From the IMG/VR virus record IMGVR_UViG_3300046535_001697, positions 1 to 64,000 of that record: DNA of 64,000 nt; one strand, 5' to 3'. Position numbers and translations under genes: made by a program. The stretch comes from a virus. Under the pieces are notes generated by a model. That model was not told the DNA's origin. It did not search any database and saw nothing but the letters and a program-made list of their open reading frames with translations. This document shows positions 1 through 64,000 of the stretch, piece by piece (the stretch's first letter is position 1; each line of letters opens with the position of its first letter).

Positions 1-108
1 AACGGGCCGTCACCCCAACCCAGGGACACGACCCGCACAATGCGGCCAGCATAGCCAAACCGACCGGCACCCCGCCACAATTCGGACCAACACGCACGAA
101 GGAGCACC

Positions 109-276
109 GTGGCCAACCCGCCCGACCTCCCCGACCAGCCCATCGGCGCCACCAAGACGCAGCAGACCGCCGACGCCGAGGACGCCGCCCAGACCATCAA
201 CCAGGGACTCGCCGACCTGTTCCTCCGCCTCGGCCCCCCGCCCACCGGCCCGGCCATCGCCGAGGAGCAGTCGTGA
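109..276 (+). CDS. Small hypothetical protein, 55 aa
   Basis: A GTG start at 109 follows AAGGAG at 99-104, a well placed ribosome binding site. The frame ends at TGA 274-276, overlapping the GTG of the next gene by four bases (GTGA). The product is polar at the N-terminus and has a short amphipathic stretch (NQGLADLFLRLG) in the middle. I recognise no domain. It is the first gene of a long chain of coupled small genes on this strand. The tight coupling and good binding site make it very likely real despite its size. Confidence 0.65.
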   Translation: MANPPDLPDQPIGATKTQQTADAEDAAQTINQGLADLFLRLGPPPTGPAIAEEQS

Positions 277-671
277 CCGACGATCAGGTCATCTACACCA
301 CCCGCTACGGCACCACCTGGCACGCCACCCCGGACTGCCAGGCCCTCGACGACGCCCGCCTCAACGAAGGCGGCCACATCCTCCAGGAACGCGCCGGGAA
401 GGCCTCCAACCGGCGCGCCTGCCTCGTCTGCGCCGTGGAGCCCACCACCGGCTGGACCGTCATGCCGGACAACCTGAGCGAGCTGTTCAACCTGATCGGC
501 CCCAGCAAGCCCTACTGGTCCAGCACCGACGACGGCCTGAAGTGCACCGGCCTCACCATCCGGGAGCACAGCAGCCGGCCCCGGCAGGTCGCCCACTTCG
601 GCGACCGCATCACCCTCGACCCCGACGGCCGCACCTACACCGTCCACCCCGCCACCAAGGAACAGCAGTGA
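273..671 (+). CDS. Hypothetical protein, 132 aa, with cysteine/histidine-containing N-terminus
   Basis: The start is GTG 273, inside the stop of the preceding gene, and the stop overlaps the next start (GTGA), so translation is probably coupled on both sides. The N-terminus has a Y-x(4)-YGTTWH-x(3)-DC pattern (TRYGTTWHATPDC, about residues 10-22) and a second CLVC pair near residue 50. Together these could hold a metal ion, as in small Ada-like or zinc-knuckle domains. No catalytic motif is visible. Role unknown; its place suggests an early accessory protein of the element. Confidence 0.7.
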   Translation: MTDDQVIYTTRYGTTWHATPDCQALDDARLNEGGHILQERAGKASNRRACLVCAVEPTTGWTVMPDNLSELFNLIGPSKPYWSSTDDGLKCTGLTIREHSSRPRQVAHFGDRITLDPDGRTYTVHPATKEQQ

Positions 672-1006
672 CCGTCACCACCCGCGTCCGGCACCTCATC
701 GTGCTCAACACTGGCGCCATGGCCCCCGCCATCTTCCAGTTCCAGTCCCGCGACGTCGGCTTTACGCAGGGCACCACCATCAGCTACGGCGAAACCGTCG
801 TCGCCCAGTACAAGCCCGGCACCCGCCACTGGTCCACCGCCCTCGACCTCGCCGAGCAGGTCCTCGCGAAGGCCATGGAACGCGTCGTGAGCAGCGTCGG
901 CGGGTGGCACCTCGACGAGTTCACCGAAGCCGTCACCGCGGTCCTGGCCGAGGAGAAGTGCCAGCCGTGGGGCGGCAAGGACCCGGTCTCCGAGGAGTCG
1001 TGGTGA
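668..1006 (+). CDS. Hypothetical protein, 112 aa
   Basis: GTG 668 overlaps the stop of the upstream gene, and the stop overlaps the next GTG (1003). The open frame extends further upstream to 542, but that part is arginine/proline/histidine-rich antisense-like sequence lying under the 132-aa gene, so the coupled start is preferred. The protein starts with a beta-like segment (RVRHLIVLNTG) followed by a long helix-prone region (residues 55-95). No known family recognised. Confidence 0.65.
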   Translation: MTVTTRVRHLIVLNTGAMAPAIFQFQSRDVGFTQGTTISYGETVVAQYKPGTRHWSTALDLAEQVLAKAMERVVSSVGGWHLDEFTEAVTAVLAEEKCQPWGGKDPVSEESW

Positions 1007-1287
1007 GCGACGCCGCGATCCTTGCCGCCGCGGCCCGGGAACTCCGTGACCGCCCCGGGCCGCTGCCGGCCAGCCTGAACCCGCTCATCGCCGACATGCT
1101 CCACCAATGGGCCCGCGTCGGCGGCTGGAACCCCGAACTCCTCCACCGCATGGCCGGCCGCGAAACCATCGCTCTCGCCCGCGGCATCATCGGCCAGCCC
1201 GAGAGCGCCTGCCCCGTCTGCGACGGCCTCGACGGCGACCACCAGATCGGCTGCCAACAGCCCACCACGAAGGAGACCGCCGCATGA
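1003..1287 (+). CDS. Hypothetical protein, 94 aa, C-terminal CPVC pair
   Basis: GTG 1003 overlaps the previous stop and the stop overlaps ATG 1284. The sequence is mainly helical, with a C-terminal CPVCDGLDGDHQIGC cluster (about residues 69-83) that could bind zinc. Small proteins of this kind are common in actinobacterial phages and plasmids. Function unknown. Confidence 0.65.
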   Translation: MSDAAILAAAARELRDRPGPLPASLNPLIADMLHQWARVGGWNPELLHRMAGRETIALARGIIGQPESACPVCDGLDGDHQIGCQQPTTKETAA

Positions 1288-1919
1288 GCGCCATCACGGA
1301 CCAGCACGCCCAGCAGATCGCCGACCGCTTCCGCCGCGAGACCGCCGGCCACCGACTCACCGTCCTCCACGACCACGACAGCTACCGGCACCTCCGATTC
1401 GAGAACCCCCGGCACGGCGGCCTCTACGGCTTCGACCTGCTCACCTGGCCCAACGGCCTCGCGCTCCGCGGTGACGGCCCGAACTTCATCCTCTCCCTCC
1501 GCCCCACCGCCGACCTGTTCGAGATGATCCGCGGGTCGAACAACGGCGGCATCAACCCCGGCTACTGGCAGGAGAAGGTCGTCGCCGGCCAGGTCAAGGC
1601 ATGGTCGGAGGCCAAGTTCCGCGACTGGCTGATCAAGGCTGCCCGGGCCGCCGAGACCCGCCACCCCGGCATCGTGGACGCCGTCCGCGTGGAAGTCCTC
1701 GACAGCGACGAGCACAACCTGGAGCACGAGGAATGCGCCCGCTATGCCGTCGCCGGCTTCGAGCACAAGGGCTACCGGCTGCGGTACCCGGCGAAGTGGG
1801 AGCGGGACTTCGACGACTGGTCGTGGGAGTGGCTGTGGGCCTGCCACGCGCTCGTCCGGGGCGTCGCCGAGTACGACCTGGCCAACGCCGAGGCACCCGC
1901 CACCGCGGGCGCCCTGTGA
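1284..1919 (+). CDS. Hypothetical phage-type protein, 211 aa
   Basis: ATG 1284 overlaps the preceding stop (ATGA). The protein is soluble and rich in Trp, His and Arg, with a middle segment NGLALRGDGPNFILSLRP that looks like beta strands and a C-terminal aromatic patch (DDWSWEWLWACHAL, about residues 180-193). No transmembrane segment or nucleotide-binding motif is visible. I take it for a conserved accessory protein of actinophages and plasmids, but that is an impression, not a match. Its stop overlaps the GTG of the next, frameshifted gene. Confidence 0.65.
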   Translation: MSAITDQHAQQIADRFRRETAGHRLTVLHDHDSYRHLRFENPRHGGLYGFDLLTWPNGLALRGDGPNFILSLRPTADLFEMIRGSNNGGINPGYWQEKVVAGQVKAWSEAKFRDWLIKAARAAETRHPGIVDAVRVEVLDSDEHNLEHEECARYAVAGFEHKGYRLRYPAKWERDFDDWSWEWLWACHALVRGVAEYDLANAEAPATAGAL

Positions 1920-2226
1920 TTGCCCGCCGGCCGGTGTGCGGCAACGACCCGCGCGCCGAGCTCACCGACGGGGACCAGGTCGCCGTGGGGGAGTTCCGGC
2001 AGTACCTGGCCGCCCGCCGCGCGCTCCCTGCGGTCGTGGAGGGCATGGCCCGGGAGAGTGGCTGGTCCTCCACTACGACGCCGACGCGTGGGGCTCGGTC
2101 GGTCCCGCGCGCGCCAGCCTGGAAGAGGCCCGGCTCCGGCAGCGACAGCTTGCCGAGCGGGTCCCCACGCTTCCCACGGCAGTCGTCCGGAAGACCACGA
2201 CCTACGAGATCGAGGAGCAGCGGTGA
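1916..2226 (+). pseudogene. Frameshifted small gene (one -1 shift needed)
   Basis: GTG 1916 overlaps the upstream stop and opens a frame with normal protein character (CGNDPRAELTDGDQVAVGEF...). After about 2050 that frame turns into Arg/Pro/Ser-rich antisense-like sequence. From about 2056 the frame one base back reads naturally (EWLVLHYDADAWGSVG...TTYEIEEQ) and stops at 2224-2226, overlapping the next GTG. No start codon is available for the second half. The two halves therefore look like one protein of roughly 102 residues broken by an indel, or by a sequencing error, between about 2041 and 2062. I see no canonical slippery heptamer in frame there. Confidence 0.6.
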
Positions 2227-2696
2227 GCGACGACCTGAACGGCCGCCTGCAGGCCGGCATCGAGCAGGCGCAGCGCGGCGAGACCCACGACCTGGGCGAC
2301 TTCGTCCCGTACATCGACGACGAGCAGGTGCGCGTCACCGCCCGTCCGGACGGCACAGCGATGATCTGGCTGCCGTCCGTCGACTACCTCGACACGATCG
2401 GCGGCTACTCCGCCGAGGTCGCCATCAGCCGGGAGCACGCCATGGAGCTGTTCCAGGCGCTCGGCAAGTTCCTGTGCACGCACGAGCAGACCGACTACGA
2501 GGTGTTCTGGCGGCACGGCTTCGACCAGAAACCCAGCCCGGAGGAGGCCCGGGAGTTCGCCCGTGAGAAGGCCGCCGAGCACCCCGGCCACGAGACGTAC
2601 GCCCGCTACCAGGTCGGCCGGACGTTCGCGGACGGCAGCGAGTGGTACGGGCCGTGGCTGCGGCTCGACCCGGAGACGAAGGAGGAGCAGGCGTGA
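2223..2696 (+). CDS. Hypothetical protein, 157 aa
   Basis: GTG 2223 overlaps the previous stop, and the stop overlaps GTG 2693. The N-terminus (IEQAQRGETHDLGDFVPY, about residues 13-30) resembles the short RGE-x2-DLGxF motif of some antitoxin-like proteins. The rest is acidic and aromatic with no catalytic signature. No membrane segment is visible. It is one of the coupled accessory genes; function unknown. Confidence 0.7.
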   Translation: MSDDLNGRLQAGIEQAQRGETHDLGDFVPYIDDEQVRVTARPDGTAMIWLPSVDYLDTIGGYSAEVAISREHAMELFQALGKFLCTHEQTDYEVFWRHGFDQKPSPEEAREFAREKAAEHPGHETYARYQVGRTFADGSEWYGPWLRLDPETKEEQA

Positions 2697-3505
2697 CGAT
2701 CCGGATTGGCCTGGACGCCTGGTACCCGGCGCAGCACGGCATCGGCTACGCGGGTACCGAGGGCCTAGCGCGTGGCGTCATCGTCATTCTCAAGCGGGAG
2801 CCCTACCGTGTCGTCGAGACCCGGGAGGTGGACCCGGCGAACTGGCCCGGCGCCTACCTGGAGAAGTGGACCGAGGCAGGCTGCCCCGATACGGCGACGT
2901 GGCGCTACCGGCCGATCATCCTGGTCCTGCGCGACGAGCGCGACGACACCGCGAAGGCCCTGCACGTGCAGTGCCCCGCCTCGACGACATGGAGGACCCT
3001 GCCCGAGCACTACTTCGTGTGCCGCCGCTGCGGGGAGATCCCGCCCTGCCGGGAGGTCCACAACGAGAGAATCGCGGAGCAGGCCGCGGAGCGGTTCGAG
3101 GAGCGGATGGCGATCATGCCTGGGTGCTGCCACTCCTGCCGGGAGCCGATCACCAGCCGCCAAAAGTTCCACCGGTTCACCGGCCCGAACCTCATCCGCC
3201 CCGACCTCGGCGACGACTCCGCCATCTTCCACCTGCGTGGGTCCTGCCGATCCGGCCGGGACGCCTACGACAAGCGGTGGGCCGAGGCTGCGCCCGGCCG
3301 TCGGCGCAGCTTCTACTGCAACGGGAGCGTGGCCCACCACCACGACGGCACCTCATCGTGCAGCAACCCGGAGTGCCCCAGTGCCGAGGTCCGCCACCGG
3401 AGCGCGGAGTGGCACCGGCCCGGGGTCTACGGCATGGGCTGCTCGTGCGTGTCCGGAGACCTGACCGCTCGCATGCAGGACGCCAGCGACAAGGAGGAGG
3501 GGTGA
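2693..3505 (+). CDS. Cysteine-rich hypothetical protein, 270 aa
   Basis: GTG 2693 is coupled to the upstream gene. The protein contains several cysteine pairs typical of zinc ribbons: CRRCGEIPPC near residue 105, CCHSC near 145, a C-terminal CNGS...CSNPEC cluster and GMGCSC. The N-terminal third is a mixed alpha/beta region without recognisable motif. Multiple zinc knuckles suggest nucleic-acid or protein binding, but no family is recognised. The stop overlaps GTG 3502. Confidence 0.7.
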   Translation: MTIRIGLDAWYPAQHGIGYAGTEGLARGVIVILKREPYRVVETREVDPANWPGAYLEKWTEAGCPDTATWRYRPIILVLRDERDDTAKALHVQCPASTTWRTLPEHYFVCRRCGEIPPCREVHNERIAEQAAERFEERMAIMPGCCHSCREPITSRQKFHRFTGPNLIRPDLGDDSAIFHLRGSCRSGRDAYDKRWAEAAPGRRRSFYCNGSVAHHHDGTSSCSNPECPSAEVRHRSAEWHRPGVYGMGCSCVSGDLTARMQDASDKEEG

Positions 3506-3969
3506 CCGCCCGCGAAGCCCCCTGGTCCATCCAGGCCCCCTGGTCCGAGGACCAGGTCCGGAACCTCAACGCCTTCCAGCGGTCCGGGCGCATGCACCCG
3601 TTCACGTGCGGATGGCGCAGCGAGCACGGCGGCGAGGGGATCCTCGTCGCCACCGCGGCCGGCTGGGAGTGCCCCGCCGACGGCTGCGAATACCGGCAGA
3701 CCTGGGCGCTGCCGTTCATGGCCCAGCCGCTGCCGCCGCTGGACCCGCACGACCTGATGGCGCGCGCCCGGGAGGAGAACGAGCGCGGCCGCCAGGCCGT
3801 CATCGCGATCGCCCGGATCAGCTCCCTGCACCGGCCCGTGCAGTACATGAGCGTGACGATCTGCGACCACTGCTCCGTGCAGCGCTCCACCGGGCCCCGC
3901 ACGTGGGAGCGGATCGCGATCATGCCGCACCCGTGCCAGACCATCGAGGCCATCGAGGGGGAGCTGTGA
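3502..3969 (+). CDS. Hypothetical phage-type protein with zinc-ribbon-like cysteines, 155 aa
   Basis: GTG 3502 overlaps the preceding stop and follows GGAGGAGG. The N-terminus, W(S/T)xxQVxxLNxFQRSGxxHPFTC, is a pattern seen in many small actinophage proteins in which a cysteine set follows (C39, then ECPADGCEY). A second pair (CDHC) lies near residue 126. The role in phages is not established to my knowledge; it may be a small nucleic-acid-associated protein. Confidence 0.7.
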   Translation: MTAREAPWSIQAPWSEDQVRNLNAFQRSGRMHPFTCGWRSEHGGEGILVATAAGWECPADGCEYRQTWALPFMAQPLPPLDPHDLMARAREENERGRQAVIAIARISSLHRPVQYMSVTICDHCSVQRSTGPRTWERIAIMPHPCQTIEAIEGEL

Positions 3970-4145
3970 CCGGCGAGGAGTGTGCGGGAGGCTGCGGCCA
4001 GCCCCTCACCCAGTGGCAGCGCAGCGAGGACGGCCGTCAGTGGCACCCGAGGTGCGTCCCGCTCGGCACGCCGATGATGGGCGCCCGCCCGGCGCCGGCC
4101 GACGACCGGCCCGTCGACACCGTGGACCCGGGAGACACGCTGTGA
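3966..4145 (+). CDS. Very small cysteine-containing protein, 59 aa
   Basis: GTG 3966 overlaps the upstream stop and the stop overlaps GTG 4142. The sequence CAGGCGQPLTQW...WHPRC looks like a single zinc knuckle, followed by an acidic tail. The coupling on both sides supports it as real. Function unknown. Confidence 0.55.
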   Translation: MTGEECAGGCGQPLTQWQRSEDGRQWHPRCVPLGTPMMGARPAPADDRPVDTVDPGDTL

Positions 4146-4384
4146 CCGGGCCCCGCATGACCACACCCGTGAGGATCGTCCTCGCCACGCTCCACGCCAA
4201 CGATGGCCCGATGTACGGCCTCGAACTCGCCCGGGCGACCGGCCTGGGTGCCGGGACCGTGTACCCGCTGCTGCACCGCCTGGCGGGCGCTGGCTGGGTC
4301 GCCTCGGTGGACGAGTTCGGGCCGCATCCGAGCAGACCTGCCCGCCGCTTCTGGGCCGTCACAGAGAAAGCCCCACGGCCATGA
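4142..4384 (+). CDS. PadR-like winged-helix DNA-binding protein, 80 aa
   Basis: The core GPMYGLELARATGLGAGTVY followed by PLLHRLAGAGWV is the recognition-helix and wing region of the PadR winged-helix family, whose members repress transcription. The protein is at the short end for PadR and lacks the C-terminal dimerisation helix of longer members. GTG 4142 is coupled to the preceding gene; ATG 4157 is an alternative start. It probably regulates genes of the element. Confidence 0.75.
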   Translation: MTGPRMTTPVRIVLATLHANDGPMYGLELARATGLGAGTVYPLLHRLAGAGWVASVDEFGPHPSRPARRFWAVTEKAPRP

Positions 4385-4578
4385 CCGGCCCCGACCAGCT
4401 GCCGCTCCCCACCGAACCGGTGCGGGAGCGGCTCCGCGTGCGGGTCAATTGCCGCCGCTGCCACCGCCCCCTGCACGACCCCGAATCGCGCACGCTGCGC
4501 CTGGGCCCCGAGTGCCGCGCTGGAGACGAGCGGACGACCCGGCACGATGTCGACCAGGACACGCTGCCCGGCGTGTAG
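4381..4578 (+). CDS. DUF6011-like small zinc-binding protein, 65 aa
   Basis: ATG 4381 overlaps the preceding stop. The sequence has CRRCHRPLHDPESRTLRLGPEC (residues about 24-45). The pattern CxxC-x-PL-x(4-6)-R-x-L-x-GPxC is how I know the short DUF6011 domain found in many actinobacterial phage and plasmid proteins. It is probably a zinc knuckle; biochemical role unknown. It closes this block of overlapping genes. Confidence 0.7.
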   Translation: MTGPDQLPLPTEPVRERLRVRVNCRRCHRPLHDPESRTLRLGPECRAGDERTTRHDVDQDTLPGV

Positions 4579-4624
4579 TCAAGTCGCGCCACTCGGTGAC
4601 GGACTATCAGCTACCCTCGCGCCC

Positions 4625-5092
4625 GTGAGCACCAAGCGGACGCCGATCCTGTGCGTCATCTGCAATAAGCCGGCCCACCGCGAGGACCGCGTCCGGACCC
4701 GTAAGGGCGGCCACACCCACCGGTCCTGCCTGGAGCGGGCCACCCGGGCCGGACGTGCCGGGGCCAGCCTCGCACCCCCGGTCCCGCCGAAGCGGGCACC
4801 GCGGCCGCGGCGTGAGCAGCCTGCCGCGCCCGGGCCGGCCGCCCCGGCGCAGCGCCGCGGGCCCGGCAGCCCGTCCCGCTACGCCGGGCAGTGCCCGATG
4901 TGCCAGAAGCCGTACCCGGCGCAGACGCTGGTGTCGAAGATCTTCGCCGGGTGGGCGCACACCTCGTGCGTGTTCCCCGACAGTACCCGGCAGCTGAGCC
5001 CCGGGGCTCAGTCGTTCCTGGACAACAAGAACGCGGTGCTGTCCGGGGAGACCTTCCGCGGACAGAAGCCGTCGGCCTGGCGCCGGAAGTAG
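4625..5092 (+). CDS. Hypothetical protein with two zinc-knuckle-like ends, 155 aa
   Basis: The start is taken as GTG 4625 because upstream codons in this frame read as noise; ATG 4547 would add 26 residues. The N-terminus has CVICNKPAHREDRV...THRSC and the C-terminus has CPMCQKPYPAQTLV...HTSC, so the same CxxC-K-P...HxSC motif occurs twice. A proline/arginine-rich linker joins them. This suggests two zinc-binding modules, perhaps for nucleic acid. Function unknown. Confidence 0.65.
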   Translation: MSTKRTPILCVICNKPAHREDRVRTRKGGHTHRSCLERATRAGRAGASLAPPVPPKRAPRPRREQPAAPGPAAPAQRRGPGSPSRYAGQCPMCQKPYPAQTLVSKIFAGWAHTSCVFPDSTRQLSPGAQSFLDNKNAVLSGETFRGQKPSAWRRK

Positions 5093-5145
5093 GCGGAGCT
5101 GCTGGGGCTTTCCCGTAGCTCTCTCGGGTGACTTCTCCCTCCCCC

Positions 5146-5174
5146 TTGCACTTTGATGGACTATCCATCATAGT
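5146..5174 (+). promoter_or_regulatory. Promoter with 7-bp inverted repeat (operator) in its spacer
   Basis: A -35-like TTGCAC (5146-5151) and a -10-like CATAGT (5169-5174) are 17 bases apart. The interval is occupied by a perfect inverted repeat, TGATGGA / TCCATCA (5154-5160 and 5164-5170), with a 3-base loop. An operator lying between the promoter boxes would block RNA polymerase when bound. It lies 33 bases upstream of the start at 5207. The binder is unknown; the HTH protein at 5207 is an obvious candidate for autoregulation. Confidence 0.55.
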
Positions 5175-5206
5175 TAGGGGTGTCGCCACCGAGGGAGGGA
5201 ACCCCG

Positions 5207-5743
5207 ATGAACACCACCACCGCCAACGCCGCCGCGCAGGCCGGAGTCACCGTCCGCACCATCCAGGCCTGGTGCCGCACCGGCGTCGTCGACGCCGTGA
5301 AGCAGGCCGGCAAGTGGGTCATCGACACCGCCTCCCTCGCCTACCGCATCGGCCTCCCCGCCCTCCTCAAGCCGGCCCGCAAGACCGTCACCCTCACCGC
5401 CGAGATGGTCATCGCCCTCGGCGGCCGCCGCTGGCAGAAGAACGGCATGGACCGCGTCTACCTCAACGACTGGACCGGGTTCGCCGGCATCGAGATCGAC
5501 CGCTACCGGTCCGGCAACGTCGCCAGCGCCTCCATCGGCGGACGGAGCATCGCCAACGGCCGCGTCGCCGACATCATCGGGAAGATCGCCAAGGTCTGGT
5601 TCGACACCGCCGACGGCCTCCTCCACATCACCGGCTGGGACCACGACGCGGTCGAGGTCCGCTACCTCGACGGCGAGCGCACCACCATCAACCTCGCCGC
5701 CCTCATCCGCACCGGCATCAACACCGCCGCCGCAGCCCTCTGA
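5207..5743 (+). CDS. HTH-domain protein, 178 aa
   Basis: ATG 5207 follows GAGGGAGGGA (5191-5200). The N-terminus AAAQAGVTVRTIQAWCRTG (about residues 8-26) followed by VVDAVKQAGKWVID is a MerR/excisionase-like helix-turn-helix with its wing. The rest (residues 60-178) is a unique region with a repeated beta-like pattern and no recognised domain. The operator in front suggests autoregulation. It could be a regulator or a structural DNA-binding protein of the element. Confidence 0.7.
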   Translation: MNTTTANAAAQAGVTVRTIQAWCRTGVVDAVKQAGKWVIDTASLAYRIGLPALLKPARKTVTLTAEMVIALGGRRWQKNGMDRVYLNDWTGFAGIEIDRYRSGNVASASIGGRSIANGRVADIIGKIAKVWFDTADGLLHITGWDHDAVEVRYLDGERTTINLAALIRTGINTAAAAL

Positions 5744-5771
5744 CCACCCACCACCGCGAGGAGAACCCGCC

Positions 5772-6308
5772 ATGACCACCACCACCAGCTACGGCACCTG
5801 GCTCAACCACCAGAAGCACACCCTGACCGTCGAGCAGGCCATCACCGACGCCATCAGCGGCGGCGACAGCGACTGGCTGGAGCGCATGGACACCAGCGGC
5901 GCCTGCGACAACATCGCCTCCGACTACCGCAACGCCATCCAGGCCGCCCTTCCCGACGGCCTGTGGCTGACCGGCGACGAGTTCATCGGCCTCCACCACA
6001 GCGACCCCAGCTACACCGACGCCCTCGCCGAGTTCGACATCACCACCGCCATCGACGCGGTCGACCTGTTCGCCATCGTCGAACGCTGGGACGTCGACAA
6101 CGAGTGGACCCTCGACCAGGCAGCCGACCGGATCGACGCCTCCAGCACCAAGTACGCCGACACCGTCCTGCGCCGCTGGGGCGTCAAGGCCGCCGGCCGC
6201 CAGCCCGGCCGCGGCGGCCAGAACCTCTACCCCGCCTACGACGTCATCACCGCCATGAACAGCCGCCCCGGCCAGGGCGCCCGCACCGACCTCAAGGACG
6301 CGGAGTGA
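5772..6308 (+). CDS. Hypothetical acidic protein, 178 aa
   Basis: ATG 5772 is 28 bases after the preceding stop and is preceded by GAGGAG (5758-5763). The protein is acidic and mostly helical; near the C-terminus KYADTVLRRWGVKAAGR (about residues 130-146) could form a helix-turn-helix-like unit. No family recognised. The stop overlaps GTG 6305 of the next gene, so the two are likely co-translated. Confidence 0.65.
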   Translation: MTTTTSYGTWLNHQKHTLTVEQAITDAISGGDSDWLERMDTSGACDNIASDYRNAIQAALPDGLWLTGDEFIGLHHSDPSYTDALAEFDITTAIDAVDLFAIVERWDVDNEWTLDQAADRIDASSTKYADTVLRRWGVKAAGRQPGRGGQNLYPAYDVITAMNSRPGQGARTDLKDAE

Positions 6309-7156
6309 CGTCCGGGACCACAGGGGTGTGCGCAGCTGCCGACCGCGGCTGCGGCACCGCGACCGGCTGGCGCAACAAGGGCCGCTGCCCCGCCTGCCGC
6401 GCCGCCCACAACGAGGACACGGCCCGGCGTCGCCGCCGGGCCGGGGCGCCCCCCGCCGAGGCCGTCGACCGGTACATCGCACTCCTGCAGGCCGGCACGG
6501 ACCCGACCGAGGCCGCCCGAACCGTCGACATCCACCCCCGCAAGGCCGCCAGCCTGGCACAGGACGATCCCCGCGTGGCTGCCGCCCTCGACAGCCTGCC
6601 GGAATCGAAGCTCGCCCGGCAGGCCGCCTACCTGACCGCGCTGCTGGCCCGCCGAGGTGTGCCGTCTCTCGCCCAGGTCGACGCCAGTGTCACGTACGCC
6701 ACCGTCACCCGGTGGCGGGAGGACCCGGTGTTCGACGCCGCCCAGGGCGCCATCCGGAAGCTGTTCACGGGCCGGGCGATCGTGCAGCGGGCACACCGGC
6801 CGGTCAGCGAGGCCCAGTACGAGGCGTACCTGAATTGCCTGCAGGAAGGCGCTACGCATGCCGAGGCCGCCCGGCGCAGCGGGTGCGGCAAGAGCAGCGT
6901 CGGCTATCGGGCCGCCCAGGACCCGGAGTTTGCCGCGCGGCTGCATGCGATTCGGCGACCGGTGCCGCGGAGGAGGAAGCCGCGGGCCGAGGTGGACGGC
7001 GACGCGCTGCGGGCGGTCTGGGCGGACACCTCCAGGACCATCGCGTCGATCGCCGCCGAGTTCCGGATGACGTCCGGGCAGGTCTCGATCCGGGCTCGCG
7101 AGATGGGCCTCCCGCCGAGGAAGGGAAGCCGGCGCGCGGCGTCCGACCGCACCTGA
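6305..7156 (+). CDS. Multi-HTH DNA-binding-like protein, 283 aa
   Basis: GTG 6305 is coupled to the upstream gene. After a cysteine pair (CPACRAAH, near residue 29) the protein has several short helix-turn-helix-like units: TDPTEAARTVDIHPRKAASL, ATHAEAARRSGCGKSSVGYR and RTIASIAAEFRMTSGQVSIR. Such repeats resemble the DNA-reading parts of transposase- or sigma-like proteins, but there is no catalytic domain. It is probably a DNA-binding protein of the element. A strong hairpin follows at 7304-7337. Confidence 0.7.
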   Translation: MTSGTTGVCAAADRGCGTATGWRNKGRCPACRAAHNEDTARRRRRAGAPPAEAVDRYIALLQAGTDPTEAARTVDIHPRKAASLAQDDPRVAAALDSLPESKLARQAAYLTALLARRGVPSLAQVDASVTYATVTRWREDPVFDAAQGAIRKLFTGRAIVQRAHRPVSEAQYEAYLNCLQEGATHAEAARRSGCGKSSVGYRAAQDPEFAARLHAIRRPVPRRRKPRAEVDGDALRAVWADTSRTIASIAAEFRMTSGQVSIRAREMGLPPRKGSRRAASDRT

Positions 7157-7303
7157 GCACTCCGCCTGTCGTACCGGCCCGCTACGGTGTTCCTGCGGTC
7201 GCCGTTCACGCGTCGGACCGCATGTCTGCCGGGACCAGGCCTGGCCCGCTGTCGGGCCCTTCCACCCCCAGGGGTGGCTGAAGCCCCCGGAGACGTCCGC
7301 CTT

Positions 7304-7337
7304 GAGTCCCTGCCCCAGGTCGAGGGGGCAGGGACTC
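7304..7337. terminator. Strong hairpin between convergent genes
   Basis: A perfect 13-bp stem (7304-7316 with 7325-7337; left arm GAGTCCCTGCCCC) with an 8-base loop lies between the + gene ending at 7156 and the - gene ending at 7347. It can serve both directions. There is no T-tract, as is common for Streptomyces terminators. A smaller hairpin (CCACCCC/GGGGTGG, 7262-7277) lies just before it. Confidence 0.75.
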
Positions 7338-7346
7338 TCGCGGTAG

Positions 7347-8015
7347 TCACAGCGTTTGCACCGGCTCCACATCAGCCGGGAGCGGTCGCGTTCCCCTGAA
7401 GGAGCCGATCCGTTCGAGGTCGACCAGGAGATGGATCTCTCGACAGTCGTAGGCCCATCGGGCGACAGCGCCGTCCATGAAGAGGTGCATGAACGTACGG
7501 CTGGGCAGGGTGTAACCGACCTCCAGCGGAACCGAGAGCGGACGTATCTCGAACGGGGCTTGGACGGCGCCGTGGAGTGCATGGACATGCAGCACCTGAA
7601 CGGCCGTGCTGCGCCATGTGGTCACGGGTTCGACCCATTCCAGGGCCCCGTCACTGTCGGCACCGTTCTGAGTCATGTCGAGGCGTGCCACGAAGGGTGC
7701 CGGGAGATGGCGAAGCCGGGCGGCGTTGCCGACGCGGTCAGCGTCCGGGCCAGGGGTCGTACCGATGGGGATACGCCGGCGGGCGACCTTCCCCGAAGCG
7801 AGCCGGGACACGACGCTGGTGAACGCTGCGACTTGGTGCGTCGGCCAGTAGGCGGGATCCTCTCGGGTCTGCCCAATCGCGGAGACGAGCCAGCTGCCGC
7901 AGTCGCGGGCGCGCAGGCGGGAGGCCATGCTGTGCAGGTCTCGGGCCTGGTCGGGATGGGCGAGCATGTCGGCGAGCTCGTCTTCTGCTGCCTGGTCGTG
8001 GATGGTGCGGCCCAT
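7347..8015 (-). CDS. Hypothetical protein coupled to the integrase, 222 aa
   Basis: The frame is open far upstream, but the first ATG at 8030 overlaps the integrase stop and the ATG at 8015 has a good ribosome binding site (GAGGAG, ending about 7 bases before). I therefore chose 8015. The N-terminus is helical and acidic (EDELADMLAHPDQARDL); the C-terminal half has beta-like strands ending in REIHLLVDLERIGSFRG. No domain recognised. Its coupling to the recombinase suggests a role in, or co-regulation with, integration and excision. Confidence 0.65.
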   Translation of the reverse strand: MGRTIHDQAAEDELADMLAHPDQARDLHSMASRLRARDCGSWLVSAIGQTREDPAYWPTHQVAAFTSVVSRLASGKVARRRIPIGTTPGPDADRVGNAARLRHLPAPFVARLDMTQNGADSDGALEWVEPVTTWRSTAVQVLHVHALHGAVQAPFEIRPLSVPLEVGYTLPSRTFMHLFMDGAVARWAYDCREIHLLVDLERIGSFRGTRPLPADVEPVQTL

Positions 8016-8026
8016 GCCAGCTCTCC

Positions 8027-9097
8027 TCATGCGGTGAAGACGTCGTCGGCGGCGTCGATGTAGTCGCGGTTGCGCTTCTCCGCGTCGCGGCGTTCCCGGT
8101 AGGCGATCGTGGTCTTCGGGTTGTCGTGGTCGGCGAAGGCCTGGACCTCCTCCAGAGGGATGCCGTCGTCGAGCATGTGCGTGATCCGGGAGGCGCGCAG
8201 GACGTGCGGGGTGACGTCCTCTCCGGCGAGCAGGCCGGCCTTGCGGCCCATGCGGGTGAGCAGGTAGTCGACGTCGTGCCGGGACAGGCGCCGGCCGTCG
8301 CGGTCCAGGAGCAGCGGACCGTCGGTCCGGTCGCCGACGTGCGCGAGGAGGAGGTCGGTGACGCGCGGGGAGAGGGTGAAGATGCGCTCCTTGCTCTCCT
8401 TGCGGGTGAGGTCGATGGCGAGGCGGTCGTCGCGGCGGCGCAGCTTGTCGACGCCGGCGTTGCACATCTCGGAGACGCGGCCGGCCAGGGTGTAGAGGAG
8501 GCGGCAGACGAGCTCCTCGAAGTCGTCGTCGGCGGCTTCGGCCAGGCGGCGGATCTCGTGCTTCTCCAGGACGGGCGTGGAGTTGGAGGTGCGGCCGGTG
8601 TCGATCTTCGGCCGGTCGTCCTGGGTGACGGGGTTGCGCGGCAGGTCGGTGCGTTCGGCGGCGTAGCGGTGCAGGGAGGAGAGGGAGTTGAGGTAGCGGG
8701 CGATGGTGCGCGGTCGGGCGCCCTGGGCTTCGGCGCGCAGGCGCCAGGTGCGGATGTCGTCGGCGGTGAAGCAGCCGAGGGAGAAGCGGTCGTGGCCGAG
8801 CTCGCGGGCGTAGCCGGCCCAGACGCGGCGGATGTCGTCGGCGTAGTTGCGCTTGGTGTCGACGGAGCCGCGCCGGGTGGAGGTGAGCCAGTCGAGGGTG
8901 AGGAGGAACGTCTCGGGGGTGAGGCACTCGGCGAGGAGGTCGAGGCGCTCGCGTTCGGGGTCGGTCTTCTTGCGGCCGAGGCGCACCGTGCCGAGGTCTG
9001 CGCGCAGGCGTTCAAGGACGAGGTTGACGATGGGGGCCGCCGGCAGTGCGACGGCGGTCTGTTCGCGCGGTGCGATGACCTGATCCATGGCCACCAT
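8027..9097 (-). CDS. Tyrosine recombinase (integrase/XerC-D type)
   Basis: The protein has an N-terminal core-binding domain (about residues 60-150) and a catalytic domain with the expected signature: Arg207 (LAGRVSEM), a beta-hairpin Lys (K233 or K236), His298-x-x-Arg301 (TPHVLRAS), His324 (FADHDNPKTT) and the nucleophile Tyr333. All R-K-H-R-H-Y positions are filled, so it should be active. Length (356 aa) fits simple integrases without an arm-binding domain. ATG 9097 is the first start; ATG 9088 is an alternative that would suit a near-leaderless transcript. Palindromic DNA lies just upstream (9102-9126, 9167-9208). It would catalyse integration or resolution of the element; no attachment site is recognisable beside it. 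Confidence 0.9.
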   Translation of the reverse strand: MVAMDQVIAPREQTAVALPAAPIVNLVLERLRADLGTVRLGRKKTDPERERLDLLAECLTPETFLLTLDWLTSTRRGSVDTKRNYADDIRRVWAGYARELGHDRFSLGCFTADDIRTWRLRAEAQGARPRTIARYLNSLSSLHRYAAERTDLPRNPVTQDDRPKIDTGRTSNSTPVLEKHEIRRLAEAADDDFEELVCRLLYTLAGRVSEMCNAGVDKLRRRDDRLAIDLTRKESKERIFTLSPRVTDLLLAHVGDRTDGPLLLDRDGRRLSRHDVDYLLTRMGRKAGLLAGEDVTPHVLRASRITHMLDDGIPLEEVQAFADHDNPKTTIAYRERRDAEKRNRDYIDAADDVFTA

Positions 9098-9101
9098 TGT
9101 A

Positions 9102-9126
9102 TCCGCATAAGTGAACGTTATGCGGA
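9102..9126. promoter_or_regulatory. 9-bp inverted repeat at the integrase start
   Basis: TCCGCATAA (9102-9110) and TTATGCGGA (9118-9126) form a perfect inverted repeat around 7 bases. It ends only five bases before the first integrase start codon, so a bound protein would block integrase transcription. On the minus strand a -10-like TACAAT (9103-9098) touches it. Likely an operator. Confidence 0.55.
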
Positions 9127-9166
9127 ATCGCAGGGTGCTCGTCCGAGTGAATGCCGGACTAAGGGT

Positions 9167-9208
9167 GTTCTGACGAGCGGTCAGGCGCTACGCTGCCCTC
9201 GTCAGAAC
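9167..9208. promoter_or_regulatory. 11-bp inverted repeat (operator pair) in the divergent region
   Basis: GTTCTGACGAG (9167-9177) is repeated in inverse as CTCGTCAGAAC (9198-9208), 20 bases apart, which places the half sites about three helical turns from centre to centre. A -10-like TACGCT (9189-9194) for rightward transcription lies between the arms. This fits a repressor operator controlling the divergent integrase and the + strand operon at 9244. A candidate binder is the GntR protein at 13494. Confidence 0.55.
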
Positions 9209-9243
9209 AACGTTAGATCACGTCTGTTACTACGGGAGCAGTC

Positions 9244-9876
9244 ATCAAAGCCACCCTCATCCTCGAAGACATCGACCCCGGCGACCTGGACCGCATCCGC
9301 GACTTCATCGCCCCCTACAACCCCACCGTCACCATCGCCGACGACAACACCTGGACCGGCGACCGCATCCAGCGGTACTACCTCGCCCTCCCGCCCCGCG
9401 CCCAGCGCATCCTGGAGGAGGCCGTCGCCCGCGATGGCTACGTGCCCGCCGACGCCCTGCGTGGCGACGACGGCACCGCGAGCCTCAAGGGACACAGCGC
9501 CGGCCTCAAGCGCATCCTCGACCGCGGCATCCGCGAAGGCTGGCTCCCCCCGGGCATCAAGCCGCCCGTCCAGGCCGAAGGCCCCGGCTTCGGCAAGGTC
9601 GGTGGCTACACCGTCCCCAGCGGCCTCCGCGACGACTTCCGCGACACCGTGCTCGCCCTCCCCACCAACCGGCGCGCCACTCTGAGCCAGGAGATCACCC
9701 ACCGGGGCCCCGAGGTGAACTGGACTGCCCCGCTCGCAGTCGAAGTCCTCGCCGCCTACGGCCTCGACACCGACACCAAGGGCGCCCGCGCAATCCTGCG
9801 CCACCTCGCCGACACCGGCCTCATCATCAAGACCGGCCCCGACCGCGCCACTTACCGCCTCAACACCGAACAGTGA
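9244..9876 (+). CDS. Hypothetical protein with non-canonical start, about 210 aa
   Basis: The frame is open from 9217 (after TAG 9214) and reads as normal protein from about 9241 (IKATLILEDIDPGDLDRIRD...), but there is no ATG, GTG or TTG before 9427. A binding-site-like GGGAG (9234-9238) sits five bases before ATC 9244, the most likely start, perhaps a mutated ATG. The region after 9442 (GLKRILDRGIREGWLPPG...) is clearly the same protein. The C-terminus TKGARAILRHLADTGLIIK resembles a winged helix. Function unknown. An internal start at GTG 9439 or 9442 is the alternative. Confidence 0.5.
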   Translation: MKATLILEDIDPGDLDRIRDFIAPYNPTVTIADDNTWTGDRIQRYYLALPPRAQRILEEAVARDGYVPADALRGDDGTASLKGHSAGLKRILDRGIREGWLPPGIKPPVQAEGPGFGKVGGYTVPSGLRDDFRDTVLALPTNRRATLSQEITHRGPEVNWTAPLAVEVLAAYGLDTDTKGARAILRHLADTGLIIKTGPDRATYRLNTEQ

Positions 9877-9883
9877 GGAACCC

Positions 9884-10363
9884 GTGACCACCACGCTCGC
9901 GCCTGCCCTGCTGCTCCCGACCGGCGACCCGAAGCCCGTCGAGAAGGCCGTCGTCGAGGGCATCATCGACGACTTCGAGCCCGAGACGTTCCTGTGGATC
10001 GTCTTCCACCGGCCCGACGGCGGTGCCCGCGTCTGGTACGCCTGGACCACGGGCGGCGTCCCCCTCGGCGAGCACATCGACCAGCACGCCCTCGCCGCCG
10101 GGTTCGACGCCTCCGACTGGCTGCACATCACCGGCCGACACCGCACCGACCACCACCGCGGACGGATCGAGACCCAGGCCCACCCGCTGCGCCCGATCGA
10201 GGCGGACCTCCGCAACGGCGTCCGCGCACCGGAGAACGAGCGGGACAAGCTCCGTCGGCTCATGAACGTCGCACGCGAGACGGCCGGCCAGCCGCCGCGA
10301 CCCGGCACCACCGTCCCCCGATGGATGGGCGTCGGGCCCACCCTGCTCAACCGAAAGAACTGA
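9884..10363 (+). CDS. Hypothetical protein, 159 aa
   Basis: GTG 9884 follows GAGGAA and lies 7 bases after the upstream stop. The protein has an OB-fold-like central part (FLWIVFHRPDGGARVWYAWTT, split by charged turns) and a basic C-terminus. No family recognised. It is part of a three- or four-gene operon ending at the hairpin 11756-11790. Confidence 0.65.
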   Translation: MTTTLAPALLLPTGDPKPVEKAVVEGIIDDFEPETFLWIVFHRPDGGARVWYAWTTGGVPLGEHIDQHALAAGFDASDWLHITGRHRTDHHRGRIETQAHPLRPIEADLRNGVRAPENERDKLRRLMNVARETAGQPPRPGTTVPRWMGVGPTLLNRKN

Positions 10364-10372
10364 GGAGAGACC

Positions 10373-10939
10373 ATGGCCACGATCTACGGCATCTGGGACC
10401 CGGTGAAGGACCAGCCCGGCCCGGTCAACAACAAGTCCTGGATGGAGTGGTGGCCGTCCATGCGCGCCGCCCACGACTCGATGCGCGCCCGCCTCTACCC
10501 CGGCGGCGCCGTCACCGCGGTCGACCCGGCCCGGCACGTCCACCGGGAGGACCGGCCGGACGCGCAGTGGGGCGGCAGCATCGCCCAGTCCTGCATCTAC
10601 CTGTACGACACCCCGGACTCCGACAAGCCCTACGGTCTGGTGGAGTTCGGCCCTCGCGCTGGCGTCCAGTTCCACCGCATCACCGAAGAGCCGCGCACCG
10701 TCACCCTCACCCTCACCTGCGACGGCCGCGAGTTCCACAGCCGGGAGATCGTCGTCCACCCGTGGCACCTCCACAACGGCGCCCGCACCGAGGACCACCG
10801 GTGGGCAAAGTGGCTCGGCCCCGCCACCGACCTCAGCCTGCGCCTCCTGGACGTCCTGCCGCCCGACCCGTACGAGATCACGGCCACCGCTGCCGACACC
10901 GCCACCGGCGAGCAGCTCGCCGCCGCGAACATCCAGTGA
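10373..10939 (+). CDS. Hypothetical protein, 188 aa
   Basis: ATG 10373 is preceded by GAGGAGAG. The N-terminus (MATIYGIWDPVKDQPG) and the aromatic WMEWWPSMRAAH motif are followed by beta-rich sequence. No catalytic or membrane features are visible. Same operon as its neighbours; function unknown. Confidence 0.65.
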   Translation: MATIYGIWDPVKDQPGPVNNKSWMEWWPSMRAAHDSMRARLYPGGAVTAVDPARHVHREDRPDAQWGGSIAQSCIYLYDTPDSDKPYGLVEFGPRAGVQFHRITEEPRTVTLTLTCDGREFHSREIVVHPWHLHNGARTEDHRWAKWLGPATDLSLRLLDVLPPDPYEITATAADTATGEQLAAANIQ

Positions 10940-10949
10940 GGATCACGCC

Positions 10950-11741
10950 ATGAGCCGTGAAGTACGCCGCGTCCCCCTCGACTTCGCCTGGCCCATCGAC
11001 CAGGTCTGGGACGGCTACCAGATGCCCACCAGTCTGCAGGCGGACCGCTGCCCCGACTGCTCCCGGGGCATGACGGCCGCCCGCGAGTGGCTCGACACGC
11101 TGTGCACCCGCATCGACATGCTCGCCTCCGACATCACCAACCAGCGGCGCGGCCGCCCCATGCACCCGTGGCTCGCGCAGATGCCCTACCCGGCGCACTC
11201 CGCATTCGTCTACGACGACGAGGGCCGGACCGTCGGCCAGCCGCAGATCCTCCGGCCGTCCGCCGACATCCTCGACCTCGTCGCCGGCCTCAGTGACGAG
11301 AGCCCGGAGTGTCTGACCAACCCGATGCGCGGCAGCAACTACAAGCTGACGTGGAAGGTCATCGAGGCCGCCGGACTCGACAACACCACCTGGGGCATCT
11401 GCCCGACATGCGCCGGCTACGCCTCCGTCGAGAAGTACCCGGGCCAGCGGGCCGAGGCCGAGACGTGGGAGAAGTCCGACCCACCGACCGGCGAAGGCTG
11501 GCAGCTCTGGGAAACCGTCAGCGAGGGCTCCCCGCAAAGCCCGGTCTTCGCGACCGCCGACGGGCTCGCCACCTGGATGTCCGACCCCGCCCGCGGCGAG
11601 GACTGGGTGCCACCCGCCACAGCCGCCGCGTTCATCAAGGCCGGCTGGGCACCCACCGGCGCACACAGCGCCGCCACCGGCGTCATCAGCGGAGTCGAAC
11701 TCGTAGGCCACCACCTCGACGACCCGACCAACCCCGCGTAG
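10950..11741 (+). CDS. Hypothetical phage/plasmid-type protein with two cysteine pairs, 263 aa
   Basis: ATG 10950 follows GAGGATC. Two CxxC units, CPDCSRG (about residues 34-40) and CPTCAGY (about 151-157), can form a zinc site; the rest is soluble alpha/beta with a tryptophan-rich middle. Proteins with this mix (GYQMPxxLxxxxC near the N-terminus) occur in actinobacterial mobile elements, but I cannot assign a role. The strong hairpin 11756-11790 follows directly. Confidence 0.65.
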   Translation: MSREVRRVPLDFAWPIDQVWDGYQMPTSLQADRCPDCSRGMTAAREWLDTLCTRIDMLASDITNQRRGRPMHPWLAQMPYPAHSAFVYDDEGRTVGQPQILRPSADILDLVAGLSDESPECLTNPMRGSNYKLTWKVIEAAGLDNTTWGICPTCAGYASVEKYPGQRAEAETWEKSDPPTGEGWQLWETVSEGSPQSPVFATADGLATWMSDPARGEDWVPPATAAAFIKAGWAPTGAHSAATGVISGVELVGHHLDDPTNPA

Positions 11742-11755
11742 CCCAAAGAGGCAAG

Positions 11756-11790
11756 GTGTCCCCGCCGCATTCGACCTGCGGCGGGGACAC
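11756..11790 (+). terminator. 14-bp stem hairpin after the 9244-11741 operon
   Basis: A perfect 14-bp stem (11756-11769 with 11777-11790; left arm GTGTCCCCGCCGCA) with a 7-base loop lies 15 bases after the stop at 11741. It separates this operon from the next gene, which has its own -10 at 11801. Confidence 0.8.
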
Positions 11791-11800
11791 CGCCATTGTC

Positions 11801-11806
11801 TACCCT
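11801..11806 (+). promoter_or_regulatory. -10-like element for a near-leaderless transcript
   Basis: TACCCT lies eight bases before ATG 11814 and directly after the terminator 11756-11790. The spacing suggests a transcript starting at or near the initiation codon, which is common in Streptomyces. No clear -35 is seen. Confidence 0.4.
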
Positions 11807-11813
11807 GGTGGTC

Positions 11814-12788
11814 ATGACGACCACGGTGCCCGCCCAGCTCGACGCCGACCTGCAGGCCCTCCGCGACCGCGCCGCCGCCGACCCCACCATCGGCACCTCC
11901 AAGCACCGCATCGACCGCCTCACCACCGTCGTCTCCATGCTCAAGCGCGCAGCCGCCGACCTCGACCCCCAGCAACGCGCCAGCGTCGACGCACTGCTGC
12001 GCCCCGACGTCATCGGCCACCCCGACCAGCCCGACACGATCCTCGGCCGGGCCATCGACGGCCGCTACCGCACCCGGCCCAACCCCGACCCGCTCACCGC
12101 CGCCACCCAACGCGCACTCATGGACGGCCTCGCCGACCTCAACCGCGCCCACGGCCGGCCCCCCTACTGGTGGCAAGAGCCCGGCAACCGCTACCGGCCC
12201 GCGCTGCGCCCCTGGTCCGGGCACACCGAAGAACCGATGACACCCGGTGCACACCGGGTGCTGCGCCGCGCGCTCAGCCGGCCGTACCCGGACCCGGCAC
12301 GGGAGGCGTTCCGGCTGCGGACCCTCGCGATGCTGGAGGTGCTGTGGGACACCGCGGTCGAGCCGGAGGGCCTGGTCGCCGCGGACACCACCGACCTCGT
12401 CGACGGGGTGGAGGAGATCGAGCTGACGTTCAACCCGCCCGGCCGGACCGAGGCCGTCACCGCGACGGTGCCGCTCGGCCCGTCGGCGCGCGCGGCGCTG
12501 CGGCTGTGGCTGCCGGTGCGGCGCCGGGTGGTGGCCGAGCACCTGGTGGCCGGCCCGGACCATCCCGCGAACCAGGCCCTGTTCGTCACGCTGCGGGCGA
12601 CGACCGGCACCTACCCGGACACGGGGCTGCCGCGGCTGGTCCCGCCCGGGCTGCGGATCACCCGCGGGGGCCTGCTCGTGAGCTACCGGTCGACCGCGCG
12701 GCGCCTCAACGCCGAGCACCACGGGCAGAAAGGCTGGCCAGTGCCGACGAGCCTGTACCTCATCACCCGCGGTGCGGCCCAGACCTGA
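11814..12788 (+). CDS. Tyrosine-recombinase-like fold without catalytic residues, 324 aa
   Basis: The region from about residue 155 (RLRTLAMLEVLWDTAVEPEG...LVAADTTDL) and the later PLGPSARAALRLWLPVRRRV match the pattern of the start of a tyrosine-recombinase catalytic domain (xxRALLxLLYxTGLRxSELxxLxxxDxD ... PLxPxAxxALxxWL). However, the first catalytic Arg position is replaced by Pro/Glu, and I see no HxLR box or nucleophile Tyr at the C-terminus. It may be an inactive relative acting as a DNA-binding or regulatory partner of the integrase. The start is ATG 11814; TTG 11796 is less likely. Assignment rests on pattern only. Confidence 0.5.
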   Translation: MTTTVPAQLDADLQALRDRAAADPTIGTSKHRIDRLTTVVSMLKRAAADLDPQQRASVDALLRPDVIGHPDQPDTILGRAIDGRYRTRPNPDPLTAATQRALMDGLADLNRAHGRPPYWWQEPGNRYRPALRPWSGHTEEPMTPGAHRVLRRALSRPYPDPAREAFRLRTLAMLEVLWDTAVEPEGLVAADTTDLVDGVEEIELTFNPPGRTEAVTATVPLGPSARAALRLWLPVRRRVVAEHLVAGPDHPANQALFVTLRATTGTYPDTGLPRLVPPGLRITRGGLLVSYRSTARRLNAEHHGQKGWPVPTSLYLITRGAAQT

Positions 12789-12957
12789 GCCGGGGAGTTG
12801 TGCAGCCGTAGGTGCCGGAGAGCAGGGGGCGGCAGATGGGCCAGGATGCCCGGGGAGGTTCGGGAGGCATCGCGCCGCAGCCGGAACCGTCGGGGTTCTT
12901 GATCAACGTATTAGTTAGACGTTTCGTCGGACACGGCGGGACTCGAGAGCCCCTGCA

Positions 12958-13362
12958 CTACTGGATCCTCCAGCGCATCTCCGCCCACAGCGTGGTCCCG
13001 GACGCGTCCAGTTCGTGCCCCATGCCGCTCGAGAGCTCCCGAACCAGACGAAGGCCCGCGCCGTCGTCCGTGCCGGTCGCGGTGGCCGTGAGCTCGGCGA
13101 CGGGGGTGGCAGTGGTGCGGCCGGCGTCGTGCACCTCGACCCGCAGCCACCTGTGGAAGGTCCGCACCTGGACGGAGAGGGTGAACGATTCGCCTCCGTG
13201 CCGGAGCGCGGCCTTGGCGAGCTCCTCGACGATGCGGCCGGCGTCCCTGCGGACCTCCTCAGGCGCGAACGCCTGGAGTAGGCTGCGCAGGCTCCGGCGC
13301 GCGACGCTGACAGATTCGGGCACGCCGGGGAGGGTGATCATCAGATCAGGGTCGCCGTTCAC
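12958..13362 (-). CDS. Anti-sigma-factor-type ATP-binding protein (HATPase-like), 134 aa
   Basis: The layout matches the RsbW/SpoIIAB-like kinases abundant in Streptomyces: an N-terminal SVSVARRSLRSLL, a helix IVEELAKAALRHG where the family has xSELxTNAxRH, a D-x-G-like strand (VEVHDAGR) and a glycine-rich lid (GTDDGAGLRLVREL). The asparagine normally needed for magnesium in the N-box is Ala here, so kinase activity is doubtful. GTG 13362 has AGGAG upstream. It may bind a sigma factor or an antagonist; it is divergent from the GntR gene. Confidence 0.7.
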   Translation of the reverse strand: MNGDPDLMITLPGVPESVSVARRSLRSLLQAFAPEEVRRDAGRIVEELAKAALRHGGESFTLSVQVRTFHRWLRVEVHDAGRTTATPVAELTATATGTDDGAGLRLVRELSSGMGHELDASGTTLWAEMRWRIQ

Positions 13363-13493
13363 TGCGCATTACTCCTACCCGGTCCACCGTCACGCAATTA
13401 TGACGCACAGTGAACTGTATCGGTCCGGTTTGCGGTGTCCCGACACAGCCACAAAGCTGTGCCCAAAGCTGGATTCGGTGAAGAGGGCCCTCC

Positions 13494-14255
13494 ATGGTGT
13501 TCGAGCAGTCATCCACGCCGCGGTACGTGGAGATTGCCGACGACCTGCGCGGGCGCATCAACCGGGGCGAGTGGGAGCCCGGCGACCCGTTCCTGTCGCA
13601 TCAGGAAATCAAGGAGCAGTACGGGGTATCGAGCACCACGGCGGCCGGCGTGCGCTCCATCCTCCTGTCCCAGGGCATCCTCGAGCCGCGCCCCGGCGCC
13701 CGGATGACGGTCCGCCGGCCACCCGAGCGGCGTCGTATCGACCGCACCTCCGCCGCCCCCGAATCCTCCGCGCACCCCCTGCGCGAGCAGGAGATCACCG
13801 CCGGCCGGGCCGGTGAGTGGGCGAGCAAGACCCGGTGGGCCCAGACACCGCGGGAGATCGCCGAGCTGCTCCGCGTCGAGGCCGGGTCAAAGGCGGTCGT
13901 CACCGACTACCAGTTCCGGTCCGCCGGACGCCTCGTGCGCCTGGCCCGCTGCTGGGAACCGGACGCCCTCGTGGGCGGCACCGTCGTCCAGCTCCCCGAG
14001 GAGGGCCCGTACGCGGGCCGCGGCGTCGTGGAGCGCATGGAGGCGCTCGGGATCGGCCCACTGACCGTCCGGGACGAGCTGGTGGCGTGCCCCGCCAGCC
14101 ATGACGAGGCGCAGCTGCTCGCGGTAGGGCTCGGTTCCCCCGTGCTGAGGGCGACTCGGGTCTACACGGGCCCGGATGGCCGGCCGGTGCACGTGGAGCA
14201 GTCCGTGGTGCGCGGGGAGACGTCGTCGATGATCTACCGGCTGTCGGCGGGCTGA
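13494..14255 (+). CDS. GntR-family (HutC/UTRA) transcriptional repressor, 253 aa
   Basis: Residues about 8-75 form the GntR winged helix (YVEIADDLRGRINRGEW, then SHQEIKEQYGVSSTTAAGVRSIL). The C-terminal two-thirds is a UTRA effector domain ending in the typical RVYTGPDGRPVHVEQSV. Length fits the family. Related GntR proteins are the Kor-type repressors that keep transfer genes silent in Streptomyces plasmids, so it is a candidate master regulator here. ATG 13494 is the start. A hairpin terminator (14268-14293) follows. Confidence 0.85.
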   Translation: MVFEQSSTPRYVEIADDLRGRINRGEWEPGDPFLSHQEIKEQYGVSSTTAAGVRSILLSQGILEPRPGARMTVRRPPERRRIDRTSAAPESSAHPLREQEITAGRAGEWASKTRWAQTPREIAELLRVEAGSKAVVTDYQFRSAGRLVRLARCWEPDALVGGTVVQLPEEGPYAGRGVVERMEALGIGPLTVRDELVACPASHDEAQLLAVGLGSPVLRATRVYTGPDGRPVHVEQSVVRGETSSMIYRLSAG

Positions 14256-14267
14256 ACGCACGAAACC

Positions 14268-14293
14268 GCCCCGCCCCCAGGCGGGGGCGGGGC
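14268..14293. terminator. Bidirectional hairpin terminator
   Basis: An 11-bp GC stem (14268-14278 with 14283-14293, GCCCCGCCCCC/GGGGGCGGGGC) with a 4-base loop lies between the + GntR gene and the end of the - late region, and can end both transcripts. Confidence 0.8.
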
Positions 14294-14300
14294 TGCGGTG

Positions 14301-14666
14301 TCAGACACCAGTTCGGTTGTACTCCTCCACCAGAGGATGCGGCGGCACGGGTTCGATGTGTGCGTCCCGCATCTGTGCGGCCCACCTGTCGCATGTCACG
14401 GCGAAGGCGCGGAGCAGCGATTCGAAGCGGCTCTGGCGTTGGCGGAGCGCCCCGTTCTCGGCGTCCACCCGGTCGACGGTGGCCTGCAGGACGGCGAGGT
14501 CGACCGATTTGGCTTGTGGGCCGGCGGCCACGAGGGCCGCCGTGCGCTGTGCTTCCGCTGTGGCGACGGCGGCCACGCGGGTTGCGCGCGCGGCGAACCA
14601 CGCGGCGAGAGGTACTCCTGCTGCGGCAAGGACTGTGCCCAGCGCCGCCCACGTTCCAGCGCTCAC
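14301..14666 (-). CDS. Small membrane protein with coiled coil, end of late region, 121 aa
   Basis: One N-terminal transmembrane segment (WAALGTVLAAAGVPLAAWFAA, residues 6-26, split by no charges) is followed by a long helical region with heptad-like spacing (VLQATVDRVDAENGALRQRQ). GTG 14666 overlaps the stop of the next gene upstream (GTGA). Such one-TM coiled-coil proteins often sit at the end of actinophage lysis cassettes. It may help lysis (spanin-like or holin partner), which is inference from position. Confidence 0.7.
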   Translation of the reverse strand: MSAGTWAALGTVLAAAGVPLAAWFAARATRVAAVATAEAQRTAALVAAGPQAKSVDLAVLQATVDRVDAENGALRQRQSRFESLLRAFAVTCDRWAAQMRDAHIEPVPPHPLVEEYNRTGV

Positions 14667-15100
14667 ACGCTCCTCCTGTTCGCCGCGCGGCGCTGGGGGA
14701 CGCTGTGCTCAGGCACGGTGCTGGCCCACAGGATGACGCCGACGTGGCTGGTCATGTACCAGATGAAGATCCAGATGCCGCGGGTGTACTCCCCCGTGGC
14801 TGCCGCGACGCCGTAGGCGAGCGCCCACAGCAGCGGGGCGATGATGGCGGCGGCGAATCCCGCTCCGTCCCGGCCGACTTGCAGGAACGCCGACGACGCT
14901 GTGACGATCCCGGCGATGATCCACACCCAGGCCCAGCAGTGCAGTGGGGCGTAGCGGGTGAGCAGGCCGAGGCCGATCCCCGCGGACGGGGTCACGATGA
15001 ACGAGGCGCCCCAGCAGACCTTGCCGATGCCGAGAATGAGGAGGGGTACGCCGCGGCGGCCCAGGTGCCGGCACAACACGCGGGCCGCCACGGCGCGCAC
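14663..15100 (-). CDS. Four-TM membrane protein of the lysis region, 145 aa
   Basis: About four hydrophobic segments can be seen (GVPLLILGIGKVCWGASFIV, WVWIIAGIVTASSAFL, GFAAAIIAPLLWALAYGVAA, GIWIFIWYMTSHVGVILWA). GTG 15100 follows directly on the stop of the holin gene at 15101. Actinophages commonly carry a second small membrane protein next to the holin; here too it may be a holin or antiholin component. No other domain. Confidence 0.7.
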   Translation of the reverse strand: MRAVAARVLCRHLGRRGVPLLILGIGKVCWGASFIVTPSAGIGLGLLTRYAPLHCWAWVWIIAGIVTASSAFLQVGRDGAGFAAAIIAPLLWALAYGVAAATGEYTRGIWIFIWYMTSHVGVILWASTVPEHSVPQRRAANRRSV

Positions 15101-15469
15101 TCAGACCTCCCTGAGGGGGATCGCCGCCGGCGTCGGTTCGGCCGGCACCGGCGCGGTGACCTGGGTGCGGACGAACATGGCGATGGCCACGCCGACGGTC
15201 GACAGGATGGTGGCCTGCAGGTCCGCGGACATGTGCAGGCCGAACCCTACCGAGAGGGCGAGCGAGCCCTGGGCCACGCCGAGCAGGGCGGCGGACATCC
15301 CGTCGTGCACGATTCGTGCGACCACGAGCCCCACGATGGCCGCGATCAGGGCGTTGATCAGGGACTGCTGGTCGACGCTCAGGTGGAGCCAGAAAGCGCC
15401 GATCAGCTTGACGAGGCCTGCGGCGAGGGCGAGCCAGAGGGCCGGTTCACGGCCGAGGATCTTGGGCAT
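15101..15469 (-). CDS. Holin-like protein, 122 aa
   Basis: The protein consists almost wholly of hydrophobic segments (ALWLALAAGLVKLIGAFWL, LINALIAAIVGLVVARIV, AALLGVAQGSLALSVGF, ATILSTVGVAIAMFV) with short charged ends, the pattern of small actinophage holins (PKxxGREPALWLALxAxxV...DQQxLINA). The open frame extends to 16321, but the part before ATG 15469 underlies the endolysin. It lies directly after the endolysin, as expected for a lysis cassette, and would permeabilise the membrane at the end of infection. Confidence 0.75.
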   Translation of the reverse strand: MPKILGREPALWLALAAGLVKLIGAFWLHLSVDQQSLINALIAAIVGLVVARIVHDGMSAALLGVAQGSLALSVGFGLHMSADLQATILSTVGVAIAMFVRTQVTAPVPAEPTPAAIPLREV

Positions 15470-15482
15470 TGTCAGATTCCTG

Positions 15483-16370
15483 TCAGGTGAGGTTGTCGGT
15501 GCGGAACGCGGCGGTCCAGGTGTCGTGGCCGACGAGGCTGTCCTGTTCCTTGGGCTGCCCGGGGAACTTCTCCCGCTGGAACTCCAAGGTGATCGCCTGG
15601 GTCTTGTTGCCGAAGTAGCCGTCCGCGACGCCGATGCCGGACCAGCCGCGGTCGCGCATGCGCTGCTGGTACGCCTTGACGTTCGGGTCGTAGTGCTGCG
15701 GCGCGTAGCCCATGACGTATCCGGGATACGGCTTGAGCAGGGCCGGCGGCTTCGGTGCGGGCACCGGGGAAGGGGCTGGCGCGGGAGCGACGCCGAACAG
15801 GTCGGGCATCGGGCCGGGGTCGGTGTGGTCGTTCTCCGGGACCTGACTGTGGCCATAGTGGCCGCTGGCGCTGTTCCAGATCGCGGCGTTGCGGTGGCTG
15901 TTCCAGTCGGGTGCGCCCATGGGCCACACGTCCGGGACGCCCCAGGACCGGAGCCACTCGACGATCCCGTCGAGACCGACGAGGGGGGTATCGCGCAGGG
16001 TCGGGTAGACCTTGCCGTCGAACCGGCAGTAGGGGAAGAACAGGGACTCAATCTGGATGCAGACGTTGCCCTTGCGGTTCGTCTCCACCCCGCCCGGGGC
16101 GTTGACCACGGACTTGCTGAACTGGTTGGCGGGGTGGAACTGCGCGACCCGCCCCGTGAAGGGATCCCACAGCACATGCGGCGCCACCCCCGCGCCACCA
16201 CCCGCGAAGTACGAGGCGAGGCTGTCGAACGGCAGCAGGTCCGCCGGCGCGGCCGCAGTGGCGTTCCGGTCCCAGGTGATGTGCCAGATCGTGCGGGCGC
16301 CGCCGTCGCCGGCCATCGCACCGGACGTCAGGTCGTGGCGCTCGGCGCCGGGCAGGTACAGGTCGGGCAT
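15483..16370 (-). CDS. Endolysin: N-acetylmuramoyl-L-alanine amidase with peptidoglycan-binding domain, 295 aa
   Basis: Residues 1-190 match an amidase_2 (PGRP-like) fold: a first zinc ligand at His30 (TIWHITWD), a second at His174 (HYGHSQVP) and Asp184 of the closing DHTDPG motif. A proline/alanine linker (about 195-215) leads to a peptidoglycan-binding domain (about 217-290; VKAYQQRMRDRGW...GYFGNKTQAITLEFQ). It would cleave the amide bond between muramic acid and the stem peptide. ATG 16370 is two bases after the preceding stop. It sits between a papain-like peptidase and the holin. Confidence 0.88.
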   Translation of the reverse strand: MPDLYLPGAERHDLTSGAMAGDGGARTIWHITWDRNATAAAPADLLPFDSLASYFAGGGAGVAPHVLWDPFTGRVAQFHPANQFSKSVVNAPGGVETNRKGNVCIQIESLFFPYCRFDGKVYPTLRDTPLVGLDGIVEWLRSWGVPDVWPMGAPDWNSHRNAAIWNSASGHYGHSQVPENDHTDPGPMPDLFGVAPAPAPSPVPAPKPPALLKPYPGYVMGYAPQHYDPNVKAYQQRMRDRGWSGIGVADGYFGNKTQAITLEFQREKFPGQPKEQDSLVGHDTWTAAFRTDNLT

Positions 16371-16371
16371 G

Positions 16372-17310
16372 TCAGGTCTCCTTGCCGGTCAGCCACGCCT
16401 CAGCGGCCTTGATGAACGCCTTGGTCGCGGTGATGAACGCGCGCAGTGCTGCGGCGAACGCGCCGGACGCCGCGGGGGCGGGAGCCGGTACGGGTGCGGG
16501 CGGCGTCGGAACAGGCACCGGCTGCGGGACCGGGTTGGGCTCTCCGGTCAGGGCCGCGAAGGTCTGGCCGAACGCGGCCAGGTCGAAGCCCGCTGCGCCC
16601 ACGCCGGTCTTCGGGTCGACGGAGTCGGGGCCGAAGATGACCCAGGCTTCCTCGACGTACTTCTTGAAGAACGCCCAGGTCATGCGCTGGACCTTGCCCC
16701 AGGTGACGCACTCGAGACCGGTCTCGTCATAGGCGCCGATCGTGATGCAGTGGCCGCCCTCGAGTCGGGCACCGCGCACCACGTCCCACGTCTCGCCCGC
16801 GTTGAACTGGTCCATCGCGGAGCCGGGGAAGTTGATGCCGACGTAGATCTGCCCGAACAGGCTGATGGCCTGCTTGACCTCGTCGAGGTTCGCCGGGTCG
16901 ACTTTGGCGAATGCGAGGATCTTCTCGCCGAGGAAGCCGTGCTTGCGCCAGTAGTCCAGGACGTCCTGGCAGACGGCGCCCTGGTCGGTCGGGTTGCTGC
17001 CAGACGGGCCGGCGTTGGGGTCGAACCCGGTGATGGCGCTGTAGAAGGCGAGGGCGTCGGCGACGGTGACCTTCAGCACGGTGCGCTGGTTGATGTACAC
17101 GTCGCCGATGCGCTTGTGGGCGACGCCGGCGCAGGTGCAGTCCCCCCAGATGTCGTTGCCGAGGACGCCCCACGCTGCCTCGGGCACGGGGTACAGCCAG
17201 TCGACGGACGGCGGCGGGGCGGGGAGTGTGGCGGGGAGGAACGTTCCGAGCCGCAGGTGCGGTCGGGCGGGCTCGGCCGGTCGGCGGCCGCCGCGGAAAG
17301 TGGTGGGCAC
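16372..17310 (-). CDS. Papain-like cysteine peptidase of the tail/lysis region, 312 aa
   Basis: The segment WGVLGNDIWGDCTCAGVAH (residues 47-65) contains the nucleophile cysteine region of a C1-like peptidase, with Cys58 or Cys60 as candidate. EGGHCITIGAY (184-194) supplies His187, and VTWG (202-205) takes the place of the papain NSWG. A Pro/Ala-rich linker follows, then an amphipathic C-terminal helix. Such proteins are frequent beside actinophage tail and lysis genes and may act on wall peptides or in virion processing. GTG 17310 has GGAGG four bases before. Confidence 0.7.
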   Translation of the reverse strand: MPTTFRGGRRPAEPARPHLRLGTFLPATLPAPPPSVDWLYPVPEAAWGVLGNDIWGDCTCAGVAHKRIGDVYINQRTVLKVTVADALAFYSAITGFDPNAGPSGSNPTDQGAVCQDVLDYWRKHGFLGEKILAFAKVDPANLDEVKQAISLFGQIYVGINFPGSAMDQFNAGETWDVVRGARLEGGHCITIGAYDETGLECVTWGKVQRMTWAFFKKYVEEAWVIFGPDSVDPKTGVGAAGFDLAAFGQTFAALTGEPNPVPQPVPVPTPPAPVPAPAPAASGAFAAALRAFITATKAFIKAAEAWLTGKET

Positions 17311-17322
17311 AGGGCCTCCAGG

Positions 17323-18450
17323 TCAGTTGCAGGTGAGGGGTGCGAGCGCGGGGCGCCAGAGGCCGCCGTCACCGGTCGAGCCGTACGCGGGGCGGAAGGT
17401 GAGCGGCTCCAGGTGCTGCCCGGCGCCGGTCTCGTTCGGGGTGCCGCGCCAGAGGTTGACCTTCTGCCAGGGCACGCCGTCCATGACGCTCACGCCGTCG
17501 ACCTGGCCGCCGCAGCTGTTGGCGCTCCACATCCGGCGGCCGTAAGCGAGGGAGCCGGCGCCGACGTTGACCGGGGCGGTCCAGGGGCCGAGCTGGGCGG
17601 GGGCGGTGGCGTAGCCGGCGGGCGCCCCGGTGCAGTAGCCGCAGCCGGGGTCGGAGAAGGTCATCACCCAGGTGCCGGTGGTCGGGTCTTTCCAGCCGCC
17701 CATGGCCTCGACGCCCTTGAGGCCGGCGACGTTGGTGGAGCCGGTGCCGGATCCGTCGGCGCCCCAGTAGCCGAGGCGTTCGATGCCGAGGCCGGTGGTG
17801 CCGGCCATTGGGCAGAGCAGCGCCGGGGGCTGGCCGCCGTCGGCCGGGAGGAACCCGGCGTCGCCGTTGGCGCCGTTGCACTGCGTCAGGCCCGGGCGGT
17901 GGGTGGTCCCGTACGGGGCGCCCGCGGAGGCGCCGCACGGGCCCGCCGGGCCGTTGCAGCCCATCGCCATGTAGGCGTGCTGCGCCCCGCCGTTGCTGTA
18001 GTACCAGGGGGCGTTGAACCACAGCACGAACACGCCGTCGTTCGGGCCCCAGCCGACGCGCTGGATCATCCGCGGCGTGAAACACCCCTGACCGGTCGCG
18101 CCGCAGGTGGCCTGGTAGGTCTTGCCGGGGTTGTACGGGTCGGGCGCGGTCGGGGAGAACAGCGTGACGGGCGTCGACCAGGGGCCGGACAGCGACGGCG
18201 CGGTGCTCACCCCGAACCCGCACCAGGGCGTCCCAGCCGTGTACCAGGAGAATCCGCACGAGTACATCGACCCGTACCAGTAGTACGTGCTGCCGAACTT
18301 GGTGATCTGCCCGTCGTGCAGGTCCACGCCGGCGATGGTGACGGGGTCGGGCAGCGGGTCGGCGGCGGCCGTGCCGGGGGCGGGTGCGGCGCCGAGGGCG
18401 ACGGCCAGGACGAGCAGGAGGGCCGCGAGGGCGCGGCGGATGCGGGTCAC
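17323..18450 (-). CDS. Secreted glycosyl hydrolase-like (GH43-type beta-propeller) protein, 375 aa
   Basis: GTG 18450 follows GGAGG at five bases; ATG 18465 is the alternative. A Sec-type signal peptide is clear: a basic start (MTRIRRA), a hydrophobic core (LAALLLVLAVALGAAP) and a small-residue cleavage region (GTAAADP). The mature part has the repeating GH43-like pattern of G-x-YYWYGS, SGPWS-x-P and W-x-MTFSDPGCGY blades. I cannot fix the catalytic acids. It would act outside the cell, perhaps on wall or capsular polysaccharide. A signal peptide is unusual for a protein in a tail gene cluster. Confidence 0.65.
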   Translation of the reverse strand: MTRIRRALAALLLVLAVALGAAPAPGTAAADPLPDPVTIAGVDLHDGQITKFGSTYYWYGSMYSCGFSWYTAGTPWCGFGVSTAPSLSGPWSTPVTLFSPTAPDPYNPGKTYQATCGATGQGCFTPRMIQRVGWGPNDGVFVLWFNAPWYYSNGGAQHAYMAMGCNGPAGPCGASAGAPYGTTHRPGLTQCNGANGDAGFLPADGGQPPALLCPMAGTTGLGIERLGYWGADGSGTGSTNVAGLKGVEAMGGWKDPTTGTWVMTFSDPGCGYCTGAPAGYATAPAQLGPWTAPVNVGAGSLAYGRRMWSANSCGGQVDGVSVMDGVPWQKVNLWRGTPNETGAGQHLEPLTFRPAYGSTGDGGLWRPALAPLTCN

Positions 18451-18470
18451 GATGCCTCCGGGCATGGTGA

Positions 18471-18497
18471 AGCCCCCGGCCGGACGGCTCGGGGGCT
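18471..18497 (-). terminator. Hairpin ahead of the secreted hydrolase gene
   Basis: An 8-bp stem AGCCCCCG/CGGGGGCT (18471-18478 with 18490-18497) lies between the minor tail gene ending at 18510 and the hydrolase start at 18450. It may end or attenuate late transcription, or shape translation initiation of the hydrolase. Confidence 0.45.
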
Positions 18498-18509
18498 GGT
18501 GAGGGGCGG

Positions 18510-19154
18510 TCAGTTCTGTTCGCCGCGCACGTGGTGGATGCCGACGGTGATGGGGCCGGAACCGCCGGTCAGCTGGGCCTCGATGTCGACGGTCATGTCG
18601 GTGTTGATGGCCGCGCCGTGCGCGATCGGACCGACGGTCCACTGCGCGAGGCTGGTGGTGGCGACGACGGTGGAGCCGATCTGGGTGCCGTTGACCTTGA
18701 CCCGGAGGTTGCCGGTCGATCCGGCGCCGGCGAGGATCCAGCCGGACGCGGCGAGCCTCGGGTTGCGGGTGTCGGCGTAGCCGCGCCAGAGGATCTCGTA
18801 GGCGGCGCTGGTGGTGGTGAGCATGTTGCCGGACTTCGCCGGGTACATGGGCACGTCGAAGTAGGGGCGGGCGAGGCCTTGGCCGGCGGGGTCTTCGAGG
18901 ATCAGGGTGTTGCCTGCGGCGTCGCGGACGAGGAGGCCCTGCGGGTCGGCGCTGATCCACAGCCGGACGGTGGTGCCGTCCGCGGACAGGACCTGGATCG
19001 ATCCGTTGCCGGTGATGGTGAGGGCGCCGGCGCCGATGCTCGCGGCTTCGAGGCGGCGGGCCGCCCGCAGCTCCTTGACGTCCTGCTGCAGCGCCTTGAT
19101 GGCCTTCCAGATGTCGCCGGGTGCGGCGGGCAGCATCGCGGTGCGCAGGGGCAT
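18510..19154 (-). CDS. Minor tail / fibre-like protein, 214 aa
   Basis: ATG 19154 overlaps the previous stop (TGATG). The N-terminus has a helix with heptad spacing (IWKAIKALQQDVKELRAARR, residues 14-33), followed by beta-rich sequence (SIQVLSADGTTVRLWI, TGNLRVKVNGTQIGS, MTVDIEAQLTGG) typical of trimeric fibre or baseplate tips. Position downstream of the distal tail genes agrees. Likely part of the tail tip. Confidence 0.65.
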   Translation of the reverse strand: MPLRTAMLPAAPGDIWKAIKALQQDVKELRAARRLEAASIGAGALTITGNGSIQVLSADGTTVRLWISADPQGLLVRDAAGNTLILEDPAGQGLARPYFDVPMYPAKSGNMLTTTSAAYEILWRGYADTRNPRLAASGWILAGAGSTGNLRVKVNGTQIGSTVVATTSLAQWTVGPIAHGAAINTDMTVDIEAQLTGGSGPITVGIHHVRGEQN

Positions 19155-20239
19155 CAGCTGTCCTCCAGGAGGATCGGGGAGAGCCGGTTGGCGCCGGGGT
19201 CGAGGTCCCAGCCGTAGGCGCGGGCGACGCGGTCGATGCCGAGCGGGTGCCGGGGGCTGGTGACGATCTGGACGCGGACGTTGTCGCCGAGGCCCCAGTC
19301 GCTGCCGACGTGGGGGGAGGCGGATGCGGCGGCGCTGACGGTCCAGGAGCGGGTGCCGGTCTGCATGAGGGCGAGGGCTTCGGCGGCGTGCGCGTTGAGC
19401 TGGGTGGTGCTGGTGATGCCGGTGCCGGGGCTGGTGCGGTAGTCCCAGCGGCACCAGCCGCCGAGGATCAGGGCGGAGGCGACCTGGGGTGTGGACAGGG
19501 CTCGGGTTGTGCCCTCGCCCTCGCCGGTGGCCAGGACCTCGGTGGCGCCCTTGCCGTCCTCGAAGGACTCGGTGAGTTCGTACTCCGTGATGTTGCCGGG
19601 CATGTCGAACACGGCTTCCGGCTGCGGGAGCTGGGTGCCGATGGCGGGGTGGATCCGGGTGACGAGCTGCACCTGGGTCTGGGCGGCGTCCGCCCACACG
19701 GTGTCGATGGTGAGCTCCGGCGCGCCTGCCATACCGGCGAGGGTCTGCACCTGGGAGAGCACGGTCTTGTCGTCGCCGTCGGCGGTGGCGTAGTCCATCG
19801 TCGTGCCGGAGGCGACGGTGTCGAGGACCAGGGGCGGGCCGTCGGTCAGGGCGGGGGTGACGAGGGCGGCCATGATGCTGGACAGGTCGGTGGCGGCGGC
19901 GGTGTAGCTGCCGGGGTAGCGGCGGCCGAGGTAGCACTCGGGGGTGGCTGCGGCGAGCTGCAGCTGGTCGGAGGATCCGCCCTTGCGGGTCAGGGTGATG
20001 CCGGACCAGATCGGCTGGCTGGTGGCGGTGTCGACGGCGACCAGCAGGGTGCGGCCCGGATCGGTCGCGGACTCCCATTCGCGGGGGGCGCCCGAGATGG
20101 ACATGCCGAACGTGGTGCTGGTGACGCCGACCAGGCGCCGGCCGATGACCTGGCTGGGGGTGAGGGACCGCAGCTCCTCGGCGACCCGGCCGGACTTGAG
20201 GTCGCACGCCAACCAGGCCAGCTCGACCGGTGCGCGCAT
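19154..20239 (-). CDS. Minor tail protein (Tal-like position), 361 aa
   Basis: The protein begins MRAPVELAWLACDLKSGRVAEEL, a start pattern seen in actinophage minor tail proteins after the Dit gene. It is mixed alpha/beta and has no membrane segment or obvious peptidase motif. The ATG at 20239 is coupled to the upstream stop and the stop overlaps the next start. By position (tape measure, Dit, fibre-like, this) it probably belongs to the baseplate or tip complex. Confidence 0.65.
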   Translation of the reverse strand: MRAPVELAWLACDLKSGRVAEELRSLTPSQVIGRRLVGVTSTTFGMSISGAPREWESATDPGRTLLVAVDTATSQPIWSGITLTRKGGSSDQLQLAAATPECYLGRRYPGSYTAAATDLSSIMAALVTPALTDGPPLVLDTVASGTTMDYATADGDDKTVLSQVQTLAGMAGAPELTIDTVWADAAQTQVQLVTRIHPAIGTQLPQPEAVFDMPGNITEYELTESFEDGKGATEVLATGEGEGTTRALSTPQVASALILGGWCRWDYRTSPGTGITSTTQLNAHAAEALALMQTGTRSWTVSAAASASPHVGSDWGLGDNVRVQIVTSPRHPLGIDRVARAYGWDLDPGANRLSPILLEDS

Positions 20240-21288
20240 CAGGCGGCCTCGTAGCTGAAGTCGACGACCGCGCGGTCGCTGACGGCCCAGGTGAAGGGCA
20301 CGTTGAGGTTGCTGTTGGCGCCCGCGTTACCGGCGCCGGTGGGGGTGAGCAGGCGCATCACCGACTCCCCGTCGTTGATCCACGGGGTGCCGATCGCGGC
20401 GAAGCCACCGGAATTGTCGTAGGCCGAGAAGCTGCCGGCGATGCTCATCTGGTAGCTGCTGCGGCCAGCCACGGGCAGGGTCCAGGTCCAGGCACCCGTG
20501 CCGAAAGTCGTCGTGGAGCCGGCCACCATCCGGATGTTGCCCAGCACGGTCTTGCCGATGATGGTGTAGCGGGCGCTGATGTTGCCGTTGCCGATGGCCG
20601 GGTTGGTGCCGGTCGCGCACGCCCACGTCGGGGTGAAGGCCTGCCAGTCGCCCTGGGCGACCCACGCGGATCCGGTCCAGAACTCGGGCAGGCCCCGCAC
20701 CGTGTTGTAGCGGGTCTGGCCGACGTAGGCACCGGAGATGGCGATGTCGGCGGCGCTGGAGACGGGCAGGATCCCGCCGGGGGCGACGGTGACCTGCCGC
20801 GCGGCGCTGGAGACGGTGGCCGAGCCGGTGCCACCGGCGCCGGTGTTCGGCACGGTGATGGTGGCCAGCGGGATGTAAATCTCGGTGCCACCCGGGGACG
20901 GTGCGACCGGCGAGCCGGACGGCGTGCCGACCAGGTACACGGTGTCGGCCTTGCGCAGGCCGGACGCGTCGACCGCGGTGTCCCAGACCCGCAGGTACAC
21001 CAGGTCGATGCGGGAGAATGTCGCGTTGGCGGCGGACAGCGTGCCCGGGGACGACGCGGCGAGCTGCGCCCGGTACAGGCCCTGGCCGGACTTGTAGATG
21101 GTGGCGCTGCCGGCGGAGACGTTGACGGTGGTGCCGGCGAGGGTGACCGTGAGGCCCGGGTCGCCGGGGCGGATGCCGGCGCGGGCGCCCTGCGCGGTGC
21201 CGTCGGACATGACGAGCGGGAGGTCCATCTTGCGGAGTTCGGTCTCGTCGTAGCTGATGCTGGGCAGCCACAGGGGATCGGTGGGCAT
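20239..21288 (-). CDS. Tail fibre-like protein, 349 aa
   Basis: The sequence is rich in Gly, Ser, Thr and small beta strands (GLTVTLAGTTVNVSAGSATI; SATVSSAARQVTVAPGG), with the ISARYTIIGKTVLGNIRM segment common in phage fibre or receptor-binding proteins. ATG 21288 lies 13 bases after the Dit stop. It most likely forms part of the adsorption apparatus; the receptor is unknown. Confidence 0.65.
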   Translation of the reverse strand: MPTDPLWLPSISYDETELRKMDLPLVMSDGTAQGARAGIRPGDPGLTVTLAGTTVNVSAGSATIYKSGQGLYRAQLAASSPGTLSAANATFSRIDLVYLRVWDTAVDASGLRKADTVYLVGTPSGSPVAPSPGGTEIYIPLATITVPNTGAGGTGSATVSSAARQVTVAPGGILPVSSAADIAISGAYVGQTRYNTVRGLPEFWTGSAWVAQGDWQAFTPTWACATGTNPAIGNGNISARYTIIGKTVLGNIRMVAGSTTTFGTGAWTWTLPVAGRSSYQMSIAGSFSAYDNSGGFAAIGTPWINDGESVMRLLTPTGAGNAGANSNLNVPFTWAVSDRAVVDFSYEAA

Positions 21289-21300
21289 CTCGGCTCCTCT

Positions 21301-22167
21301 CTACAGCCAGGCGGCGCGGCAGGTGCCGGTGAGCAGGGCGGCGGGGTCGTAGGACGACGCTGACCACAGGAAGGTCAGCTGGCTGCCGGCGGGGATCTCC
21401 GGCCAGGTGCCGGAGAGGTAGCGGCGGCGGCTGGTGGTGCCGTTGAGGATGACGCTGTGCGCATCGCAGTCGATGACGAGGACCTCGCCGGCCTGGAGGG
21501 TGTCGGCGTAGGCGAGCTGGGTGACGGTGCCGTCCGGGCGCTGGGCGAGGATCGTCGGTGAGGCGACCGGCCCGGTGATGGTGAGGACCGGCCGGGTCGC
21601 GGCCGTTCCCGGGTTGGTGAGGACGACGGAGCCGGACACGGTGGTCGCGGTGATCGTGATCGGCAGTGTGATCGGCAGGCTGAGGCCGCCGGACACCGAC
21701 GGCAGGCCCACGCTCTGGGACTGCAGCGTGGTCGCGTACTTGCGCGGGTCGGCGGCGGTCAGCAGGACCGAGTAGTTGGCGATGCGGTCGGTGGGCCGGT
21801 CGATCAGGACCCGGCCCGACCGGCGGACCGTGCACTGCCTGGGGGTGGTCTCGTAGACGACGAGCAGCGTGTCGTCGAGGGATGCGGCGGCCTGGAGGCT
21901 GTCGAGTGCAGCCTCCAGGGTTGCCTGGTCCGGGGCGACGATGGCGCCGCCCGCGGTGAGCACCCGGGACTGGAGGTACGCCTTGCCGGCCCAGGAGCCG
22001 TGGTCGGCCTGCCGGTCCGAGTACGAGGTGCGGACATCGGGGCTGTCCCAGCCGTCGAGCTTGGACAGGCCCCAGGCGGTGCCGGCGCCGTCCACCGCCC
22101 CGAGGCGGACGGCGCCGAGGTCGGCCTGGATCCCGCCGAGGGACGCACCGGGGGTGTAACCGGCCAC
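21301..22167 (-). CDS. Distal tail (Dit-like) protein, 288 aa
   Basis: It directly follows the tape measure gene, where Dit genes lie in siphoviruses. The N-terminal half has the pattern WDSPDVRTSYSDRQADHG and RVLTAGG...LEAALDSLQAA, and a following DRPTDRIANYSVLLTAADPRKYA strand, as in the siphovirus distal tail family. The C-terminal half is a beta-rich extension (galectin-like domain in relatives). It would form the ring joining tube and tip. Confidence 0.75.
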   Translation of the reverse strand: MAGYTPGASLGGIQADLGAVRLGAVDGAGTAWGLSKLDGWDSPDVRTSYSDRQADHGSWAGKAYLQSRVLTAGGAIVAPDQATLEAALDSLQAAASLDDTLLVVYETTPRQCTVRRSGRVLIDRPTDRIANYSVLLTAADPRKYATTLQSQSVGLPSVSGGLSLPITLPITITATTVSGSVVLTNPGTAATRPVLTITGPVASPTILAQRPDGTVTQLAYADTLQAGEVLVIDCDAHSVILNGTTSRRRYLSGTWPEIPAGSQLTFLWSASSYDPAALLTGTCRAAWL

Positions 22168-22183
22168 GCGGGCCCCCTCTCTT

Positions 22184-25100
22184 TCAGCTGACGGTCTCCA
22201 GGTGCCGCAGCACGTCGGCGAGTTGCTCCTGCGCGGACTGCTTCGCCCCGTGCAGGTGGACGTGCTGGGTGCGGGACTGGTCGTAGGTGGCGCCGGATCC
22301 CCCCGCGCCGACGAGCTGCCGGGCGGGGATGAGGTCCCGCCCCAGCGGGGCGAGCTGCATCCCGAACCGCTCGGCGACTTGGGCGAGGATGCTCATGGAG
22401 CGGTCCCGCTTGCCCGGGGCGAGCGGGATGTAGGCCTCGCCGCCGGTCTCCGGTTCGGCCCACAGTCGCCAGGCGCCCGCAGGGGCGATCTGGGCGACGT
22501 GGTGCTCGCCGCCGGAGGCGAAGGAGCGGATGCCGCCCTGTCCGTAGCGGACGATGCCGCCGTCGGCCTCGGCGAGGCGGGCTTGGCCCTTGCCGCCGAC
22601 GAAGATGGTCTCGCCGGTGATGGTGACCCGGACGGTGCGGCCCGTGATCCCGTTGATCATGTGTTGGATCGAGGTGGCCCCGTCGAAGGCGTCGTTCGTC
22701 GGCACGGTGACGCGGACCTTGCCGTTCGGCAGGTGGGTGACGGTGTACCCGATGGCTTCCAGGTCGCCGATGGCCTGCTCGTTGGGGGCCTTGACGTCGA
22801 TGTGCTTGCCCGGCGGGACGTCCTCGACGGCCTTCTTGACGGCCTGCAGGTCGGCGATCGTCTTCAGCGCCTCGGGGTCGGTGACCTTGGTGGCCACCGT
22901 CTCGGGCACAGAGGCGTAGGCCGCGGTCAGGGAGTCGATCTGGTCCTTGGTGAAGTGGGCCTGCTGCATCGTCTGCTTGAGCATGTCGATGTCGTGGCCG
23001 AGGACGATGTTCGCTTCCTCGGTCGACCCGGTCTGCTTGGACACCGCCTCGGCGTGCTTCATGGCCGCCTCGGCCGCACTGAGGAAGGCGTCCTTGACGT
23101 TGCGGCCCTTCTCGGTGGTGATGTCCAGGCTGGTGCCGTTCTCCTGCACGGTCTTCTTGAGGTCGGCGAGCGAGGACTGCATGCTGATGGCGGCCTTGGT
23201 GGCGTCGATGTTCTTGCCGTTGAGGCCGTCCAGGGCGTCGGAGAGCTTCTCCGTCTCGGACCGGGTGTCCTTCATGTCGTCGGCCGTGGCGGTGGCCGCG
23301 CTTCCCAGCGCCTTCGTGCTGCCAGCCGCGTCCGCGGAGGCCTCGCCCTCGCGCTGCGCGGCCGCCACGGCACTGTTGACCTGCGGATTGAGGGACTTCA
23401 GGGCATCCTCGACCGAGGTGACCGACTTGCCGAGGTCGTCCTGCCCCGAGTTGGCGTCGCCGGCTGCCTGGGCGTAGTCCAGGGCGGCCTGCTTGGCCGG
23501 GCCGAGCTGGGCATTGACCCGCTTGAGGGCGTCCTCGTTGCCGAGGATCGCCGCAGTCAGGTCGGCGGTGTTGATCCCGAGGTCCTGCGCGGCCTTCAGC
23601 GCGCCGCGGGTCTCCAACTCGTGGGCCACCCACGCCTTCGTGTTGGAGCCGACTGCGGCGCCGTCCGCCTTAACCGCCGCGGTGAGGTCCTCGGTCTGCT
23701 TCTTCGCGTCCGAGTTCGCCCCGCCGAAGATGCCCAGCGCCACTGTGGCCACCGTGAGGGCGATCCCGAGCGGGCCCAGCGCGCGCATCGTGAGTGAGGC
23801 CGCGGTGGCCATCCGTGGCATCGTCGTTGCCAGTGTCGCGAGGGAGGTCTGGAAGGCGGCGATGCGCGGCAGCAGCAGCAGGAAGCCGCCGCCGACCACC
23901 GCGAGTGCGCCGCCGAGAAGGAGCAGGCCTGCGGCCGACGCCTGGGCCCAACCGGGCAGCGCCGCGTAGGCGGTAACGACCGCGTTGACCGTCTGGACCA
24001 TCTCGCGGAGGATCTTGTTCGCCTCCGTGCCCGACTGGATCAGGGCCACCTCCAGGCTGCCCTTGAGGTACTGGAGGTCACCGGCGAGATTGTTCATCTG
24101 GACACCGGCCATCCTCGCGGCGGCCCCGTTGTCATCGACCGCCTTGCGGTACTCGGTGATGCCCAGCGAGCCCTGCTCGTACAGGATCGAGGCGGCACGG
24201 ACCGCGTCCGAGCCGAAAATAATGCCCATGGCGGAGTTGCGGGCCTCGGGGGTAAGCGTGGCGAAGGAGCGCTGCATGCGGGCGGACAGCTCGGTCAGGC
24301 CAACGAAGTTGCCCTGCGCGTCGTACGCACTGAAGTTGAGCTTGGCCATCATGTTCGCGGCCTCGGTGGACTGCGGGGTCAACCTCTGCAGCATGGTTTT
24401 GAGGCTGGTACCGGCGTCAGAGCCGATCAAAGCATGATCGGCAAAAGCGGACAGGACAGCGACCGTGTCCTCCAGGGACAGGCCCGTCTGGTGCGCGAGC
24501 AGGCCGCCCATGCGCAGGGACTCGCCAAGTCCGTGCACGTCGGACGCCGACTTGTTGGCGCCGGCCGCCAGGACATCGGCGATGTGCGTGACGTCCGCGC
24601 CCTTCAGCCCAAACGTATTCATGGCCTGCGCCGCAATGGTGGCGCTCTCGCCAAGGCTCAGCTGCCCGGCCGCAGCGAGCGAGAGGGCACCGGTGAGCGC
24701 ACCTCCGACGATGTCCGACACCGAGACACCCGCGCGCGCAAGCTCACCCTCCGCGTCGGCTGCCTGACTGGCGGTGAATGCCGTGTCACGTCCCGCGGCC
24801 AGGGCCGCATCGCGGAGCTGGGCCATCTGCTCGGACGTGGCATCGGCGACCGCACCCACGCCCGACATGGCCTTCTCGAAGCGCGCCGCCTCAAACGACG
24901 CGGCCGCGAACATGGCGAGCATGGCGAGGCCGGCCGTGCGGATGCCGGTGAGCGACTTCTCGGCCTGCGTGCCCGCAGCAGCGAGCCGCGTGAACGAGGA
25001 CGTCTGGGCGGCGGCGCCCGCGGCCAGACCGGTCTGCTGGGCGATAAGCGCCTGACTGACAGCCAGCCGGTTCGCCAGCGACAGCTGGGTGCCCGCGGCG

Positions 25101-25825
25101 GCCGCAGCCGTCGCGGCGGTCATCCGCCCATCGGCCGCGACAACCGCCGCCGCCGCCGCCGTGGCCGACGTGGCAATGCCCTCCGAAGCGCGCGCAGCGA
25201 TGGTGGCCGCCGACGCGAACGCGGTCGGCACACCGGCGGTGACCTCGGTCAGGCGCGCCATCCCGGTGGTGGCGGTCTGGGAGGCGGCCGCGGTCCGGGT
25301 GAACGCTGCGCCCTGCACGGCCGCACTGGACGTGGTGGCCGCCGCGAGGGTGGTCTGCTGGGCGACGAGGGCCTGACCGGCGACCAGGCGCTGCGCGAGG
25401 GAGGCCTGCATGCCGGTCGCGGCCGCAACGGACGCCTCCGACATGCGGGTCTCCGCGGCGACCACCGAGTTCGCCGCCGCGGTCGCGGAGGTGGCCATAC
25501 CTCCAAGGGCCCGCTCGGTCAGAGTGGCCGCCGAAGCGAACGCCGTCGGCACACCCTCCGCGGCCTCCGCGAGCCGGGCCACGCTCCCCGATGTCGCCCG
25601 CACCGACTCCTGCGTCGCCCGGCCGGAGGCCTGAGCAACCGCCGCGGTGCGCTCCATGGCCCGCTGCGAGGCGACCGCCGCCGACTGGAACGCGTTCTGC
25701 TGCTCCGTGCCGGCCACGGTCGCGGCCTGCCCGACCCGCCGCATGGACTGCTCGGACTGGACCGCCGTCCGCTGCGCCCCGGAGTTGTCGAGATTGAGGC
25801 GGACGTTGACGGTGCGGTCAGTCAC
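22184..25825 (-). CDS. Tail tape measure protein, 1213 aa
   Basis: GTG 25825 overlaps the stop of the GT chaperone frame (GTGA). The product has a long alanine-rich helical N-terminus with internal repeats (residues about 40-330: ...ASAATLTERALGGMATSATAA... units occurring at least twice), the TP901-type core (ARMAGVQMNNLAGDLQYLKG, about residue 570), then hydrophobic segments (GWAQASAAGLLLLGGALAVV). The order and size fit a tape measure that sets tail length and helps DNA passage. The repeats imply growth by duplication. Confidence 0.92.
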   Translation of the reverse strand: MTDRTVNVRLNLDNSGAQRTAVQSEQSMRRVGQAATVAGTEQQNAFQSAAVASQRAMERTAAVAQASGRATQESVRATSGSVARLAEAAEGVPTAFASAATLTERALGGMATSATAAANSVVAAETRMSEASVAAATGMQASLAQRLVAGQALVAQQTTLAAATTSSAAVQGAAFTRTAAASQTATTGMARLTEVTAGVPTAFASAATIAARASEGIATSATAAAAAVVAADGRMTAATAAAAAGTQLSLANRLAVSQALIAQQTGLAAGAAAQTSSFTRLAAAGTQAEKSLTGIRTAGLAMLAMFAAASFEAARFEKAMSGVGAVADATSEQMAQLRDAALAAGRDTAFTASQAADAEGELARAGVSVSDIVGGALTGALSLAAAGQLSLGESATIAAQAMNTFGLKGADVTHIADVLAAGANKSASDVHGLGESLRMGGLLAHQTGLSLEDTVAVLSAFADHALIGSDAGTSLKTMLQRLTPQSTEAANMMAKLNFSAYDAQGNFVGLTELSARMQRSFATLTPEARNSAMGIIFGSDAVRAASILYEQGSLGITEYRKAVDDNGAAARMAGVQMNNLAGDLQYLKGSLEVALIQSGTEANKILREMVQTVNAVVTAYAALPGWAQASAAGLLLLGGALAVVGGGFLLLLPRIAAFQTSLATLATTMPRMATAASLTMRALGPLGIALTVATVALGIFGGANSDAKKQTEDLTAAVKADGAAVGSNTKAWVAHELETRGALKAAQDLGINTADLTAAILGNEDALKRVNAQLGPAKQAALDYAQAAGDANSGQDDLGKSVTSVEDALKSLNPQVNSAVAAAQREGEASADAAGSTKALGSAATATADDMKDTRSETEKLSDALDGLNGKNIDATKAAISMQSSLADLKKTVQENGTSLDITTEKGRNVKDAFLSAAEAAMKHAEAVSKQTGSTEEANIVLGHDIDMLKQTMQQAHFTKDQIDSLTAAYASVPETVATKVTDPEALKTIADLQAVKKAVEDVPPGKHIDVKAPNEQAIGDLEAIGYTVTHLPNGKVRVTVPTNDAFDGATSIQHMINGITGRTVRVTITGETIFVGGKGQARLAEADGGIVRYGQGGIRSFASGGEHHVAQIAPAGAWRLWAEPETGGEAYIPLAPGKRDRSMSILAQVAERFGMQLAPLGRDLIPARQLVGAGGSGATYDQSRTQHVHLHGAKQSAQEQLADVLRHLETVS

Positions 25826-26669
25826 GGCTTCTCCTCCCGGTGGACGTGGATGTTCAGGCCGTGCTGGTCGCCGCCGGCCTTCTGCCACTGCTCGGCGTGG
25901 CGGCTGCCGGCGGCGCAGGCGTGGCAGCGCAGGACCTCGGGGGTCCACTGGAACTCGAGGTCCGGGCTTGTCGATTCGGACAGGGGGTTGCCGCAGCCGC
26001 GGCAGGTCTCCTCCTCGACGACGAGGAGGGCCATGGCCCAGGCCCGGTCGTCGTCGAGCCACAGCGGCTCCCCCGGGCCGGGCAGCGGCCGGCCGAGGAA
26101 GACGGAGCGGGGCACGGACCAGGCCCGGGCGGCCTCTACCTCTCGCCGGTGCTGGCGGCTGTTGCGGAGGCGAGCAGCGAGAAAGGGACCTTGGACACCG
26201 CCTGGGTGTTGAGGTCCCAGACGGCGTTGACGAGGGCTTCCTGCTGGCCGTAGGTGAGGCGCTCGGCGAGGCGGCCGTACTGCTCGACGGTCATGGCCGG
26301 TTCGACGGCGCAGGCGGCGACGGCGGCGGGGGCGAGTGTGTCGGGGTTGAACAGCTGCCCGTCGCGGCCGGGGTGTTCGGCCAGCAGGTCGGACCACTGG
26401 GTGGGGCTGATGGCCCGGAACCGGAAGTGGACGAGCTGGTCGGCCATCTCGGCGCGGATGGCCTCCATGCGCTGGGCGATCGGTACCCGCGGGTTGCCCG
26501 CGAGGGAGTCGCCGACCATGGAGGCCGCGTCGGTGAGCTGCCGCTCGAGGGCCTCGTACTCGCCCTGGAGGTCGCCGGCCAGGCACAGCGGGACGGTGGT
26601 CTCGCGGGGCTTGGCGCTGCCGATGATGGCTTCGATGTCCGGGACGGCCGGGTTGCGCTTCTGGGGCAT
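25822..26669 (-). CDS. Tail assembly chaperone GT (made by -1 frameshift), about 282 aa
   Basis: The upstream frame (G) starts at ATG 26669. At 26187-26181 the minus strand reads CCCTTTC with G-frame codons CCT TTC. This is a textbook X XXY YYZ slippery heptamer. A -1 slip continues in the frame that reads ...RQHRREVEAARAWSVPRSVFLG and runs to the stop at 25822. The T part has CRGCGN...CHAC, a zinc-knuckle seen in several actinophage T proteins. G and GT together load the tape measure during tail assembly. The GT stop overlaps the tape measure start. Confidence 0.85.
26136..26669 (-). CDS. Tail assembly chaperone G, 177 aa
   Basis: ATG 26669 overlaps the stop of the major tail gene (TGATG). 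The product is helical and acidic in the N-terminal half (IEAIIGSAKPRETTVPLCLA, ERQLTDAASMV) and ends ...SLLASATAASTGER at 26136. It precedes the tape measure, the standard place for the G chaperone. The frameshift site near residue 160 gives a minority GT form. Confidence 0.85.
   Translation of the reverse strand: MPQKRNPAVPDIEAIIGSAKPRETTVPLCLAGDLQGEYEALERQLTDAASMVGDSLAGNPRVPIAQRMEAIRAEMADQLVHFRFRAISPTQWSDLLAEHPGRDGQLFNPDTLAPAAVAACAVEPAMTVEQYGRLAERLTYGQQEALVNAVWDLNTQAVSKVPFSLLASATAASTGER
26181..26187 (-). promoter_or_regulatory. Programmed -1 frameshift site, CCCTTTC
   Basis: On the minus strand the heptamer C CCT TTC is in phase with the G frame. After a one-base slip both tRNAs can re-pair on CCC and TTT. 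It lies about 50 bases before the G stop, and the -1 frame is open to 25822. Confidence 0.85.
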
Positions 26670-27148
26670 CAGGCCACCGACGCGTTCGTCGCCGGCGGGC
26701 TGTAGACCATCATCGGCGAGGTGAACTTCAGCACCTCGTTGGGTGCGGAAGGCTTGTTCATGCGCTCGCCGCACACGGTCGGGTAGACCTCGACCTGCTG
26801 GCCGGTGGTCCACGCGGTGGTGTAGGTGACGGCGCGGCGCACGATGAGGTAGCCGCGGGTTCCCTTGACCAGGGTGGTGTAGGGCAGGTCCTCGGCGCCG
26901 GTGGTGCCGCGCTTGAGGGTGAGCTCGTTGGCGAACTTGGTGCGGCCGACGTCCTCGGTGTCGTACGTCGAGGCGAGCGAGCTGGTGTCGACCGAGGCGG
27001 TGGTGGGGTCGGTCTTGAGGCCGTCGGGGGTGACGCGGGTGGTGAAGTCCAGGGCCGCGTTGAGCTCGGTGGTGGTGGGGGCGTTGATGTTGGCGATGCT
27101 CGTGGCCCAGACCACCCGGGTCTGGCCGTCGCCGATGAGGTCGGACAT
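26669..27148 (-). CDS. Major tail (tube) protein, 159 aa
   Basis: The protein is beta-rich with threonine-rich strands (TTELNAALDFTTRVTPDGLK, TKFANELTLKRGT, LPYTTLVKGTRGYLIVRR, GQQVEVYPTVCGER). The length and position just before the G/GT chaperones match the siphovirus tube protein. ATG 27148 is the start; its stop overlaps the G start. In the gap before it (27149-27218) a loose C5/G5 stem followed by TTTT on the minus strand may modulate expression. Confidence 0.8.
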   Translation of the reverse strand: MSDLIGDGQTRVVWATSIANINAPTTTELNAALDFTTRVTPDGLKTDPTTASVDTSSLASTYDTEDVGRTKFANELTLKRGTTGAEDLPYTTLVKGTRGYLIVRRAVTYTTAWTTGQQVEVYPTVCGERMNKPSAPNEVLKFTSPMMVYSPPATNASVA

Positions 27149-27218
27149 GCGTGCCCTCCTGGGCGTGAGAAAACCCCCGGACCCGGTGCGGGTGCGAGGG
27201 CTTGGGTGGGGGTCTGGG

Positions 27219-27548
27219 TCAGATGCGGATCAGGGCGACGGTGACGCTCGTCGTCGACGAGTACGTGACCGCGCAGGTGCCGTCGGCCGGGTTGGCGAAC
27301 AGCTCGGCCGGGATCGGGCCGATCATCTTGTCGCCGGTGGTGGCGGGCACGGTGACGACGGTGTCGGCCGCGCCCTGGCCGCGGACCTTGGCGGTGGCGG
27401 TCAGGGTCACCGTCATGGACGAGCCGTTGGTGTTCTTGACGTGCAGGAAGATGTGCTCGCCGCACGGCACCGTGGTGCTCGCGGCGGCGGCCGAGTAGGT
27501 GGGGGCCGTACCGGCAATGGTCACGACCTGGGGCTGCAGCAGAGCCAT
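27219..27548 (-). CDS. Small beta-rich structural protein, 109 aa
   Basis: ATG 27548 opens a threonine/valine-rich protein with alternating strands (TTVPCGEHIFLHVKNTNGSS, MTVTLTATAKVRG, CAVTYSSTTSVTVALIRI). It has the look of an immunoglobulin-like or decoration domain. It sits between the tail terminator candidate and the tube protein, so it may be a virion decoration protein. Function unproven. Confidence 0.65.
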   Translation of the reverse strand: MALLQPQVVTIAGTAPTYSAAAASTTVPCGEHIFLHVKNTNGSSMTVTLTATAKVRGQGAADTVVTVPATTGDKMIGPIPAELFANPADGTCAVTYSSTTSVTVALIRI

Positions 27549-27561
27549 CGGGGGTCTCCGT

Positions 27562-27972
27562 TCAGGCGGATAGGGAGCGAAGCCGGTACTGCACCGGCAG
27601 GTACCACAGGGGCTTGGTCAGGTCGTCGTCGCGCTGTTCGGGCGGCCCGCCGAGGAGTTCCGGCTTCCAGCAGGCGCGCCCGTCGACCGTGAGCGGGTCG
27701 GCGAGGGCGGCGGCGACCCGGTCCCTGGTCCCGATGGCGCCCTCGGCGGTGGTGGCCACGCACGTGACCTGCACCAGGAGGTCCAGCACGGTGCGGTCGT
27801 CGGCCAGGGAGGCCGCCTCGACCGTGCCCGGGGCGGAGTACAGCACCGCGTAGGTCTTGGGCAGCGGGTCCGGGCCGCGGGGCGCACCGGCGAGGTAGAC
27901 GGTCAGCGGGACGGCCTCGAGGACCGCGGTGACGGCGGCGATGTGCGGCAGGACCTCGGGCGCGGTGGTCAC
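27562..27972 (-). CDS. Tail terminator-like protein, 136 aa
   Basis: The start is GTG 27972, overlapping the preceding gene's stop. The pattern (IAAVTAVLEAVPLTVYLAGAP ... KTYAVLYSAPGT ... LVQVTCVATTAEGAIGTRDRVAAAL) is like that of siphovirus minor tail/terminator proteins of the gpU type, and the place before the tail genes fits. It would cap the tail tube at the head side. Confidence 0.65.
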   Translation of the reverse strand: MTTAPEVLPHIAAVTAVLEAVPLTVYLAGAPRGPDPLPKTYAVLYSAPGTVEAASLADDRTVLDLLVQVTCVATTAEGAIGTRDRVAAALADPLTVDGRACWKPELLGGPPEQRDDDLTKPLWYLPVQYRLRSLSA

Positions 27973-28355
27973 AGGAGGTCACCCCCGAGCTGTTCGACCG
28001 CGGCGATGAACCGCGGTTCTTCGGCGGCGAGGGCGCGGCCGCCGTCGTTGTGCGGCGGGTTGTGGGCGGAGCCGTACTCGAGCAAGTTGCCGAGCGGGCC
28101 CTGGGGGCCGGCCTTGTCGGGTCCGATGACGGCGCCGACGCCGACGCCCGGGATGGTGACCGGGTCGTCGTAGCCGATGGACAGCGGGTACAGGCGGGCG
28201 TGGGCGCCTGCGGTGGCGCGGGCGTTGGCCCGCCAGTCCCGCTTGATGTTGAGGGCGCCGCGGGCGACGACCTGGCGGCAGCGCTCGTCGAGGGTGGCTG
28301 CGGCCCGGGCGAGGTCGGCGGCGAACGCCTCGAGTTCCCTGATGTCCGCGGTCAT
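27969..28355 (-). CDS. HK97 gp10-like neck/tail completion protein, 128 aa
   Basis: ATG 28355 is coupled to the upstream stop. It has an N-terminal helix (LEAFAADLARAAATLDERCRQ) followed by VVARGALNIKRDWRANA and the C-terminal GNLLEYGSAHNPPHNDGGRAL typical of gp10-like proteins (xxxEYGTxxxPxxPFLxPA). It joins head and tail. Confidence 0.75.
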   Translation of the reverse strand: MTADIRELEAFAADLARAAATLDERCRQVVARGALNIKRDWRANARATAGAHARLYPLSIGYDDPVTIPGVGVGAVIGPDKAGPQGPLGNLLEYGSAHNPPHNDGGRALAAEEPRFIAAVEQLGGDLL

Positions 28356-28762
28356 GAGCGGTCCTCCACGACGATGCGCCAGGCGGTAGCCGTCGCGGAC
28401 TCGCCGAGGCTGGTCACCCACAGGACGAGGCCGGACAGGCGCGGGTCCGGGGAGGCGGTGACGGTGGCCCGGTCGTCGGGCAGGACCCGGGCGGCGACGG
28501 CCGGTACCGAGGTCCACGGCAGGGCGACCTCGTAGCGGCGGATGACGACGGCCCGCTCGCCCGCCCGGATGTCCTGGCTGTGGGCGATGAGCGGCTTGAC
28601 CCGGGCCGGGCCCGAGTACAGGACCTGCGCCGGGCCCTCGCCGGTGTCGCCGGTCACCGGGTCGTAGACGTCGGGGGCGGGCCGCTCGAGACGGATCGTG
28701 TCGACCATGAGCTGCTCGTGGGCCGCCCGCCCGGCGGCGAGCAGCGCGTCCAGGGCGCTCAC
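28352..28762 (-). CDS. Head-closure protein, DUF6093-like, 136 aa
   Basis: GTG 28762 overlaps the stop of the connector gene. The sequence has M/VDTIRLERPAPDVYDPVTGD...VLYSGPARVKP, the pattern of actinophage DUF6093 / head-closure proteins, then beta strands RAVVIRRYEVALPW and LSGLVLWVTSLGES. It closes the portal after packaging. Confidence 0.75.
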   Translation of the reverse strand: MSALDALLAAGRAAHEQLMVDTIRLERPAPDVYDPVTGDTGEGPAQVLYSGPARVKPLIAHSQDIRAGERAVVIRRYEVALPWTSVPAVAARVLPDDRATVTASPDPRLSGLVLWVTSLGESATATAWRIVVEDRS

Positions 28763-29388
28763 GTGACCGGCTTCACGGAGAACGCCGCTGCCCGGTAGGG
28801 GCGCAGCATGGCTTTCTGGTCGGGGGTCAGGGAGCCGGCGCCGATGGTCTCGGACGCGAAGGTCCGGGAGTAGTCGTCGATGCTCTCGGAGCGCAGGCCC
28901 TGCGGGTTCGTCATGGTCAGGGCCGCGATCTCCACGACGATGTCGACGATGTCGTCGGGGACGACGGTGTAGCCGTGGCTGTAGGTGATGCGGATGCGGT
29001 CGGCCCAGATGCCCTGGGGGCGGGCCCAGGGCCAGCCCATGAGGCGGGTCTGTGCCCAGAACGCTTCGGCGCGGGTGAGTTTGGAGCCGGTGCGGAGGTA
29101 GTCGCGGCCTTCCAGGCAGGGGAACTCGGTGGAGGTCACGCCGAACAGTTCGACGACGGTGAGCGGGTTGTCGGCGTCGACGACCAGGGGCCGTTGGGGC
29201 ATCAGGAGTTGGCGGCCGCCGCCGGTGATGGTGATGGTGTCCTGGGCGTGGAAGGTGAGTTCCTGCCGGCAGTAGCCGCGGACGCGGGCGGATGCCCGGC
29301 GCAGGGCGCTGGCGGCCTGCGCCGGGTCGAGGGTGCGCTGGAGTGCGGCCTCGAGGTCGGCCTGGTTGGCGAGTGGGGGGAGGGACAT
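28759..29388 (-). CDS. Head-tail connector/adaptor protein, 209 aa
   Basis: ATG 29388 has GGAGCACC before it. The N-terminus ANQADLEAALQRTLDPAQAA followed by ALRRASARVRGYC is the helical part of gp6/gp15-like adaptors. Later IRITYSHGYTVVPDDIVDIVVEIAA is the strand-helix segment with the typical Y-x-HGY-x(2-3)-PxDI motif of this family. It binds the portal ring. Confidence 0.85.
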   Translation of the reverse strand: MSLPPLANQADLEAALQRTLDPAQAASALRRASARVRGYCRQELTFHAQDTITITGGGRQLLMPQRPLVVDADNPLTVVELFGVTSTEFPCLEGRDYLRTGSKLTRAEAFWAQTRLMGWPWARPQGIWADRIRITYSHGYTVVPDDIVDIVVEIAALTMTNPQGLRSESIDDYSRTFASETIGAGSLTPDQKAMLRPYRAAAFSVKPVT

Positions 29389-29404
29389 GGTGCTCCTCCC
29401 GTGG

Positions 29405-29869
29405 TCAGTCGGTCTGGGTCTCGGACTCGGTGTCGGTGGGGGTCGCCGGCTCGGTGGCGGGGTCGTTCTCCGCCTGGCCGTCATCGGTCTCGGACTCGGT
29501 GTCGGCGATGGCCGTGAGGCGCTTCACGGCGGTCGAGCGGGGGTTGTCCTTGGCCTGCTCGGCGGCCAGTGCGGCCCGGGCGCGGGCGGGGTCGTCGCCG
29601 ACCCACGTCATGAGGTTGTCGATGGTGCCGTCGACGGGCGGCTCCCCGGCCGGGTCGCCGTCGTCCGGGCCGTTCCCGCCGCCGCTGTCCTCGGTCTGCG
29701 GGACGACCGGGGCGGGCGGTGCGGGCGGCTCGCCGTCGACGATCTCGACGGGCGCCAGGGTGAGCCACAGGTGTGCGGCGATCTCGCCGTCGACCTCGGC
29801 GCCCTGGCGGAGTTCGTGGACCTGGTAGTTGAAGTAGGTGCGGGTGTCTTCGGTGGCGCGGACACGCAT
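29405..29869 (-). CDS. Hypothetical virion-region protein with acidic tail, 154 aa
   Basis: ATG 29869 is the start. The N-terminus (RVRATEDTRTYFNYQVHELRQG) is a short beta domain found between capsid and connector genes in actinophages. The middle is Pro/Gly/Asp-rich, and TWVGDDPARARAALAAEQ resembles a short helical binding motif. The end is a serine/threonine/glutamate tail. It may be a capsid-associated or head-tail linker protein. Confidence 0.6.
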   Translation of the reverse strand: MRVRATEDTRTYFNYQVHELRQGAEVDGEIAAHLWLTLAPVEIVDGEPPAPPAPVVPQTEDSGGGNGPDDGDPAGEPPVDGTIDNLMTWVGDDPARARAALAAEQAKDNPRSTAVKRLTAIADTESETDDGQAENDPATEPATPTDTESETQTD

Positions 29870-29931
29870 GGTGGTCCCTCCTTCGGGGCCGGACCCGGGG
29901 CGCGGCCGTGCGGCTGCGCCCCGGGGAGGGG

Positions 29932-31233
29932 TCAGGCGTGCTCGATGACGACGGCGCGCTTGAACAGGGCGGCGTCGCCGGTGCCGACGTCGGTGGGGAC
30001 GCCGTAGTCGCCGATCCAGGACCAGGTCGAGGAGAGGATCTGCTGGAGGCGGTCCTGCGGCGGGCGGACGATCATGGTGATGTCCACGCCGGGGGCGGCG
30101 TTGATGGTGCGGACATCGGGGACGTCCTCGACGCCGGTGCCCGCGAGCAGGGAGCCGGTGGAGTCGAACGGGGCCGCCATGAGGGCGCTGCCGCCGAGGA
30201 CGATCGGCCGGTGCACGGTGAGGGTTCCGGCGGAGCCGCCCAGGATGGTCGGGCACTCGATGTTGCGGACCCAGTCGATGCCGCCGAACCGGCCGATCGA
30301 CAGGTCCCGGAAGATCGGGGAGTCGACGCGGCCCTGCAGGGCCTGCTTGAAGTCCGAGTCGGAGAACAGCTGCGCCTCGGTGTCGGGGTCGATGTGCGCG
30401 ACGTAGTAGCCGTTGATCGTCGGCACGTTCATCTTCCGCAGGCGGGCGACCGCGGCGCGGAAGTTGGCGAAGGTGACGGTGTTGGACCCGGACAGGTCGT
30501 AGGCGGAGTTACCGGTGGCGCGGATGGTGACCGGGGCGTTGGAGGCGAGGACGTAGTCGCCGGCGGTGTCGGCGCGGGCGGTGCCCAGGGTGAGGGTGTT
30601 GGTGCCCGCGTTGACGCCGACGACGGTGTTCGCGACGCCGGCGATGGTGACGTTGAGCGGGGTCGCGCCGGAGACCGGGGTGGGGACGCCGTTGACGAGG
30701 ACGCTCGAGAAGCCGGCGACGGACTGCACGATGATGCTGGTGTCCGAGCCGGCAGTGGTGGTGCACCAGGTGCGGCCGCCGCTGTAGGCGGCGTAGAGCT
30801 TGTTGCGGGAGACCTGGTTGATGGTCTGGCCGGCGTTGATGGCGAGGGTCTCGACGTCGGACAGGAACTTGTTGGCGAGCGCCATCGAGCTGGACAGCAG
30901 GTTGGTGTCCATGGAGTTGCCGTACTGGTCCATGGTCACGGACCACTGCTCGATGCCGTAGGTGGCCGCGGACGGGTCGGAGCCGGTGATGGGGGTGGTG
31001 ACCGGCGCGAGGAGGCCCTTGCGGGTGAAGGTCTTGGTGTCGCCGAGGCCGGCCATCCACGGCTCGGCGTCCGCGATGGCGGGGAAGATGAAGTTCGGGA
31101 CGAGCGCGTCCTTGAAGACGCGGTCGAGGATGCCGTTCTGCAGCATCGCGCGGATCGCTGCGGGGACGGTGCCGCGGACGTCGTGCCGGGCGAGGTCGAA
31201 CCACGGGCGGGCCGCGGTCAGGGTGGGGGTCAT
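29932..31233 (-). CDS. Major capsid protein, 433 aa
   Basis: ATG 31233 (GAGGAG before it) is preferred to GTG 31239. The protein begins TLTAARPWFDLARHD (residues 4-18), a motif shared with the scaffold, then a helical N-arm and a capsid-like body (FKDALVPNFIFPAIADAEPW; LYAAYSGGRTWC; VPTINGYYVAHIDPDTEAQL; NIECPTILGG). Position after scaffold and protease and before connectors is diagnostic. An inserted Ig-like region (about residues 165-235, VNGVPTPVSGATPLNV...) may be surface exposed. The WFDLARHD motif may be the maturation cleavage site. Confidence 0.9.
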   Translation of the reverse strand: MTPTLTAARPWFDLARHDVRGTVPAAIRAMLQNGILDRVFKDALVPNFIFPAIADAEPWMAGLGDTKTFTRKGLLAPVTTPITGSDPSAATYGIEQWSVTMDQYGNSMDTNLLSSSMALANKFLSDVETLAINAGQTINQVSRNKLYAAYSGGRTWCTTTAGSDTSIIVQSVAGFSSVLVNGVPTPVSGATPLNVTIAGVANTVVGVNAGTNTLTLGTARADTAGDYVLASNAPVTIRATGNSAYDLSGSNTVTFANFRAAVARLRKMNVPTINGYYVAHIDPDTEAQLFSDSDFKQALQGRVDSPIFRDLSIGRFGGIDWVRNIECPTILGGSAGTLTVHRPIVLGGSALMAAPFDSTGSLLAGTGVEDVPDVRTINAAPGVDITMIVRPPQDRLQQILSSTWSWIGDYGVPTDVGTGDAALFKRAVVIEHA

Positions 31234-31235
31234 GC

Positions 31236-31424
31236 TCACTCCTCGGTGATGGTGACGGACACGAGGTCCGGGTGTTGCCGGGCGATCTGTTCGAGGCCCA
31301 GCAGTGCGGTTTGGGTGACGGCGGATACGGCCGCGCAGACGCGGCCTCCGGCGGCGTGCTCCTCATGGCCGACCACCTCGATGGAGGTGCGCCCGTCGCC
31401 CAGGCGGGCGCGGATGTGGATCAC
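31236..31424 (-). CDS. Prp-like cysteine protease (capsid/scaffold processing candidate), 62 aa
   Basis: GTG 31424 overlaps the scaffold stop, and the stop lies just before the capsid start. The core VVGHEEHAAGGRVCAAVSAV (residues 17-36) matches the active-site pattern of the ribosomal-processing cysteine protease Prp (GHA-x(n)-VCAAVSAL). Candidate catalytic residues are His20 and Cys30. A helix (TALLGLEQIARQ) and a final strand follow. At 62 residues it is much shorter than bacterial Prp (about 100), with a two-residue shorter His-Cys interval. As far as I know, actinobacterial L27 has no N-terminal extension to cut, so phage proteins are the likely substrates. Confidence 0.72.
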   Translation of the reverse strand: MIHIRARLGDGRTSIEVVGHEEHAAGGRVCAAVSAVTQTALLGLEQIARQHPDLVSVTITEE

Positions 31425-32191
31425 GACCGGAGCCGGTACCCGTACTTGGCGAGTTCCGCGTCGCGCTCCTCGGGGGAGGCGTTGCGGAAGTCCGTGGCCG
31501 GTGCGGGCGGCCGGGAGCCCTGGCCCGGGTCGGGCTTGGGCCGGCGGGGCCGCTCGGCGGCCGGTGCGGGGTCGGCCGGGGCCGCGGCGGGGGCCTGCGG
31601 TGCGGGCTTCGCCCAGTGCGCCTTGCGGTCCAGGAGGTCGGCGAGGTCGGCCTCGATGGCCTCGGTGTCGATCTCGCCGTCGGAGTCGACGTACTTGGAG
31701 GGGTCGCGCATGAGGACCTCGACGGCGTCCGTCGGGTCGGCGAACCGGTCGATGGACAGGGTCCTCACCTCGGCGGCGACCGCGCGGGCGGTGGCCCTGG
31801 CGGCCTGTTCCGCGGCGCGCTCCGCCTTGGCGGTGGCCTTCTCGAGGTCGGACTTGTCGCGGTCCTCGTACTCGCGGACCTTGGCCTCGGCGGCGAGACG
31901 GGCCTTGCGCTCGTCCGCGGCCGCCCTCTTGGCTGCCTGCTGGGTGGCCTTCATTCGCTCGATGGCCCGCTTGGCCTTGTCGCCGAGCGCCGGGTCGTCG
32001 CCGTCCGGGCTGTCGCCCTCGGGCTCCGGGTCGCCGTCGTCGGCCGGGTCGGGGTCGGCCTGGGGGTCGGGGTCGGCGGCCGGATCCGGGTTGCCCGGGT
32101 CGGCCCCCTCGGGGGTGGGGTCGTCGCCCTCGTCGTGACGGGCGAGGTCGAACCAGTGCGGGGCACGGCTCGTCAGGGTGCGGTCGGACAT
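31421..32191 (-). CDS. Capsid scaffolding protein, 256 aa
   Basis: ATG 32191 opens a protein starting TLTSRAPHWFDLARHD (residues 5-20), nearly the same as the capsid N-terminus. An Asp/Pro/Glu-rich acidic stretch (20-70), a long coiled-coil helix (about 72-150: AIERMKATQQAAKRAAADER...) and a Pro/Ala/Arg-rich C-terminus follow. This is the layout of siphovirus scaffolds. Position between the MuF-like and capsid genes agrees. It would shape the procapsid and then be removed, perhaps after cutting by the neighbouring protease. Confidence 0.85.
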   Translation of the reverse strand: MSDRTLTSRAPHWFDLARHDEGDDPTPEGADPGNPDPAADPDPQADPDPADDGDPEPEGDSPDGDDPALGDKAKRAIERMKATQQAAKRAAADERKARLAAEAKVREYEDRDKSDLEKATAKAERAAEQAARATARAVAAEVRTLSIDRFADPTDAVEVLMRDPSKYVDSDGEIDTEAIEADLADLLDRKAHWAKPAPQAPAAAPADPAPAAERPRRPKPDPGQGSRPPAPATDFRNASPEERDAELAKYGYRLRS

Positions 32192-32240
32192 GGTGGTGTC
32201 TCCCGTTGCAGGAGTCGGGACCGTCGGCGTTGCGCCGGGG

Positions 32241-33230
32241 TCAGATCAGGTAGCCGTAGCGGCGGAGCATCGCGATCAGCTCGTCGCGGTCCCCGGCGCG
32301 GGCGTAGATTTCCTCCGGCAGGAGGCGGTGGGCGCGGAGCTTGAAGCCCTTGCCGGACGGCGGGACCAGGCCGCGCTCGATCGCCCGCTGGCGTTCGAGG
32401 CGGAAGAACCGGCCCCGCTTGGTCGTGGAGTCGTAGGTGGAGCGCAGCCGCTGCCCGTACGAGTCGGCGGTGTACATGCCGCGGCGGGCGTTGACGACCT
32501 GCCCGATGTCGGCGCCGTCCCTGATGGCCTGCGCGCCGGCGGCGGTGAACACGCGGGCCTGTTCGGCCTCGGACAGGCTGTTGAAGTAGGCCCGCGGGTC
32601 CGTCATCGCCCGGCCCGCCTGGTAGCGGGTGACGGGCTGGTGCACGCAGTCGCAGTGCGGGTGGCGCTGGAAGCCGGTGTTGTACCGGTAGAAGGTGCCG
32701 GCCAGCACCACGCAGCGCGCGCAGGACGGCGGGCTGAGGACCCGCACGTAGCCGGTGACCGCCCGGTTGGAGGCGATCCCGGCCCCGGCCGCGGTCCTCC
32801 CCGCGTCCGCGACCTCCGTGGTCGCCGAGCGGAGCAGGGTGGCGAGGGATCCGGTCATGGCGTCCGCCTCCGCCTGGCCGGCCTCCAGGCGCCACTTCGC
32901 ATCGATGACCGGCTCGTACAGCAGGCCGAGCAGGGACCGGCCGTCGGCGGCCTGCCCGGCGAACGCCCCGACCCGGATGGCCCCGGCCGGATCGCTCTGG
33001 GCGCCGTCCGCGGCGATGACCGCCGCCAGGTAGGCGTCGGCCGGTGAGGCGGCGGCCTGCTGCCCTTCAGTGACGGCCTGCACCAGCGCCGGGCCGGCGG
33101 TCAGCCACTCGTGGTCGAGCCTGCGGGCATGCAGGCGCCGCCAGATGGCCTGCACCCGGTCCGCAGTGCGGCGCACGGTGCGCTGCTGCTGCAGGTAGTG
33201 CGCGGTGGCGATCTCCGAGGCGGTGGGCAC
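32241..33230 (-). CDS. Minor capsid / MuF-like head morphogenesis protein, 329 aa
   Basis: The N-terminal two-thirds is helical. Then comes the zinc-type motif SPPSCARCVVLAGTFY...HPHCDCVHQPV (about residues 165-200) typical of actinophage capsid maturation/minor head proteins next to the portal. The start at 33230 is three bases after the portal stop. It probably sits on the inside of the portal or is ejected with DNA. Confidence 0.8.
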   Translation of the reverse strand: MPTASEIATAHYLQQQRTVRRTADRVQAIWRRLHARRLDHEWLTAGPALVQAVTEGQQAAASPADAYLAAVIAADGAQSDPAGAIRVGAFAGQAADGRSLLGLLYEPVIDAKWRLEAGQAEADAMTGSLATLLRSATTEVADAGRTAAGAGIASNRAVTGYVRVLSPPSCARCVVLAGTFYRYNTGFQRHPHCDCVHQPVTRYQAGRAMTDPRAYFNSLSEAEQARVFTAAGAQAIRDGADIGQVVNARRGMYTADSYGQRLRSTYDSTTKRGRFFRLERQRAIERGLVPPSGKGFKLRAHRLLPEEIYARAGDRDELIAMLRRYGYLI

Positions 33231-33233
33231 CGG

Positions 33234-34682
33234 CTACTCCCCCGCAGCCGGAGGCGCCCCGTCCCCGCCGTCCGCAGGCTCGCCGCCGTCCGTGACGGGG
33301 GCGGCGGGTTCGGCCGGCGGTGGCGGCGGCTTGGGCCCGTACACGGCGGCGAGGTCGCCGCCCATGGCCCGGTCGAGGGCGTCCTGCTGCATGTCCCGCA
33401 TCCGGGCCCGCTGCTCGGCGGAGTAGCCGAGGTCCTCCCAGGCCTGCTCGGTCGGCAGCAACCCCGCGGCGTGGAGCTTGACCACCGCATCGGCCTTCTG
33501 CGCGTACGTCGGCGTCGCCGGGTCCCGCCACTGCGTCTCCAGGGACCGGGCCGACGGTGCGACGTCGCCGTCCCGGACCAGCAGCGCCAGCCGCATGACC
33601 CGCTCCCACGGGCCGCCGAACGCCCTCTGCCGGCGCTCCGCACGCTTCACCAGCCGCGTCTCGGACGAGCGGATGGCGTCCGCCGAGACCGGGTTGTCGG
33701 TCGCCAGGCCCAGGAACGCCGGCGGCAGGCCGGTCAGCGACGCCACCAGCCGGGCCAGGGCGTTCAGCGTGTCGTGGAAGTTGGTCAGCTGCGCCTCGGG
33801 GAACTGCCCGTACTTGACGTCCGAGTTCTCCGTGGCCCACAGGCGGCCCGCGAGGGAGGAGAACGCGCCGAGCGGGTTGCCCTGCTCGTCGGTGAAGTCC
33901 TCCCGGGAGACGCCGGTCGCCCAGCGGCGCGGCATCGCGTGGTACTCCGCGGACAGCATCATGTCCGTGGCGATCTTGCAGGCGGCATCCGAGAGCGGGA
34001 TGACGGCCTTCAGCTCGGACGTGCCCAGGGCGCTCTCGAGACGGGGCCGGTTCGCGAGCATCTCGACCGGGACCTGCCCCAGGTCGTGCTGGTCGCCCTC
34101 GTCCGTCTTCTCGGCCCACTTGCCCTTCTCGAGGGCGAACACGTGCCGCGAGTCCGGCAGGTACAGCGTCGCCATCTTCGTCGGCGCTGCGCCCAGGCAG
34201 GGCTCCTCCCAGCGCTTGACCGCGGCGAGGACCTTCCGGGTGCGGGGGTCCCGTTCGGCGTAGACCTGCAGCGCCGACTCCACGGTGATCAGCGGGGTGT
34301 CGTCGTCCTCGTCGTTCGCGCCGACGATGACGTACGCCCGGCCGAGGGCCAGCGCATCCACGTGGCCCTGCTGGGAGCCCTCGTCGAGGTCGTTGGCCTG
34401 CCAGATGGACCACAGGTCGTCCGCGGTGGTCTCCGAGTCCGCGTACCGGAACCCTTCGACGTCCAGGCGTTCCTCGAGGGAGTCGACGACCAGCTGCGGC
34501 CAGTTGATGACGACCTGCCGCATCCGGTCCTGGAGTTCGTTGAGGAGCTCGGGCGCCATGTACGACAGGGGCTGGCTGCCCTCGTAGTAGGAGTTCATGA
34601 GCACGAGGCCCTTCTTCGCCTCGTCGTGGTCGGCGACGAGGCGCTTCAGCCACTGCTCGGGGTCCAGATCGCTCAGCGCCAT
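33234..34682 (-). CDS. Portal protein (SPP1 gp6-like), 482 aa
   Basis: The N-terminus WLKRLVADHDEAKKGLVLMNSYYEGSQP (given in parts: residues 11-38) followed by RLDVEGFRYAD and WQANDLDEGSQQGHVDALALGRAYVIVG is the usual actinophage portal pattern. The stretch LTGLPPAFLGLATDNPVSADAIRSSE (about residues 316-341) is the helical stem region. A proline-rich C-terminal tail ends it. It forms the packaging channel and lies next to the terminase. Confidence 0.9.
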   Translation of the reverse strand: MALSDLDPEQWLKRLVADHDEAKKGLVLMNSYYEGSQPLSYMAPELLNELQDRMRQVVINWPQLVVDSLEERLDVEGFRYADSETTADDLWSIWQANDLDEGSQQGHVDALALGRAYVIVGANDEDDDTPLITVESALQVYAERDPRTRKVLAAVKRWEEPCLGAAPTKMATLYLPDSRHVFALEKGKWAEKTDEGDQHDLGQVPVEMLANRPRLESALGTSELKAVIPLSDAACKIATDMMLSAEYHAMPRRWATGVSREDFTDEQGNPLGAFSSLAGRLWATENSDVKYGQFPEAQLTNFHDTLNALARLVASLTGLPPAFLGLATDNPVSADAIRSSETRLVKRAERRQRAFGGPWERVMRLALLVRDGDVAPSARSLETQWRDPATPTYAQKADAVVKLHAAGLLPTEQAWEDLGYSAEQRARMRDMQQDALDRAMGGDLAAVYGPKPPPPPAEPAAPVTDGGEPADGGDGAPPAAGE

Positions 34683-34695
34683 CGGGCACCCCCTG

Positions 34696-36330
34696 TCATC
34701 GCATCACGGTGGTTCTCCGTGGGGTTTTGGGTCGGGCGAGACCCGCTGCGACGGCGTCGCTGGCGGCCTCGTGGGCAAGGACTGACACGACCGCGAGGTC
34801 GATCTTCTGGTGGGGTGCGGCCTTGCGGAGCACGTACCGGTCGGCCGGCCGGGCCGCCCGGCGGGCGTGCCCGACGTGCGCCGAGGTGTCCTCGCAGCCG
34901 TCGTGGAAGAACGTGCTGTCGGCCTTGGTGACGTCGGTGACCAGGCGTTCGCACGCGGCGTGCATCCGGATGATCTGGTTGGTGTTCCACTTGAAGACCC
35001 GCTTGTCGCCGTACTTCTCCGCCCACGCGTCGACCTCGGTCGGCCAGTACGGCGGGTCGCAGTACATGCGGACGACGTCGTAGCGGCGCATCAGCTCGTC
35101 GAGTGCGGCGTCGACTTCCAGGCGCGGCACCTGGCCGCCCCACTCCTTCGGGTCCCACACGGTCGGCAGGGCCAGGGAGCTGTAGACGGGCGTGAACTGG
35201 TAGCCGTCCAGGGTCTCGGCGCGGATCCCGGTCCAGTCGTCGATGTCCGAGCCGTCGAAGCCGAGGACCACGGAGGTGCCGTCGGGCACGTCCCGGTGGG
35301 TCTCCCGCGCGTCCCAGTGGTCGCGGTTGATCCAGGTCCCAGTGCCGGCGACGACCCGGTTGCCGAAGAACCGCTCGGCCTCCGCGGGCTCCTTCTCGAG
35401 GAGCTCGGCGGCCTCGCCCTCGATGGCGTCGAGGTCGATGTGCGTGGACCCGGCGTAGACGTGACTGTGGATCTTCCGCCGTTCGGCCTTGTTGGCGTAC
35501 GACAGGCCCTTGGGCGGGGGCCGGTGGTACCGGTAGACGTCGGTCTGCTTGGTCTCGGAGGTCTTCTGCGCGACCGAGTTCTCCGACGGGTCCCAGCAGT
35601 TCGTGGTCTCCAGCGAGCGGCCGCTCATGCCCGCCAGGCCGCGGCGCTGGGTCGTGGCGACCTTCGTCATCTTGTTGCCGTCGGTCCAGATACCCGTCTC
35701 GTCCTGGATCGCGAACGTGATCGGGTTTCCCAGGCGGGACTGCGCCGACGACGTGACGACGTCGATCCGGCCGTCGTTCGGCAGCCGGATGAACTGCTCG
35801 CCGACCTTCATCAGGTCACCGAGCGGGCCGTTGCGGATCATCGCCTGCAACGGCCGGTAGACGTTGTCGGTCTGGTCCTCGCTGGTCGCGGTGATCTGCA
35901 GCAGCGGAGTCGACCACGGCCGGCCCATCGGCTCGCCCGGCTCGTACTCGTACATCCAGCCGCAGCCGCAGCCATGCGCCCGGCAGTCGTACACCTCGCC
36001 GCCCGCGGCCCAGCCGGCGAACAGCACCGGCCCGACCGCTTCCGCCGCCGTGATCCCCGCGGTCCAGGGGCCCTTGCCCGACTTCTGAGGCGCGACGACC
36101 TGGCCGCGCCGGTAGTGAAACGCCGTCGACAGCTGGCCCACCTTGGCCGTCGGCCGCACCCGGTAGAAGTTGGCGGTGGCCCGCAGCTGCCAGTCGTACA
36201 TCTCGAACGACTGCGGGCCCCGGGTCAGGCCTCCGACGGACTCCAGGCGGCAGTGCCTGGCGATCCAGTCGGGGACGACGAACAGCGTCGGGAAGTCCAG
36301 CGGCCAGGTGCCGTCGTCAGCTGCCGCCAC
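34696..36330 (-). CDS. terL: Terminase large subunit, 544 aa
   Basis: The ATPase has Walker A at residues 80-87 (APQKSGKG) and Walker B at 206-211 (FAIQDE, Asp210/Glu211). The nuclease domain begins at VVLGFDGSDIDDWTG with Asp359 as first metal ligand, and a later Asp in RMYCDPPYW. A DDTSAHVGHARRA-like segment near the end corresponds to the third acidic cluster region. It pumps DNA into the procapsid. Start ATG 36330 overlaps the small subunit end by 14 bases. Confidence 0.92.
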   Translation of the reverse strand: MAAADDGTWPLDFPTLFVVPDWIARHCRLESVGGLTRGPQSFEMYDWQLRATANFYRVRPTAKVGQLSTAFHYRRGQVVAPQKSGKGPWTAGITAAEAVGPVLFAGWAAGGEVYDCRAHGCGCGWMYEYEPGEPMGRPWSTPLLQITATSEDQTDNVYRPLQAMIRNGPLGDLMKVGEQFIRLPNDGRIDVVTSSAQSRLGNPITFAIQDETGIWTDGNKMTKVATTQRRGLAGMSGRSLETTNCWDPSENSVAQKTSETKQTDVYRYHRPPPKGLSYANKAERRKIHSHVYAGSTHIDLDAIEGEAAELLEKEPAEAERFFGNRVVAGTGTWINRDHWDARETHRDVPDGTSVVLGFDGSDIDDWTGIRAETLDGYQFTPVYSSLALPTVWDPKEWGGQVPRLEVDAALDELMRRYDVVRMYCDPPYWPTEVDAWAEKYGDKRVFKWNTNQIIRMHAACERLVTDVTKADSTFFHDGCEDTSAHVGHARRAARPADRYVLRKAAPHQKIDLAVVSVLAHEAASDAVAAGLARPKTPRRTTVMR

Positions 36331-36784
36331 CGTTGATCGCCTTCAGGCGGGCACGCGCCGAGCCAGGCACGACGGGGCCGGCCGCCGCCGTGACGGGCCG
36401 GGCGTCCTCCTCCGCCCGGTCGATGCGCCAGCGGTTCGCCCGCATGCCCGGGGTGGACAGGCCCAGGCTGTCGCCCATCTGCTTGACCACGGTGGTCAGC
36501 GTCACCGCCGACTCGAGCTGCTCCGCCTCGGACAGCCGCCGCACGTACAGGGCGACTTCGTACTCCTGGCCGTACCGCTCCCACATCAGGGCCTGCGGCT
36601 TGGCCCACAACCGCTCCCACAGCTGCGACTCCCGGAGCGTCTCGTCCGTCAGGGGCCAGTCGGGCGTTGCGCCCTGGCGGCCCTCGGCGGGCAGGATCGT
36701 CCAATCGCCGGCGTCCTTCTCGCGTCGGAACGCGGTGGGGTCGGGGGCCGGTCCGGATCGTGCGCGTGCTCCGCCCTTCGCCAT
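36317..36784 (-). CDS. Terminase small subunit-like protein, 155 aa
   Basis: ATG 36784 has GGAGACCGAC before it. The basic N-terminus (MAKGGARARSGPAPDP) followed by helical segments LWERLWAKPQALMWERYGQE, VALYVRRLSEAEQ and MGDSLGLSTPGMRANRWRI is the pattern of actinophage small terminases. It directly precedes the large subunit. It would recognise the packaging site, a candidate for which lies at 36935-37070. Confidence 0.8.
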   Translation of the reverse strand: MAKGGARARSGPAPDPTAFRREKDAGDWTILPAEGRQGATPDWPLTDETLRESQLWERLWAKPQALMWERYGQEYEVALYVRRLSEAEQLESAVTLTTVVKQMGDSLGLSTPGMRANRWRIDRAEEDARPVTAAAGPVVPGSARARLKAINGGGS

Positions 36785-36934
36785 GTCGGTCTCCTCGCGG
36801 GGTGCGCCGTTGCGGCGCGTGGTGTCCGGCCGGCGTTGCGCGCGGCCGCGGTGCAGGAAGAGCCCAGCGTGTTGGTGCGGGCGCTGCGGTGGTGCGGTCT
36901 CCGGGGCGACTCACGGAGGGTGACGAATCCCGGG

Positions 36935-37070
36935 CATTTCAAGATCACGAAAATCTCTGAACCTGAAAAACCTCCGCCGGACCTCCCCGGCGGTCCCCGG
37001 CCAAATGATCTTTGGGTAACCCCCCTGGGTGATCATGACCCTGAGTGACCAAGGTCGGATGATCAACCAG
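36935..37070. other. Candidate packaging (cos/pac) region in the 36785-37216 gap
   Basis: The 432-base interval before the small terminase holds no convincing gene. Within it an unusually AT-rich patch (36938-36970) is followed by an inverted repeat CCGCCGG/CCGGCGG (36974-36980, 36987-36993) and three ATGATC copies (37005-37010, inside TGATCAT 37030-37036, inside ATGATCA 37059-37065), the last two forming an inverted repeat. Position beside the terminase genes, with an HNH gene upstream, matches where cos sites lie in related phages. A 67-residue open frame (36911-37114, -) overlaps it but looks weak. Confidence 0.45.
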
Positions 37071-37216
37071 GCAGGGGGCCGGCCGACCGGCCGGCGGGAG
37101 GCTGCGCAGTGCATGCCCTGTGCCCCTCGGTGCCTGCGCTGCGGCCGCGGTGGCCACGGCGTGGGCTCTGGCCTGCCGCTGCCCGGGCCAGGCCCGCAGA
37201 CGGCCGCCTGGGCGCG

Positions 37217-37567
37217 CTACCGGACCTGCCGGTGCTCTGCCCCGCCGACCTGGCCGGGCTCCCCGGTGACGTGGCGCAGCGGGTAGCCGTGAGCGGCGCG
37301 AGCGCGGTTGATGTTGACCGTCGTGCGCTTGATGGCTACGCAGATGCGTTCGAGCTCGGCAGGGGTGAGCACGAGGGCGGGCGTGGGCCGGCTGTCGGGG
37401 TGGGGCAGGGCGCAGCCGTACGGCTGGTCCGGGTCCACCAGTAGGCGGAGGTTGACGATGCCGCCGGTTGCCACGGTGCCCAGTTCGTCGGCGGTGGTGG
37501 TGTGCTCCTCGGCGATGGCTGTGCTGCCGTCGGGCAGCCGGCGCACACGGGTCAGGTCCTGGGTCAT
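37217..37567 (-). CDS. Hypothetical late-region protein, 116 aa
   Basis: ATG 37567 overlaps the stop of the upstream gene. The product starts with beta strands (LRRVRRL...STAIAEEHTTT) and shares the segment DPDQPYGCALPH with the next protein upstream (DPEQPHGCALTY), suggesting a common short motif. The C-terminus has a helix (TPAELERICVAIKRTTVNINR). Function unknown; four genes here are coupled in the same way. Confidence 0.6.
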   Translation of the reverse strand: MTQDLTRVRRLPDGSTAIAEEHTTTADELGTVATGGIVNLRLLVDPDQPYGCALPHPDSRPTPALVLTPAELERICVAIKRTTVNINRARAAHGYPLRHVTGEPGQVGGAEHRQVR

Positions 37568-37911
37568 GCGCTGTCCTCGGGGCTGGCCCAGAGGCGGGGC
37601 TGCGTGGTGGCGTCGAATGCTCGGACGGCGGCATCGCAGCCTGGGCAGTCGTTGTGGGCCTGCTGTACAGCGGGGGTCTTGGCAAGGTTGCGGCGGGTGT
37701 ACGCCGGGTCGATGGCCATGTCCTGGTGGACCGCCTCTGGGTAGGCCAGGCTGTACACCGGGCCGAGGAACTCCCCGGCGAGGGAACGTCGGTGGTTCTC
37801 ATCGCGGATGGACTGGGCGATGTGGTGGCCAGCAGCGGCACGGGTGGCACGGTAGGTGAGGGCGCAGCCGTGCGGCTGCTCTGGGTCTGTCTGCTGGGTG
37901 TGCTTGCTCAT
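37564..37911 (-). CDS. Hypothetical late-region protein, 115 aa
   Basis: ATG 37911 overlaps the preceding stop. It has DPEQPHGCALTYRATRAAAG near the N-terminus (compare its neighbour), a helical middle and a CPGC pair (about residues 89-92). No family recognised. It is part of a coupled group of small late genes upstream of the terminase. Confidence 0.6.
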   Translation of the reverse strand: MSKHTQQTDPEQPHGCALTYRATRAAAGHHIAQSIRDENHRRSLAGEFLGPVYSLAYPEAVHQDMAIDPAYTRRNLAKTPAVQQAHNDCPGCDAAVRAFDATTQPRLWASPEDSA

Positions 37912-38159
37912 TCGTCGTCACTGCTTCCGACGGATGGTGTGCCGCTCTCGATGACCTCGGCGACGCGGAGCATGCCGACGCGTTCGATCCATCCGAGGCC
38001 GTCGGAGTAGGTCATGCTGAGCCGGGTGTCTCCGTCTTCCTGGAGGATCTTGAGCAGGACGACGGCGCCGGCTACCAGCTCGCCTTCGTCGACTCGGGCG
38101 GTGACGTTGAGCGCGTCGAGGACGTGGCCGATGGTCTGTTCGTCTGTCTGTCCGCTCAC
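37908..38159 (-). CDS. Hypothetical protein, 83 aa
   Basis: GTG 38159 is the start. The protein is acidic with a helix-strand pattern (IGHVLDALNVTARVDEGELV; AVVLLKILQEDGDTRL). The stop overlaps the next ATG. Unknown role in the late region. Confidence 0.6.
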   Translation of the reverse strand: MSGQTDEQTIGHVLDALNVTARVDEGELVAGAVVLLKILQEDGDTRLSMTYSDGLGWIERVGMLRVAEVIESGTPSVGSSDDE

Positions 38160-38163
38160 GTGT

Positions 38164-38604
38164 TCATCCTCCGGGCTGGTCCTGTGCGGGGGCTGCAGCC
38201 ACAGCGCGCCAGACTCCGCGGTCGTCCTGGATGAGGAGGCCGCAGCGGGTGCACTGGCCGGTGGACGTCACGAGCCGGGTGTCTGCGTCGTAGGCCGGGT
38301 GGTCCTGGCGGCAGGCGTCTTCCTGTGGCGGGAGGGCCTGTAGGCCTGTCGGCGGGGTCCAGCCGAGGTCGGCCAGGAGGGCTGCGGTCTCGGGGTCCAG
38401 CCGTACGTGGGCCTGGGTGGTGGCGTGGTCCATGTGAATGACGAGGGGGTCGAGGGTGAGCTGTGGGTATTCCCCTGGCTGGATGCTGAGGATGGCGCCG
38501 CGCAGGCTGTGGCTGATGTCGGTGCCGTCGAGGGTGACGGTGTGCACGATCCCGTTGCTGGTGATGGTGACGGTGCGGGTGCCGTCCCCGCCGTGCTTGC
38601 TCAT
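38164..38604 (-). CDS. Hypothetical protein with C-terminal zinc-knuckle-like pair, 146 aa
   Basis: ATG 38604 overlaps the stop of the next gene upstream. The N-terminal half is beta-rich (TRTVTITSNGIVHTVTLDGT); ALLADLGWTPP follows, and the C-terminus has C...TGQCTRCGLLI, which may bind metal. No known domain. Confidence 0.6.
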   Translation of the reverse strand: MSKHGGDGTRTVTITSNGIVHTVTLDGTDISHSLRGAILSIQPGEYPQLTLDPLVIHMDHATTQAHVRLDPETAALLADLGWTPPTGLQALPPQEDACRQDHPAYDADTRLVTSTGQCTRCGLLIQDDRGVWRAVAAAPAQDQPGG

Positions 38605-38804
38605 GTGGATTCCACTTCGAGCGTGTACTGCTGGCCGACGTCGGCTCCTTCGTTCCAGTGGAGCTGGAGGGAGAAGCCGCGGACGGTGACGTACTGGCCC
38701 GCGTGGCCGGTGATGCTGACGCCGGTGAAGGTGGTGGTCTCGGCGAAGGCGTCGAGTGCGTCGGCGAGGGCGCGGAGGTCGGCTGCGGTGAGTCGCTCGC
38801 TCAT
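38601..38804 (-). CDS. Small hypothetical protein, 67 aa
   Basis: ATG 38804 opens a short protein with an N-terminal helix (TAADLRALADALDAFAE) and then beta strands (FTGVSITGHAGQYVTV). The stop overlaps the following ATG. The helix start resembles many small actinophage proteins; function unknown. Confidence 0.6.
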   Translation of the reverse strand: MSERLTAADLRALADALDAFAETTTFTGVSITGHAGQYVTVRGFSLQLHWNEGADVGQQYTLEVEST

Positions 38805-38867
38805 GCCTGGCGGCCGTGCTGGGTGTCGGTCACGTCTGTCTCCGTGTGGTTGAGGGGGGCGGGTGGG

Positions 38868-39239
38868 TCAGTGCTGGTTGAAGCCGCCGGGTTGGTGCTG
38901 GGCGGTTTCGGTGCTGTGGCAGGGCTTGCAGATGCCGCGCATGCGTTCGGGGGCGTCGGGGTCGGGGACGCCTTGGGCGAGGAGGTCGCGGCGGCTGGTG
39001 GGCCAGTGGTCGGCGACGGTGGAGGGGCGGCCGCAGCCGAGGACGCAGTTGGGGTCGCGGGTGAGGACGGTGGCGCGGGCCTGGTTCCAGGTTCGGCCGC
39101 CGTAGCCGCGTTGGCGGGCGGTGCCGCGTCGGGCGTCTGCTTGGCGTCGGTGTTCGTCGCAGCGGCCGCTGTCGGTGTACTGGGGGCATCCGTGGACGGT
39201 GCAGATGGTGAGTGCTCGGCCTCTGGGCATGGTGGTCAC
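38868..39239 (-). CDS. HNH endonuclease, 123 aa
   Basis: The protein has the HNH layout: a first cysteine pair (CVLGC, about residue 75), VADHWPTS with the catalytic His, and GICKPCHSTETA with the second cysteine pair and closing His. An additional N-terminal cysteine/histidine set (CTVHGCPQYTDSGRCDEH) may be a further zinc finger. HNH proteins encoded near the terminase assist cleavage at the packaging site in many phages. Start taken at 39239; MPRGRA a few codons on is possible. Confidence 0.88.
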   Translation of the reverse strand: MTTMPRGRALTICTVHGCPQYTDSGRCDEHRRQADARRGTARQRGYGGRTWNQARATVLTRDPNCVLGCGRPSTVADHWPTSRRDLLAQGVPDPDAPERMRGICKPCHSTETAQHQPGGFNQH

Positions 39240-39246
39240 CTGCCTC

Positions 39247-39252
39247 TACGCT
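39247..39252 (+). promoter_or_regulatory. -10-like element of the + strand moron
   Basis: TACGCT lies 34 bases before ATG 39287 with a partial -35 (TGGGCA, 39224-39229) 17 bases upstream. This is expected for an independently transcribed gene inserted against the late operon. Confidence 0.4.
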
Positions 39253-39286
39253 GGGCGCCCTTGTTGTCCCGATGTGGGGGTGCGTG

Positions 39287-39577
39287 ATGGTGGATCGTGT
39301 GGGCCGGGCGTTGTTGACGGCGGGTCTGGCTGCGGCGGCCTGTGGGCTGCTGTACGGGCTGTGGTCGGTGGGGCCGTCCGGTACGGATTGCGGGTCGGCG
39401 TTCATCCAGAAGGCGCGGGACAGCGTGGCGTGTGTGGCGGCTGTGGAGGGCCGGACGAACACGGCGTGGCTGTTGATGATCTCGGGCGGGTCGGTGGCGG
39501 CCGGGGCGGTCGTGCTGACGCGTGAGCCGGCGTCGGCGAAGCAGGCGGCCGCGCCGGGGGCGTCCGACCCGGCGTGA
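39287..39577 (+). CDS. Two-TM membrane protein (moron) opposite to the late genes, 96 aa
   Basis: ATG 39287 opens a product with two hydrophobic segments (ALLTAGLAAAACGLLYGLW and TAWLLMISGGSVAAGAVVL) joined by a loop carrying two cysteines (DCGSAF, SVAC). It is the only + strand gene inside the 30-kb minus-strand late region and has its own -10, which is the definition of a moron. Such small lysogen-expressed membrane proteins often block superinfection. That role is inferred from position and topology only. Confidence 0.7.
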   Translation: MVDRVGRALLTAGLAAAACGLLYGLWSVGPSGTDCGSAFIQKARDSVACVAAVEGRTNTAWLLMISGGSVAAGAVVLTREPASAKQAAAPGASDPA

Positions 39578-39605
39578 GCGGGGGCCCGGGCCTGGCCGTC
39601 GCCGG

Positions 39606-39893
39606 TCAGGCCCGAGGCGGCCAGTGCCAGGTGCCGCCGGCCGTGGGGTCCTCGGAGTACGGGACGGCCGGGTCGAAGAACATGCCGGTCGGGTTGAGGA
39701 TGCAGAGGCTGGCCACGATGGGGAGCGATGTCCCGTCGTTGGGGCAGCCGTCGTAGGGCTCCTGCTCGAGGTGTTCGGGGACCGCGGTGACGATGGCGGC
39801 TCGCGGCAGCGGCTGGTACTTCTGGGTGCCGTCGGGGAGGACGGGGCTGCCGTGGCTGACGTAGTGGACGATGCGGCCGATGGTCGGCTTCAC
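39606..39893 (-). CDS. Hypothetical phage-type protein, 95 aa
   Basis: ATG 39893 begins GRIVHYVSHGSPV..., with the segment RAAIVTAVPE and a C-terminal LCILNPTGMFFDPAVPYSED. The order I/V-V-x-Y-x-S-x-G ... R-A-A-I-V-T is one I associate with short conserved proteins in Streptomyces phages. It may be a small beta-barrel. No function known. Confidence 0.65.
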   Translation of the reverse strand: MKPTIGRIVHYVSHGSPVLPDGTQKYQPLPRAAIVTAVPEHLEQEPYDGCPNDGTSLPIVASLCILNPTGMFFDPAVPYSEDPTAGGTWHWPPRA

Positions 39894-39928
39894 GCGGTCT
39901 CCTGAGGGGTTGTGGGGCGTGGCGCTGT

Positions 39929-40237
39929 TCAGGCGACGCGCCAGCCTCCGTCGCGGCTGTGGATCATGTGGGCGCCGCAGCCTGTGCAGAGGGCGTTGGC
40001 CCGGTTGTCGGTCATCGACGTGATCTCGACGGGGTCGTGGGTGATGCAGGTCCCGGTGCGGCGCAGCGCGATGGTGAGGGCTGCGGGGGTGCCGGGTTCG
40101 GGTTGGATGCCGTAGAGGTCGTGTTCGAGGACGGCGATGCGGGTCGGGTTGGGCCGGGGGGCCGGTTCGGGGTTGGTGTGGCGGTCGCGGAGTTTGGCGA
40201 GGGCGTTGCGGACGGTGGCGGCGGTGAGTGGGGTCAT
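39929..40237 (-). CDS. Hypothetical protein with C-terminal CxxC, 102 aa
   Basis: The minus frame is open as far as 42361 but only the part from ATG 40237 reads as protein; the rest is antisense-like under the 721-aa gene. It has an N-terminal helix (AATVRNALAKLRDRH) and a C-terminal ALCTGCGAHMI pair. Function unknown. Confidence 0.6.
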   Translation of the reverse strand: MTPLTAATVRNALAKLRDRHTNPEPAPRPNPTRIAVLEHDLYGIQPEPGTPAALTIALRRTGTCITHDPVEITSMTDNRANALCTGCGAHMIHSRDGGWRVA

Positions 40238-40256
40238 CCGGGCTGCTCCCGTCCGG

Positions 40257-42422
40257 TCAGGTGATGCTGAAGGCGACGCCTTCGAGGTGGGGGTGTTCGG
40301 GGGTGGCGGTGACGTCGATCCAGGGTGTCCAGGTGCCGGGGCCGAGGGTGATGGCGCCGCCGTCGGGGCCGATGAGGAGTTGGGCGTGGGGGATGCCGTT
40401 GACGGTGGCCCAGGTGGCGGTGTGCCAGTCGCCGGTGGTGGGGCGGTCTCCTGGGGGGAGGATCGCGATCCGGACGGGGTAGCTGGAGGGGTCGGTGTCG
40501 GCGTAGACGGGGAGCTGGAGGAGTTCGGTGCCGTCGCGGTCCATGGCGTTGCTCCTCGCTGCTCCGCTGGTCCATCGGGTTCGGTTGCGGCCGGGGGTCC
40601 AGCGGGTGCGGGGTGGGCCGGTGCGGACGGTGCCGAGCTGGTGGCCTGTGCGGGTGGGCCCGTTGGCGGTGTCGAGTTCTGTGGCGCGGCCGGGGGTGAG
40701 GTTCTTGGCGCGTCCCGGGGCCTGGCCGGTGCTGGTCTCGGCGGCGGGGGTGACGGCGATGGTCCGGCCGGAGCGGGTGGAGCCGAGGGCGGTGCTGGTC
40801 TCTGTGGCGGGGGCTGTGCCGAGGCGCTTTGCTGCGCCTGCGGGGGTGGCGGTGTCGGTGCCGGTGGCCGCGGTGATGCTGCGGGTCTTTGTGCCGGTGG
40901 CGGGCCGGGCCGTGCTCGTTTCGGCGGCGGTGCCTGCCGGGGTGTGCTTGGCGCGTCCCGGGGTCTGGCCGGTGCTGGTCTCCGTCGCGGGGGCCGTGGT
41001 GGCGTGCTTGGCCCGGGCGAGAGTCTGGGCGGTGTCGACGCTGCCTGCAGGTGCCGCGGTGAGCCGCTTGGTCCTGGGGAGGGTCTGTGCGGTGTCGACG
41101 CCGGCGGCGGGGGTGAGCGTGGCGCGCTTGGTCCTGGGGACGGTCTGCGCGGTGTCGATGCTCGCGGCCCGGCCGGGGGCGAGGGTTTTGGTTCGTGCGG
41201 TGGCCTGGGCGGTGCTGGTCTCTGCGGCGGGGGTGACGGCGATGGTGTGGCCGGCGGCCGGGTTGACGTTGTCGATCTCGGCGAAGTCGCTGGTGCCTGC
41301 GGAGCGCTGCGACTCGAAGTAGCCGATGAGGGTGCCGAGGCGCATCCACTGGGTGGGTGTGGCGATGGTGCGCTGGGTGGTCCAGGTCGTGTTGTCGGGG
41401 CTGGTCTCCATGAGGAGGGAGCCGCCGGTCTCACGGAAGCGCCACCAGGCGTGGGAGGTGGCGTTGTAGGTGAGGGTGGTCGGTGAGGCGTCGGAGCCGC
41501 CGACGTTGTTCCGCAGGACGAGGTTCCCGGTGACCGGGGAGTACTCGAATTCCAGGTTGGTGTTGGAGATGGTCGGCCCGGCGGAGAGGTAGGCGCTGAA
41601 GGTGACGGTGGAGCCGCCGCCGGCCGCGGGCAGGGTGGGGACCTGGAAGGCGAGCTGGGCGCCCTGGATCTCGTAGGCACCGACGGTGTACATGTCGGCG
41701 AGGGTGGTGGTGCAGTTGATGCGGGCCCGGCCGCCGGTGCCGCTGACGCCCGCGGTGGTGTTCCACAGGGTGCCGCTGATGCCGGTGGCGAAGGTGTCGG
41801 TGAGGGTGGTGATGGCGGGGGTGAAGAGGCCGTCGGCGCCGGAGAACTCGATCCAGCCGGGCTCGGTGGTGACGGCGGTGTCGCCGGACGCGAGGTCGGT
41901 GCCGCCGACGTTGCCGTAGTTGATCGTGGCGTTGTACGTGGTGGCGAGGGCGTTCGCGCGGTAGCCGATTTCGGCGACGATGCGGTCGCCGACCTGGACG
42001 GCGACGGGTGTGACGGTCTGTGCGCCCGCGGTGGCGCCGGTGGCGGTGGTGGTGAATTCCGTGGCGCCGATGTAGTCGGTGAGGAGGGTGCCGCGGGGGG
42101 TGTCGGAGTCGCCGGACGTGACGTAGACGTGGAGGTGCCAGAACCCGTTGAGGTCGACGTTGGACTCTTTGACGCCGATGGTCCACTGCACGGTGCCGGA
42201 CAGGGTGCCGGCTTTGACGGCGCCGGCGCTGATGGAGCGGTGGAGGAGGATGTCGCGGTCGGCGGCGGTGGATCCGACGTTGATGGACGACGTGCCGGCG
42301 GAGCCCTGGGGCTTGCGTCCGAGCAGTTGGATGTCTTCGCCGGTGGCGACGTCCCAGGCACCGCGTCGGGTGGTGGGGGTGTAGGGCGGGGCTGCGGATG
42401 TCAGCCAGAACCTGGTGGCCAC
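40257..42422 (-). CDS. Large virion-type protein with ten 20-residue repeats, 721 aa
   Basis: GTG 42422 is the start. Residues 1-390 are beta-rich with a laminin-like or fibre-like character (GFWHLHVYVTSGDSDTPRG; NLEFEYSPVTGNLVLRNN; WWRFRETGGSLLMETS). Residues about 392-594 are ten tandem units of 20-21 residues, consensus TxAPAxETSTAQTxxRAK. The C-terminal part (YPVRIAILPPGDRPTTGDWH) is a compact beta domain often seen in actinophage structural proteins. Likely a surface fibre or head decoration. The even repeat length suggests a periodic stalk. Confidence 0.7.
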   Translation of the reverse strand: MATRFWLTSAAPPYTPTTRRGAWDVATGEDIQLLGRKPQGSAGTSSINVGSTAADRDILLHRSISAGAVKAGTLSGTVQWTIGVKESNVDLNGFWHLHVYVTSGDSDTPRGTLLTDYIGATEFTTTATGATAGAQTVTPVAVQVGDRIVAEIGYRANALATTYNATINYGNVGGTDLASGDTAVTTEPGWIEFSGADGLFTPAITTLTDTFATGISGTLWNTTAGVSGTGGRARINCTTTLADMYTVGAYEIQGAQLAFQVPTLPAAGGGSTVTFSAYLSAGPTISNTNLEFEYSPVTGNLVLRNNVGGSDASPTTLTYNATSHAWWRFRETGGSLLMETSPDNTTWTTQRTIATPTQWMRLGTLIGYFESQRSAGTSDFAEIDNVNPAAGHTIAVTPAAETSTAQATARTKTLAPGRAASIDTAQTVPRTKRATLTPAAGVDTAQTLPRTKRLTAAPAGSVDTAQTLARAKHATTAPATETSTGQTPGRAKHTPAGTAAETSTARPATGTKTRSITAATGTDTATPAGAAKRLGTAPATETSTALGSTRSGRTIAVTPAAETSTGQAPGRAKNLTPGRATELDTANGPTRTGHQLGTVRTGPPRTRWTPGRNRTRWTSGAARSNAMDRDGTELLQLPVYADTDPSSYPVRIAILPPGDRPTTGDWHTATWATVNGIPHAQLLIGPDGGAITLGPGTWTPWIDVTATPEHPHLEGVAFSIT
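40640..41247 (-). repeat. Ten tandem ~60-bp coding repeats
   Basis: The repeats encode units such as TLAPGRAASIDTAQTVPRTK and RATLTPAAGVDTAQTLPRTK within the 721-aa protein. Unit length is 20 residues with two of 21, and there are no other length changes visible. Confidence 0.75.
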
Positions 42423-42453
42423 GGCTCACCGCCTCCCGGGCTTGTGAGGGTGG

Positions 42454-42903
42454 TCAGGCCGCGGAGGTGATCCGGATGAAGTCCGTGATCGTTGCCGTCA
42501 CATCGCTGCCGTCCGGGGTGATCACGAAGTCGACGAGGACCCACGGTACGAGGTTGGAGTCGGTGCCGGTGGTGGTGTCGTTGTCGAACGCGAACAGGAG
42601 TTTGGAGATGGCGTTGCCGGAGGCGGCGGTCCAGGTGATGTCCGCGCAGTCCACGGCGTACCTGTCGTTGGTGTTGTCGACGGCCCCGGTGACGCTGGTG
42701 ATCGTCTTGCGGCCCATCGTCGTCTGCTCGTTCGTGGCGCCGACGAAGAACGCGGCGACGTCGGCCTTGTCGCGCAGGACGCTGTCGGCCTCGAGTCCGC
42801 TCGTTTCGACGGGGATGACGATGAGGGCGGCGTTGCCGGTGCCGACGGCGTCGGCGAACGCCTTGGAGCGGCCGAGGGCGATGTTGGGGACGATGTTGGC
42901 CAT
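42454..42903 (-). CDS. Structural-type late protein, 149 aa
   Basis: ATG 42903 follows a GGAGG-like stretch. The product (NIALGRSKAFADAVGTGNAA, LIVIPVETSGLEADSVL, DKADVAAFFVGATNEQTT) is a compact alpha/beta protein resembling phage virion-associated proteins encoded beside fibre genes. It lies just upstream (in transcription) of the repeat protein and may assemble with it. Confidence 0.65.
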   Translation of the reverse strand: MANIVPNIALGRSKAFADAVGTGNAALIVIPVETSGLEADSVLRDKADVAAFFVGATNEQTTMGRKTITSVTGAVDNTNDRYAVDCADITWTAASGNAISKLLFAFDNDTTTGTDSNLVPWVLVDFVITPDGSDVTATITDFIRITSAA

Positions 42904-42953
42904 GGTGGTTCCTCCGGCGGGGGGGTGCGGTGCGGGGTTCGCCGGGGGCCGGG

Positions 42954-43160
42954 TCAGGCTGCGGCGTGGTCCTGGAGGGGGACGAAGCGGGCCGGGCGGC
43001 CGCGGTCGGTGCACGGGGTGTCGAGGTGCCACCAGCGGGTCGTGCCCTGTTCGGCGGGCTGACCGCAGCGGGAGCAGGTGCCGGGGGCGGGCTGCCACGT
43101 GTCCCAGGTGGTGAAGGGCGCGTCGAGGGCGTGCCAGCGGTCCGGGTCGGGCTGGGTCAC
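42954..43160 (-). CDS. Small zinc-knuckle-like protein, 68 aa
   Basis: GTG 43160 overlaps the stop of the upstream gene (GTGA). The sequence CSRCGQPAEQGTTRWWHLDTPC can hold a metal ion. No other feature. It resembles the small CxxC proteins in the + strand block at 3500-5092. Confidence 0.6.
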   Translation of the reverse strand: MTQPDPDRWHALDAPFTTWDTWQPAPGTCSRCGQPAEQGTTRWWHLDTPCTDRGRPARFVPLQDHAAA

Positions 43161-43678
43161 CCGGCGGCCTCGGTGGGGGTCCAGCGGACCCGGCCGTTCT
43201 CGAACGCGAAGCGGAGGCCGGAGACCTGGGCGACGCGGTCGAGGGTGGCCTGCCCGATGGCCGGGTCGGCGAGGTGGGTGCTGTACAGCTTGGCGTGGTG
43301 CTTGGGCCGGGGGCCGACCATCACCCACCGGTAGGCGCTGAGGTCGCCCCAGCCGCCGGTGTCGGTGCCGTCGGGGAGTTCGCCGATCGGGAGCCAGCCG
43401 GTGGGGGCGGGAGGGTTCGGGGTGTTGGAGGTGCCGATAAGGAACAGGCGGTCGGGTTCCCGGTTGGGCAGGTCGATGTACAGCTTGTGGGGCCAGCCGT
43501 ACTTGGCGTCCGCCCAGTGGGCCTGCGCGGCGGTCTCGGCGGCGAGGTCGTCGGGGTGGATCGATCCGCAGTGGCTGCAGGTGCGGTAGTGCTCGCCGGA
43601 CATGGGCTCGCGCCAGGACCAGCCGCCCCAGCGGTCTGCCTCGGTGCCGTGGACGGGGTCGGGGGTGTCGCTGCTCAT
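43157..43678 (-). CDS. Hypothetical late-region protein, 173 aa
   Basis: ATG 43678 opens RWGGWSWREPMSGEHYRTCSHCGSIHP, a zinc-knuckle-like start, then KYGWPHKLYIDLPN. The pattern SHCGSxHPDD...KYGWPxKxYxDxPN is one I know from Streptomyces phage and prophage proteins. Function not known. Coupled to the next gene. Confidence 0.7.
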   Translation of the reverse strand: MSSDTPDPVHGTEADRWGGWSWREPMSGEHYRTCSHCGSIHPDDLAAETAAQAHWADAKYGWPHKLYIDLPNREPDRLFLIGTSNTPNPPAPTGWLPIGELPDGTDTGGWGDLSAYRWVMVGPRPKHHAKLYSTHLADPAIGQATLDRVAQVSGLRFAFENGRVRWTPTEAAG

Positions 43679-43758
43679 GGCACTGGGCTCCCGTGGTTGT
43701 GGCCGGCCCGGACCTGCCCCCCTCAGAGCGGTCCGGGCCGGCGGCTTGTGGAGGGGGG

Positions 43759-43953
43759 TCAGTCGTTCCGCTGGGAGGCGAGCAGGGTGTGTGCGATGGC
43801 GTTCCAGCTGTCGGCGAGGCGTTCCAGGCGCTCCATGACCGCGAGGTTCGTCTCGAGCTCGGCATTGCGGAGGAGCCGTGCGGCGTTGGCGATGGCTTCG
43901 TCTACCGTCGGCAAGGCTTCCACCGGCGGGTTGGGGACGGGCTCTGCGGCCAT
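43759..43953 (-). CDS. Small helical protein, 64 aa
   Basis: ATG 43953 opens a short, mostly helical product (EAIANAARLLRNAELETNLA, VMERLERLADSWNAIAHTLL). No domain. Second gene of the late transcript. Confidence 0.6.
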   Translation of the reverse strand: MAAEPVPNPPVEALPTVDEAIANAARLLRNAELETNLAVMERLERLADSWNAIAHTLLASQRND

Positions 43954-44031
43954 GGGCGTCTCCGCGGTGGGGAACGACGAAGCCCCGCCCAGGGAGTGGC
44001 GGGGCCGTACAGGGGTGAGGGGGCAGCGGGT

Positions 44032-44259
44032 TCAGGCTGCGGCGGTGCGGTTGTTCGGCAGGGGCGGGACGGGTCCGGGGCTGCCGTCGTCCTCGGCGGG
44101 TGGGAGTTCGTCGAGGTCGTAGTAGGTGTAGCGGCCGTGGCGGTGCCGGGTGGTGCGGCCTTCGTGGCCCCAGCGGCGGATGGTGCCTTCGGGGTGGCCG
44201 GTCCAGATGGCGGCGGACGCGGCGAGGACAAGGCGCGGGAGGACGGGGGCGAGGGGCAT
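44032..44259 (-). CDS. HTH (excisionase/MerR-like) protein, first late gene, 75 aa
   Basis: ATG 44259 opens LPRLVLAASAAIWTGHPEGTIRRWGHEGRTTRHRHGR (given as pattern: residues 7-43), where AxxWTGHPEGTIRRW is the helix-turn-helix and the following YTYYDLDELP is the closing strand. It is the first gene after the late promoter and leader terminator. It may regulate late expression or act in DNA transactions. Confidence 0.65.
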   Translation of the reverse strand: MPLAPVLPRLVLAASAAIWTGHPEGTIRRWGHEGRTTRHRHGRYTYYDLDELPPAEDDGSPGPVPPLPNNRTAAA

Positions 44260-44299
44260 GCCGGCGCTCCAGGGCGAGGGTGTTGTGGTCGGGAACGCG

Positions 44300-44325
44300 A
44301 AAAGGGGCCGCCGTGTGGCGACCCC
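44300..44325 (-). terminator. Intrinsic terminator in the late leader
   Basis: On the minus strand GGGGTCGCC / GGCGGCCCC form a 9-bp stem (one U-G pair) with an ACAC loop, followed by TTTT (44303-44300). It lies about 20-45 bases after the predicted transcription start and before the first late gene, so it can stop late transcription unless overcome. Confidence 0.65.
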
Positions 44326-44353
44326 TCGGGGCGTACGTAGACCATTCGAGCAG

Positions 44354-44382
44354 ATCGTATGTTCACTCTGCTGCTCCGTCAA
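44354..44382 (-). promoter_or_regulatory. Strong promoter for the late operon
   Basis: Minus strand TTGACG (44382-44377), a 17-base spacer and TACGAT (44359-44354) fit the Streptomyces vegetative consensus (TTGACN-17-TANNNT). Transcription would start near 44347 and run into the late genes. The 389-base gap 44260-44648 otherwise holds only the leader terminator and no convincing gene. Confidence 0.7.
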
Positions 44383-44648
44383 CTTCCGGCCCTGGTGGCG
44401 GGACCTGCGGCGTTGCGCGCGTGTGGCTGTGCTGCGCCCGGCCGGGCCCCGGGGGTGGGCCCTTGGCGGGGCGGTGCGGCGGGGGTGGTGGGTGTTCGGG
44501 GTGCTTTCATGGCTGTGGCCCCACCCGGCGCGAATCCGGTAAAGAGTGAGCAAAATATCGGGGATGGTCGGTGGAAAGTCGCCGGTCAGCCTGCCATGGC
44601 GTACACGGACTGCATTCTTTGTGTTCGACCCGCCATCAGTTCACGGGC

Positions 44649-44888
44649 CTACTCGGGGCTGCGGAAGCTTCGGCGGACGGTGCGGGGTGCGGGGATCCGG
44701 CCGGCGGCGACGAGGCAGTCCCAGACGGTGGTGCCGGTGGCAGCGGCCGGGGCGTCCGGGGCGGGGACCAGGGTGAGGTGTCCACGACGAGACCGTTCGC
44801 ATGCTGCGGTTTCTTCTGACGGGCCGTCGGAATTCCGGGCGGCTCGTGCTGTTGCGCTGATGCCGGTCTGCTTGCCACGGTGATCCAT
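44649..44888 (-). CDS. Small hypothetical protein, 79 aa
   Basis: ATG 44888 opens a basic, low-complexity N-terminus followed by the segment TGTTVWDCLVAAGRIPAPRTV. Nearly the same segment (GTTVWECLVAAG) occurs in the protein at 63048-63485. The shared motif supports both as real. It is divergent from the XRE regulator at 45078. Function unknown. Confidence 0.5.
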   Translation of the reverse strand: MDHRGKQTGISATARAARNSDGPSEETAACERSRRGHLTLVPAPDAPAAATGTTVWDCLVAAGRIPAPRTVRRSFRSPE

Positions 44889-45077
44889 GCCGCTCCCCCG
44901 CACGTGGATGGGCCCACCTCGGGTGTGCACGGTTGGTGTGCGCGAGGTGGATGGGGCACCGATTGTTCCGGCATCAACGATCTGTTTTACAGGGGAAGAT
45001 TCGTTAGGTAATTCGACGATCGGCCCGCGGGGGCGGGGTGCGGTCGTCGCCGGTGGCGATGATGGGTTGAGCGGGAG

Positions 45078-45908
45078 ATGGATAGCATCAGGCAGCGGGA
45101 AGCGCTGCGGGCGTTCCTGCGGTGTGCCAGGGCGGCTCTGTCGCCGGAGGAGGTCGGCCTGCCCCCGCGGGCCGAGGGGCGGGGCCGCCGCGCGGTGGGC
45201 CTGTCCCAGGAGCAGGTGGACGAGCTGATGAACCGGGCCGCGGGCACGTATGCCCGGCTGGAACGCGGCTCGCTGTACGGGGTGACGCCGGAGCTGTGCC
45301 GGGACGTGGCGCTCGCGCTGCGCTTCGCGGAGGAGCAGTGGCAGGCGCTGTGGATCTACATGTACGGGCATCTGCCGCCGTGGCTGCTGCACCCGTCGCA
45401 GGCGGGCCTGGTGGGCGGGCACTGGCGGCGGGTGGTGGAGATGCACGGGGAGCCGGCGTACGTGACGGACGCGGGCTGGAACATCATCTACCACAACCAC
45501 CTGTTCGCGGCGATCTTCCCGGGGAGGGTGGCTCCGGCGAACGCGATGGAGTGGATGATGCTGTCGGCGGACGCCCGGCACCGGCTGGTGGACTGGCCGC
45601 GGGCGTGGGCGCCGAAGGTGCTGCCGCAGCTGCGGGCGGCGGTGTTGGAGCATCCGGAGAACGAGACGCTGCAGTGGCTGGACCGGGCGGTGCGGCGGGA
45701 TCCGGTGGCGGGCCGGCTGTACGGGGAGACGCACGATGCGCATCTGCAGCCGGACGGGGACGTGCGGCAGCTGGTGCACGCGGGCCGAGGGGACCGCCAG
45801 GTGGTGCAGATGGCGGCGGCGGAGCCGACGGGCAAGCGCGGTGCGCGGTTCATGGTGCTGCAGCTCGATCCGGTGGTGGGGGATCGGACGTTCGCCGACG
45901 TCATGTGA
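45078..45908 (+). CDS. XRE-family regulator with MmyB-like domain, 276 aa
   Basis: The N-terminus (ALRAFLRCARAALSPEEVGLP; RRAVGLSQEQVDELMNRAAG; TYARLERGS) is the helix-turn-helix of the MmyB-type regulators common in Streptomyces. The rest has the ligand-binding pattern EPAYVTDAGWNIIYHNHLFAAIFP ... NAMEWMMLSADARHRLVDWP ... LLRAAxxxHPEN. Length fits the family. It may control the adjacent polyketide synthase or the element. A hairpin terminator follows at 45929-45959. Confidence 0.85.
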   Translation: MDSIRQREALRAFLRCARAALSPEEVGLPPRAEGRGRRAVGLSQEQVDELMNRAAGTYARLERGSLYGVTPELCRDVALALRFAEEQWQALWIYMYGHLPPWLLHPSQAGLVGGHWRRVVEMHGEPAYVTDAGWNIIYHNHLFAAIFPGRVAPANAMEWMMLSADARHRLVDWPRAWAPKVLPQLRAAVLEHPENETLQWLDRAVRRDPVAGRLYGETHDAHLQPDGDVRQLVHAGRGDRQVVQMAAAEPTGKRGARFMVLQLDPVVGDRTFADVM

Positions 45909-45928
45909 CGTGGTTCGGGAACTGATCA

Positions 45929-45959
45929 CCGGCCGCCCCTTGTGGTGAGGGGCGGCCGG
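45929..45959 (+). terminator. Hairpin terminator after the MmyB-type gene
   Basis: An 11-bp stem CCGGCCGCCCC/GGGGCGGCCGG (45929-45939, 45949-45959) with a 9-base loop lies 20 bases after the stop. Confidence 0.75.
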
Positions 45960-46069
45960 GTAGTTGTCTGGTCCAACGCACCGTGGGCGTGGCCGCTGAT
46001 TGGCCGGGCTTGGCCGGGCGCCATCGTCCGGCCGCGTCTCGGTGCCGGACGAGAGGGAGGGGACCTGTC

Positions 46070-47143
46070 ATGATCAGTCCCGAAGTGCGGCCGGTGTTCG
46101 TGTCCCGGCCGGCGGTGTTCCTGCCGGAACACGTGGTGACACGGGAGACGATCCTCGCCGACATGCTCACCCGGCACCCGGACCACCCCCGGGCCCGGCT
46201 GCTCCCCCGGCTGCTGGACAAGCTGCCCGCCACGCGTCGCATGTCCCGGCCGTGGGAGACCGTGATCTCGGATCGGACGTTGGAGGAGCGCAACCGCGGG
46301 GCGTTCGCGGACGTGGTGACGATGGGTGGGGCCGCCGCGCGCCAGGTGCTGGAGCTGCACGGCGTGGACCCGGGCGCCGTGGACTGCGTGGTGACCACGC
46401 ACTCCACGGGCGACGCCGTCCCCGGCCTGGACGTCCACCTGGTCGACGCGCTGGGGCTGCGCCCGGATGTGTCGCGCCGTCCGATGACACAGCTCGGCTG
46501 CGGCGGCGGCGCGCACGGCCTGGTGATGGCCGCCGAGTTCGTGCGGGCCCGCCCCGGGTCGACGGTGCTGGTCGTCGCGGCGGAGTCCCTGTCGAGCATC
46601 TACCACCACGGCGACACCGACATCCAAGGCATGATCTTCAAGGCGCTGTGGGGCGACTCCGGCGCAGCGGTCCTCGTCTCGGACCGGCCGTTCGGGCCGG
46701 GGCTGCAGGTCGACGGGCCGACGTGGGAGTACCTGATCCCCGGCTCGGCCGGCCGCTACACCAAGCGCCTCGACGCCGACGGCGTGCACTTCGACTCGGT
46801 GAAGGCGTCGATGAACTGCGTGCCGGACATGGGCCCGGCGCTGCGGGAGTGGCTGTGGCAGTACGGCCCGGAGCGGCTCGACTTCGTGGTCGCGCACACC
46901 GGCGGCGAGGCCATCCTCGCCTCCCTGGCCGACGAGCTGGAGCCCCTTGGCGTCGACACCGGCATGCTGGTCCACTCGTGGGCGTCCCTCGACGAGGAGG
47001 GCAACCTCGGCGGGCCGTCCGTGCTGGCTGTCCTGGACCGCACCCACGCCGCGCCGCCGAAGCCCGGCGACCGGGGGCTGCTCCTCGGCTTCGGGCCCGG
47101 GTTCTCCGTGTCGGCGCTGACCGTGACATGGACTGACGGCTGA
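46070..47143 (+). CDS. Type III polyketide synthase (chalcone/stilbene synthase family), 357 aa
   Basis: ATG 46070 follows GGGAGGGG. The thiolase fold is complete: nucleophile Cys144 in PMTQLGCGGGAHGL, His276 in FVVAHTGGEAIL and Asn312 in EEGNLGGPSVLAVLDR, the Cys-His-Asn triad of the family. The closing GFGPGFSV loop is present at 340-347. Such enzymes condense malonyl-CoA onto a CoA starter to make resorcinols, pyrones or tetrahydroxynaphthalene. The starter and product cannot be told from sequence. No tailoring enzyme gene is adjacent. It looks like metabolic cargo carried by a phage-plasmid. Confidence 0.88.
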   Translation: MISPEVRPVFVSRPAVFLPEHVVTRETILADMLTRHPDHPRARLLPRLLDKLPATRRMSRPWETVISDRTLEERNRGAFADVVTMGGAAARQVLELHGVDPGAVDCVVTTHSTGDAVPGLDVHLVDALGLRPDVSRRPMTQLGCGGGAHGLVMAAEFVRARPGSTVLVVAAESLSSIYHHGDTDIQGMIFKALWGDSGAAVLVSDRPFGPGLQVDGPTWEYLIPGSAGRYTKRLDADGVHFDSVKASMNCVPDMGPALREWLWQYGPERLDFVVAHTGGEAILASLADELEPLGVDTGMLVHSWASLDEEGNLGGPSVLAVLDRTHAAPPKPGDRGLLLGFGPGFSVSALTVTWTDG

Positions 47144-47261
47144 GTCGCTCCGGTCGCTGCCCGGGCCGGGCTGTCCGACCCGGGCGCCATCATGCCCCGG
47201 TGGCCGGGTGATCCCCTGGCTGCCGAACCATCCCCTCGCCTCCCCGAAGGACAAGTCGCCG

Positions 47262-48086
47262 ATGCTCCATGTCCCTCCGCCCCCTCCTGCCGCCTCGGTT
47301 GCGGATGCCCCGAAGTGGACGGACGTGATGTCCGCCTGGGGATCCCTGGGCGCGGTCGTGTTCGCCGTCGTCGCGATCGGCGCCACCCTGTGGCTGGCCG
47401 ACCGGGACCGGAAACGGTCCGAGCAGCTGCGGCAGCAGGACCTGGCCGCGGCCGCCCAGGACCGGGCCGAGGCAGACGCCCGGCTGATCGCCGAACGGGC
47501 CGCAGCGGACCAGCGACTGCGGGACGAGCGAGCCGACCGGGACCGCCGCCAGGCACGCGACTGGCAGGCCGCTGCTGCGGTCAGGCTCCTGGAGCGGATC
47601 GCCGGGATCCAGCCCCATCTCGTGCGGCTCACCAACCACCAGACGTCCCCCGTGGCGCAGCCGGACCGGACCGAGGCGATTCGGCACTTGCGCGACGGCG
47701 CCATGTCCGATGCGCTCGCCCTCGGCGACGCCAACGGGACGCTCCTCTACCGGACGCTGGCCGGTCTGGTCGTCGGCGCGACCCCGGCCATGAACGAGCT
47801 CCAGCGGACCGGGAGCGATGGCGCGACGCTCGGTGCCTCGGCGGAGATGCTGGCTCTCAACGTGCGCCGCTACTCCCGGTACGTGCGTCTGTGGCTGCAC
47901 CATCTGATCGAGCACGGCTCCATCCCGGACCACGCGGTCGGGCCGGCCCGTTCCCTTCATGCGCCGATCCTGACGGCGCTCACTGCCCAGGTCGCGTGGA
48001 CGCCGATCGAGCATCCGGCCGGGTGGGACGAGGACACCGACCTCGACCCGGACGATCCCCAGTCGAGGTTGTACCCGCGCAGGTAG
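47262..48086 (+). CDS. Membrane-anchored coiled-coil protein, 274 aa
   Basis: ATG 47262 is preferred; GTG 47208 would add 18 residues. A single transmembrane segment (WGSLGAVVFAVVAIGATLWLA, near residue 30) is followed by a charged coiled coil (about 50-105, ...RRSEQLRQQDLAAAAQDRAE...) and a soluble helical domain. Proteins of this build are common in Streptomyces and have no known function. Confidence 0.65.
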   Translation: MLHVPPPPPAASVADAPKWTDVMSAWGSLGAVVFAVVAIGATLWLADRDRKRSEQLRQQDLAAAAQDRAEADARLIAERAAADQRLRDERADRDRRQARDWQAAAAVRLLERIAGIQPHLVRLTNHQTSPVAQPDRTEAIRHLRDGAMSDALALGDANGTLLYRTLAGLVVGATPAMNELQRTGSDGATLGASAEMLALNVRRYSRYVRLWLHHLIEHGSIPDHAVGPARSLHAPILTALTAQVAWTPIEHPAGWDEDTDLDPDDPQSRLYPRR

Positions 48087-48189
48087 CCGTGGTCGGGAAG
48101 CGAGCCGGCCGCCCTGTCACGCCCGCGCGCAATGATGTGCACGGCGGTCTCCCCCTCGGCCGCCGTCCCCCAGCGATCCGGAGAACACC

Positions 48190-48525
48190 GTGGACCAGAA
48201 CCAAGTCCTCAAGCACGTCGTCGCCATCCTCGCCGCCGGGGACGGGATGCGGACCTCGGACGACCCGCAGCTCGGCACCGAGTTCACCCAGCTCCTCGGC
48301 GAGGTCATGAACGACTCTCTCGGCAAGCTGGAGTTCGCCGAGGACGAGCCGCTGAGCGAAGTCCTGCCGGTGATCGGGCAGGCGTTCGCCGAGCCCCTGA
48401 TGAAGCTGGTCGGCGGATTCATGGTCGCCTTCCTGCAGCTCGCCGAGGTCCACGACTCCGGGCAGACCCACCTGTCTTCGAAGGATGTCCTGCAGGACCT
48501 GGCGCTGCGCGTCGAACAGGGCTGA
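48190..48525 (+). CDS. Hypothetical protein, 111 aa
   Basis: GTG 48190 starts an acidic helical protein (LKHVVAILAAGDGMRTSDDP; FTQLLGEVMNDSLGKLEFAE; LMKLVGGFMVAFLQLAEVHD). The hydrophobic helix near residue 75 may be amphipathic rather than membrane spanning. No family recognised. The hairpin 48545-48582 follows. Confidence 0.6.
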   Translation: MDQNQVLKHVVAILAAGDGMRTSDDPQLGTEFTQLLGEVMNDSLGKLEFAEDEPLSEVLPVIGQAFAEPLMKLVGGFMVAFLQLAEVHDSGQTHLSSKDVLQDLALRVEQG

Positions 48526-48544
48526 CCACCGGCCGGCACATGCC

Positions 48545-48582
48545 GCGGCCCCCCTCCCCCGTTCGTCCGGGGGGGGGGCCGC
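48545..48582. terminator. Hairpin between convergent genes
   Basis: GCGGCCCCCC (48545-48554) pairs with GGGGGGCCGC (48573-48582) around an 18-base loop. It lies between the + gene ending at 48525 and the - gene ending at 48592. Confidence 0.7.
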
Positions 48583-48591
48583 TGTCGTTGT

Positions 48592-49080
48592 TCAAGCCCT
48601 GACGGTGGGCCACTCGTACTTCCCGGGGTACTGGATGTCCCTGCCCCAGGTGTTGGCCGCGTCGGTGTCACCGATGAATGCGAAGCCTTCGCCGTCACCG
48701 ATGCTGCAGTACTCGCTCATGGCCTGCTGCTGGTTTCCGCACCGGCACCAGCGGTCGCCGTCCCAGGCGTAGACGCCGCGGTCGGCACCGGCCCGAACGA
48801 ATTCGGCAAGGGCTTTGGCCTCCTCGACGTCGCGCACTCCAATGCAGGCGCTGGTGTGCCAGGCGTCGAGGGCCGGGCCGTCGGGGAAGACGTGGCCGTT
48901 GAGGGCGACGAGGAGCTGCCCGGGGGTGAAGGGCCACGCGGGTTCTTCGTCGGCCGGGGTGTGGGTGCCGGTGATGACGAACCATCCGATGTCGCGCAGG
49001 CGCACGGGCTTGCAGTCGTTGAGGGCGTAGAGGACCTCGTCGGCGGTCGGCCCGGTGGGGATGGTGTAGCGGTCGGTCAT
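48592..49080 (-). CDS. Hypothetical protein, 162 aa
   Basis: ATG 49080 begins DRYTIPTGPTADEVLYALND, followed by alpha/beta sequence with WFVITGTHTPADEEPAWPFT and a C-terminal CSIGDGEGFAFIGDTD. It has no membrane segment or known motif. First of four coupled or closely spaced minus-strand genes. Confidence 0.65.
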   Translation of the reverse strand: MTDRYTIPTGPTADEVLYALNDCKPVRLRDIGWFVITGTHTPADEEPAWPFTPGQLLVALNGHVFPDGPALDAWHTSACIGVRDVEEAKALAEFVRAGADRGVYAWDGDRWCRCGNQQQAMSEYCSIGDGEGFAFIGDTDAANTWGRDIQYPGKYEWPTVRA

Positions 49081-49091
49081 GGCCGGGTTCC

Positions 49092-49601
49092 TCACGCGTC
49101 GGGCGCCCAGTCGGGCTGATAGTCGGGGTGCCCGCGGTACGGCAGGGCGAGCAGGCAGAGCAGCATCAGGTCGGCCCCGTTGCCCGGGTCGCCTCCCACT
49201 CCCCACTCGCTGTCGATCTGCGCCTCCATGCTGGTGACCTCGGGGACGATCTCGTTGATGACGCGCCGCTTGGCGGCGACCTCGGCCAGGGTCCGCGCCG
49301 GGTCCTGGCGGGCGATGTGCCGGTGCTGGCCGACCGTCAGCTTGCCGCTGGCGGAGTAGAGCGCGACGTCGTTGGGGATCGGGCTGGCGTCGTCCCAGCG
49401 GCCGTCGGTGGTGGCCTTGGCGCCCAGGGCCGCGCTCTCGTCCATGGACAGCATGTCGAGGAGGAACGCGCGGATGTCGGTCGTGCGGAGCCCACAGGGG
49501 CCGTGGAGGTAGCGGGGCTCCGGGTCGTACGGCCCGGTGTAGTTCTCACGGACCGGGCATTCGGCGGCGTCGTGGTAGCCGGGGATGCGCTGCTCGGTCA
49601 T
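49092..49601 (-). CDS. DUF6221-like protein, 169 aa
   Basis: ATG 49601 is the start. The segment HRHIARQDPARTLAEVAAKRRVI followed by a C-terminal LCLLALPYRGHPDYQPDW is the hallmark pattern of the DUF6221 family (HIARxDPARVLxxVxAKRxIL ... YxxHPDYxxxW), widespread in actinobacterial genomes and their mobile elements. Function unknown. Confidence 0.8.
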   Translation of the reverse strand: MTEQRIPGYHDAAECPVRENYTGPYDPEPRYLHGPCGLRTTDIRAFLLDMLSMDESAALGAKATTDGRWDDASPIPNDVALYSASGKLTVGQHRHIARQDPARTLAEVAAKRRVINEIVPEVTSMEAQIDSEWGVGGDPGNGADLMLLCLLALPYRGHPDYQPDWAPDA

Positions 49602-49605
49602 GTGC

Positions 49606-49995
49606 TCAGCCTTCCGCTTCGGGTGCCGGGGCGAAGACGGCGAGGGCAGCGGTGGCGAACTGGTAGGGCTCGCCGACGAGGTGCCAGTGGTCGCGGGCCA
49701 CTGCGAGGATCTTCTCGGCGTCCTCGGCGGAGACGCCGCGCCACCGCGCCTCGTCGACGTAGCGGTCGTGCCGCTGCCGAGCCTCTCGGGCGCGGGCCTC
49801 CTGCTCGTCCCGCACGCGGGAGATGAGGACCCCGTATGCTGCCGCGACCGCAGGGGCAACGCCGCCATTTCCGAACTCGCAGTGGACGTCGTGGCAGGCG
49901 TGATCGTCCGAAGCGGGGGCGTAGATCAGGGGTGTGCCGTGCGTCGGGCAGACGCAGTGGGTGCCGCACTGGTGCTGGTGGGCCATGCGGTTCAT
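49606..49995 (-). CDS. Hypothetical protein with N-terminal cysteine/histidine cluster, 129 aa
   Basis: ATG 49995 (or 49983) starts HQHQCGTHCVCPTHGTPL and then ACHDVHCEFG, so seven Cys/His residues in the first 45 positions could bind one or two metals. A helical region (SRVRDEQEARAREARQRHDR) follows. Unknown role. Confidence 0.6.
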   Translation of the reverse strand: MNRMAHQHQCGTHCVCPTHGTPLIYAPASDDHACHDVHCEFGNGGVAPAVAAAYGVLISRVRDEQEARAREARQRHDRYVDEARWRGVSAEDAEKILAVARDHWHLVGEPYQFATAALAVFAPAPEAEG

Positions 49996-50040
49996 CCTCT
50001 CGCAGGGGGCCCGCCCCGGACACCTGCCGGGGCGGGCGGG

Positions 50041-50378
50041 TCAGCGGTCGAGCAGGGACGCCTTCACGGCCATGGACAGGGCGGTCCCGCGTCGGTCGTC
50101 CTCGGCGATGAGCCGGCTGGCCTGGGTCTGGGTGATGTGGAGGGCGCGGGCTGCGCGGGCTGCTCCGCCGTGCTCGGTGCCGACGAGGTCGCGGACGAGG
50201 TTGGCGTCGGCGCGCTGGAGGAGCTGGTCCTGGCGGGCGATCAGGGCGCGGCGGCGCTTGATGGTGGCCCGGGCGGCGGCGGGGTCGGCGGGCAGCGCCA
50301 GGCGCAGGATCTCGGTGTACTCGTCGAGGGCGTCTCGGGCATGCCGTCGTCGTCGAGGGCGATCTGCCTGATGCGCAT
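50041..50378 (-). pseudogene. Frameshifted small DNA-binding-type gene
   Basis: ATG 50378 has AGGAGA (50390-50385) at a good distance and begins MRIRQIALDDDGMP. That frame soon degenerates into Ser/Pro/Thr-rich sequence. From about 50335 the frame one base back reads well (LDEYTEILRLALPADPAAAR ... NLVRDLVGTEHGGAARAARA ... ITQTQASRLIAEDDRR) to TGA at 50041, but it has no start codon. A single -1 shift joins them into a protein of about 112 residues with an HTH-like end (AARAARALHITQTQASRLI). Broken gene or sequence error. Confidence 0.55.
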
Positions 50379-50414
50379 AGCGGTTCTCCTTCGGGTCTTG
50401 GCGGTTTCGTGAGG

Positions 50415-51182
50415 CTACTCGGCGGCTACGACGGGGATTCCGTACTCGCCCTTGGCGCCGCGCACGGCCTTGCCGTCCTTGACGAGCTGGGTGCAGACGT
50501 TAGCGACGGTGCTATAGGAGACGCTGGCCAACTCGGCAAGCTGGTCGACGTGCAGGTAGGCGACCCTGCCGGTTCCGGGATCGCAACACGCCCCAAGTGC
50601 CAGGAGGATCTTCTCGGCGGCCGTGGGTGCCTTCTCCCTGGCCGGCGCCTTCTGGGTGGGAACCCAGCCGTGGAAGGCTTCCTTCACAGTCAGCGACGGC
50701 TTGCTGAGGGCGCATCTCTCGATGAACCGCGTGATGCGCGGAGTGAGCTCGAACCACTCGGTGTTGTGCACCCTCTCTCTGGCAAACCGGCGGTGCAGTG
50801 CCTGTTCGAGCGCGGCACCGCCGCGCAGGAGGAGCAGCACATCCCGCTCCCGCAGAGCGAGGGTGCCGACCCTGCCTTTGAGGTTGGTGGTGTAGCCGAT
50901 TTTGATTCGGCTGCCGTTGGTGAGGAAGTACACGGCGCTGGGATGTGACCCCAGGAGGGCGCCTTGGATGTCGAGGGCCTTCGCCCTTTCGATGATGCCC
51001 CTGTCCGAAGCCTGCTCGACAGTGTCGGAGGCCTCAACGCGGATGAAGGCTTCGGTCGCCAGGTGGACGACGGTTGCGAGGTGTTTGCGGCAAAGGGGTA
51101 CCGGGCGGCTGATGAGCGGCGCTTCCCAGCAGGGGCCGTCGTTCTCGATGACGGCGCAGTCGTCGATGGGCGGGGTAGTCAC
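50415..51182 (-). CDS. GIY-YIG superfamily (Mug113/T5orf172-type) protein, 255 aa
   Basis: GTG 51182 is the start. An N-terminal zinc knuckle (Cys9, Cys18, Cys31, His34) leads to residues 83-150, AVYFLTNGSRIKIGYTTNLK, with RVGTLAL, GGAALEQALHRRFA and TEWFEL. This is the Mug113/T5orf172 variant of the GIY-YIG fold. The C-terminus (about 185-255) has a winged-helix-like unit (LAELASVSYSTVANVCTQLVKDG). Relatives may be nucleases or DNA binders of phages and plasmids. Confidence 0.8.
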   Translation of the reverse strand: MTTPPIDDCAVIENDGPCWEAPLISRPVPLCRKHLATVVHLATEAFIRVEASDTVEQASDRGIIERAKALDIQGALLGSHPSAVYFLTNGSRIKIGYTTNLKGRVGTLALRERDVLLLLRGGAALEQALHRRFARERVHNTEWFELTPRITRFIERCALSKPSLTVKEAFHGWVPTQKAPAREKAPTAAEKILLALGACCDPGTGRVAYLHVDQLAELASVSYSTVANVCTQLVKDGKAVRGAKGEYGIPVVAAE

Positions 51183-51204
51183 GGACGGTGCTCCTCTGTG
51201 CTGG

Positions 51205-51693
51205 TCAGTTGGCGCGGTTCTTCCAGCCGGATGCGGCGCTGGCGTGGCTGGTCGCGGTGGAGTGGGAGGTGGAGCCGGTGTTGCTGTTGTTGATGTTGAC
51301 GGTGACTTTGGCGGAGGAGCCCTTGAGGAGGCTGACGGCCGCGGCGGCGACGCCGACGGCCAGGCCGGCGCCCTCGGCGGCGTGGGCGAACTCGGCGAGG
51401 CCGTGGGCGTAGTGGCCAACCGCAACAGCGACACCGGCGATGGTGCCGCCGGAGGCAACGATGCGGGCGGGCCACGGGTCACGGGGTGCCTGCTGGACGA
51501 TGACCGGCGCCGGGGCCGGCTGGGGCTGGGGGGCGGCACGGGGCTCGGGCGCCGGGGTGTCGTTCATGTAGACGGCGACGGGCTTGTGGTCCTCGACACC
51601 GATGGCGATGCCGATGCCGGTGAACTGCCCGGCAGCGAGGTCGGCCTGGGTTGCGTAGGCGGTGCGGTCGGCGGACTGCTGGGTGGTGGTCAC
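51205..51693 (-). CDS. Small membrane protein of the transfer module, 162 aa
   Basis: GTG or ATG 51693 overlaps the translocase stop. The N-terminal part is soluble, a Pro/Ala linker follows (about 47-65), then two hydrophobic stretches (GGTIAGVAVAVGHYAHGLAEF, AGLAVGVAAAAVSLL), and finally a Ser/Thr/Asn-rich tail. Small membrane proteins next to TraB-type pumps serve plasmid spreading in Streptomyces; that role is inferred from position. Confidence 0.65.
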   Translation of the reverse strand: MTTTQQSADRTAYATQADLAAGQFTGIGIAIGVEDHKPVAVYMNDTPAPEPRAAPQPQPAPAPVIVQQAPRDPWPARIVASGGTIAGVAVAVGHYAHGLAEFAHAAEGAGLAVGVAAAAVSLLKGSSAKVTVNINNSNTGSTSHSTATSHASAASGWKNRAN

Positions 51694-53873
51694 TGCTGCT
51701 CCTCGGGGGCGTCGGTGCGGTGCTTGACGTGGGCGTAGGCGCCGCGCATGGGCTTGTAGAACTGGGGCTCGGCCTTCAGCCAGTCCGTGATGGCGGACCG
51801 GGACGGTGCCGGGGCAACCGGGAAGATCACGGCGAAGAGTTCACGGATGGCGTCGGGGCCGATACCGGACGGGCCGGCCTTGACGACGATGCTGAAGACG
51901 GTGGGCCAGCGGGCGTCGTCGCTGACGCCGGGGGTGGGCGTGGGGCCAGTTGCCTGCTTCGGCGCCGGGGCGGACTCGGGGGTGAGGTGCGCGGGGGGCT
52001 TCCACAGGGCGCCGCCCTCGCCGAGGATCTCCCGGAACTGCCGGTCGAGGTCGGCGTCGTGGCTGGTGGTCTCGTTCATGGCGCCGCGTACGCGGTTGCG
52101 GGTCTCCTCGGCGGCGGCGATGGCGTCAGCGGCGCTTCCGGCGGGCGGTGTGCTGTCCCAGTCGGCGGTGACGCTGCGCCTCGGCGTGCTGTTCCCGTCC
52201 GTGGTCGGGCCGGCCTGCGGGGGGACGGCGTCCATGATTCCGGCGAGGATGCTGTCGGGGTCCTGGACGTCGATGAGGAACAGGTGGTCGGTGTTGTCCC
52301 AGCGCCGCTCGTACGCTTCACCGGCGACCTTGCGGGATGCGGCGTCGAGTTCGGGGCGGCGGGTGCTGACCTCCTGGATGAGGGCCATCATGATGTCGGG
52401 CTTCATGAGGTAGGTCTTGAACGGGCGGGCGTGCTTGCGGCCGAACTTGAGGAAGCCGCAGCCCTCGTAGGGGGCGTCTTCGGGCTTGAGGCGCTCATTC
52501 CAGCCGAACAGGTAGTTCAGCTCGGCTTCGGTGTCGACGCCGAGGCCGATCTTCATGATGGACTGCTTGAGGACCTGCGGTTCGGCGATGACGTCCTGGG
52601 TGGCGCGCAGGGCAGCGTTCTCGACGTTGCAGGCGGTGGCCCGGCCGATCTCGATGATCTCGACGATGTTGTCGCCGACCTTGCGGAGGATCTCGTCGCG
52701 GCGGGCGCGCTGCGAGAAGAGCATGGCGATCTCGTCGTTGTTGAGGGTCAGGGCGGGGATGCGCGGGGTGACGGGCAGCTTGTCGTCGTTGGCCTGGAGC
52801 TCGAGGGCCTTGTAGGCGGTCTTGCGGATCTTGGCGATGCGCTTCATGGCCTCGGTCATGGCGAGGGCCTTTTCGGGGGTGTCGGCGACCCAGTCGACGG
52901 GGGGCTTGCCGGGCTTGCCGAGCTGCGTCCACAGATGGAGCCAGGGCAGGGCGAGGTTGCCGCCGTTGAGGTCGATGACCCAGACGAGGTTGTCGACCAT
53001 GCGGAGCTGGTTGGCGATCTTGACGTTCATCAAGTTGGACTTGCCGGAGCCGCGCTGGCCGACGGTGACGCTGGAGGCCTGGCGCATGACGGCGCCGGCC
53101 TTCTCGCCGTCCTGGTAGACGCCGATCGCGGTGAAGTCATTGATCGACAGGGGGGAGAAGTCCATGGGGTAGGGGACGTCGTCGAGGAGGTGGTTGACGG
53201 TGGCGACGTTGACGAGTGCGGTGCCTCGGTCGGCGCCGGCTGTGACCTCGACGCCGCAGCCCTCGGGGAGGCGGGCGTCGCCGGCGAGCCGGTCCTCGAA
53301 CGGCTTGAGTTGGCGCCAGGTGGTGCCGCCCGGGGGGACGATCTCCAGGGTGTAGCCGCCGCCGCTGTCCCACTGCTCGATGGCGAGGACGGTGGTGTTG
53401 TGGACGGCGCAGACGCGGCCGATGCGGGCGGTCCATTCGGCGGCGAGTTCGGTGCGCAGGGCCTGGGCGGCGTTGGCGATGTCGGTGGCCTGCTGGTCGG
53501 CGGCGGCCTGGGCGGTGGCGCGCCCGGTGCGGGCTTCGCCGGTCCAGGCCATGCCGAGGCCGATGGTTCCGGCGGCGAGGGTGCCGAGGCTGGTGGTGGT
53601 CCAGGGGCTGGTGGCCATGGCCCAGGAGCACCAGGTGCCGGCGCCGGCCCAGGTGGCGGCTCGGACGGCGAGGCTGGTGCCGGTGATGTGGTGGGTGCCG
53701 CGCTGGCGGACGCCGGCGAGGTGGTGGCCGAGGAGGCCGGCGCCGGCGGTGGCGGCGGCCCACATGGGGGGCATGTGGGCGACGTGGCCGGCCCAGGCGG
53801 CGGCGAGGGTGGCGCCGGCGATGTTGAGGGGGCCGGTGACGGGGCCGTGGCCGGCTTCCCAGTCGACGTTCAC
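51690..53873 (-). CDS. FtsK/TraB-like DNA translocase, 727 aa
   Basis: GTG 53873 is the start. Hydrophobic segments at the N-terminus (about residues 15-110) anchor it in the membrane. The pump has Walker A at 272-279 (GQRGSGKS) and Walker B at 297-301 (VWVID). The C-terminal 655-708 (FSIVVKAGPSGIGPDAIREL...SRSAITDWLKAEPQF) looks like a winged helix, as in the DNA-reading gamma domain of FtsK/TraB. Streptomyces TraB proteins move double-stranded DNA between hyphae after binding short repeats. Candidate repeats lie at 55952-56222 in the same module. Confidence 0.82.
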   Translation of the reverse strand: MNVDWEAGHGPVTGPLNIAGATLAAAWAGHVAHMPPMWAAATAGAGLLGHHLAGVRQRGTHHITGTSLAVRAATWAGAGTWCSWAMATSPWTTTSLGTLAAGTIGLGMAWTGEARTGRATAQAAADQQATDIANAAQALRTELAAEWTARIGRVCAVHNTTVLAIEQWDSGGGYTLEIVPPGGTTWRQLKPFEDRLAGDARLPEGCGVEVTAGADRGTALVNVATVNHLLDDVPYPMDFSPLSINDFTAIGVYQDGEKAGAVMRQASSVTVGQRGSGKSNLMNVKIANQLRMVDNLVWVIDLNGGNLALPWLHLWTQLGKPGKPPVDWVADTPEKALAMTEAMKRIAKIRKTAYKALELQANDDKLPVTPRIPALTLNNDEIAMLFSQRARRDEILRKVGDNIVEIIEIGRATACNVENAALRATQDVIAEPQVLKQSIMKIGLGVDTEAELNYLFGWNERLKPEDAPYEGCGFLKFGRKHARPFKTYLMKPDIMMALIQEVSTRRPELDAASRKVAGEAYERRWDNTDHLFLIDVQDPDSILAGIMDAVPPQAGPTTDGNSTPRRSVTADWDSTPPAGSAADAIAAAEETRNRVRGAMNETTSHDADLDRQFREILGEGGALWKPPAHLTPESAPAPKQATGPTPTPGVSDDARWPTVFSIVVKAGPSGIGPDAIRELFAVIFPVAPAPSRSAITDWLKAEPQFYKPMRGAYAHVKHRTDAPEEQQ

Positions 53874-53971
53874 GGTGGCGGGTTCTCCTGTCGGTGGCGG
53901 TCGGTGGCCGCGGGTCGGTGAGGGTGGCGGGAGGGCGGCCGCCCGGGCGAGGGCCCGGGCGGCCGGGCTGG

Positions 53972-55516
53972 TCAGTGGAAGTCGACGTTCGCGGCGATGT
54001 CCCACATCTCCTCGCCGGGGCGCGGGTTGCGGTGACGCTCGAGGTCGACGTGGTGGAGGTTCTCGAACGCGGGGGCGAGCTCTCCGGCCATCTCGGCGGC
54101 CTTCTGGGTGAGCTGGTAGATGCCGCGCATCAGCTCGATGATCTGCGGGTCCAAGGGGTAGGGGCCGTCGGCCTTCTCGGTGGTGATCTTCATGGCCTCG
54201 GCGACAAGCTGCAGTGCATCCGGGAGGCTGGCGAAGTCCTGGCCGACCTGGAGCATGGCGGTCGGCTCGTAGGCGGAGGCGGCACGGGCCATCTCCACGG
54301 CGGCGGCGGTGAAGTGGTGACCGGACATGTCGGTGGCTCCCTGGGTCGTGGTGGACGGGCTGAAGGTGGTGGCGCCGGCGGGGCGGCGGATGGTGCCGCC
54401 GATCTCCGGCTCCGTGGTGTCGATGGCGGGCTGCGCGGAGGCGGCCTTGGCGGCTGCGCGTTCCGCCCGTGCTGCGCGGCGGCGGGCCCAGGTGGCGCGC
54501 ATCCGGGCCCAGCCGGTCTTGCCCGACCAGTTCCAGATGCCGTGCCACAGGCCGGCACCGACGGACAGGAAGCCGTCCCATCCGACCGCGGCGGTCTTGC
54601 GGGTGCCTCGGCCGAGGGCGGCGAGCACCCGGGCCCGGTGCGGCTTCGTCTTCACGATGGCGGTGCGGGTGCCGGCGGCGGCGAGGGTGGCGCCGCGCTT
54701 CCCGGCCCGGCCGGCCGTGGCGGTCAGGCGGCGCCGGGCAGCGGCCCGGCTGTTCTTCCTGTCCGCGGTGAGGGCAGCGGCGGCCTTCTCCTCCTTCGAG
54801 AGCTGCCCCGCCTTCCCGGCGCCGGTCCGCTCGGCAGAGCGGTCGGCACGGCCGGTGCCGCCGGACAGCCGGTCGGCGATCCGGCCCAGACGCCCCGCCT
54901 TCCCTCCGCCGTCGACCCGCCCCGAGTTGGCGCCAACACCCGACGCTGCGCCGGTCCCGTTCTGGCGGCCGAGGGACCAGCTGGTCGACGACGGACGTTG
55001 TCCTGTCCCGCCACTCCTGGCGCCGGCACCGCCGCCGACACCGCCCCGGCTGCCGCCGCCGGAGAGCAGACCGCCGCGGGCGCTGTTGGCGCCAGAACGG
55101 GTACCGCCAGGAGCGAGCAACCCGGCCTTCGCCGTCTTGTTGGCGGTCTGCTTCTTGACGGTGGCGCGGCGCTTCAGGACCGCCGCCGTGGTGCCGCCAA
55201 GCGCGAGGCCGGCCGCGCCGCCGATGCCGGGGAGGCCGGCGATCTGGTAGGCGGCGGTCAGGGCGGTGGCGGTGCCGTTGGCGGCGGCCACGAGGGCGGG
55301 CGCGGCGGGGATGCCCTTGCGGCGGGCGGTCTTCTTGTCGGCCTTCTGGTCGCGGGCAAGTTCGGTGAGGGCGGCCTGGGCGGCCGGGGACTGGGTCTTC
55401 CAGTCGATGGCGGGTGCGGGGGCGCCGGGGGTGACGTACACGGAGTCGTGGTCGGGCTGGGGGGTGGTTGTTGCCGGTGCGCGGGTCGGCGCGGGCGGCG
55501 CTTGGGTCTGGGACAC
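53972..55516 (-). CDS. Transfer-module membrane-associated protein, low complexity, 514 aa
   Basis: GTG 55516 follows GAAGGAG at a good distance and is preferred to TTG 55531. The N-terminal third has a hydrophobic pair (VAAANGTATALTAAYQIAGL, GIGGAAGLALGGTTAAVL). The middle is a Gly/Ser/Arg-rich linker, then a basic region (ARRAARAERAAAKAA). The C-terminal 110 residues form a helical domain (HHFTAAAVEMARAASAYEPT...). It lies between the translocase and the DUF2637 gene, as do conjugation accessory proteins in Streptomyces plasmids. Confidence 0.65.
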   Translation of the reverse strand: MSQTQAPPAPTRAPATTTPQPDHDSVYVTPGAPAPAIDWKTQSPAAQAALTELARDQKADKKTARRKGIPAAPALVAAANGTATALTAAYQIAGLPGIGGAAGLALGGTTAAVLKRRATVKKQTANKTAKAGLLAPGGTRSGANSARGGLLSGGGSRGGVGGGAGARSGGTGQRPSSTSWSLGRQNGTGAASGVGANSGRVDGGGKAGRLGRIADRLSGGTGRADRSAERTGAGKAGQLSKEEKAAAALTADRKNSRAAARRRLTATAGRAGKRGATLAAAGTRTAIVKTKPHRARVLAALGRGTRKTAAVGWDGFLSVGAGLWHGIWNWSGKTGWARMRATWARRRAARAERAAAKAASAQPAIDTTEPEIGGTIRRPAGATTFSPSTTTQGATDMSGHHFTAAAVEMARAASAYEPTAMLQVGQDFASLPDALQLVAEAMKITTEKADGPYPLDPQIIELMRGIYQLTQKAAEMAGELAPAFENLHHVDLERHRNPRPGEEMWDIAANVDFH

Positions 55517-55530
55517 CGGGCTCTCCTTCA

Positions 55531-55640
55531 ATGTCGTCGTCGTAGTCGTCGGGTCCGAGGGATGGGGGTGGTGCGGGGTTTTTGCTGTTCAGGGGGGTGC
55601 TGGGGGGTCGGCTACGACGACGACTACGACGTCGACGACA
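55531..55640. repeat. Imperfect inverted repeat of GTCGTC units between transfer genes
   Basis: The sequence ATGTCGTCGTCGTAGTCGTCG (in parts, 55531-55551) is matched in inverse at 55617-55640 with one extra triplet. The arms flank a G-rich 65-base centre. Lying in the gap between two transfer genes, it may be a structured regulatory or transfer locus. Confidence 0.5.
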
Positions 55641-55662
55641 TCAGGGCCGGCCGGTGGGCGGG

Positions 55663-56961
55663 TCAGTCCATGGCGGGCATCGGGGTCTTGTCGAGGATCG
55701 CGGTGCGGATGTTCTTCGCCGTGGACGCGGACACGCTGCCCAGCCCGGCGGTCTCGATGGCCTTGGCGAACTCCTCGCCGGTGGGCTGCCTGCGCAGGCG
55801 CTGGAACTCGTCGTGGAAGACGGGCCCGGCGAGGTCGACCCATTCGTCCATGGGGCGGCGGGTGTTCTTCTGGGTGGTGGTCTCGGCGCGGACGGTGCGG
55901 CGGCGGGTGGCGGCGGGGCGGGGCTTCTTGGCGCCGGTCGTGCTGCTGTCGCTGGCGCCAGGTGCGTCCTGCTGGTGGCGCCAGGTGGCGCCGTTGCTGG
56001 CGGCAGGAGCGGCGCTGTCCTGTCGCCAGTTGGCGGTGCTGTTGTCGCCAGAAGCGGTGTCCGTACTGTCGCCAGCTGTCGCCAGTTCGGGGGTGTCGCT
56101 GTCGCTAGTTGTCGTCTCGTTCTGTCGCCAGTTGGCGGTGCTGTTGGCGCTGTCGCTGGCGGTGCTGTTGGCGGCAGGAGCGGTCGTGCTGGCGCCAGGA
56201 GCGACCGGGTTGCTGTCGCCATCTGCCGCCAGTTCGGCCGGGTGGTCCGCCAGCGTCTGGCGGATCGGGGCGCCGAGCCGGGCGAGCCTGATCGCCATCA
56301 CCTCGTGTGCGGGGGCGGTCCGGCGCCAGCTGCGGCCGTAGCGGCGGCGGAGCTTCTCGCGGAAGATCCGGGCCTCCCACTCGATCGCGACGACGTCCGT
56401 GTACGAGGTGAGGTGCCACAGGTGCTGGCGGCGCCAGATGCGGTAGGTGGAGATCGGGCTGAGGATCCACCGCTTGATGGGCGGGGTCTCGATGTGCCGG
56501 TCGGCGGTGATGTCGGCGATGCGGCCGACGGCGTGCCGGGCTGCCTCCATGACGACGATGAAGAGCGTGGGGATGGTGGCGTGCATGCCGACGGCCAGCC
56601 AGTCGCCCCAGGCCGAGGAGGCGTTGAAGGCGACGGTGGCGGCGGTGAGGAACCAGGCTGTCTGGCGGAGCAGGGGGAACGGCATGCGGAGGCCGGTGAG
56701 GACCAGGTCGAGGGCGAGGAGGACGCCGATGCCGGCGTCGATGCCGATGGGGAAGGCGTACGCGAAAGAGCCGAAGTCCTTGTCGATGGCGAGCTTGGTG
56801 ACGGCGCGGTAGGAGCCAGCGAAGCCGATGCCTGCGATGGCGGCAGAGCCTCCGGCGACGGCACCGATGAGGCCTTTCTGGGTCTTGGTCAGCTGAGTGG
56901 GGACGGCCGGCTCGGGCTGTGTGCTGGTCGGCTGGCCGGCGGACAGGTCGGGCGCGGTCAC
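55663..56961 (-). CDS. DUF2637 (SpdB-like) membrane protein, 432 aa
   Basis: GTG 56961 is the start. Residues about 25-150 carry four hydrophobic segments (GLIGAVAGGSAAIAGIGFAG, YAFPIGIDAGIGVLLALDLV, TAWFLTAATVAFNASSAWGD, TIPTLFIVVMEAARHAVG), the DUF2637 pattern found in Streptomyces conjugative plasmids and ICEs. After a basic cytoplasmic segment comes a Ser/Thr/Asn-rich stretch (about 245-340) with NSTANWRQ twice, then a helical C-terminus. The low-complexity part coincides with the DNA repeats 55952-56222. It likely works with the translocase in spreading. Confidence 0.82.
   Translation of the reverse strand: MTAPDLSAGQPTSTQPEPAVPTQLTKTQKGLIGAVAGGSAAIAGIGFAGSYRAVTKLAIDKDFGSFAYAFPIGIDAGIGVLLALDLVLTGLRMPFPLLRQTAWFLTAATVAFNASSAWGDWLAVGMHATIPTLFIVVMEAARHAVGRIADITADRHIETPPIKRWILSPISTYRIWRRQHLWHLTSYTDVVAIEWEARIFREKLRRRYGRSWRRTAPAHEVMAIRLARLGAPIRQTLADHPAELAADGDSNPVAPGASTTAPAANSTASDSANSTANWRQNETTTSDSDTPELATAGDSTDTASGDNSTANWRQDSAAPAASNGATWRHQQDAPGASDSSTTGAKKPRPAATRRRTVRAETTTQKNTRRPMDEWVDLAGPVFHDEFQRLRRQPTGEEFAKAIETAGLGSVSASTAKNIRTAILDKTPMPAMD
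55952..56222 (-). repeat. Nine copies of CTGKCGCCAG inside the DUF2637 gene
   Basis: On the + strand the 8-base core TGKCGCCA starts at 55953, 55976, 56021, 56043, 56067, 56077, 56123, 56190 and 56214, with flanks mostly C and G. Two further cores (54928, 55087) lie in the neighbouring gene. The copies fall in all three reading frames, so the conserved unit is DNA, not protein. Candidate recognition sites for the adjacent TraB-like translocase. Confidence 0.7.
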
Positions 56962-57044
56962 GGGGGTCTCCAGAGGATGGCTGGTGGCATATGCATGACA
57001 TGGGCTGGGTGGTGCGGGTTGCCGGTGGCCCCGGCCGGGGCGGG

Positions 57045-57299
57045 TCAGAGCTGGTCGGGCTCCAGGGAGAAGAACACGACGTCGGCCCGCTCCAGGGCGG
57101 GGTTCTGCTTGGTGAGGGCGGCGCGGATCTCGCGGTAGGCGCCGGCTCGGCTGGCCCCGGGCCGGGTCGGGAGGGTTCCGTTGATGGTGGCGATGCTGAA
57201 GCCGCCGGCGGCCGGGTACTGGAGGGTGATCAGCCAGGAGTAGAGGACGGGCTCCTCGGAGGTGGAGGCGGAGGCGGGAGCGGTGGCGGTGGTGGTCAT
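57045..57299 (-). CDS. Small plasmid-type protein, 84 aa
   Basis: ATG 57299 opens a Thr/Ala/Ser-rich start followed by VLYSWLITLQYPAAGGFSIA and GAYREIRAALTKQNPALERA. The compact strand-helix pattern is similar to small proteins encoded with DUF2637 genes in Streptomyces plasmids. Function unknown. Confidence 0.65.
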   Translation of the reverse strand: MTTTATAPASASTSEEPVLYSWLITLQYPAAGGFSIATINGTLPTRPGASRAGAYREIRAALTKQNPALERADVVFFSLEPDQL

Positions 57300-57389
57300 T
57301 GGTCTTCTCTCTCGTGTGGTCATACCGGGCGGGGTGTCTGAGTGCCTGCGGCTGCCGCACGGCTGGGGCTGTGCGGCGCCGTCCGGCGA

Positions 57390-57557
57390 TCAGGCGCGCG
57401 GGTGGTGGAAGGGGCTCGGGTTGGTGTGCATGATCTCGTCGGCACAGTCGGCGGCCCAGGTCTGGTGCGTGTAGCAGGTCTGGCGGTCGTCGGCGTGCAT
57501 GCCGGCGTCCTCTCGCTGGTTGTCGCGCTCGATCGCGGCGGCGAGCTTCTTGTCCAT
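57390..57557 (-). CDS. Very small hypothetical protein, 55 aa
   Basis: ATG 57557 opens LAAAIERDNQREDAGMHADD and ends ADEIMHTNPSPFHHPRA before TGA at 57390. The start is preceded by GGAAGGACACCC (GGAAGGA binding site). Two Cys and several His residues are present. It is too short to assign, but codon use is normal for the element. Confidence 0.55.
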   Translation of the reverse strand: MDKKLAAAIERDNQREDAGMHADDRQTCYTHQTWAADCADEIMHTNPSPFHHPRA

Positions 57558-57573
57558 GGGTGTCCTTCCGGGG

Positions 57574-57726
57574 TCAGGCGGCGGTGGGGAGGGGTTGTTC
57601 GTCGTCGCGCGGTGCGGGTGCGGGTTCGCCGTCGTCGTCGGGGTGCCAGGCGGCGGGGCGGACGGTGAAGCGGACGAGGCGGCGGGCCTGGTAGAGGCCG
57701 GCGGCGGCGGGGCGGCGGCCGGTCAT
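57574..57726 (-). CDS. Very small basic protein, 50 aa
   Basis: ATG 57726 overlaps the stop of the next gene. The product has a basic, aromatic half (YQARRLVRFTVRPAAWHPDD) and an acidic/proline tail. Coupled genes of this size are common in plasmid transfer operons. Unknown function. Confidence 0.5.
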   Translation of the reverse strand: MTGRRPAAAGLYQARRLVRFTVRPAAWHPDDDGEPAPAPRDDEQPLPTAA

Positions 57727-57884
57727 TTCGCGGCGCCGCTCTGCGGCTGCGGGGCCGGCTGGGTGGGGCGGACGGCTTCGCAGGTGACGGGGCAGGGGAT
57801 GGTGCCGTGGCCGTCGGGGCTGACGACGATGCCCCAGTCCTGGCACTCGTTGCAGCGGTAGGCGGGGATACCGGCGAGGGTCAC
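57723..57884 (-). CDS. Very small zinc-knuckle-like protein, 53 aa
   Basis: GTG 57884 overlaps the stop of the upstream gene. The sequence YRCNECQDWGIVV...IPCPVTCEAV has two CxxC-like pairs, likely one zinc site. Function unknown. Confidence 0.55.
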   Translation of the reverse strand: MTLAGIPAYRCNECQDWGIVVSPDGHGTIPCPVTCEAVRPTQPAPQPQSGAAK

Positions 57885-58036
57885 TGCGGGCCTCCGAGGT
57901 GCTGGGTGACCATGTGGGCGAGCTGCGCGGCCTGGTCTCGGAGGACCGGTGCGGGCGGGACCGTCGGCGCGGGCAGCGGCGCCGGGGCGGGGGCCGGTGC
58001 GGGGGCCGGCTTGGAGGGGGTCTGCTGCGCGCTCAC
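57881..58036 (-). CDS. Very small Pro/Ala-rich protein, 51 aa
   Basis: GTG 58036 overlaps the stop of the next upstream gene and its own stop overlaps GTG 57884. The product is a proline/alanine repeat (PAPAPAPAPAPLPAP) followed by a helix (LRDQAAQLAHMVTQHL). Coupling on both sides is the main evidence. Confidence 0.5.
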   Translation of the reverse strand: MSAQQTPSKPAPAPAPAPAPLPAPTVPPAPVLRDQAAQLAHMVTQHLGGPQ

Positions 58037-58404
58037 AGGACACCGCCGGACTTGCCGTCGAGGACGGCCTGCAGGGCGGTGACGATCTCGTCGATGCGGT
58101 CAGCGGAGAGCAGCAGGGTGCCGTAGCGGCTGCCGGAGATGTTGTTGATCTGGATGAGCGCGGCGGCCGGGGTGTCGTGGTCGAGGATCTCGAACTCGGC
58201 AAGGACGGCGATGAGCCGCGCGACGGCGTCGGCCTGCGTGCCGGCCTGGGCGAGGGCCTCCTCGGCGGTGAACACCGGAAGGTCCGTCACGCTCAGGGGC
58301 TCGGCGGGCTCGGCAACGAGCAGCACCGGGGCGCCGAAGTCCGTGTTGGGCGCGCTGGGCTGCGCCTGGTGTGTGCCGGAAGCCGGCATCTCGGTACGAT
58401 CCAT
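58033..58404 (-). CDS. Hypothetical protein at the head of the transfer operon, 123 aa
   Basis: ATG 58404 (GGAGG nearby in the leader) opens a soluble helical protein (LPVFTAEEALAQAGTQADAV; ARLIAVLAEFEIL) with a beta segment ALIQINNISGSRYGTLLLSA and a final helix. No domain recognised. The frame stays open for thousands of bases upstream, which is only a GC effect. It starts the minus-strand operon that includes DUF2637 and the translocase; repeats lie in its promoter region. Confidence 0.65.
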   Translation of the reverse strand: MDRTEMPASGTHQAQPSAPNTDFGAPVLLVAEPAEPLSVTDLPVFTAEEALAQAGTQADAVARLIAVLAEFEILDHDTPAAALIQINNISGSRYGTLLLSADRIDEIVTALQAVLDGKSGGVL

Positions 58405-58452
58405 AGGGATCGGCCTCCTGGTTGTGTCAGGTGGGCTGGTCTGCGCTGGCGG

Positions 58453-58597
58453 GTGTTGACGCACTCGCCCAGCAAGGGCCCCGAGCTTGGTGTTGACGCA
58501 CCCTCGGGGCTTCTTGCTGTTCTGCTGAGACCAACGTAGCACAACTTCCTCTCGACGAACACAGCAAGTTAGTGCAGGATGTTGAGCAAGGAAGTTG
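58453..58597. promoter_or_regulatory. Divergent control region with direct and inverted repeats
   Basis: Two exact GTGTTGACGCAC copies (58453-58464, 58490-58501) lie 37 bases apart, start to start; the second is in the loop of a hairpin (GCCCCGAG 58478-58485 with CTCGGGGC 58503-58510, extended by AGCAAG/CTTGCT). A 9-bp inverted repeat CAACTTCCT/AGGAAGTTG (58542-58550, 58589-58597) lies closer to the + strand gene. Together they separate the transfer operon from the replication genes and probably bind regulators. Confidence 0.6.
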
Positions 58598-58612
58598 GGA
58601 TAGGATGTCGCC

Positions 58613-58900
58613 ATGCCCAGCACCTCTGGGAACGAACAGCAAGCAGAAGGAAAGGAGCCCGACTTGGTCACGTTCACCGACATCCCTGACCGCCTTGAGC
58701 GGCAGGGGCTGAAGAGGATCAGTGCGTCGCGTGTGCGGCAGCTTGCCGAGACCGATCCCGACTGGCCGATCCCGCTGGAGCAGGCGCAGAAGGCCGGCCG
58801 CATCAGGCTGTTCGACTGGAACGTGCTCGAGCCGTACTTCGTCAACCGCGTCTCGCGGCAGGGGAAGCGCACGGACCTCGACAAGCTCCGGGGCAAGTAG
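58613..58900 (+). CDS. Excisionase/AlpA-like DNA-binding protein, 95 aa
   Basis: ATG 58613 lies seven bases after a -10-like TAGGAT (58601-58606), suggesting a leaderless transcript. The segment LKRISASRVRQLAETDPDWP followed by IRLFDWNVLEPYFVNR resembles the winged HTH of excisionase-like plasmid regulators. It sits between the divergent control region and the Rep-like gene, so it may regulate transfer or replication. Confidence 0.7.
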   Translation: MPSTSGNEQQAEGKEPDLVTFTDIPDRLERQGLKRISASRVRQLAETDPDWPIPLEQAQKAGRIRLFDWNVLEPYFVNRVSRQGKRTDLDKLRGK

Positions 58901-58918
58901 TCTCCCCAGAACGCGCAA

Positions 58919-58951
58919 ACGGCCGACGGGGGTGGAGCCCCGGCCGGCCGT
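58919..58951 (+). terminator. GC hairpin before the rep-like gene
   Basis: ACGGCC (58919-58924) pairs with GGCCGT (58946-58951), and CGGGG with CCCCG inside, forming an imperfect stem just after the 95-aa gene. Further on, CAGCGAG occurs at 58962-58968 and 59072-59078 and in inverse at 58975-58981. Confidence 0.5.
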
Positions 58952-59097
58952 CCAAGCGCAACAGCGAGATCGCACTCGCTGTCAGATGAGACCCCCCATG
59001 CAGCAGGAAGGTGCTCGAAGGTGACTGTACCCACGAGGGTAGGGCAGCCCAACCCGTACCGACACAGCTCACAGCGAGTGGCGGTCGGTGATTCCAC

Positions 59098-60333
59098 GTG
59101 AGCGCGGCACACATGGGCATGGTGTTCGCAGCTGAGGGCCTGGACGGCACCGAGAAGCTGCTGCTGCTCGGCTACACAAACTACACGGACCCGCACGGCT
59201 ACTGCTGGCCCAGCGAGGAGCGGCTGGCGGACGACTGCGGCACGTCGCGCAGCACGGTCCAGCGCGGGAAGCGGAAGCTCACCGCCAGGAATCTGATCAA
59301 GGGCGTTCGGCGGTTCAACCCCGCCACCGAGGAACCGACGTCGAACCTGACTCGGGTCAACCTGCCGCTGCTCGCCTCGATGGCCCGGAAGCGCACCCAG
59401 TACAACGACGACCTGATCAACGCCATCAGCTTCGAGGACGACACCCAGGGCGACCCGTTCAGCAGCCTCGGCGGAACCCCAGACGACCCCGAACCTACTG
59501 CTGACCTGCTGATGATTCGATCTGACTCCTACCCTGAGCCAAATCGACTCGCACCCCGGGTCAATGTGACTCACGGGCTGGGTCAGGATGACTCTCAATC
59601 CACCAGTGATCCCGTATGTATCCCTGAAGAGATCCCGACGCCTGTCCCGGACGCCCGTAGGGCAGGTACAGGTAGTAGCGCGCGCGAGGCTGGCGGCTCC
59701 GCCGCGTCCGGCAAGAAGCAGCGATTCACGTCTGGGGAGGGGAAGCAGGCTGCCGAGTTCGTCCGCTGCTTGCCGCCTTACCTTCGACGGCACGTGCCGT
59801 CGAAGCGGCCCCGCAACTTCACTGCAGCCGTCATTGCTGCACTCGCTGCCGAACAGCCGCACGAGCGCACCCCGGAGCAGCTGGTGCGGTTCCGGGTGCT
59901 GGCGAAGTGGGACAAACACTGGGGTGCCGAGTTCGGAGCCGGCCGAGTCCGGCAACCCGTCGGCGCGATCATCAAGATGCTCGAGCGATCCGCCGAGTGC
60001 GGTGACCCGCGGTGCGATGAGCGAATCAACGTCGACACGGGGCAGCCGTGCGGCAGCTGCGGGGAGCGAGTCGCGGACGAGAAGCAGGACCGGAAGGCTG
60101 CGGCCGCCGCCAGGGTCGCCGAGGAGCACGGCGCCAGCGACGTCGACTACTACCCGGAGATGCCGGAGCCCGGCGGAGGCGAGCCGCCGGAGTGGGCCGA
60201 CGTCCCGAAGCAGCGGACGACCGAACCAGCGCCGCCAACCCATCCCATGCGGACCTGCGACGGCTGCGACAAGGCCTACCGCGGCCCGGCCGGCCTGTGC
60301 GGCATCTGCATCAACGAAGCCCAGTACGCCTGA
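59098..60333 (+). CDS. Replication-initiator-like HTH protein, 411 aa
   Basis: GTG 59098 starts a product whose first 70 residues (LDGTEKLLLLGYTNYTDPHG; CWPSEERLADDCGTSRSTVQ; RGKRKLTARNLI) are the HTH_36-type winged helix used by replication initiators and phage replication proteins. A low-complexity linker follows (about 90-205). The C-terminal part is helical with a C-x2-C/C-x2-C zinc site (CGDPRC, CGSCG, CDGCDKAYRGPAGLCGIC). The small CAGCGAG repeats upstream may belong to an origin. It could equally be a phage replication-control protein. Confidence 0.65.
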   Translation: MSAAHMGMVFAAEGLDGTEKLLLLGYTNYTDPHGYCWPSEERLADDCGTSRSTVQRGKRKLTARNLIKGVRRFNPATEEPTSNLTRVNLPLLASMARKRTQYNDDLINAISFEDDTQGDPFSSLGGTPDDPEPTADLLMIRSDSYPEPNRLAPRVNVTHGLGQDDSQSTSDPVCIPEEIPTPVPDARRAGTGSSAREAGGSAASGKKQRFTSGEGKQAAEFVRCLPPYLRRHVPSKRPRNFTAAVIAALAAEQPHERTPEQLVRFRVLAKWDKHWGAEFGAGRVRQPVGAIIKMLERSAECGDPRCDERINVDTGQPCGSCGERVADEKQDRKAAAAARVAEEHGASDVDYYPEMPEPGGGEPPEWADVPKQRTTEPAPPTHPMRTCDGCDKAYRGPAGLCGICINEAQYA

Positions 60334-60348
60334 CCCAAGGGGGACCCG

Positions 60349-60711
60349 ATGTCTCTGCGCCACCGCCTTGTACCTGTGTTCAGCCTGGGCCGTCAGGCCC
60401 TGCGTGCCGCCGCCGGGCACTTCGACATCCCTGCCGACCGCACGGAACTGTGGATGGAAAGCGCCCGTGCCACGGCGGATGCCTTTCGGGCTGCCACCAC
60501 AAGCACGCCCGCGACGCCGGCGGAGGCGCCTTCGCCGCCGCCGACGCGGGTTGAACTTGCCAAGCAGCGGCAGCGTCTCCTGGCCGAGTGCCGGCTGACC
60601 TACGGTGAGCTCCGTGACCGGGCCGCTGCCTACACGCTCAGCCCGGACGAGCTCGACATCTGGCACACCATCGAAGGCATCGACTTCCTCCTCGCAGGCA
60701 CCGGCGGCTGA
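60349..60711 (+). CDS. Hypothetical protein sharing a module with the XRE neighbour, 120 aa
   Basis: ATG 60349 follows GGGGGACC. Residues about 16-46 (ALRAAAGHFDIPADRTELWM then ESARATADAFRAA) match the C-terminus of the next protein (ALQEAATVLGIPSTRTNLWI then QTVKATAEPFRA). The rest is a helical region (QRQRLLAECRLTYGELRDRA). Function unknown. The common module suggests the two proteins have a common partner. Confidence 0.6.
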   Translation: MSLRHRLVPVFSLGRQALRAAAGHFDIPADRTELWMESARATADAFRAATTSTPATPAEAPSPPPTRVELAKQRQRLLAECRLTYGELRDRAAAYTLSPDELDIWHTIEGIDFLLAGTGG

Positions 60712-60846
60712 CACCAACCGGGCCGCGGTCCGGGGCGCGCGGACCGCGGCCTGCGTCATCGGCTCTGACGACGGCGCCACAACCTTCCAATTCCCGTTTC
60801 CGGGATTGCTCCCGCAAGCGGCAAATGCGGCAGTAGGGTCGGCGCT

Positions 60847-61278
60847 ATGACCGAACCCACCGCCCTTCGCCACCTCACCGAGAACTTCGCGCTCTGGCTC
60901 GCCGACTCCATGCGCGTCGCCGACCTCGACATCGACCGGCAACGCGGTGGCGGCCGAACAACGCTCGCCAAGGCCGTCGGCGTCGCACCCAGCACCGTAG
61001 CCCGCTGGCTCGACGGCCTCGCCCTGCCCAGCCCCGAACACCTCCAGGGCATCGCCGACGCCGTCGGCGTCAACCCCATCGAGATGCTCATCACCAGCGG
61101 CATCCTGCGCATCGACCGGCGCGACGTCGCACTCACACCAAACCGCAGCAGCGACGAACCCGAGACCGCCGCGCGCGCCGCCCTCCAGGAAGCCGCCACC
61201 GTCCTCGGCATCCCTTCCACACGGACCAACCTGTGGATCCAAACCGTGAAAGCCACCGCGGAACCCTTCCGCGCCTGA
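60847..61278 (+). CDS. XRE-family DNA-binding protein, 143 aa
   Basis: Residues about 38-75 (TTLAKAVGVAPSTVARWLDG then LALPSPEHLQGIADAVGV) are a Cro/CI-type helix-turn-helix. The C-terminal 30 residues match a module in the protein before it. A -10-like TAGGGT shortly before the ATG suggests a leaderless transcript, and TTGC...GCAA inverted elements lie around 60805-60830. Likely a regulator of replication, transfer or lysogeny. Confidence 0.8.
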   Translation: MTEPTALRHLTENFALWLADSMRVADLDIDRQRGGGRTTLAKAVGVAPSTVARWLDGLALPSPEHLQGIADAVGVNPIEMLITSGILRIDRRDVALTPNRSSDEPETAARAALQEAATVLGIPSTRTNLWIQTVKATAEPFRA

Positions 61279-61298
61279 CCCGGCCGGCGCCGCAGCGG

Positions 61299-61736
61299 CT
61301 ACTCGGCGGCGCCAAGCTCCCGCAGTCGCGCTTCCAGTACCGACGACTCCGTGAGCGTCTGTTCCAGCTCGGATGCCGACGTGCGCAGCAGGGCGGCGTC
61401 CGAGCTTTCCGCACCGGCTTTGCAGTCCCGGGCCGCCTGCCCGAACAGTTCGAGCATCCGGGCCCAGTGCTGCTGCGCGGTGGTGTCGGGAATCGGCGGG
61501 TAGGCCTTCGCTGCTTGCGCGTGTTCCACGCCGGAGGTGCAGGCTTTGGCGTCCGTTTCCAGATCGGTGGCGTTGCCCATGGCCCGCGCATCCTCGGTCA
61601 GGGCTGTGATGTGTGTCCGGCCGCCTTGGCTGTACCAGTCGGTGAACGACTGGCCGTTCGAGGAGCACCCGGTGGCGGTCAGCGCGGCAGCGGCGATGAG
61701 CAGTGCGGCGGCGGCGCGGTAGGGGTTGGTGGGCAT
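61299..61736 (-). CDS. Lipoprotein, 145 aa
   Basis: ATG 61736 opens a lipoprotein signal (NPYRAAAALLIAAAALTATGCSS) with the lipobox LTATGC, so the mature protein would be anchored by Cys near residue 24. The mature part is helical with acidic and Ala-rich segments (TALTEDARAMGNATDLETDA). It is divergent from the toxin-antitoxin genes. Surface lipoproteins on plasmids and prophages may affect exclusion; no direct evidence here. Confidence 0.75.
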   Translation of the reverse strand: MPTNPYRAAAALLIAAAALTATGCSSNGQSFTDWYSQGGRTHITALTEDARAMGNATDLETDAKACTSGVEHAQAAKAYPPIPDTTAQQHWARMLELFGQAARDCKAGAESSDAALLRTSASELEQTLTESSVLEARLRELGAAE

Positions 61737-61876
61737 GGGTGTGGCTCCCGTGGTCGGTGCTGGGTGCCGAACACGCTCCCAGCCCTGCGACGCTGCTGTG
61801 AGGGGGTTGCCGAACCGTGATTGCAGTGATCTGCGCCAGGATGCATCGATCTGCACTGTGCTGCAGAGAACTGCAC

Positions 61877-61905
61877 TTGCCCCGCATCAAAAAGTGATGC
61901 ACGAT
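61877..61905 (+). promoter_or_regulatory. Toxin-antitoxin promoter with operator in the spacer
   Basis: TTGCCC (61877-61882), a 17-base spacer and CACGAT (61900-61905) lie directly before ATG 61913. The inverted repeat GCATCA/TGATGC (61884-61889, 61895-61900) fills the spacer, as expected for autoregulation by the antitoxin complex. Confidence 0.6.
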
Positions 61906-61912
61906 GTGAGGC

Positions 61913-62227
61913 ATGAGCACTCTCACTGGCAAGGCCGTCGCGCGCAAAACCGTGCCCGTCACAGCCGAGGACACCCAAGCCGTGGAGCGCCTGCGCGAGC
62001 CCGCCAGCGCGTACCGCACCGCTCTCGCCGAAATCCTCGGCGTGGAACTCTCCGCCGACCCCTCCGAGGCCGAGGTCCTCCAGGCCCTCATCGAGGCAGG
62101 ACGCATCGCAGTGGAACAGAAGGTCATGGTCGGCGGGTACGCTGCCCTCGCCGCAGCCCGGGACGACGAAGACCGTGCGTACGCCCGAGCCATGCGCGGC
62201 CGCCGACGGGGATCCAGCGAAGACTGA
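61913..62227 (+). CDS. Antitoxin of the MazF/PemK pair, 104 aa
   Basis: It directly precedes the toxin gene (8 bases between stop and GTG) under one promoter. The N-terminus (VPVTAEDTQAVERLREPASA) is followed by a helical C-terminal part that ends in a basic RGRRRGSS stretch. It would bind and neutralise the toxin and repress the operon. Confidence 0.75.
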   Translation: MSTLTGKAVARKTVPVTAEDTQAVERLREPASAYRTALAEILGVELSADPSEAEVLQALIEAGRIAVEQKVMVGGYAALAAARDDEDRAYARAMRGRRRGSSED

Positions 62228-62235
62228 GGAGCAGA

Positions 62236-62556
62236 GTGCCCGAAATCGTCCCGGTACGTGGCGTCGTCTACAGAGCCGACGCAGGCTTCGGCCTCAAACC
62301 GTTCCTGGTGGTGTCGAACAACGCCCGGAACCAGAAGCTCGACGATTGCCTGGCCGTCCGGATCACCACCTCGGACAAGCCCGAGCTGGCCAGCATCATC
62401 AAGCTCGGTCCCGCGGACGGCCCCCTGGTCGGCTCGGTCCTGTGCGACGACGTCCTGCCGTTGTTCCGCGACGAGCTCCGGGAGAACCTCGGCGCCCTGA
62501 GCCCCGGCACGATGATGAAGGTCGCGGCCGGCCTGCGCGCAGCGCTCGCCCTGTAG
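62236..62556 (+). CDS. mazF: MazF/PemK-type endoribonuclease toxin, 106 aa
   Basis: GTG 62236 follows GAGGAGCAGA. The pattern RGVVYRADAGFGLKPFLVVS, then NNARNQKLDDCLAVRITTS and VLCDDVLPLFRDEL, is the MazF/PemK fold: a first strand, the KPFLVVSNN loop in place of RPVVVVSxD, and the later LxxLD-type segment. Such toxins cleave mRNA. As part of a plasmid addiction pair it would stabilise the element. A terminator follows at 62578-62606. Confidence 0.85.
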   Translation: MPEIVPVRGVVYRADAGFGLKPFLVVSNNARNQKLDDCLAVRITTSDKPELASIIKLGPADGPLVGSVLCDDVLPLFRDELRENLGALSPGTMMKVAAGLRAALAL

Positions 62557-62577
62557 CCACCGCCATCCCCTTCCGGG

Positions 62578-62606
62578 AATGCCCCCACCCGCCCGGTGGG
62601 GGCATT
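62578..62606 (+). terminator. Hairpin terminator after the toxin
   Basis: A 12-bp stem (AATGCCCCCACC / GGTGGGGGCATT, 62578-62589 and 62595-62606) with a 5-base loop lies 21 bases after the stop. Confidence 0.8.
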
Positions 62607-62652
62607 GCGCATTCCGCAGCAGGTGACAGTGCCGCGCGGCAGGATGTCCGGC

Positions 62653-63042
62653 ATGGACCTGAACCGTGACCCCCAGACGATCGCCGCCGCTGCTGCGGAG
62701 GAGATCCGCGCCCTGAACCACAAGACGTTGACGCCCGGCGGGAGCTTCACCTATCCCAGCAACATCTACGACACCGTCGGTTCCCTCGAGACGATGGTCG
62801 AGCGGCTGCCGCAGGCCCTCGACCAGATCGGCCGGGCCCTCGCCAAGTTCAACGCCGACGGGGTGATCCGCATGGACGACGGCAGCGACCCGGGCGAGGC
62901 GGTCGCCGCGGTGACGCGGGCCCTCGAGTCGGGGAAGTCCGTCGCCGAGGCCCTGGGCACCATCCTGCAGGTCGCGGTCCAGCCGCTCGGCAAGATGTGG
63001 TTCCAGGCCCCTCCCGGGCACGACGACGCCGACGACGAGTAG
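62653..63042 (+). CDS. Hypothetical protein, 129 aa
   Basis: ATG 62653 is preferred (AGGA at 62641); ATG 62644 is possible. The product is helical throughout (IAAAAAEEIRALNHKTLTPG; VGSLETMVERLPQALDQIGR; AVAAVTRALESGKSVAEALG) and has an acidic end. No domain recognised. It could be a small secreted-type or accessory protein; no signal peptide seen. Confidence 0.6.
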   Translation: MDLNRDPQTIAAAAAEEIRALNHKTLTPGGSFTYPSNIYDTVGSLETMVERLPQALDQIGRALAKFNADGVIRMDDGSDPGEAVAAVTRALESGKSVAEALGTILQVAVQPLGKMWFQAPPGHDDADDE

Positions 63043-63047
63043 CTCCG

Positions 63048-63485
63048 TCACGACGCCTCCCCCACCACCGGACGGCGGCGGCGCAGCGGCAGTATGACGG
63101 CACCCCGGTGGCCGTGTGCGGCGGTTTCGGGGCCGGGTGCGGGTGTCGGGGCGCCAGCGGCCTGTGCGGCGTGCTGAAGGGCTGTCAGCGCCGCCCGGCC
63201 CGGGGTGTCGACGCCGTCACCAGGGTTGGTGAGGTAGGCGTCCAGTCCGGTGCGGGCGGTCTCGAGGTCCACGCCCGCGGCGACCAGGCACTCCCACACC
63301 GTGGTCCCGGCCGGCACCCCGGTGGCGGGCTGGCCCGTGGTCTCGTGGCCGGTGGCCGCCGGGGTCACGTCCGGTACCGGGAGGCGCGCCACGCCGGACC
63401 CTGACCGCTCCACGGACTCGAGGCCCCCACCGGCACCACCACGGCTGCTCGGCCACATCAGGGCCACCTCCAGACGACACGCCAC
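63048..63485 (-). CDS. Hypothetical protein with GTTVWxCLVAAG motif, 145 aa
   Basis: The likely start is at 63485 or ATG 63458. A low-complexity N-terminal half leads to PAGTTVWECLVAAGVDLETA and AALTALQHAAQAAGA. The same GTTVW[D/E]CLVAAG segment occurs in the protein at 44649-44888. The rest is unremarkable. Function unknown. Confidence 0.55.
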   Translation of the reverse strand: MACRLEVALMWPSSRGGAGGGLESVERSGSGVARLPVPDVTPAATGHETTGQPATGVPAGTTVWECLVAAGVDLETARTGLDAYLTNPGDGVDTPGRAALTALQHAAQAAGAPTPAPGPETAAHGHRGAVILPLRRRRPVVGEAS

Positions 63486-63654
63486 CCAACTTGCGAGTCA
63501 CCAGAGTGATCGTCAGAACCGTGCCGCAGGTTCACGGTTCGTGAACCCCAAACCCGTGCACACCACCATCAACCGGCATCAACCGGCCCCGGCCGTGCAC
63601 CACCGTGCGCGCCCCACCGCGAGATACCCGTACCCCCGCACGCCCCCACACGCC

Positions 63655-63660
63655 TACCCT
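63655..63660 (+). promoter_or_regulatory. -10-like TACCCT before the last XRE gene
   Basis: TACCCT lies 38 bases before ATG 63699. The 213-base gap 63486-63698 holds no gene that I can see. Confidence 0.35.
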
Positions 63661-63698
63661 GGGCACCACTGCCGACAAGGACACCCTGGGGGACCGTC

Positions 63699-64000
63699 AT
63701 GCCCGTGCACCCTGCCGACGACCACATCGGCCGCCACATCGCCCAGCAGCGCAAACTCGCAGGCCTCACCCAGACCCAGCTCGCCACCCAGACCGGCTAC
63801 TCCCTCAGCCTCATCAAACAGGTCGAAACCGGCGCCAAGCCCGCCACCCCCGCCCTCGTCGCCACGATCGCCCGCGGCCTGCACATCCACCAGGGCCTCC
63901 TCACCGGCCAGCCCGACCACACCCTGCTGCGCGCCGACGCCCTCGACCGCACCATCTCGGCAATCCGCGACGCCCTCGACCTCTTCGACCTCGGGGCCGA
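63699..64000 (+). CDS. XRE-family regulator, truncated by the window end
   Basis: ATG 63699 opens a Cro/CI-type helix-turn-helix (HIAQQRKLAGLTQTQLATQT then GYSLSLIKQVETGAKPATP, about residues 13-51). The following ALVATIARGLHIHQGLLTGQ matches the start of Streptomyces HTH regulators with a C-terminal tetratricopeptide-like domain. The C-terminus lies outside the window, so its length and effector domain are unknown. Confidence 0.8.
   Translation, partial: MPVHPADDHIGRHIAQQRKLAGLTQTQLATQTGYSLSLIKQVETGAKPATPALVATIARGLHIHQGLLTGQPDHTLLRADALDRTISAIRDALDLFDLGA

Follow-up and report, generated by a model that had tools for sequence, protein, structure and literature searches.

A tyrosine-recombinase-like phage protein lacking catalytic residues and the little-studied Streptomyces family to which it belongs

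MrpR, the master repressor of the Bacillus phage SPbeta, has a tyrosine-recombinase fold in which Arg I, His II and Arg II are replaced (PMC10516654). The same report describes MrpR as inactive in recombination in vitro, as associating with repeated SPBRE sites and maintaining lysogeny, and as retaining K169, Y304 and the C-terminal part. Our literature search brought up no other studied protein that has the recombinase fold and no recombinase activity, and MrpR appears to be the nearest studied analogue of P0001, the phage-encoded protein described here. P0001 lacks the Lys, the Tyr and the C-terminal part that MrpR keeps. In VIA comparisons with the model of P0001, MrpR/YopR of SPbeta (8a0a, 8bj6) and SroF of phi3T (9rgl, 9rd5; titled repressor) aligned at Z 7.2–8.2 and rmsd 6.7–12.4, values too low for kinship to be claimed. 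When the profile of the P0001 family was compared with PDB chains, MrpR and SroF were not reported at E≤1, and the parallel is therefore one of fold only.

The active recombinases Cre, XerA, XerD, XerH, Tn1549 Int and lambda Int have their fold in common with P0001, which keeps none of their Arg I, Lys, His II, Arg II, His/Trp III and Tyr. The gp2 protein of Streptomyces phage Gilgamesh (MN234216.1, L086:1805–2818), annotated as ‘tyrosine integrase’, aligns with the family, having come up as a weak hit (E 5e-5) to the plasmid member P0006. It ends 13 residues past WETMRR and is devoid of His II, box III and Tyr. Unlike P0001, it retains Arg I and Arg II; its branch is very long and its place in the tree unsure. 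Gilgamesh gp2 is unlikely to be a standard integrase, since it aligns with this family and stops 13 residues after box II. The P0001 family corresponds to PHROG 6657, whose function is unknown and which is matched at E≤0.01 by 32 of 36 aligned members (best E 9.5e-89). For P0001 itself no PHROG model, and hence not PHROG 6657 either, was matched at E≤1, and its clade additionally lacks Arg I and Arg II. No published description of such a dead-recombinase family was recognised in the literature search, which does not establish its absence in print.

The gene and its surroundings

The window, that is, the whole stretch of 64,000 bases analysed here, comprises bases 1–64000 of an 82,636-base virus record. 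It carries terminase, portal and tape-measure genes, which are marks of a tailed phage. The terminase/portal DNA finds its nearest match in Streptomyces phage Kromp (70%, query coverage 81%), which makes Streptomyces the likely host. A ParA-like match (PF13614) at 81360–81599 of the record, beyond the window, suggests that the phage may have a plasmid state. An FtsK/SpoIIIE-like protein is encoded at 51690–53873 on the minus strand (phrog_31069, E 6.8e-89). No tRNA genes were found across the window. Two other regulators are present, a GntR-type protein (13494–14255) and an MmyB-like protein (45195–45908), either of which could be the lysogeny repressor.

P0001 (324 aa) is encoded at 11814–12788 on the plus strand. 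The frame is open, begins with ATG and was scored as coding by a home-made codon-usage gene call; its assignment as a catalytically dead protein of tyrosine-recombinase fold draws on the family HMM and on Foldseek and VIA comparisons. The gene is the last in a run of plus-strand genes starting at about 9442. The first of these (9442–9876) has a relative in the phage locus L075 (48% over 67 aa); it has no in-frame ATG, GTG or TTG before 9442 and probably begins earlier. Its frame runs on upstream without these codons (about 9244–9876), and by eye an ATC start at 9244 is possible, as GGGAG precedes this codon. The second gene (9884–10363) has relatives around family members in plasmid pSP90 (L003, 64%) and in G070 (L042, 62%), and the neighbourhood is thus partly recurrent. 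Two plus-strand genes without assignment follow, at 10373–10939 and 10950–11741, both from the open reading frame list and the coding call; the latter ends 72 nt before P0001.

An intact tyrosine recombinase is encoded on the minus strand at 8027–9097 (PF00589, E 2.5e-21; phrog_1, E 3.9e-36). As an earlier note on this DNA had held, this integrase is intact: R, HVLR, H and Y are all kept, and it is the sole PF00589 match at E≤1 in the whole record. It lies 2.7 kb from P0001, on the opposite strand and with four genes between. The note had also spoken of an inactive paralogue. The lack of catalytic residues is borne out, while recent paralogy with this integrase is not supported, as BLASTP between the two proteins gave E 0.90 and P0001 belongs to a separate family, the HMM of which is described below.

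The gap that separates the integrase gene from the divergently oriented ones contains, a short way upstream of the integrase start, an inverted repeat with 19-nt arms (89%) and a 20-nt spacer (9159–9216), a candidate operator or attachment-site element. Consensus promoters and terminators were sought in 9000–13500 and none was found. Inverted repeats of at least 20 nt (14-nt seed, within 120 nt) were likewise sought in the window and none was detected. The search for an SPBRE-like repeated intergenic operator gave no clear candidate, exact k-mers of 9, 10 and 12 recurring mostly as GC-rich sequence.

Catalytic positions and fold

Catalytic positions were assigned from an alignment of 46 family members. 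In P0001 the remnant of box I is DTAVEPEGL (residues 179–187; 12348–12374, plus strand). The replacement pointed out in the earlier note, TAVEPEG where TGLRxSE is expected, is present at residues 180–186, with E183 in the place of Arg I. The remnant of box II is YLITRG (residues 315–320; 12756–12773, plus strand), with Y315 in the place of His II and T318 in that of Arg II. The chain contains no Lys from position 44 to position 306, and the Lys of the beta2-beta3 hairpin is accordingly absent. Nor does it contain an HxLR, or any Tyr after Y315, so the lack of this motif and of the nucleophile, also claimed in the note, is borne out. The chain ends at residue 324, six residues past the Arg II position, and therefore box III (His/Trp) and the nucleophile Tyr are missing.

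The Arg I place holds Arg in 40 of the 46 members and has lost it in six. At the His II place Glu is found in 42 and Tyr in four, and His in none. Arg II is kept in 42 and is replaced by Thr, Ser or Ala only in the four members of the P0001 clade. The residue after it (R319 in P0001) is Arg in all 46. Beyond this position the chains stop within 4–52 residues or run into tails of 65–120 residues. None of the 46 shows a recognisable box III or Tyr, the tails being judged by eye; a loose [HW]...Y spacing occurs in seven tails, which by eye is not box III. A frameshift as the cause of the absent C-terminus was ruled out, because this part is missing from all 45 further proteins in the alignment. 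Judged from the alignment, the family cannot carry out standard recombinase chemistry, since His II and box III/Tyr are lost in the aligned members, and the P0001 clade is the furthest gone. In five proteins (P0003, P0006, P0012, P0015 and P0016) the truncated recombinase domain is followed by a Cys-rich tail (HG...CRC..C), by eye a small zinc-binding motif.

Recombinase ancestry was examined at the level of sequence and of fold. PF00589 is matched at E≤1 by 25 of 36 family members (best 3.8e-7), and two NCBIfam recombinase models are matched at the same cut-off by 26 and 20 of the 36. Against PDB, the family profile found XerA (E 6.3e-7) and XerD (7–9e-4) over 44–85 positions around box I. 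In an hhalign comparison of the family with 13 recombinases the probability was 92 (E 6.3e-7). The AlphaFold2 model of P0001 (nine sequences) is of middling quality, with mean pLDDT 71 and pTM 0.52. In a Foldseek search of PDB with this model, the 33 best matches were all tyrosine recombinases, the best being Cre (E 4.1e-4), with low TM-scores of 0.24–0.37 and E≤0.001 in one match only. VIA aligned Cre at Z 9.7 over 222 residues (rmsd 9.2) and the single catalytic domain of an MRSA integrase at Z 8.8 over 150 residues (rmsd 3.9), the two-domain alignments of P0001 mostly having rmsd 8–15; Z below 8 (below about 13 for mainly helical models) can reflect a common helix arrangement.

The VIA alignments start mostly at residues 2–29 of the model and extend to residue 324, ending at Cre 298, XerH 318 and lambda Int 317. 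Arg II is R292 in Cre, R312 in XerH and R311 in lambda Int (PMC10516654). The alignments thus end at Arg II plus six in all three enzymes, which places Arg II of P0001 at T318 and His II at Y315, in agreement with the sequence alignment. By its model P0001 resembles a tyrosine recombinase with a core-binding and a catalytic domain, and the sequence matches of its relatives concur. Evidence from sequence, family and fold supports the reading of a recombinase-like protein without catalytic residues.

The family and its genomic settings

Scans of P0001 alone against Pfam and PHROG (both at E≤1) and against NCBIfam returned no family, and spotting the fold by eye was therefore not trivial. With P0001 as query, one relative was found in genome contigs (57%, Actinacidiphila glaucinigra), four weak ones in Streptomyces plasmids (E 0.04–0.5) and nothing at E≤1 in phage records. 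Among 394 Streptomycetaceae-family genomes at least 35 gave a match at E≤1e-3, a lower bound because five candidates were scored per genome. Three of these matches are close (60, 59 and 46% identity) and the rest are at 32–43%, some of partial length. The plasmid protein P0006 as query found relatives in 79 of 72,556 plasmid records (E≤0.1; Streptomyces in 77 cases) and in four phage records, to which ZL12 and Gilgamesh contribute two apiece. Searches of viral contigs with P0001, P0005, L002 and L020 found no relatives; those with P0006, P0003 and an alignment gave seven loci. Detailed loci cover 11 of the 79 matching plasmid records (40 listed) and two phage records. The 46-member alignment omits L011 (the same gene as L002), L026 (a near copy of L025), the short and divergent L034 and L039, the protein of L082, and genome-search matches without a locus, some of which later became L067, L068 and L070.

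An HMM of 42 members from which the P0001 clade had been excluded found residues 11–314 of P0001 at E 2.8e-38 (database size 38,880). In control comparisons at E≤10, none of 20 shuffles was reported, and of 13 integrase-type recombinases a single one was, at E 0.25. In the tree of the 46, P0001, L002, L012 and L013 form one clade with 100/100 support. Because the clade-free HMM finds P0001 and none of the 46 members keeps His II or a recognisable box III/Tyr, P0001 is, on these sequence comparisons, a member of a widespread, little-studied Streptomyces family and not a single decayed gene.

Selection was estimated from close pairs. In 10 close family pairs dN/dS was 0.12–0.59, indicating purifying selection, and the pair L002/L012 of the P0001 clade gave 0.20. 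Between P0001 and its three nearest relatives dN/dS was 0.68–0.76, which is not clearly below 1 and comes from a method unreliable at this GC content; purifying selection is for these reasons not established for P0001 itself, and constraint on it may be relaxed.

In eight members of one clade (support 100/99; L007, L008, L009, L010, L075, L078 (pZL12.34c), L081 and L083) an insert separates the two beta strands after box I, at the site where active enzymes hold the catalytic Lys. Of seven inserts scanned against Pfam, five were read as a LacI helix-turn-helix (best 8.8e-6, every one under the 27-bit curated cut-off) and two as a weak IclR-type helix-turn-helix; that of P0017, the eighth member, was assessed by eye. 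The model of L007 has three helices at 208–250 (pLDDT about 80) between strands 196–200 and 257–261; it is poor overall (mean pLDDT 59.5), the insert and the N-terminal part being usable and the rest of the C-terminal half unreliable. Such a LacI-like helix-turn-helix, set into the catalytic hairpin, points to DNA binding as the function that this family would have retained. At least three PLSDB records among the matches listed name such a gene a LacI-family regulator.

The position of family genes relative to recombinases differs between settings. Fifteen phage-plasmid loci of the pZL12/pSP90-type clade were compared (eight plasmids, phage ZL12 and six IMG/VR contigs; L076, at a contig end, was left out). 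A same-strand tyrosine recombinase lies upstream in 14 of them, overlapping the family gene by 4 nt in seven, within 22 nt in four and at 386–767 nt in three; at the remaining locus, L082, no upstream recombinase was seen. On pZL12 the family gene pZL12.34c has the recombinase gene pZL12.36c in its vicinity. The pattern R...HxxR...H/W...Y fits 11 of the 14 enzymes, and by eye the other three (L075, L078 and L080) have HSVR or HSSR, H/W and Y. The related plasmid pSLE1 carries two putative integrase genes according to PMC4487206. The loci of a ParA-linked group (L004, L006, L084 and L055) have no recombinase gene directly before the family gene; at L006 one is found on the opposite strand, some 1 kb downstream.

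Among 32 whole-genome loci a recombinase was detected in four and none in 28, the stretches being of 5.6–18 kb and the small HMM used, grown from four sequences, being liable to miss others. In three of the four positives (L046, L064 and L067) the recombinase is without HxLR or HxIR, L046 reading QGIR; these genes are possibly further inactive recombinases. Within the P0001 clade, an intact recombinase precedes the family gene by about 520 nt in G070 (L042), and none was found in the stretches of L002 and L041. By eye an Lrp/AsnC-type regulator lies near the family gene on the other strand at eight whole-genome loci (L043, L044, L049, L050, L051, L053, L071 and L072); at L050 the two genes are listed on the same strand. 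This is a recurring stand-alone setting of the family gene.

Possible roles of P0001

The explanation to which we incline is that P0001 descends from a tyrosine recombinase and acts, without catalysis, as a regulator that binds DNA. The earlier suggestion of a DNA-binding regulator is plausible in view of the basic C-terminal domain of P0001 (pI 10.1), the LacI-like helix-turn-helix in one clade and the precedent of MrpR. We infer that a recombinase-type site could still be clamped, and left uncut, by the core-binding domain together with what remains of the basic catalytic domain. Occupancy of the site would repress transcription, as MrpR does in SPbeta, would determine the state of the integrase/attachment region, or would do both. 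The most likely target in the window would be the 344-bp region between the integrase gene and the upstream genes of P0001. The other role put forward earlier, that of a directionality factor, may also apply, the phage-plasmid relatives being mostly coupled to an intact recombinase.

That coupling (14 of 15 loci, with the 4-nt overlap in seven) raises the main alternative, that P0001 is a structural, non-catalytic subunit of an integrase complex on core or arm sites, which would govern how efficiently or in which direction recombination proceeds and would not act as a transcription factor. The clade member in G070, about 520 nt after an intact recombinase, and the window integrase at 2.7 kb would fit such a subunit. 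We nevertheless consider it rather unlikely for P0001. No recombinase was found by the small HMM in 5.6–18 kb at 28 of 32 whole-genome loci, including L041 of the P0001 clade, and the stretch of L002 from the same clade was likewise negative. Moreover, three of the four positive loci have recombinases without HxLR/HxIR, the ParA-linked group has none directly upstream, and in the window itself four genes separate the two, which are encoded on opposite strands. Linkage to ParA could instead indicate a plasmid maintenance factor, a centromere- or origin-binding protein acting with ParA in plasmid-prophages. Three loci (L004, L006 and L084) have the order ParA, small gene, family gene, L055 has ParA upstream, and the record of the window contains the ParA-like match mentioned above. 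This match is about 69 kb from P0001 (about 13 kb if the record is circular), whereas the pZL12-type members examined adjoin recombinases and not ParA, and no ParA was noted for the remaining members, which come from large genome contigs; a maintenance role is quite improbable.

The loss of every catalytic residue and the dN/dS of 0.68–0.76 with its three nearest relatives are what a decaying, functionless integrase remnant would display. Against this, the 324-codon frame is open and scores as coding, the 45 further members in the alignment, drawn from plasmids, phages and genomes, are truncated at the same point, the close pairs, including that of the P0001 clade, have low dN/dS, and R319 is kept throughout the alignment; decay is thus a very improbable explanation. 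An enzyme with an unorthodox active site, for example with Y315 as nucleophile, is scarcely credible. All four members of the P0001 clade do have Tyr at this position, but P0001 lacks Arg I, Arg II and Lys, and the position is Glu in the other 42 members.

Beyond the regulator reading of P0001 itself, a broader arrangement can be put forward tentatively. Streptomyces phage-plasmids may possess an undescribed two-part module in which an intact tyrosine recombinase is translationally coupled to an amputated one that would provide site recognition and control and no chemistry. In one clade the hairpin would have been replaced by a LacI-type DNA-binding domain, and in several lineages, including that of the window, the dead subunit would have been freed as a stand-alone regulator. 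The findings on Gilgamesh gp2 and the family suggest that the entries annotated as ‘tyrosine integrase’ include some that cannot be standard integrases. The P0001 family would provide a second, differently truncated case after MrpR, spread across actinobacterial phages, plasmids and genomes, and a candidate control protein for pZL12-type plasmid-prophages.
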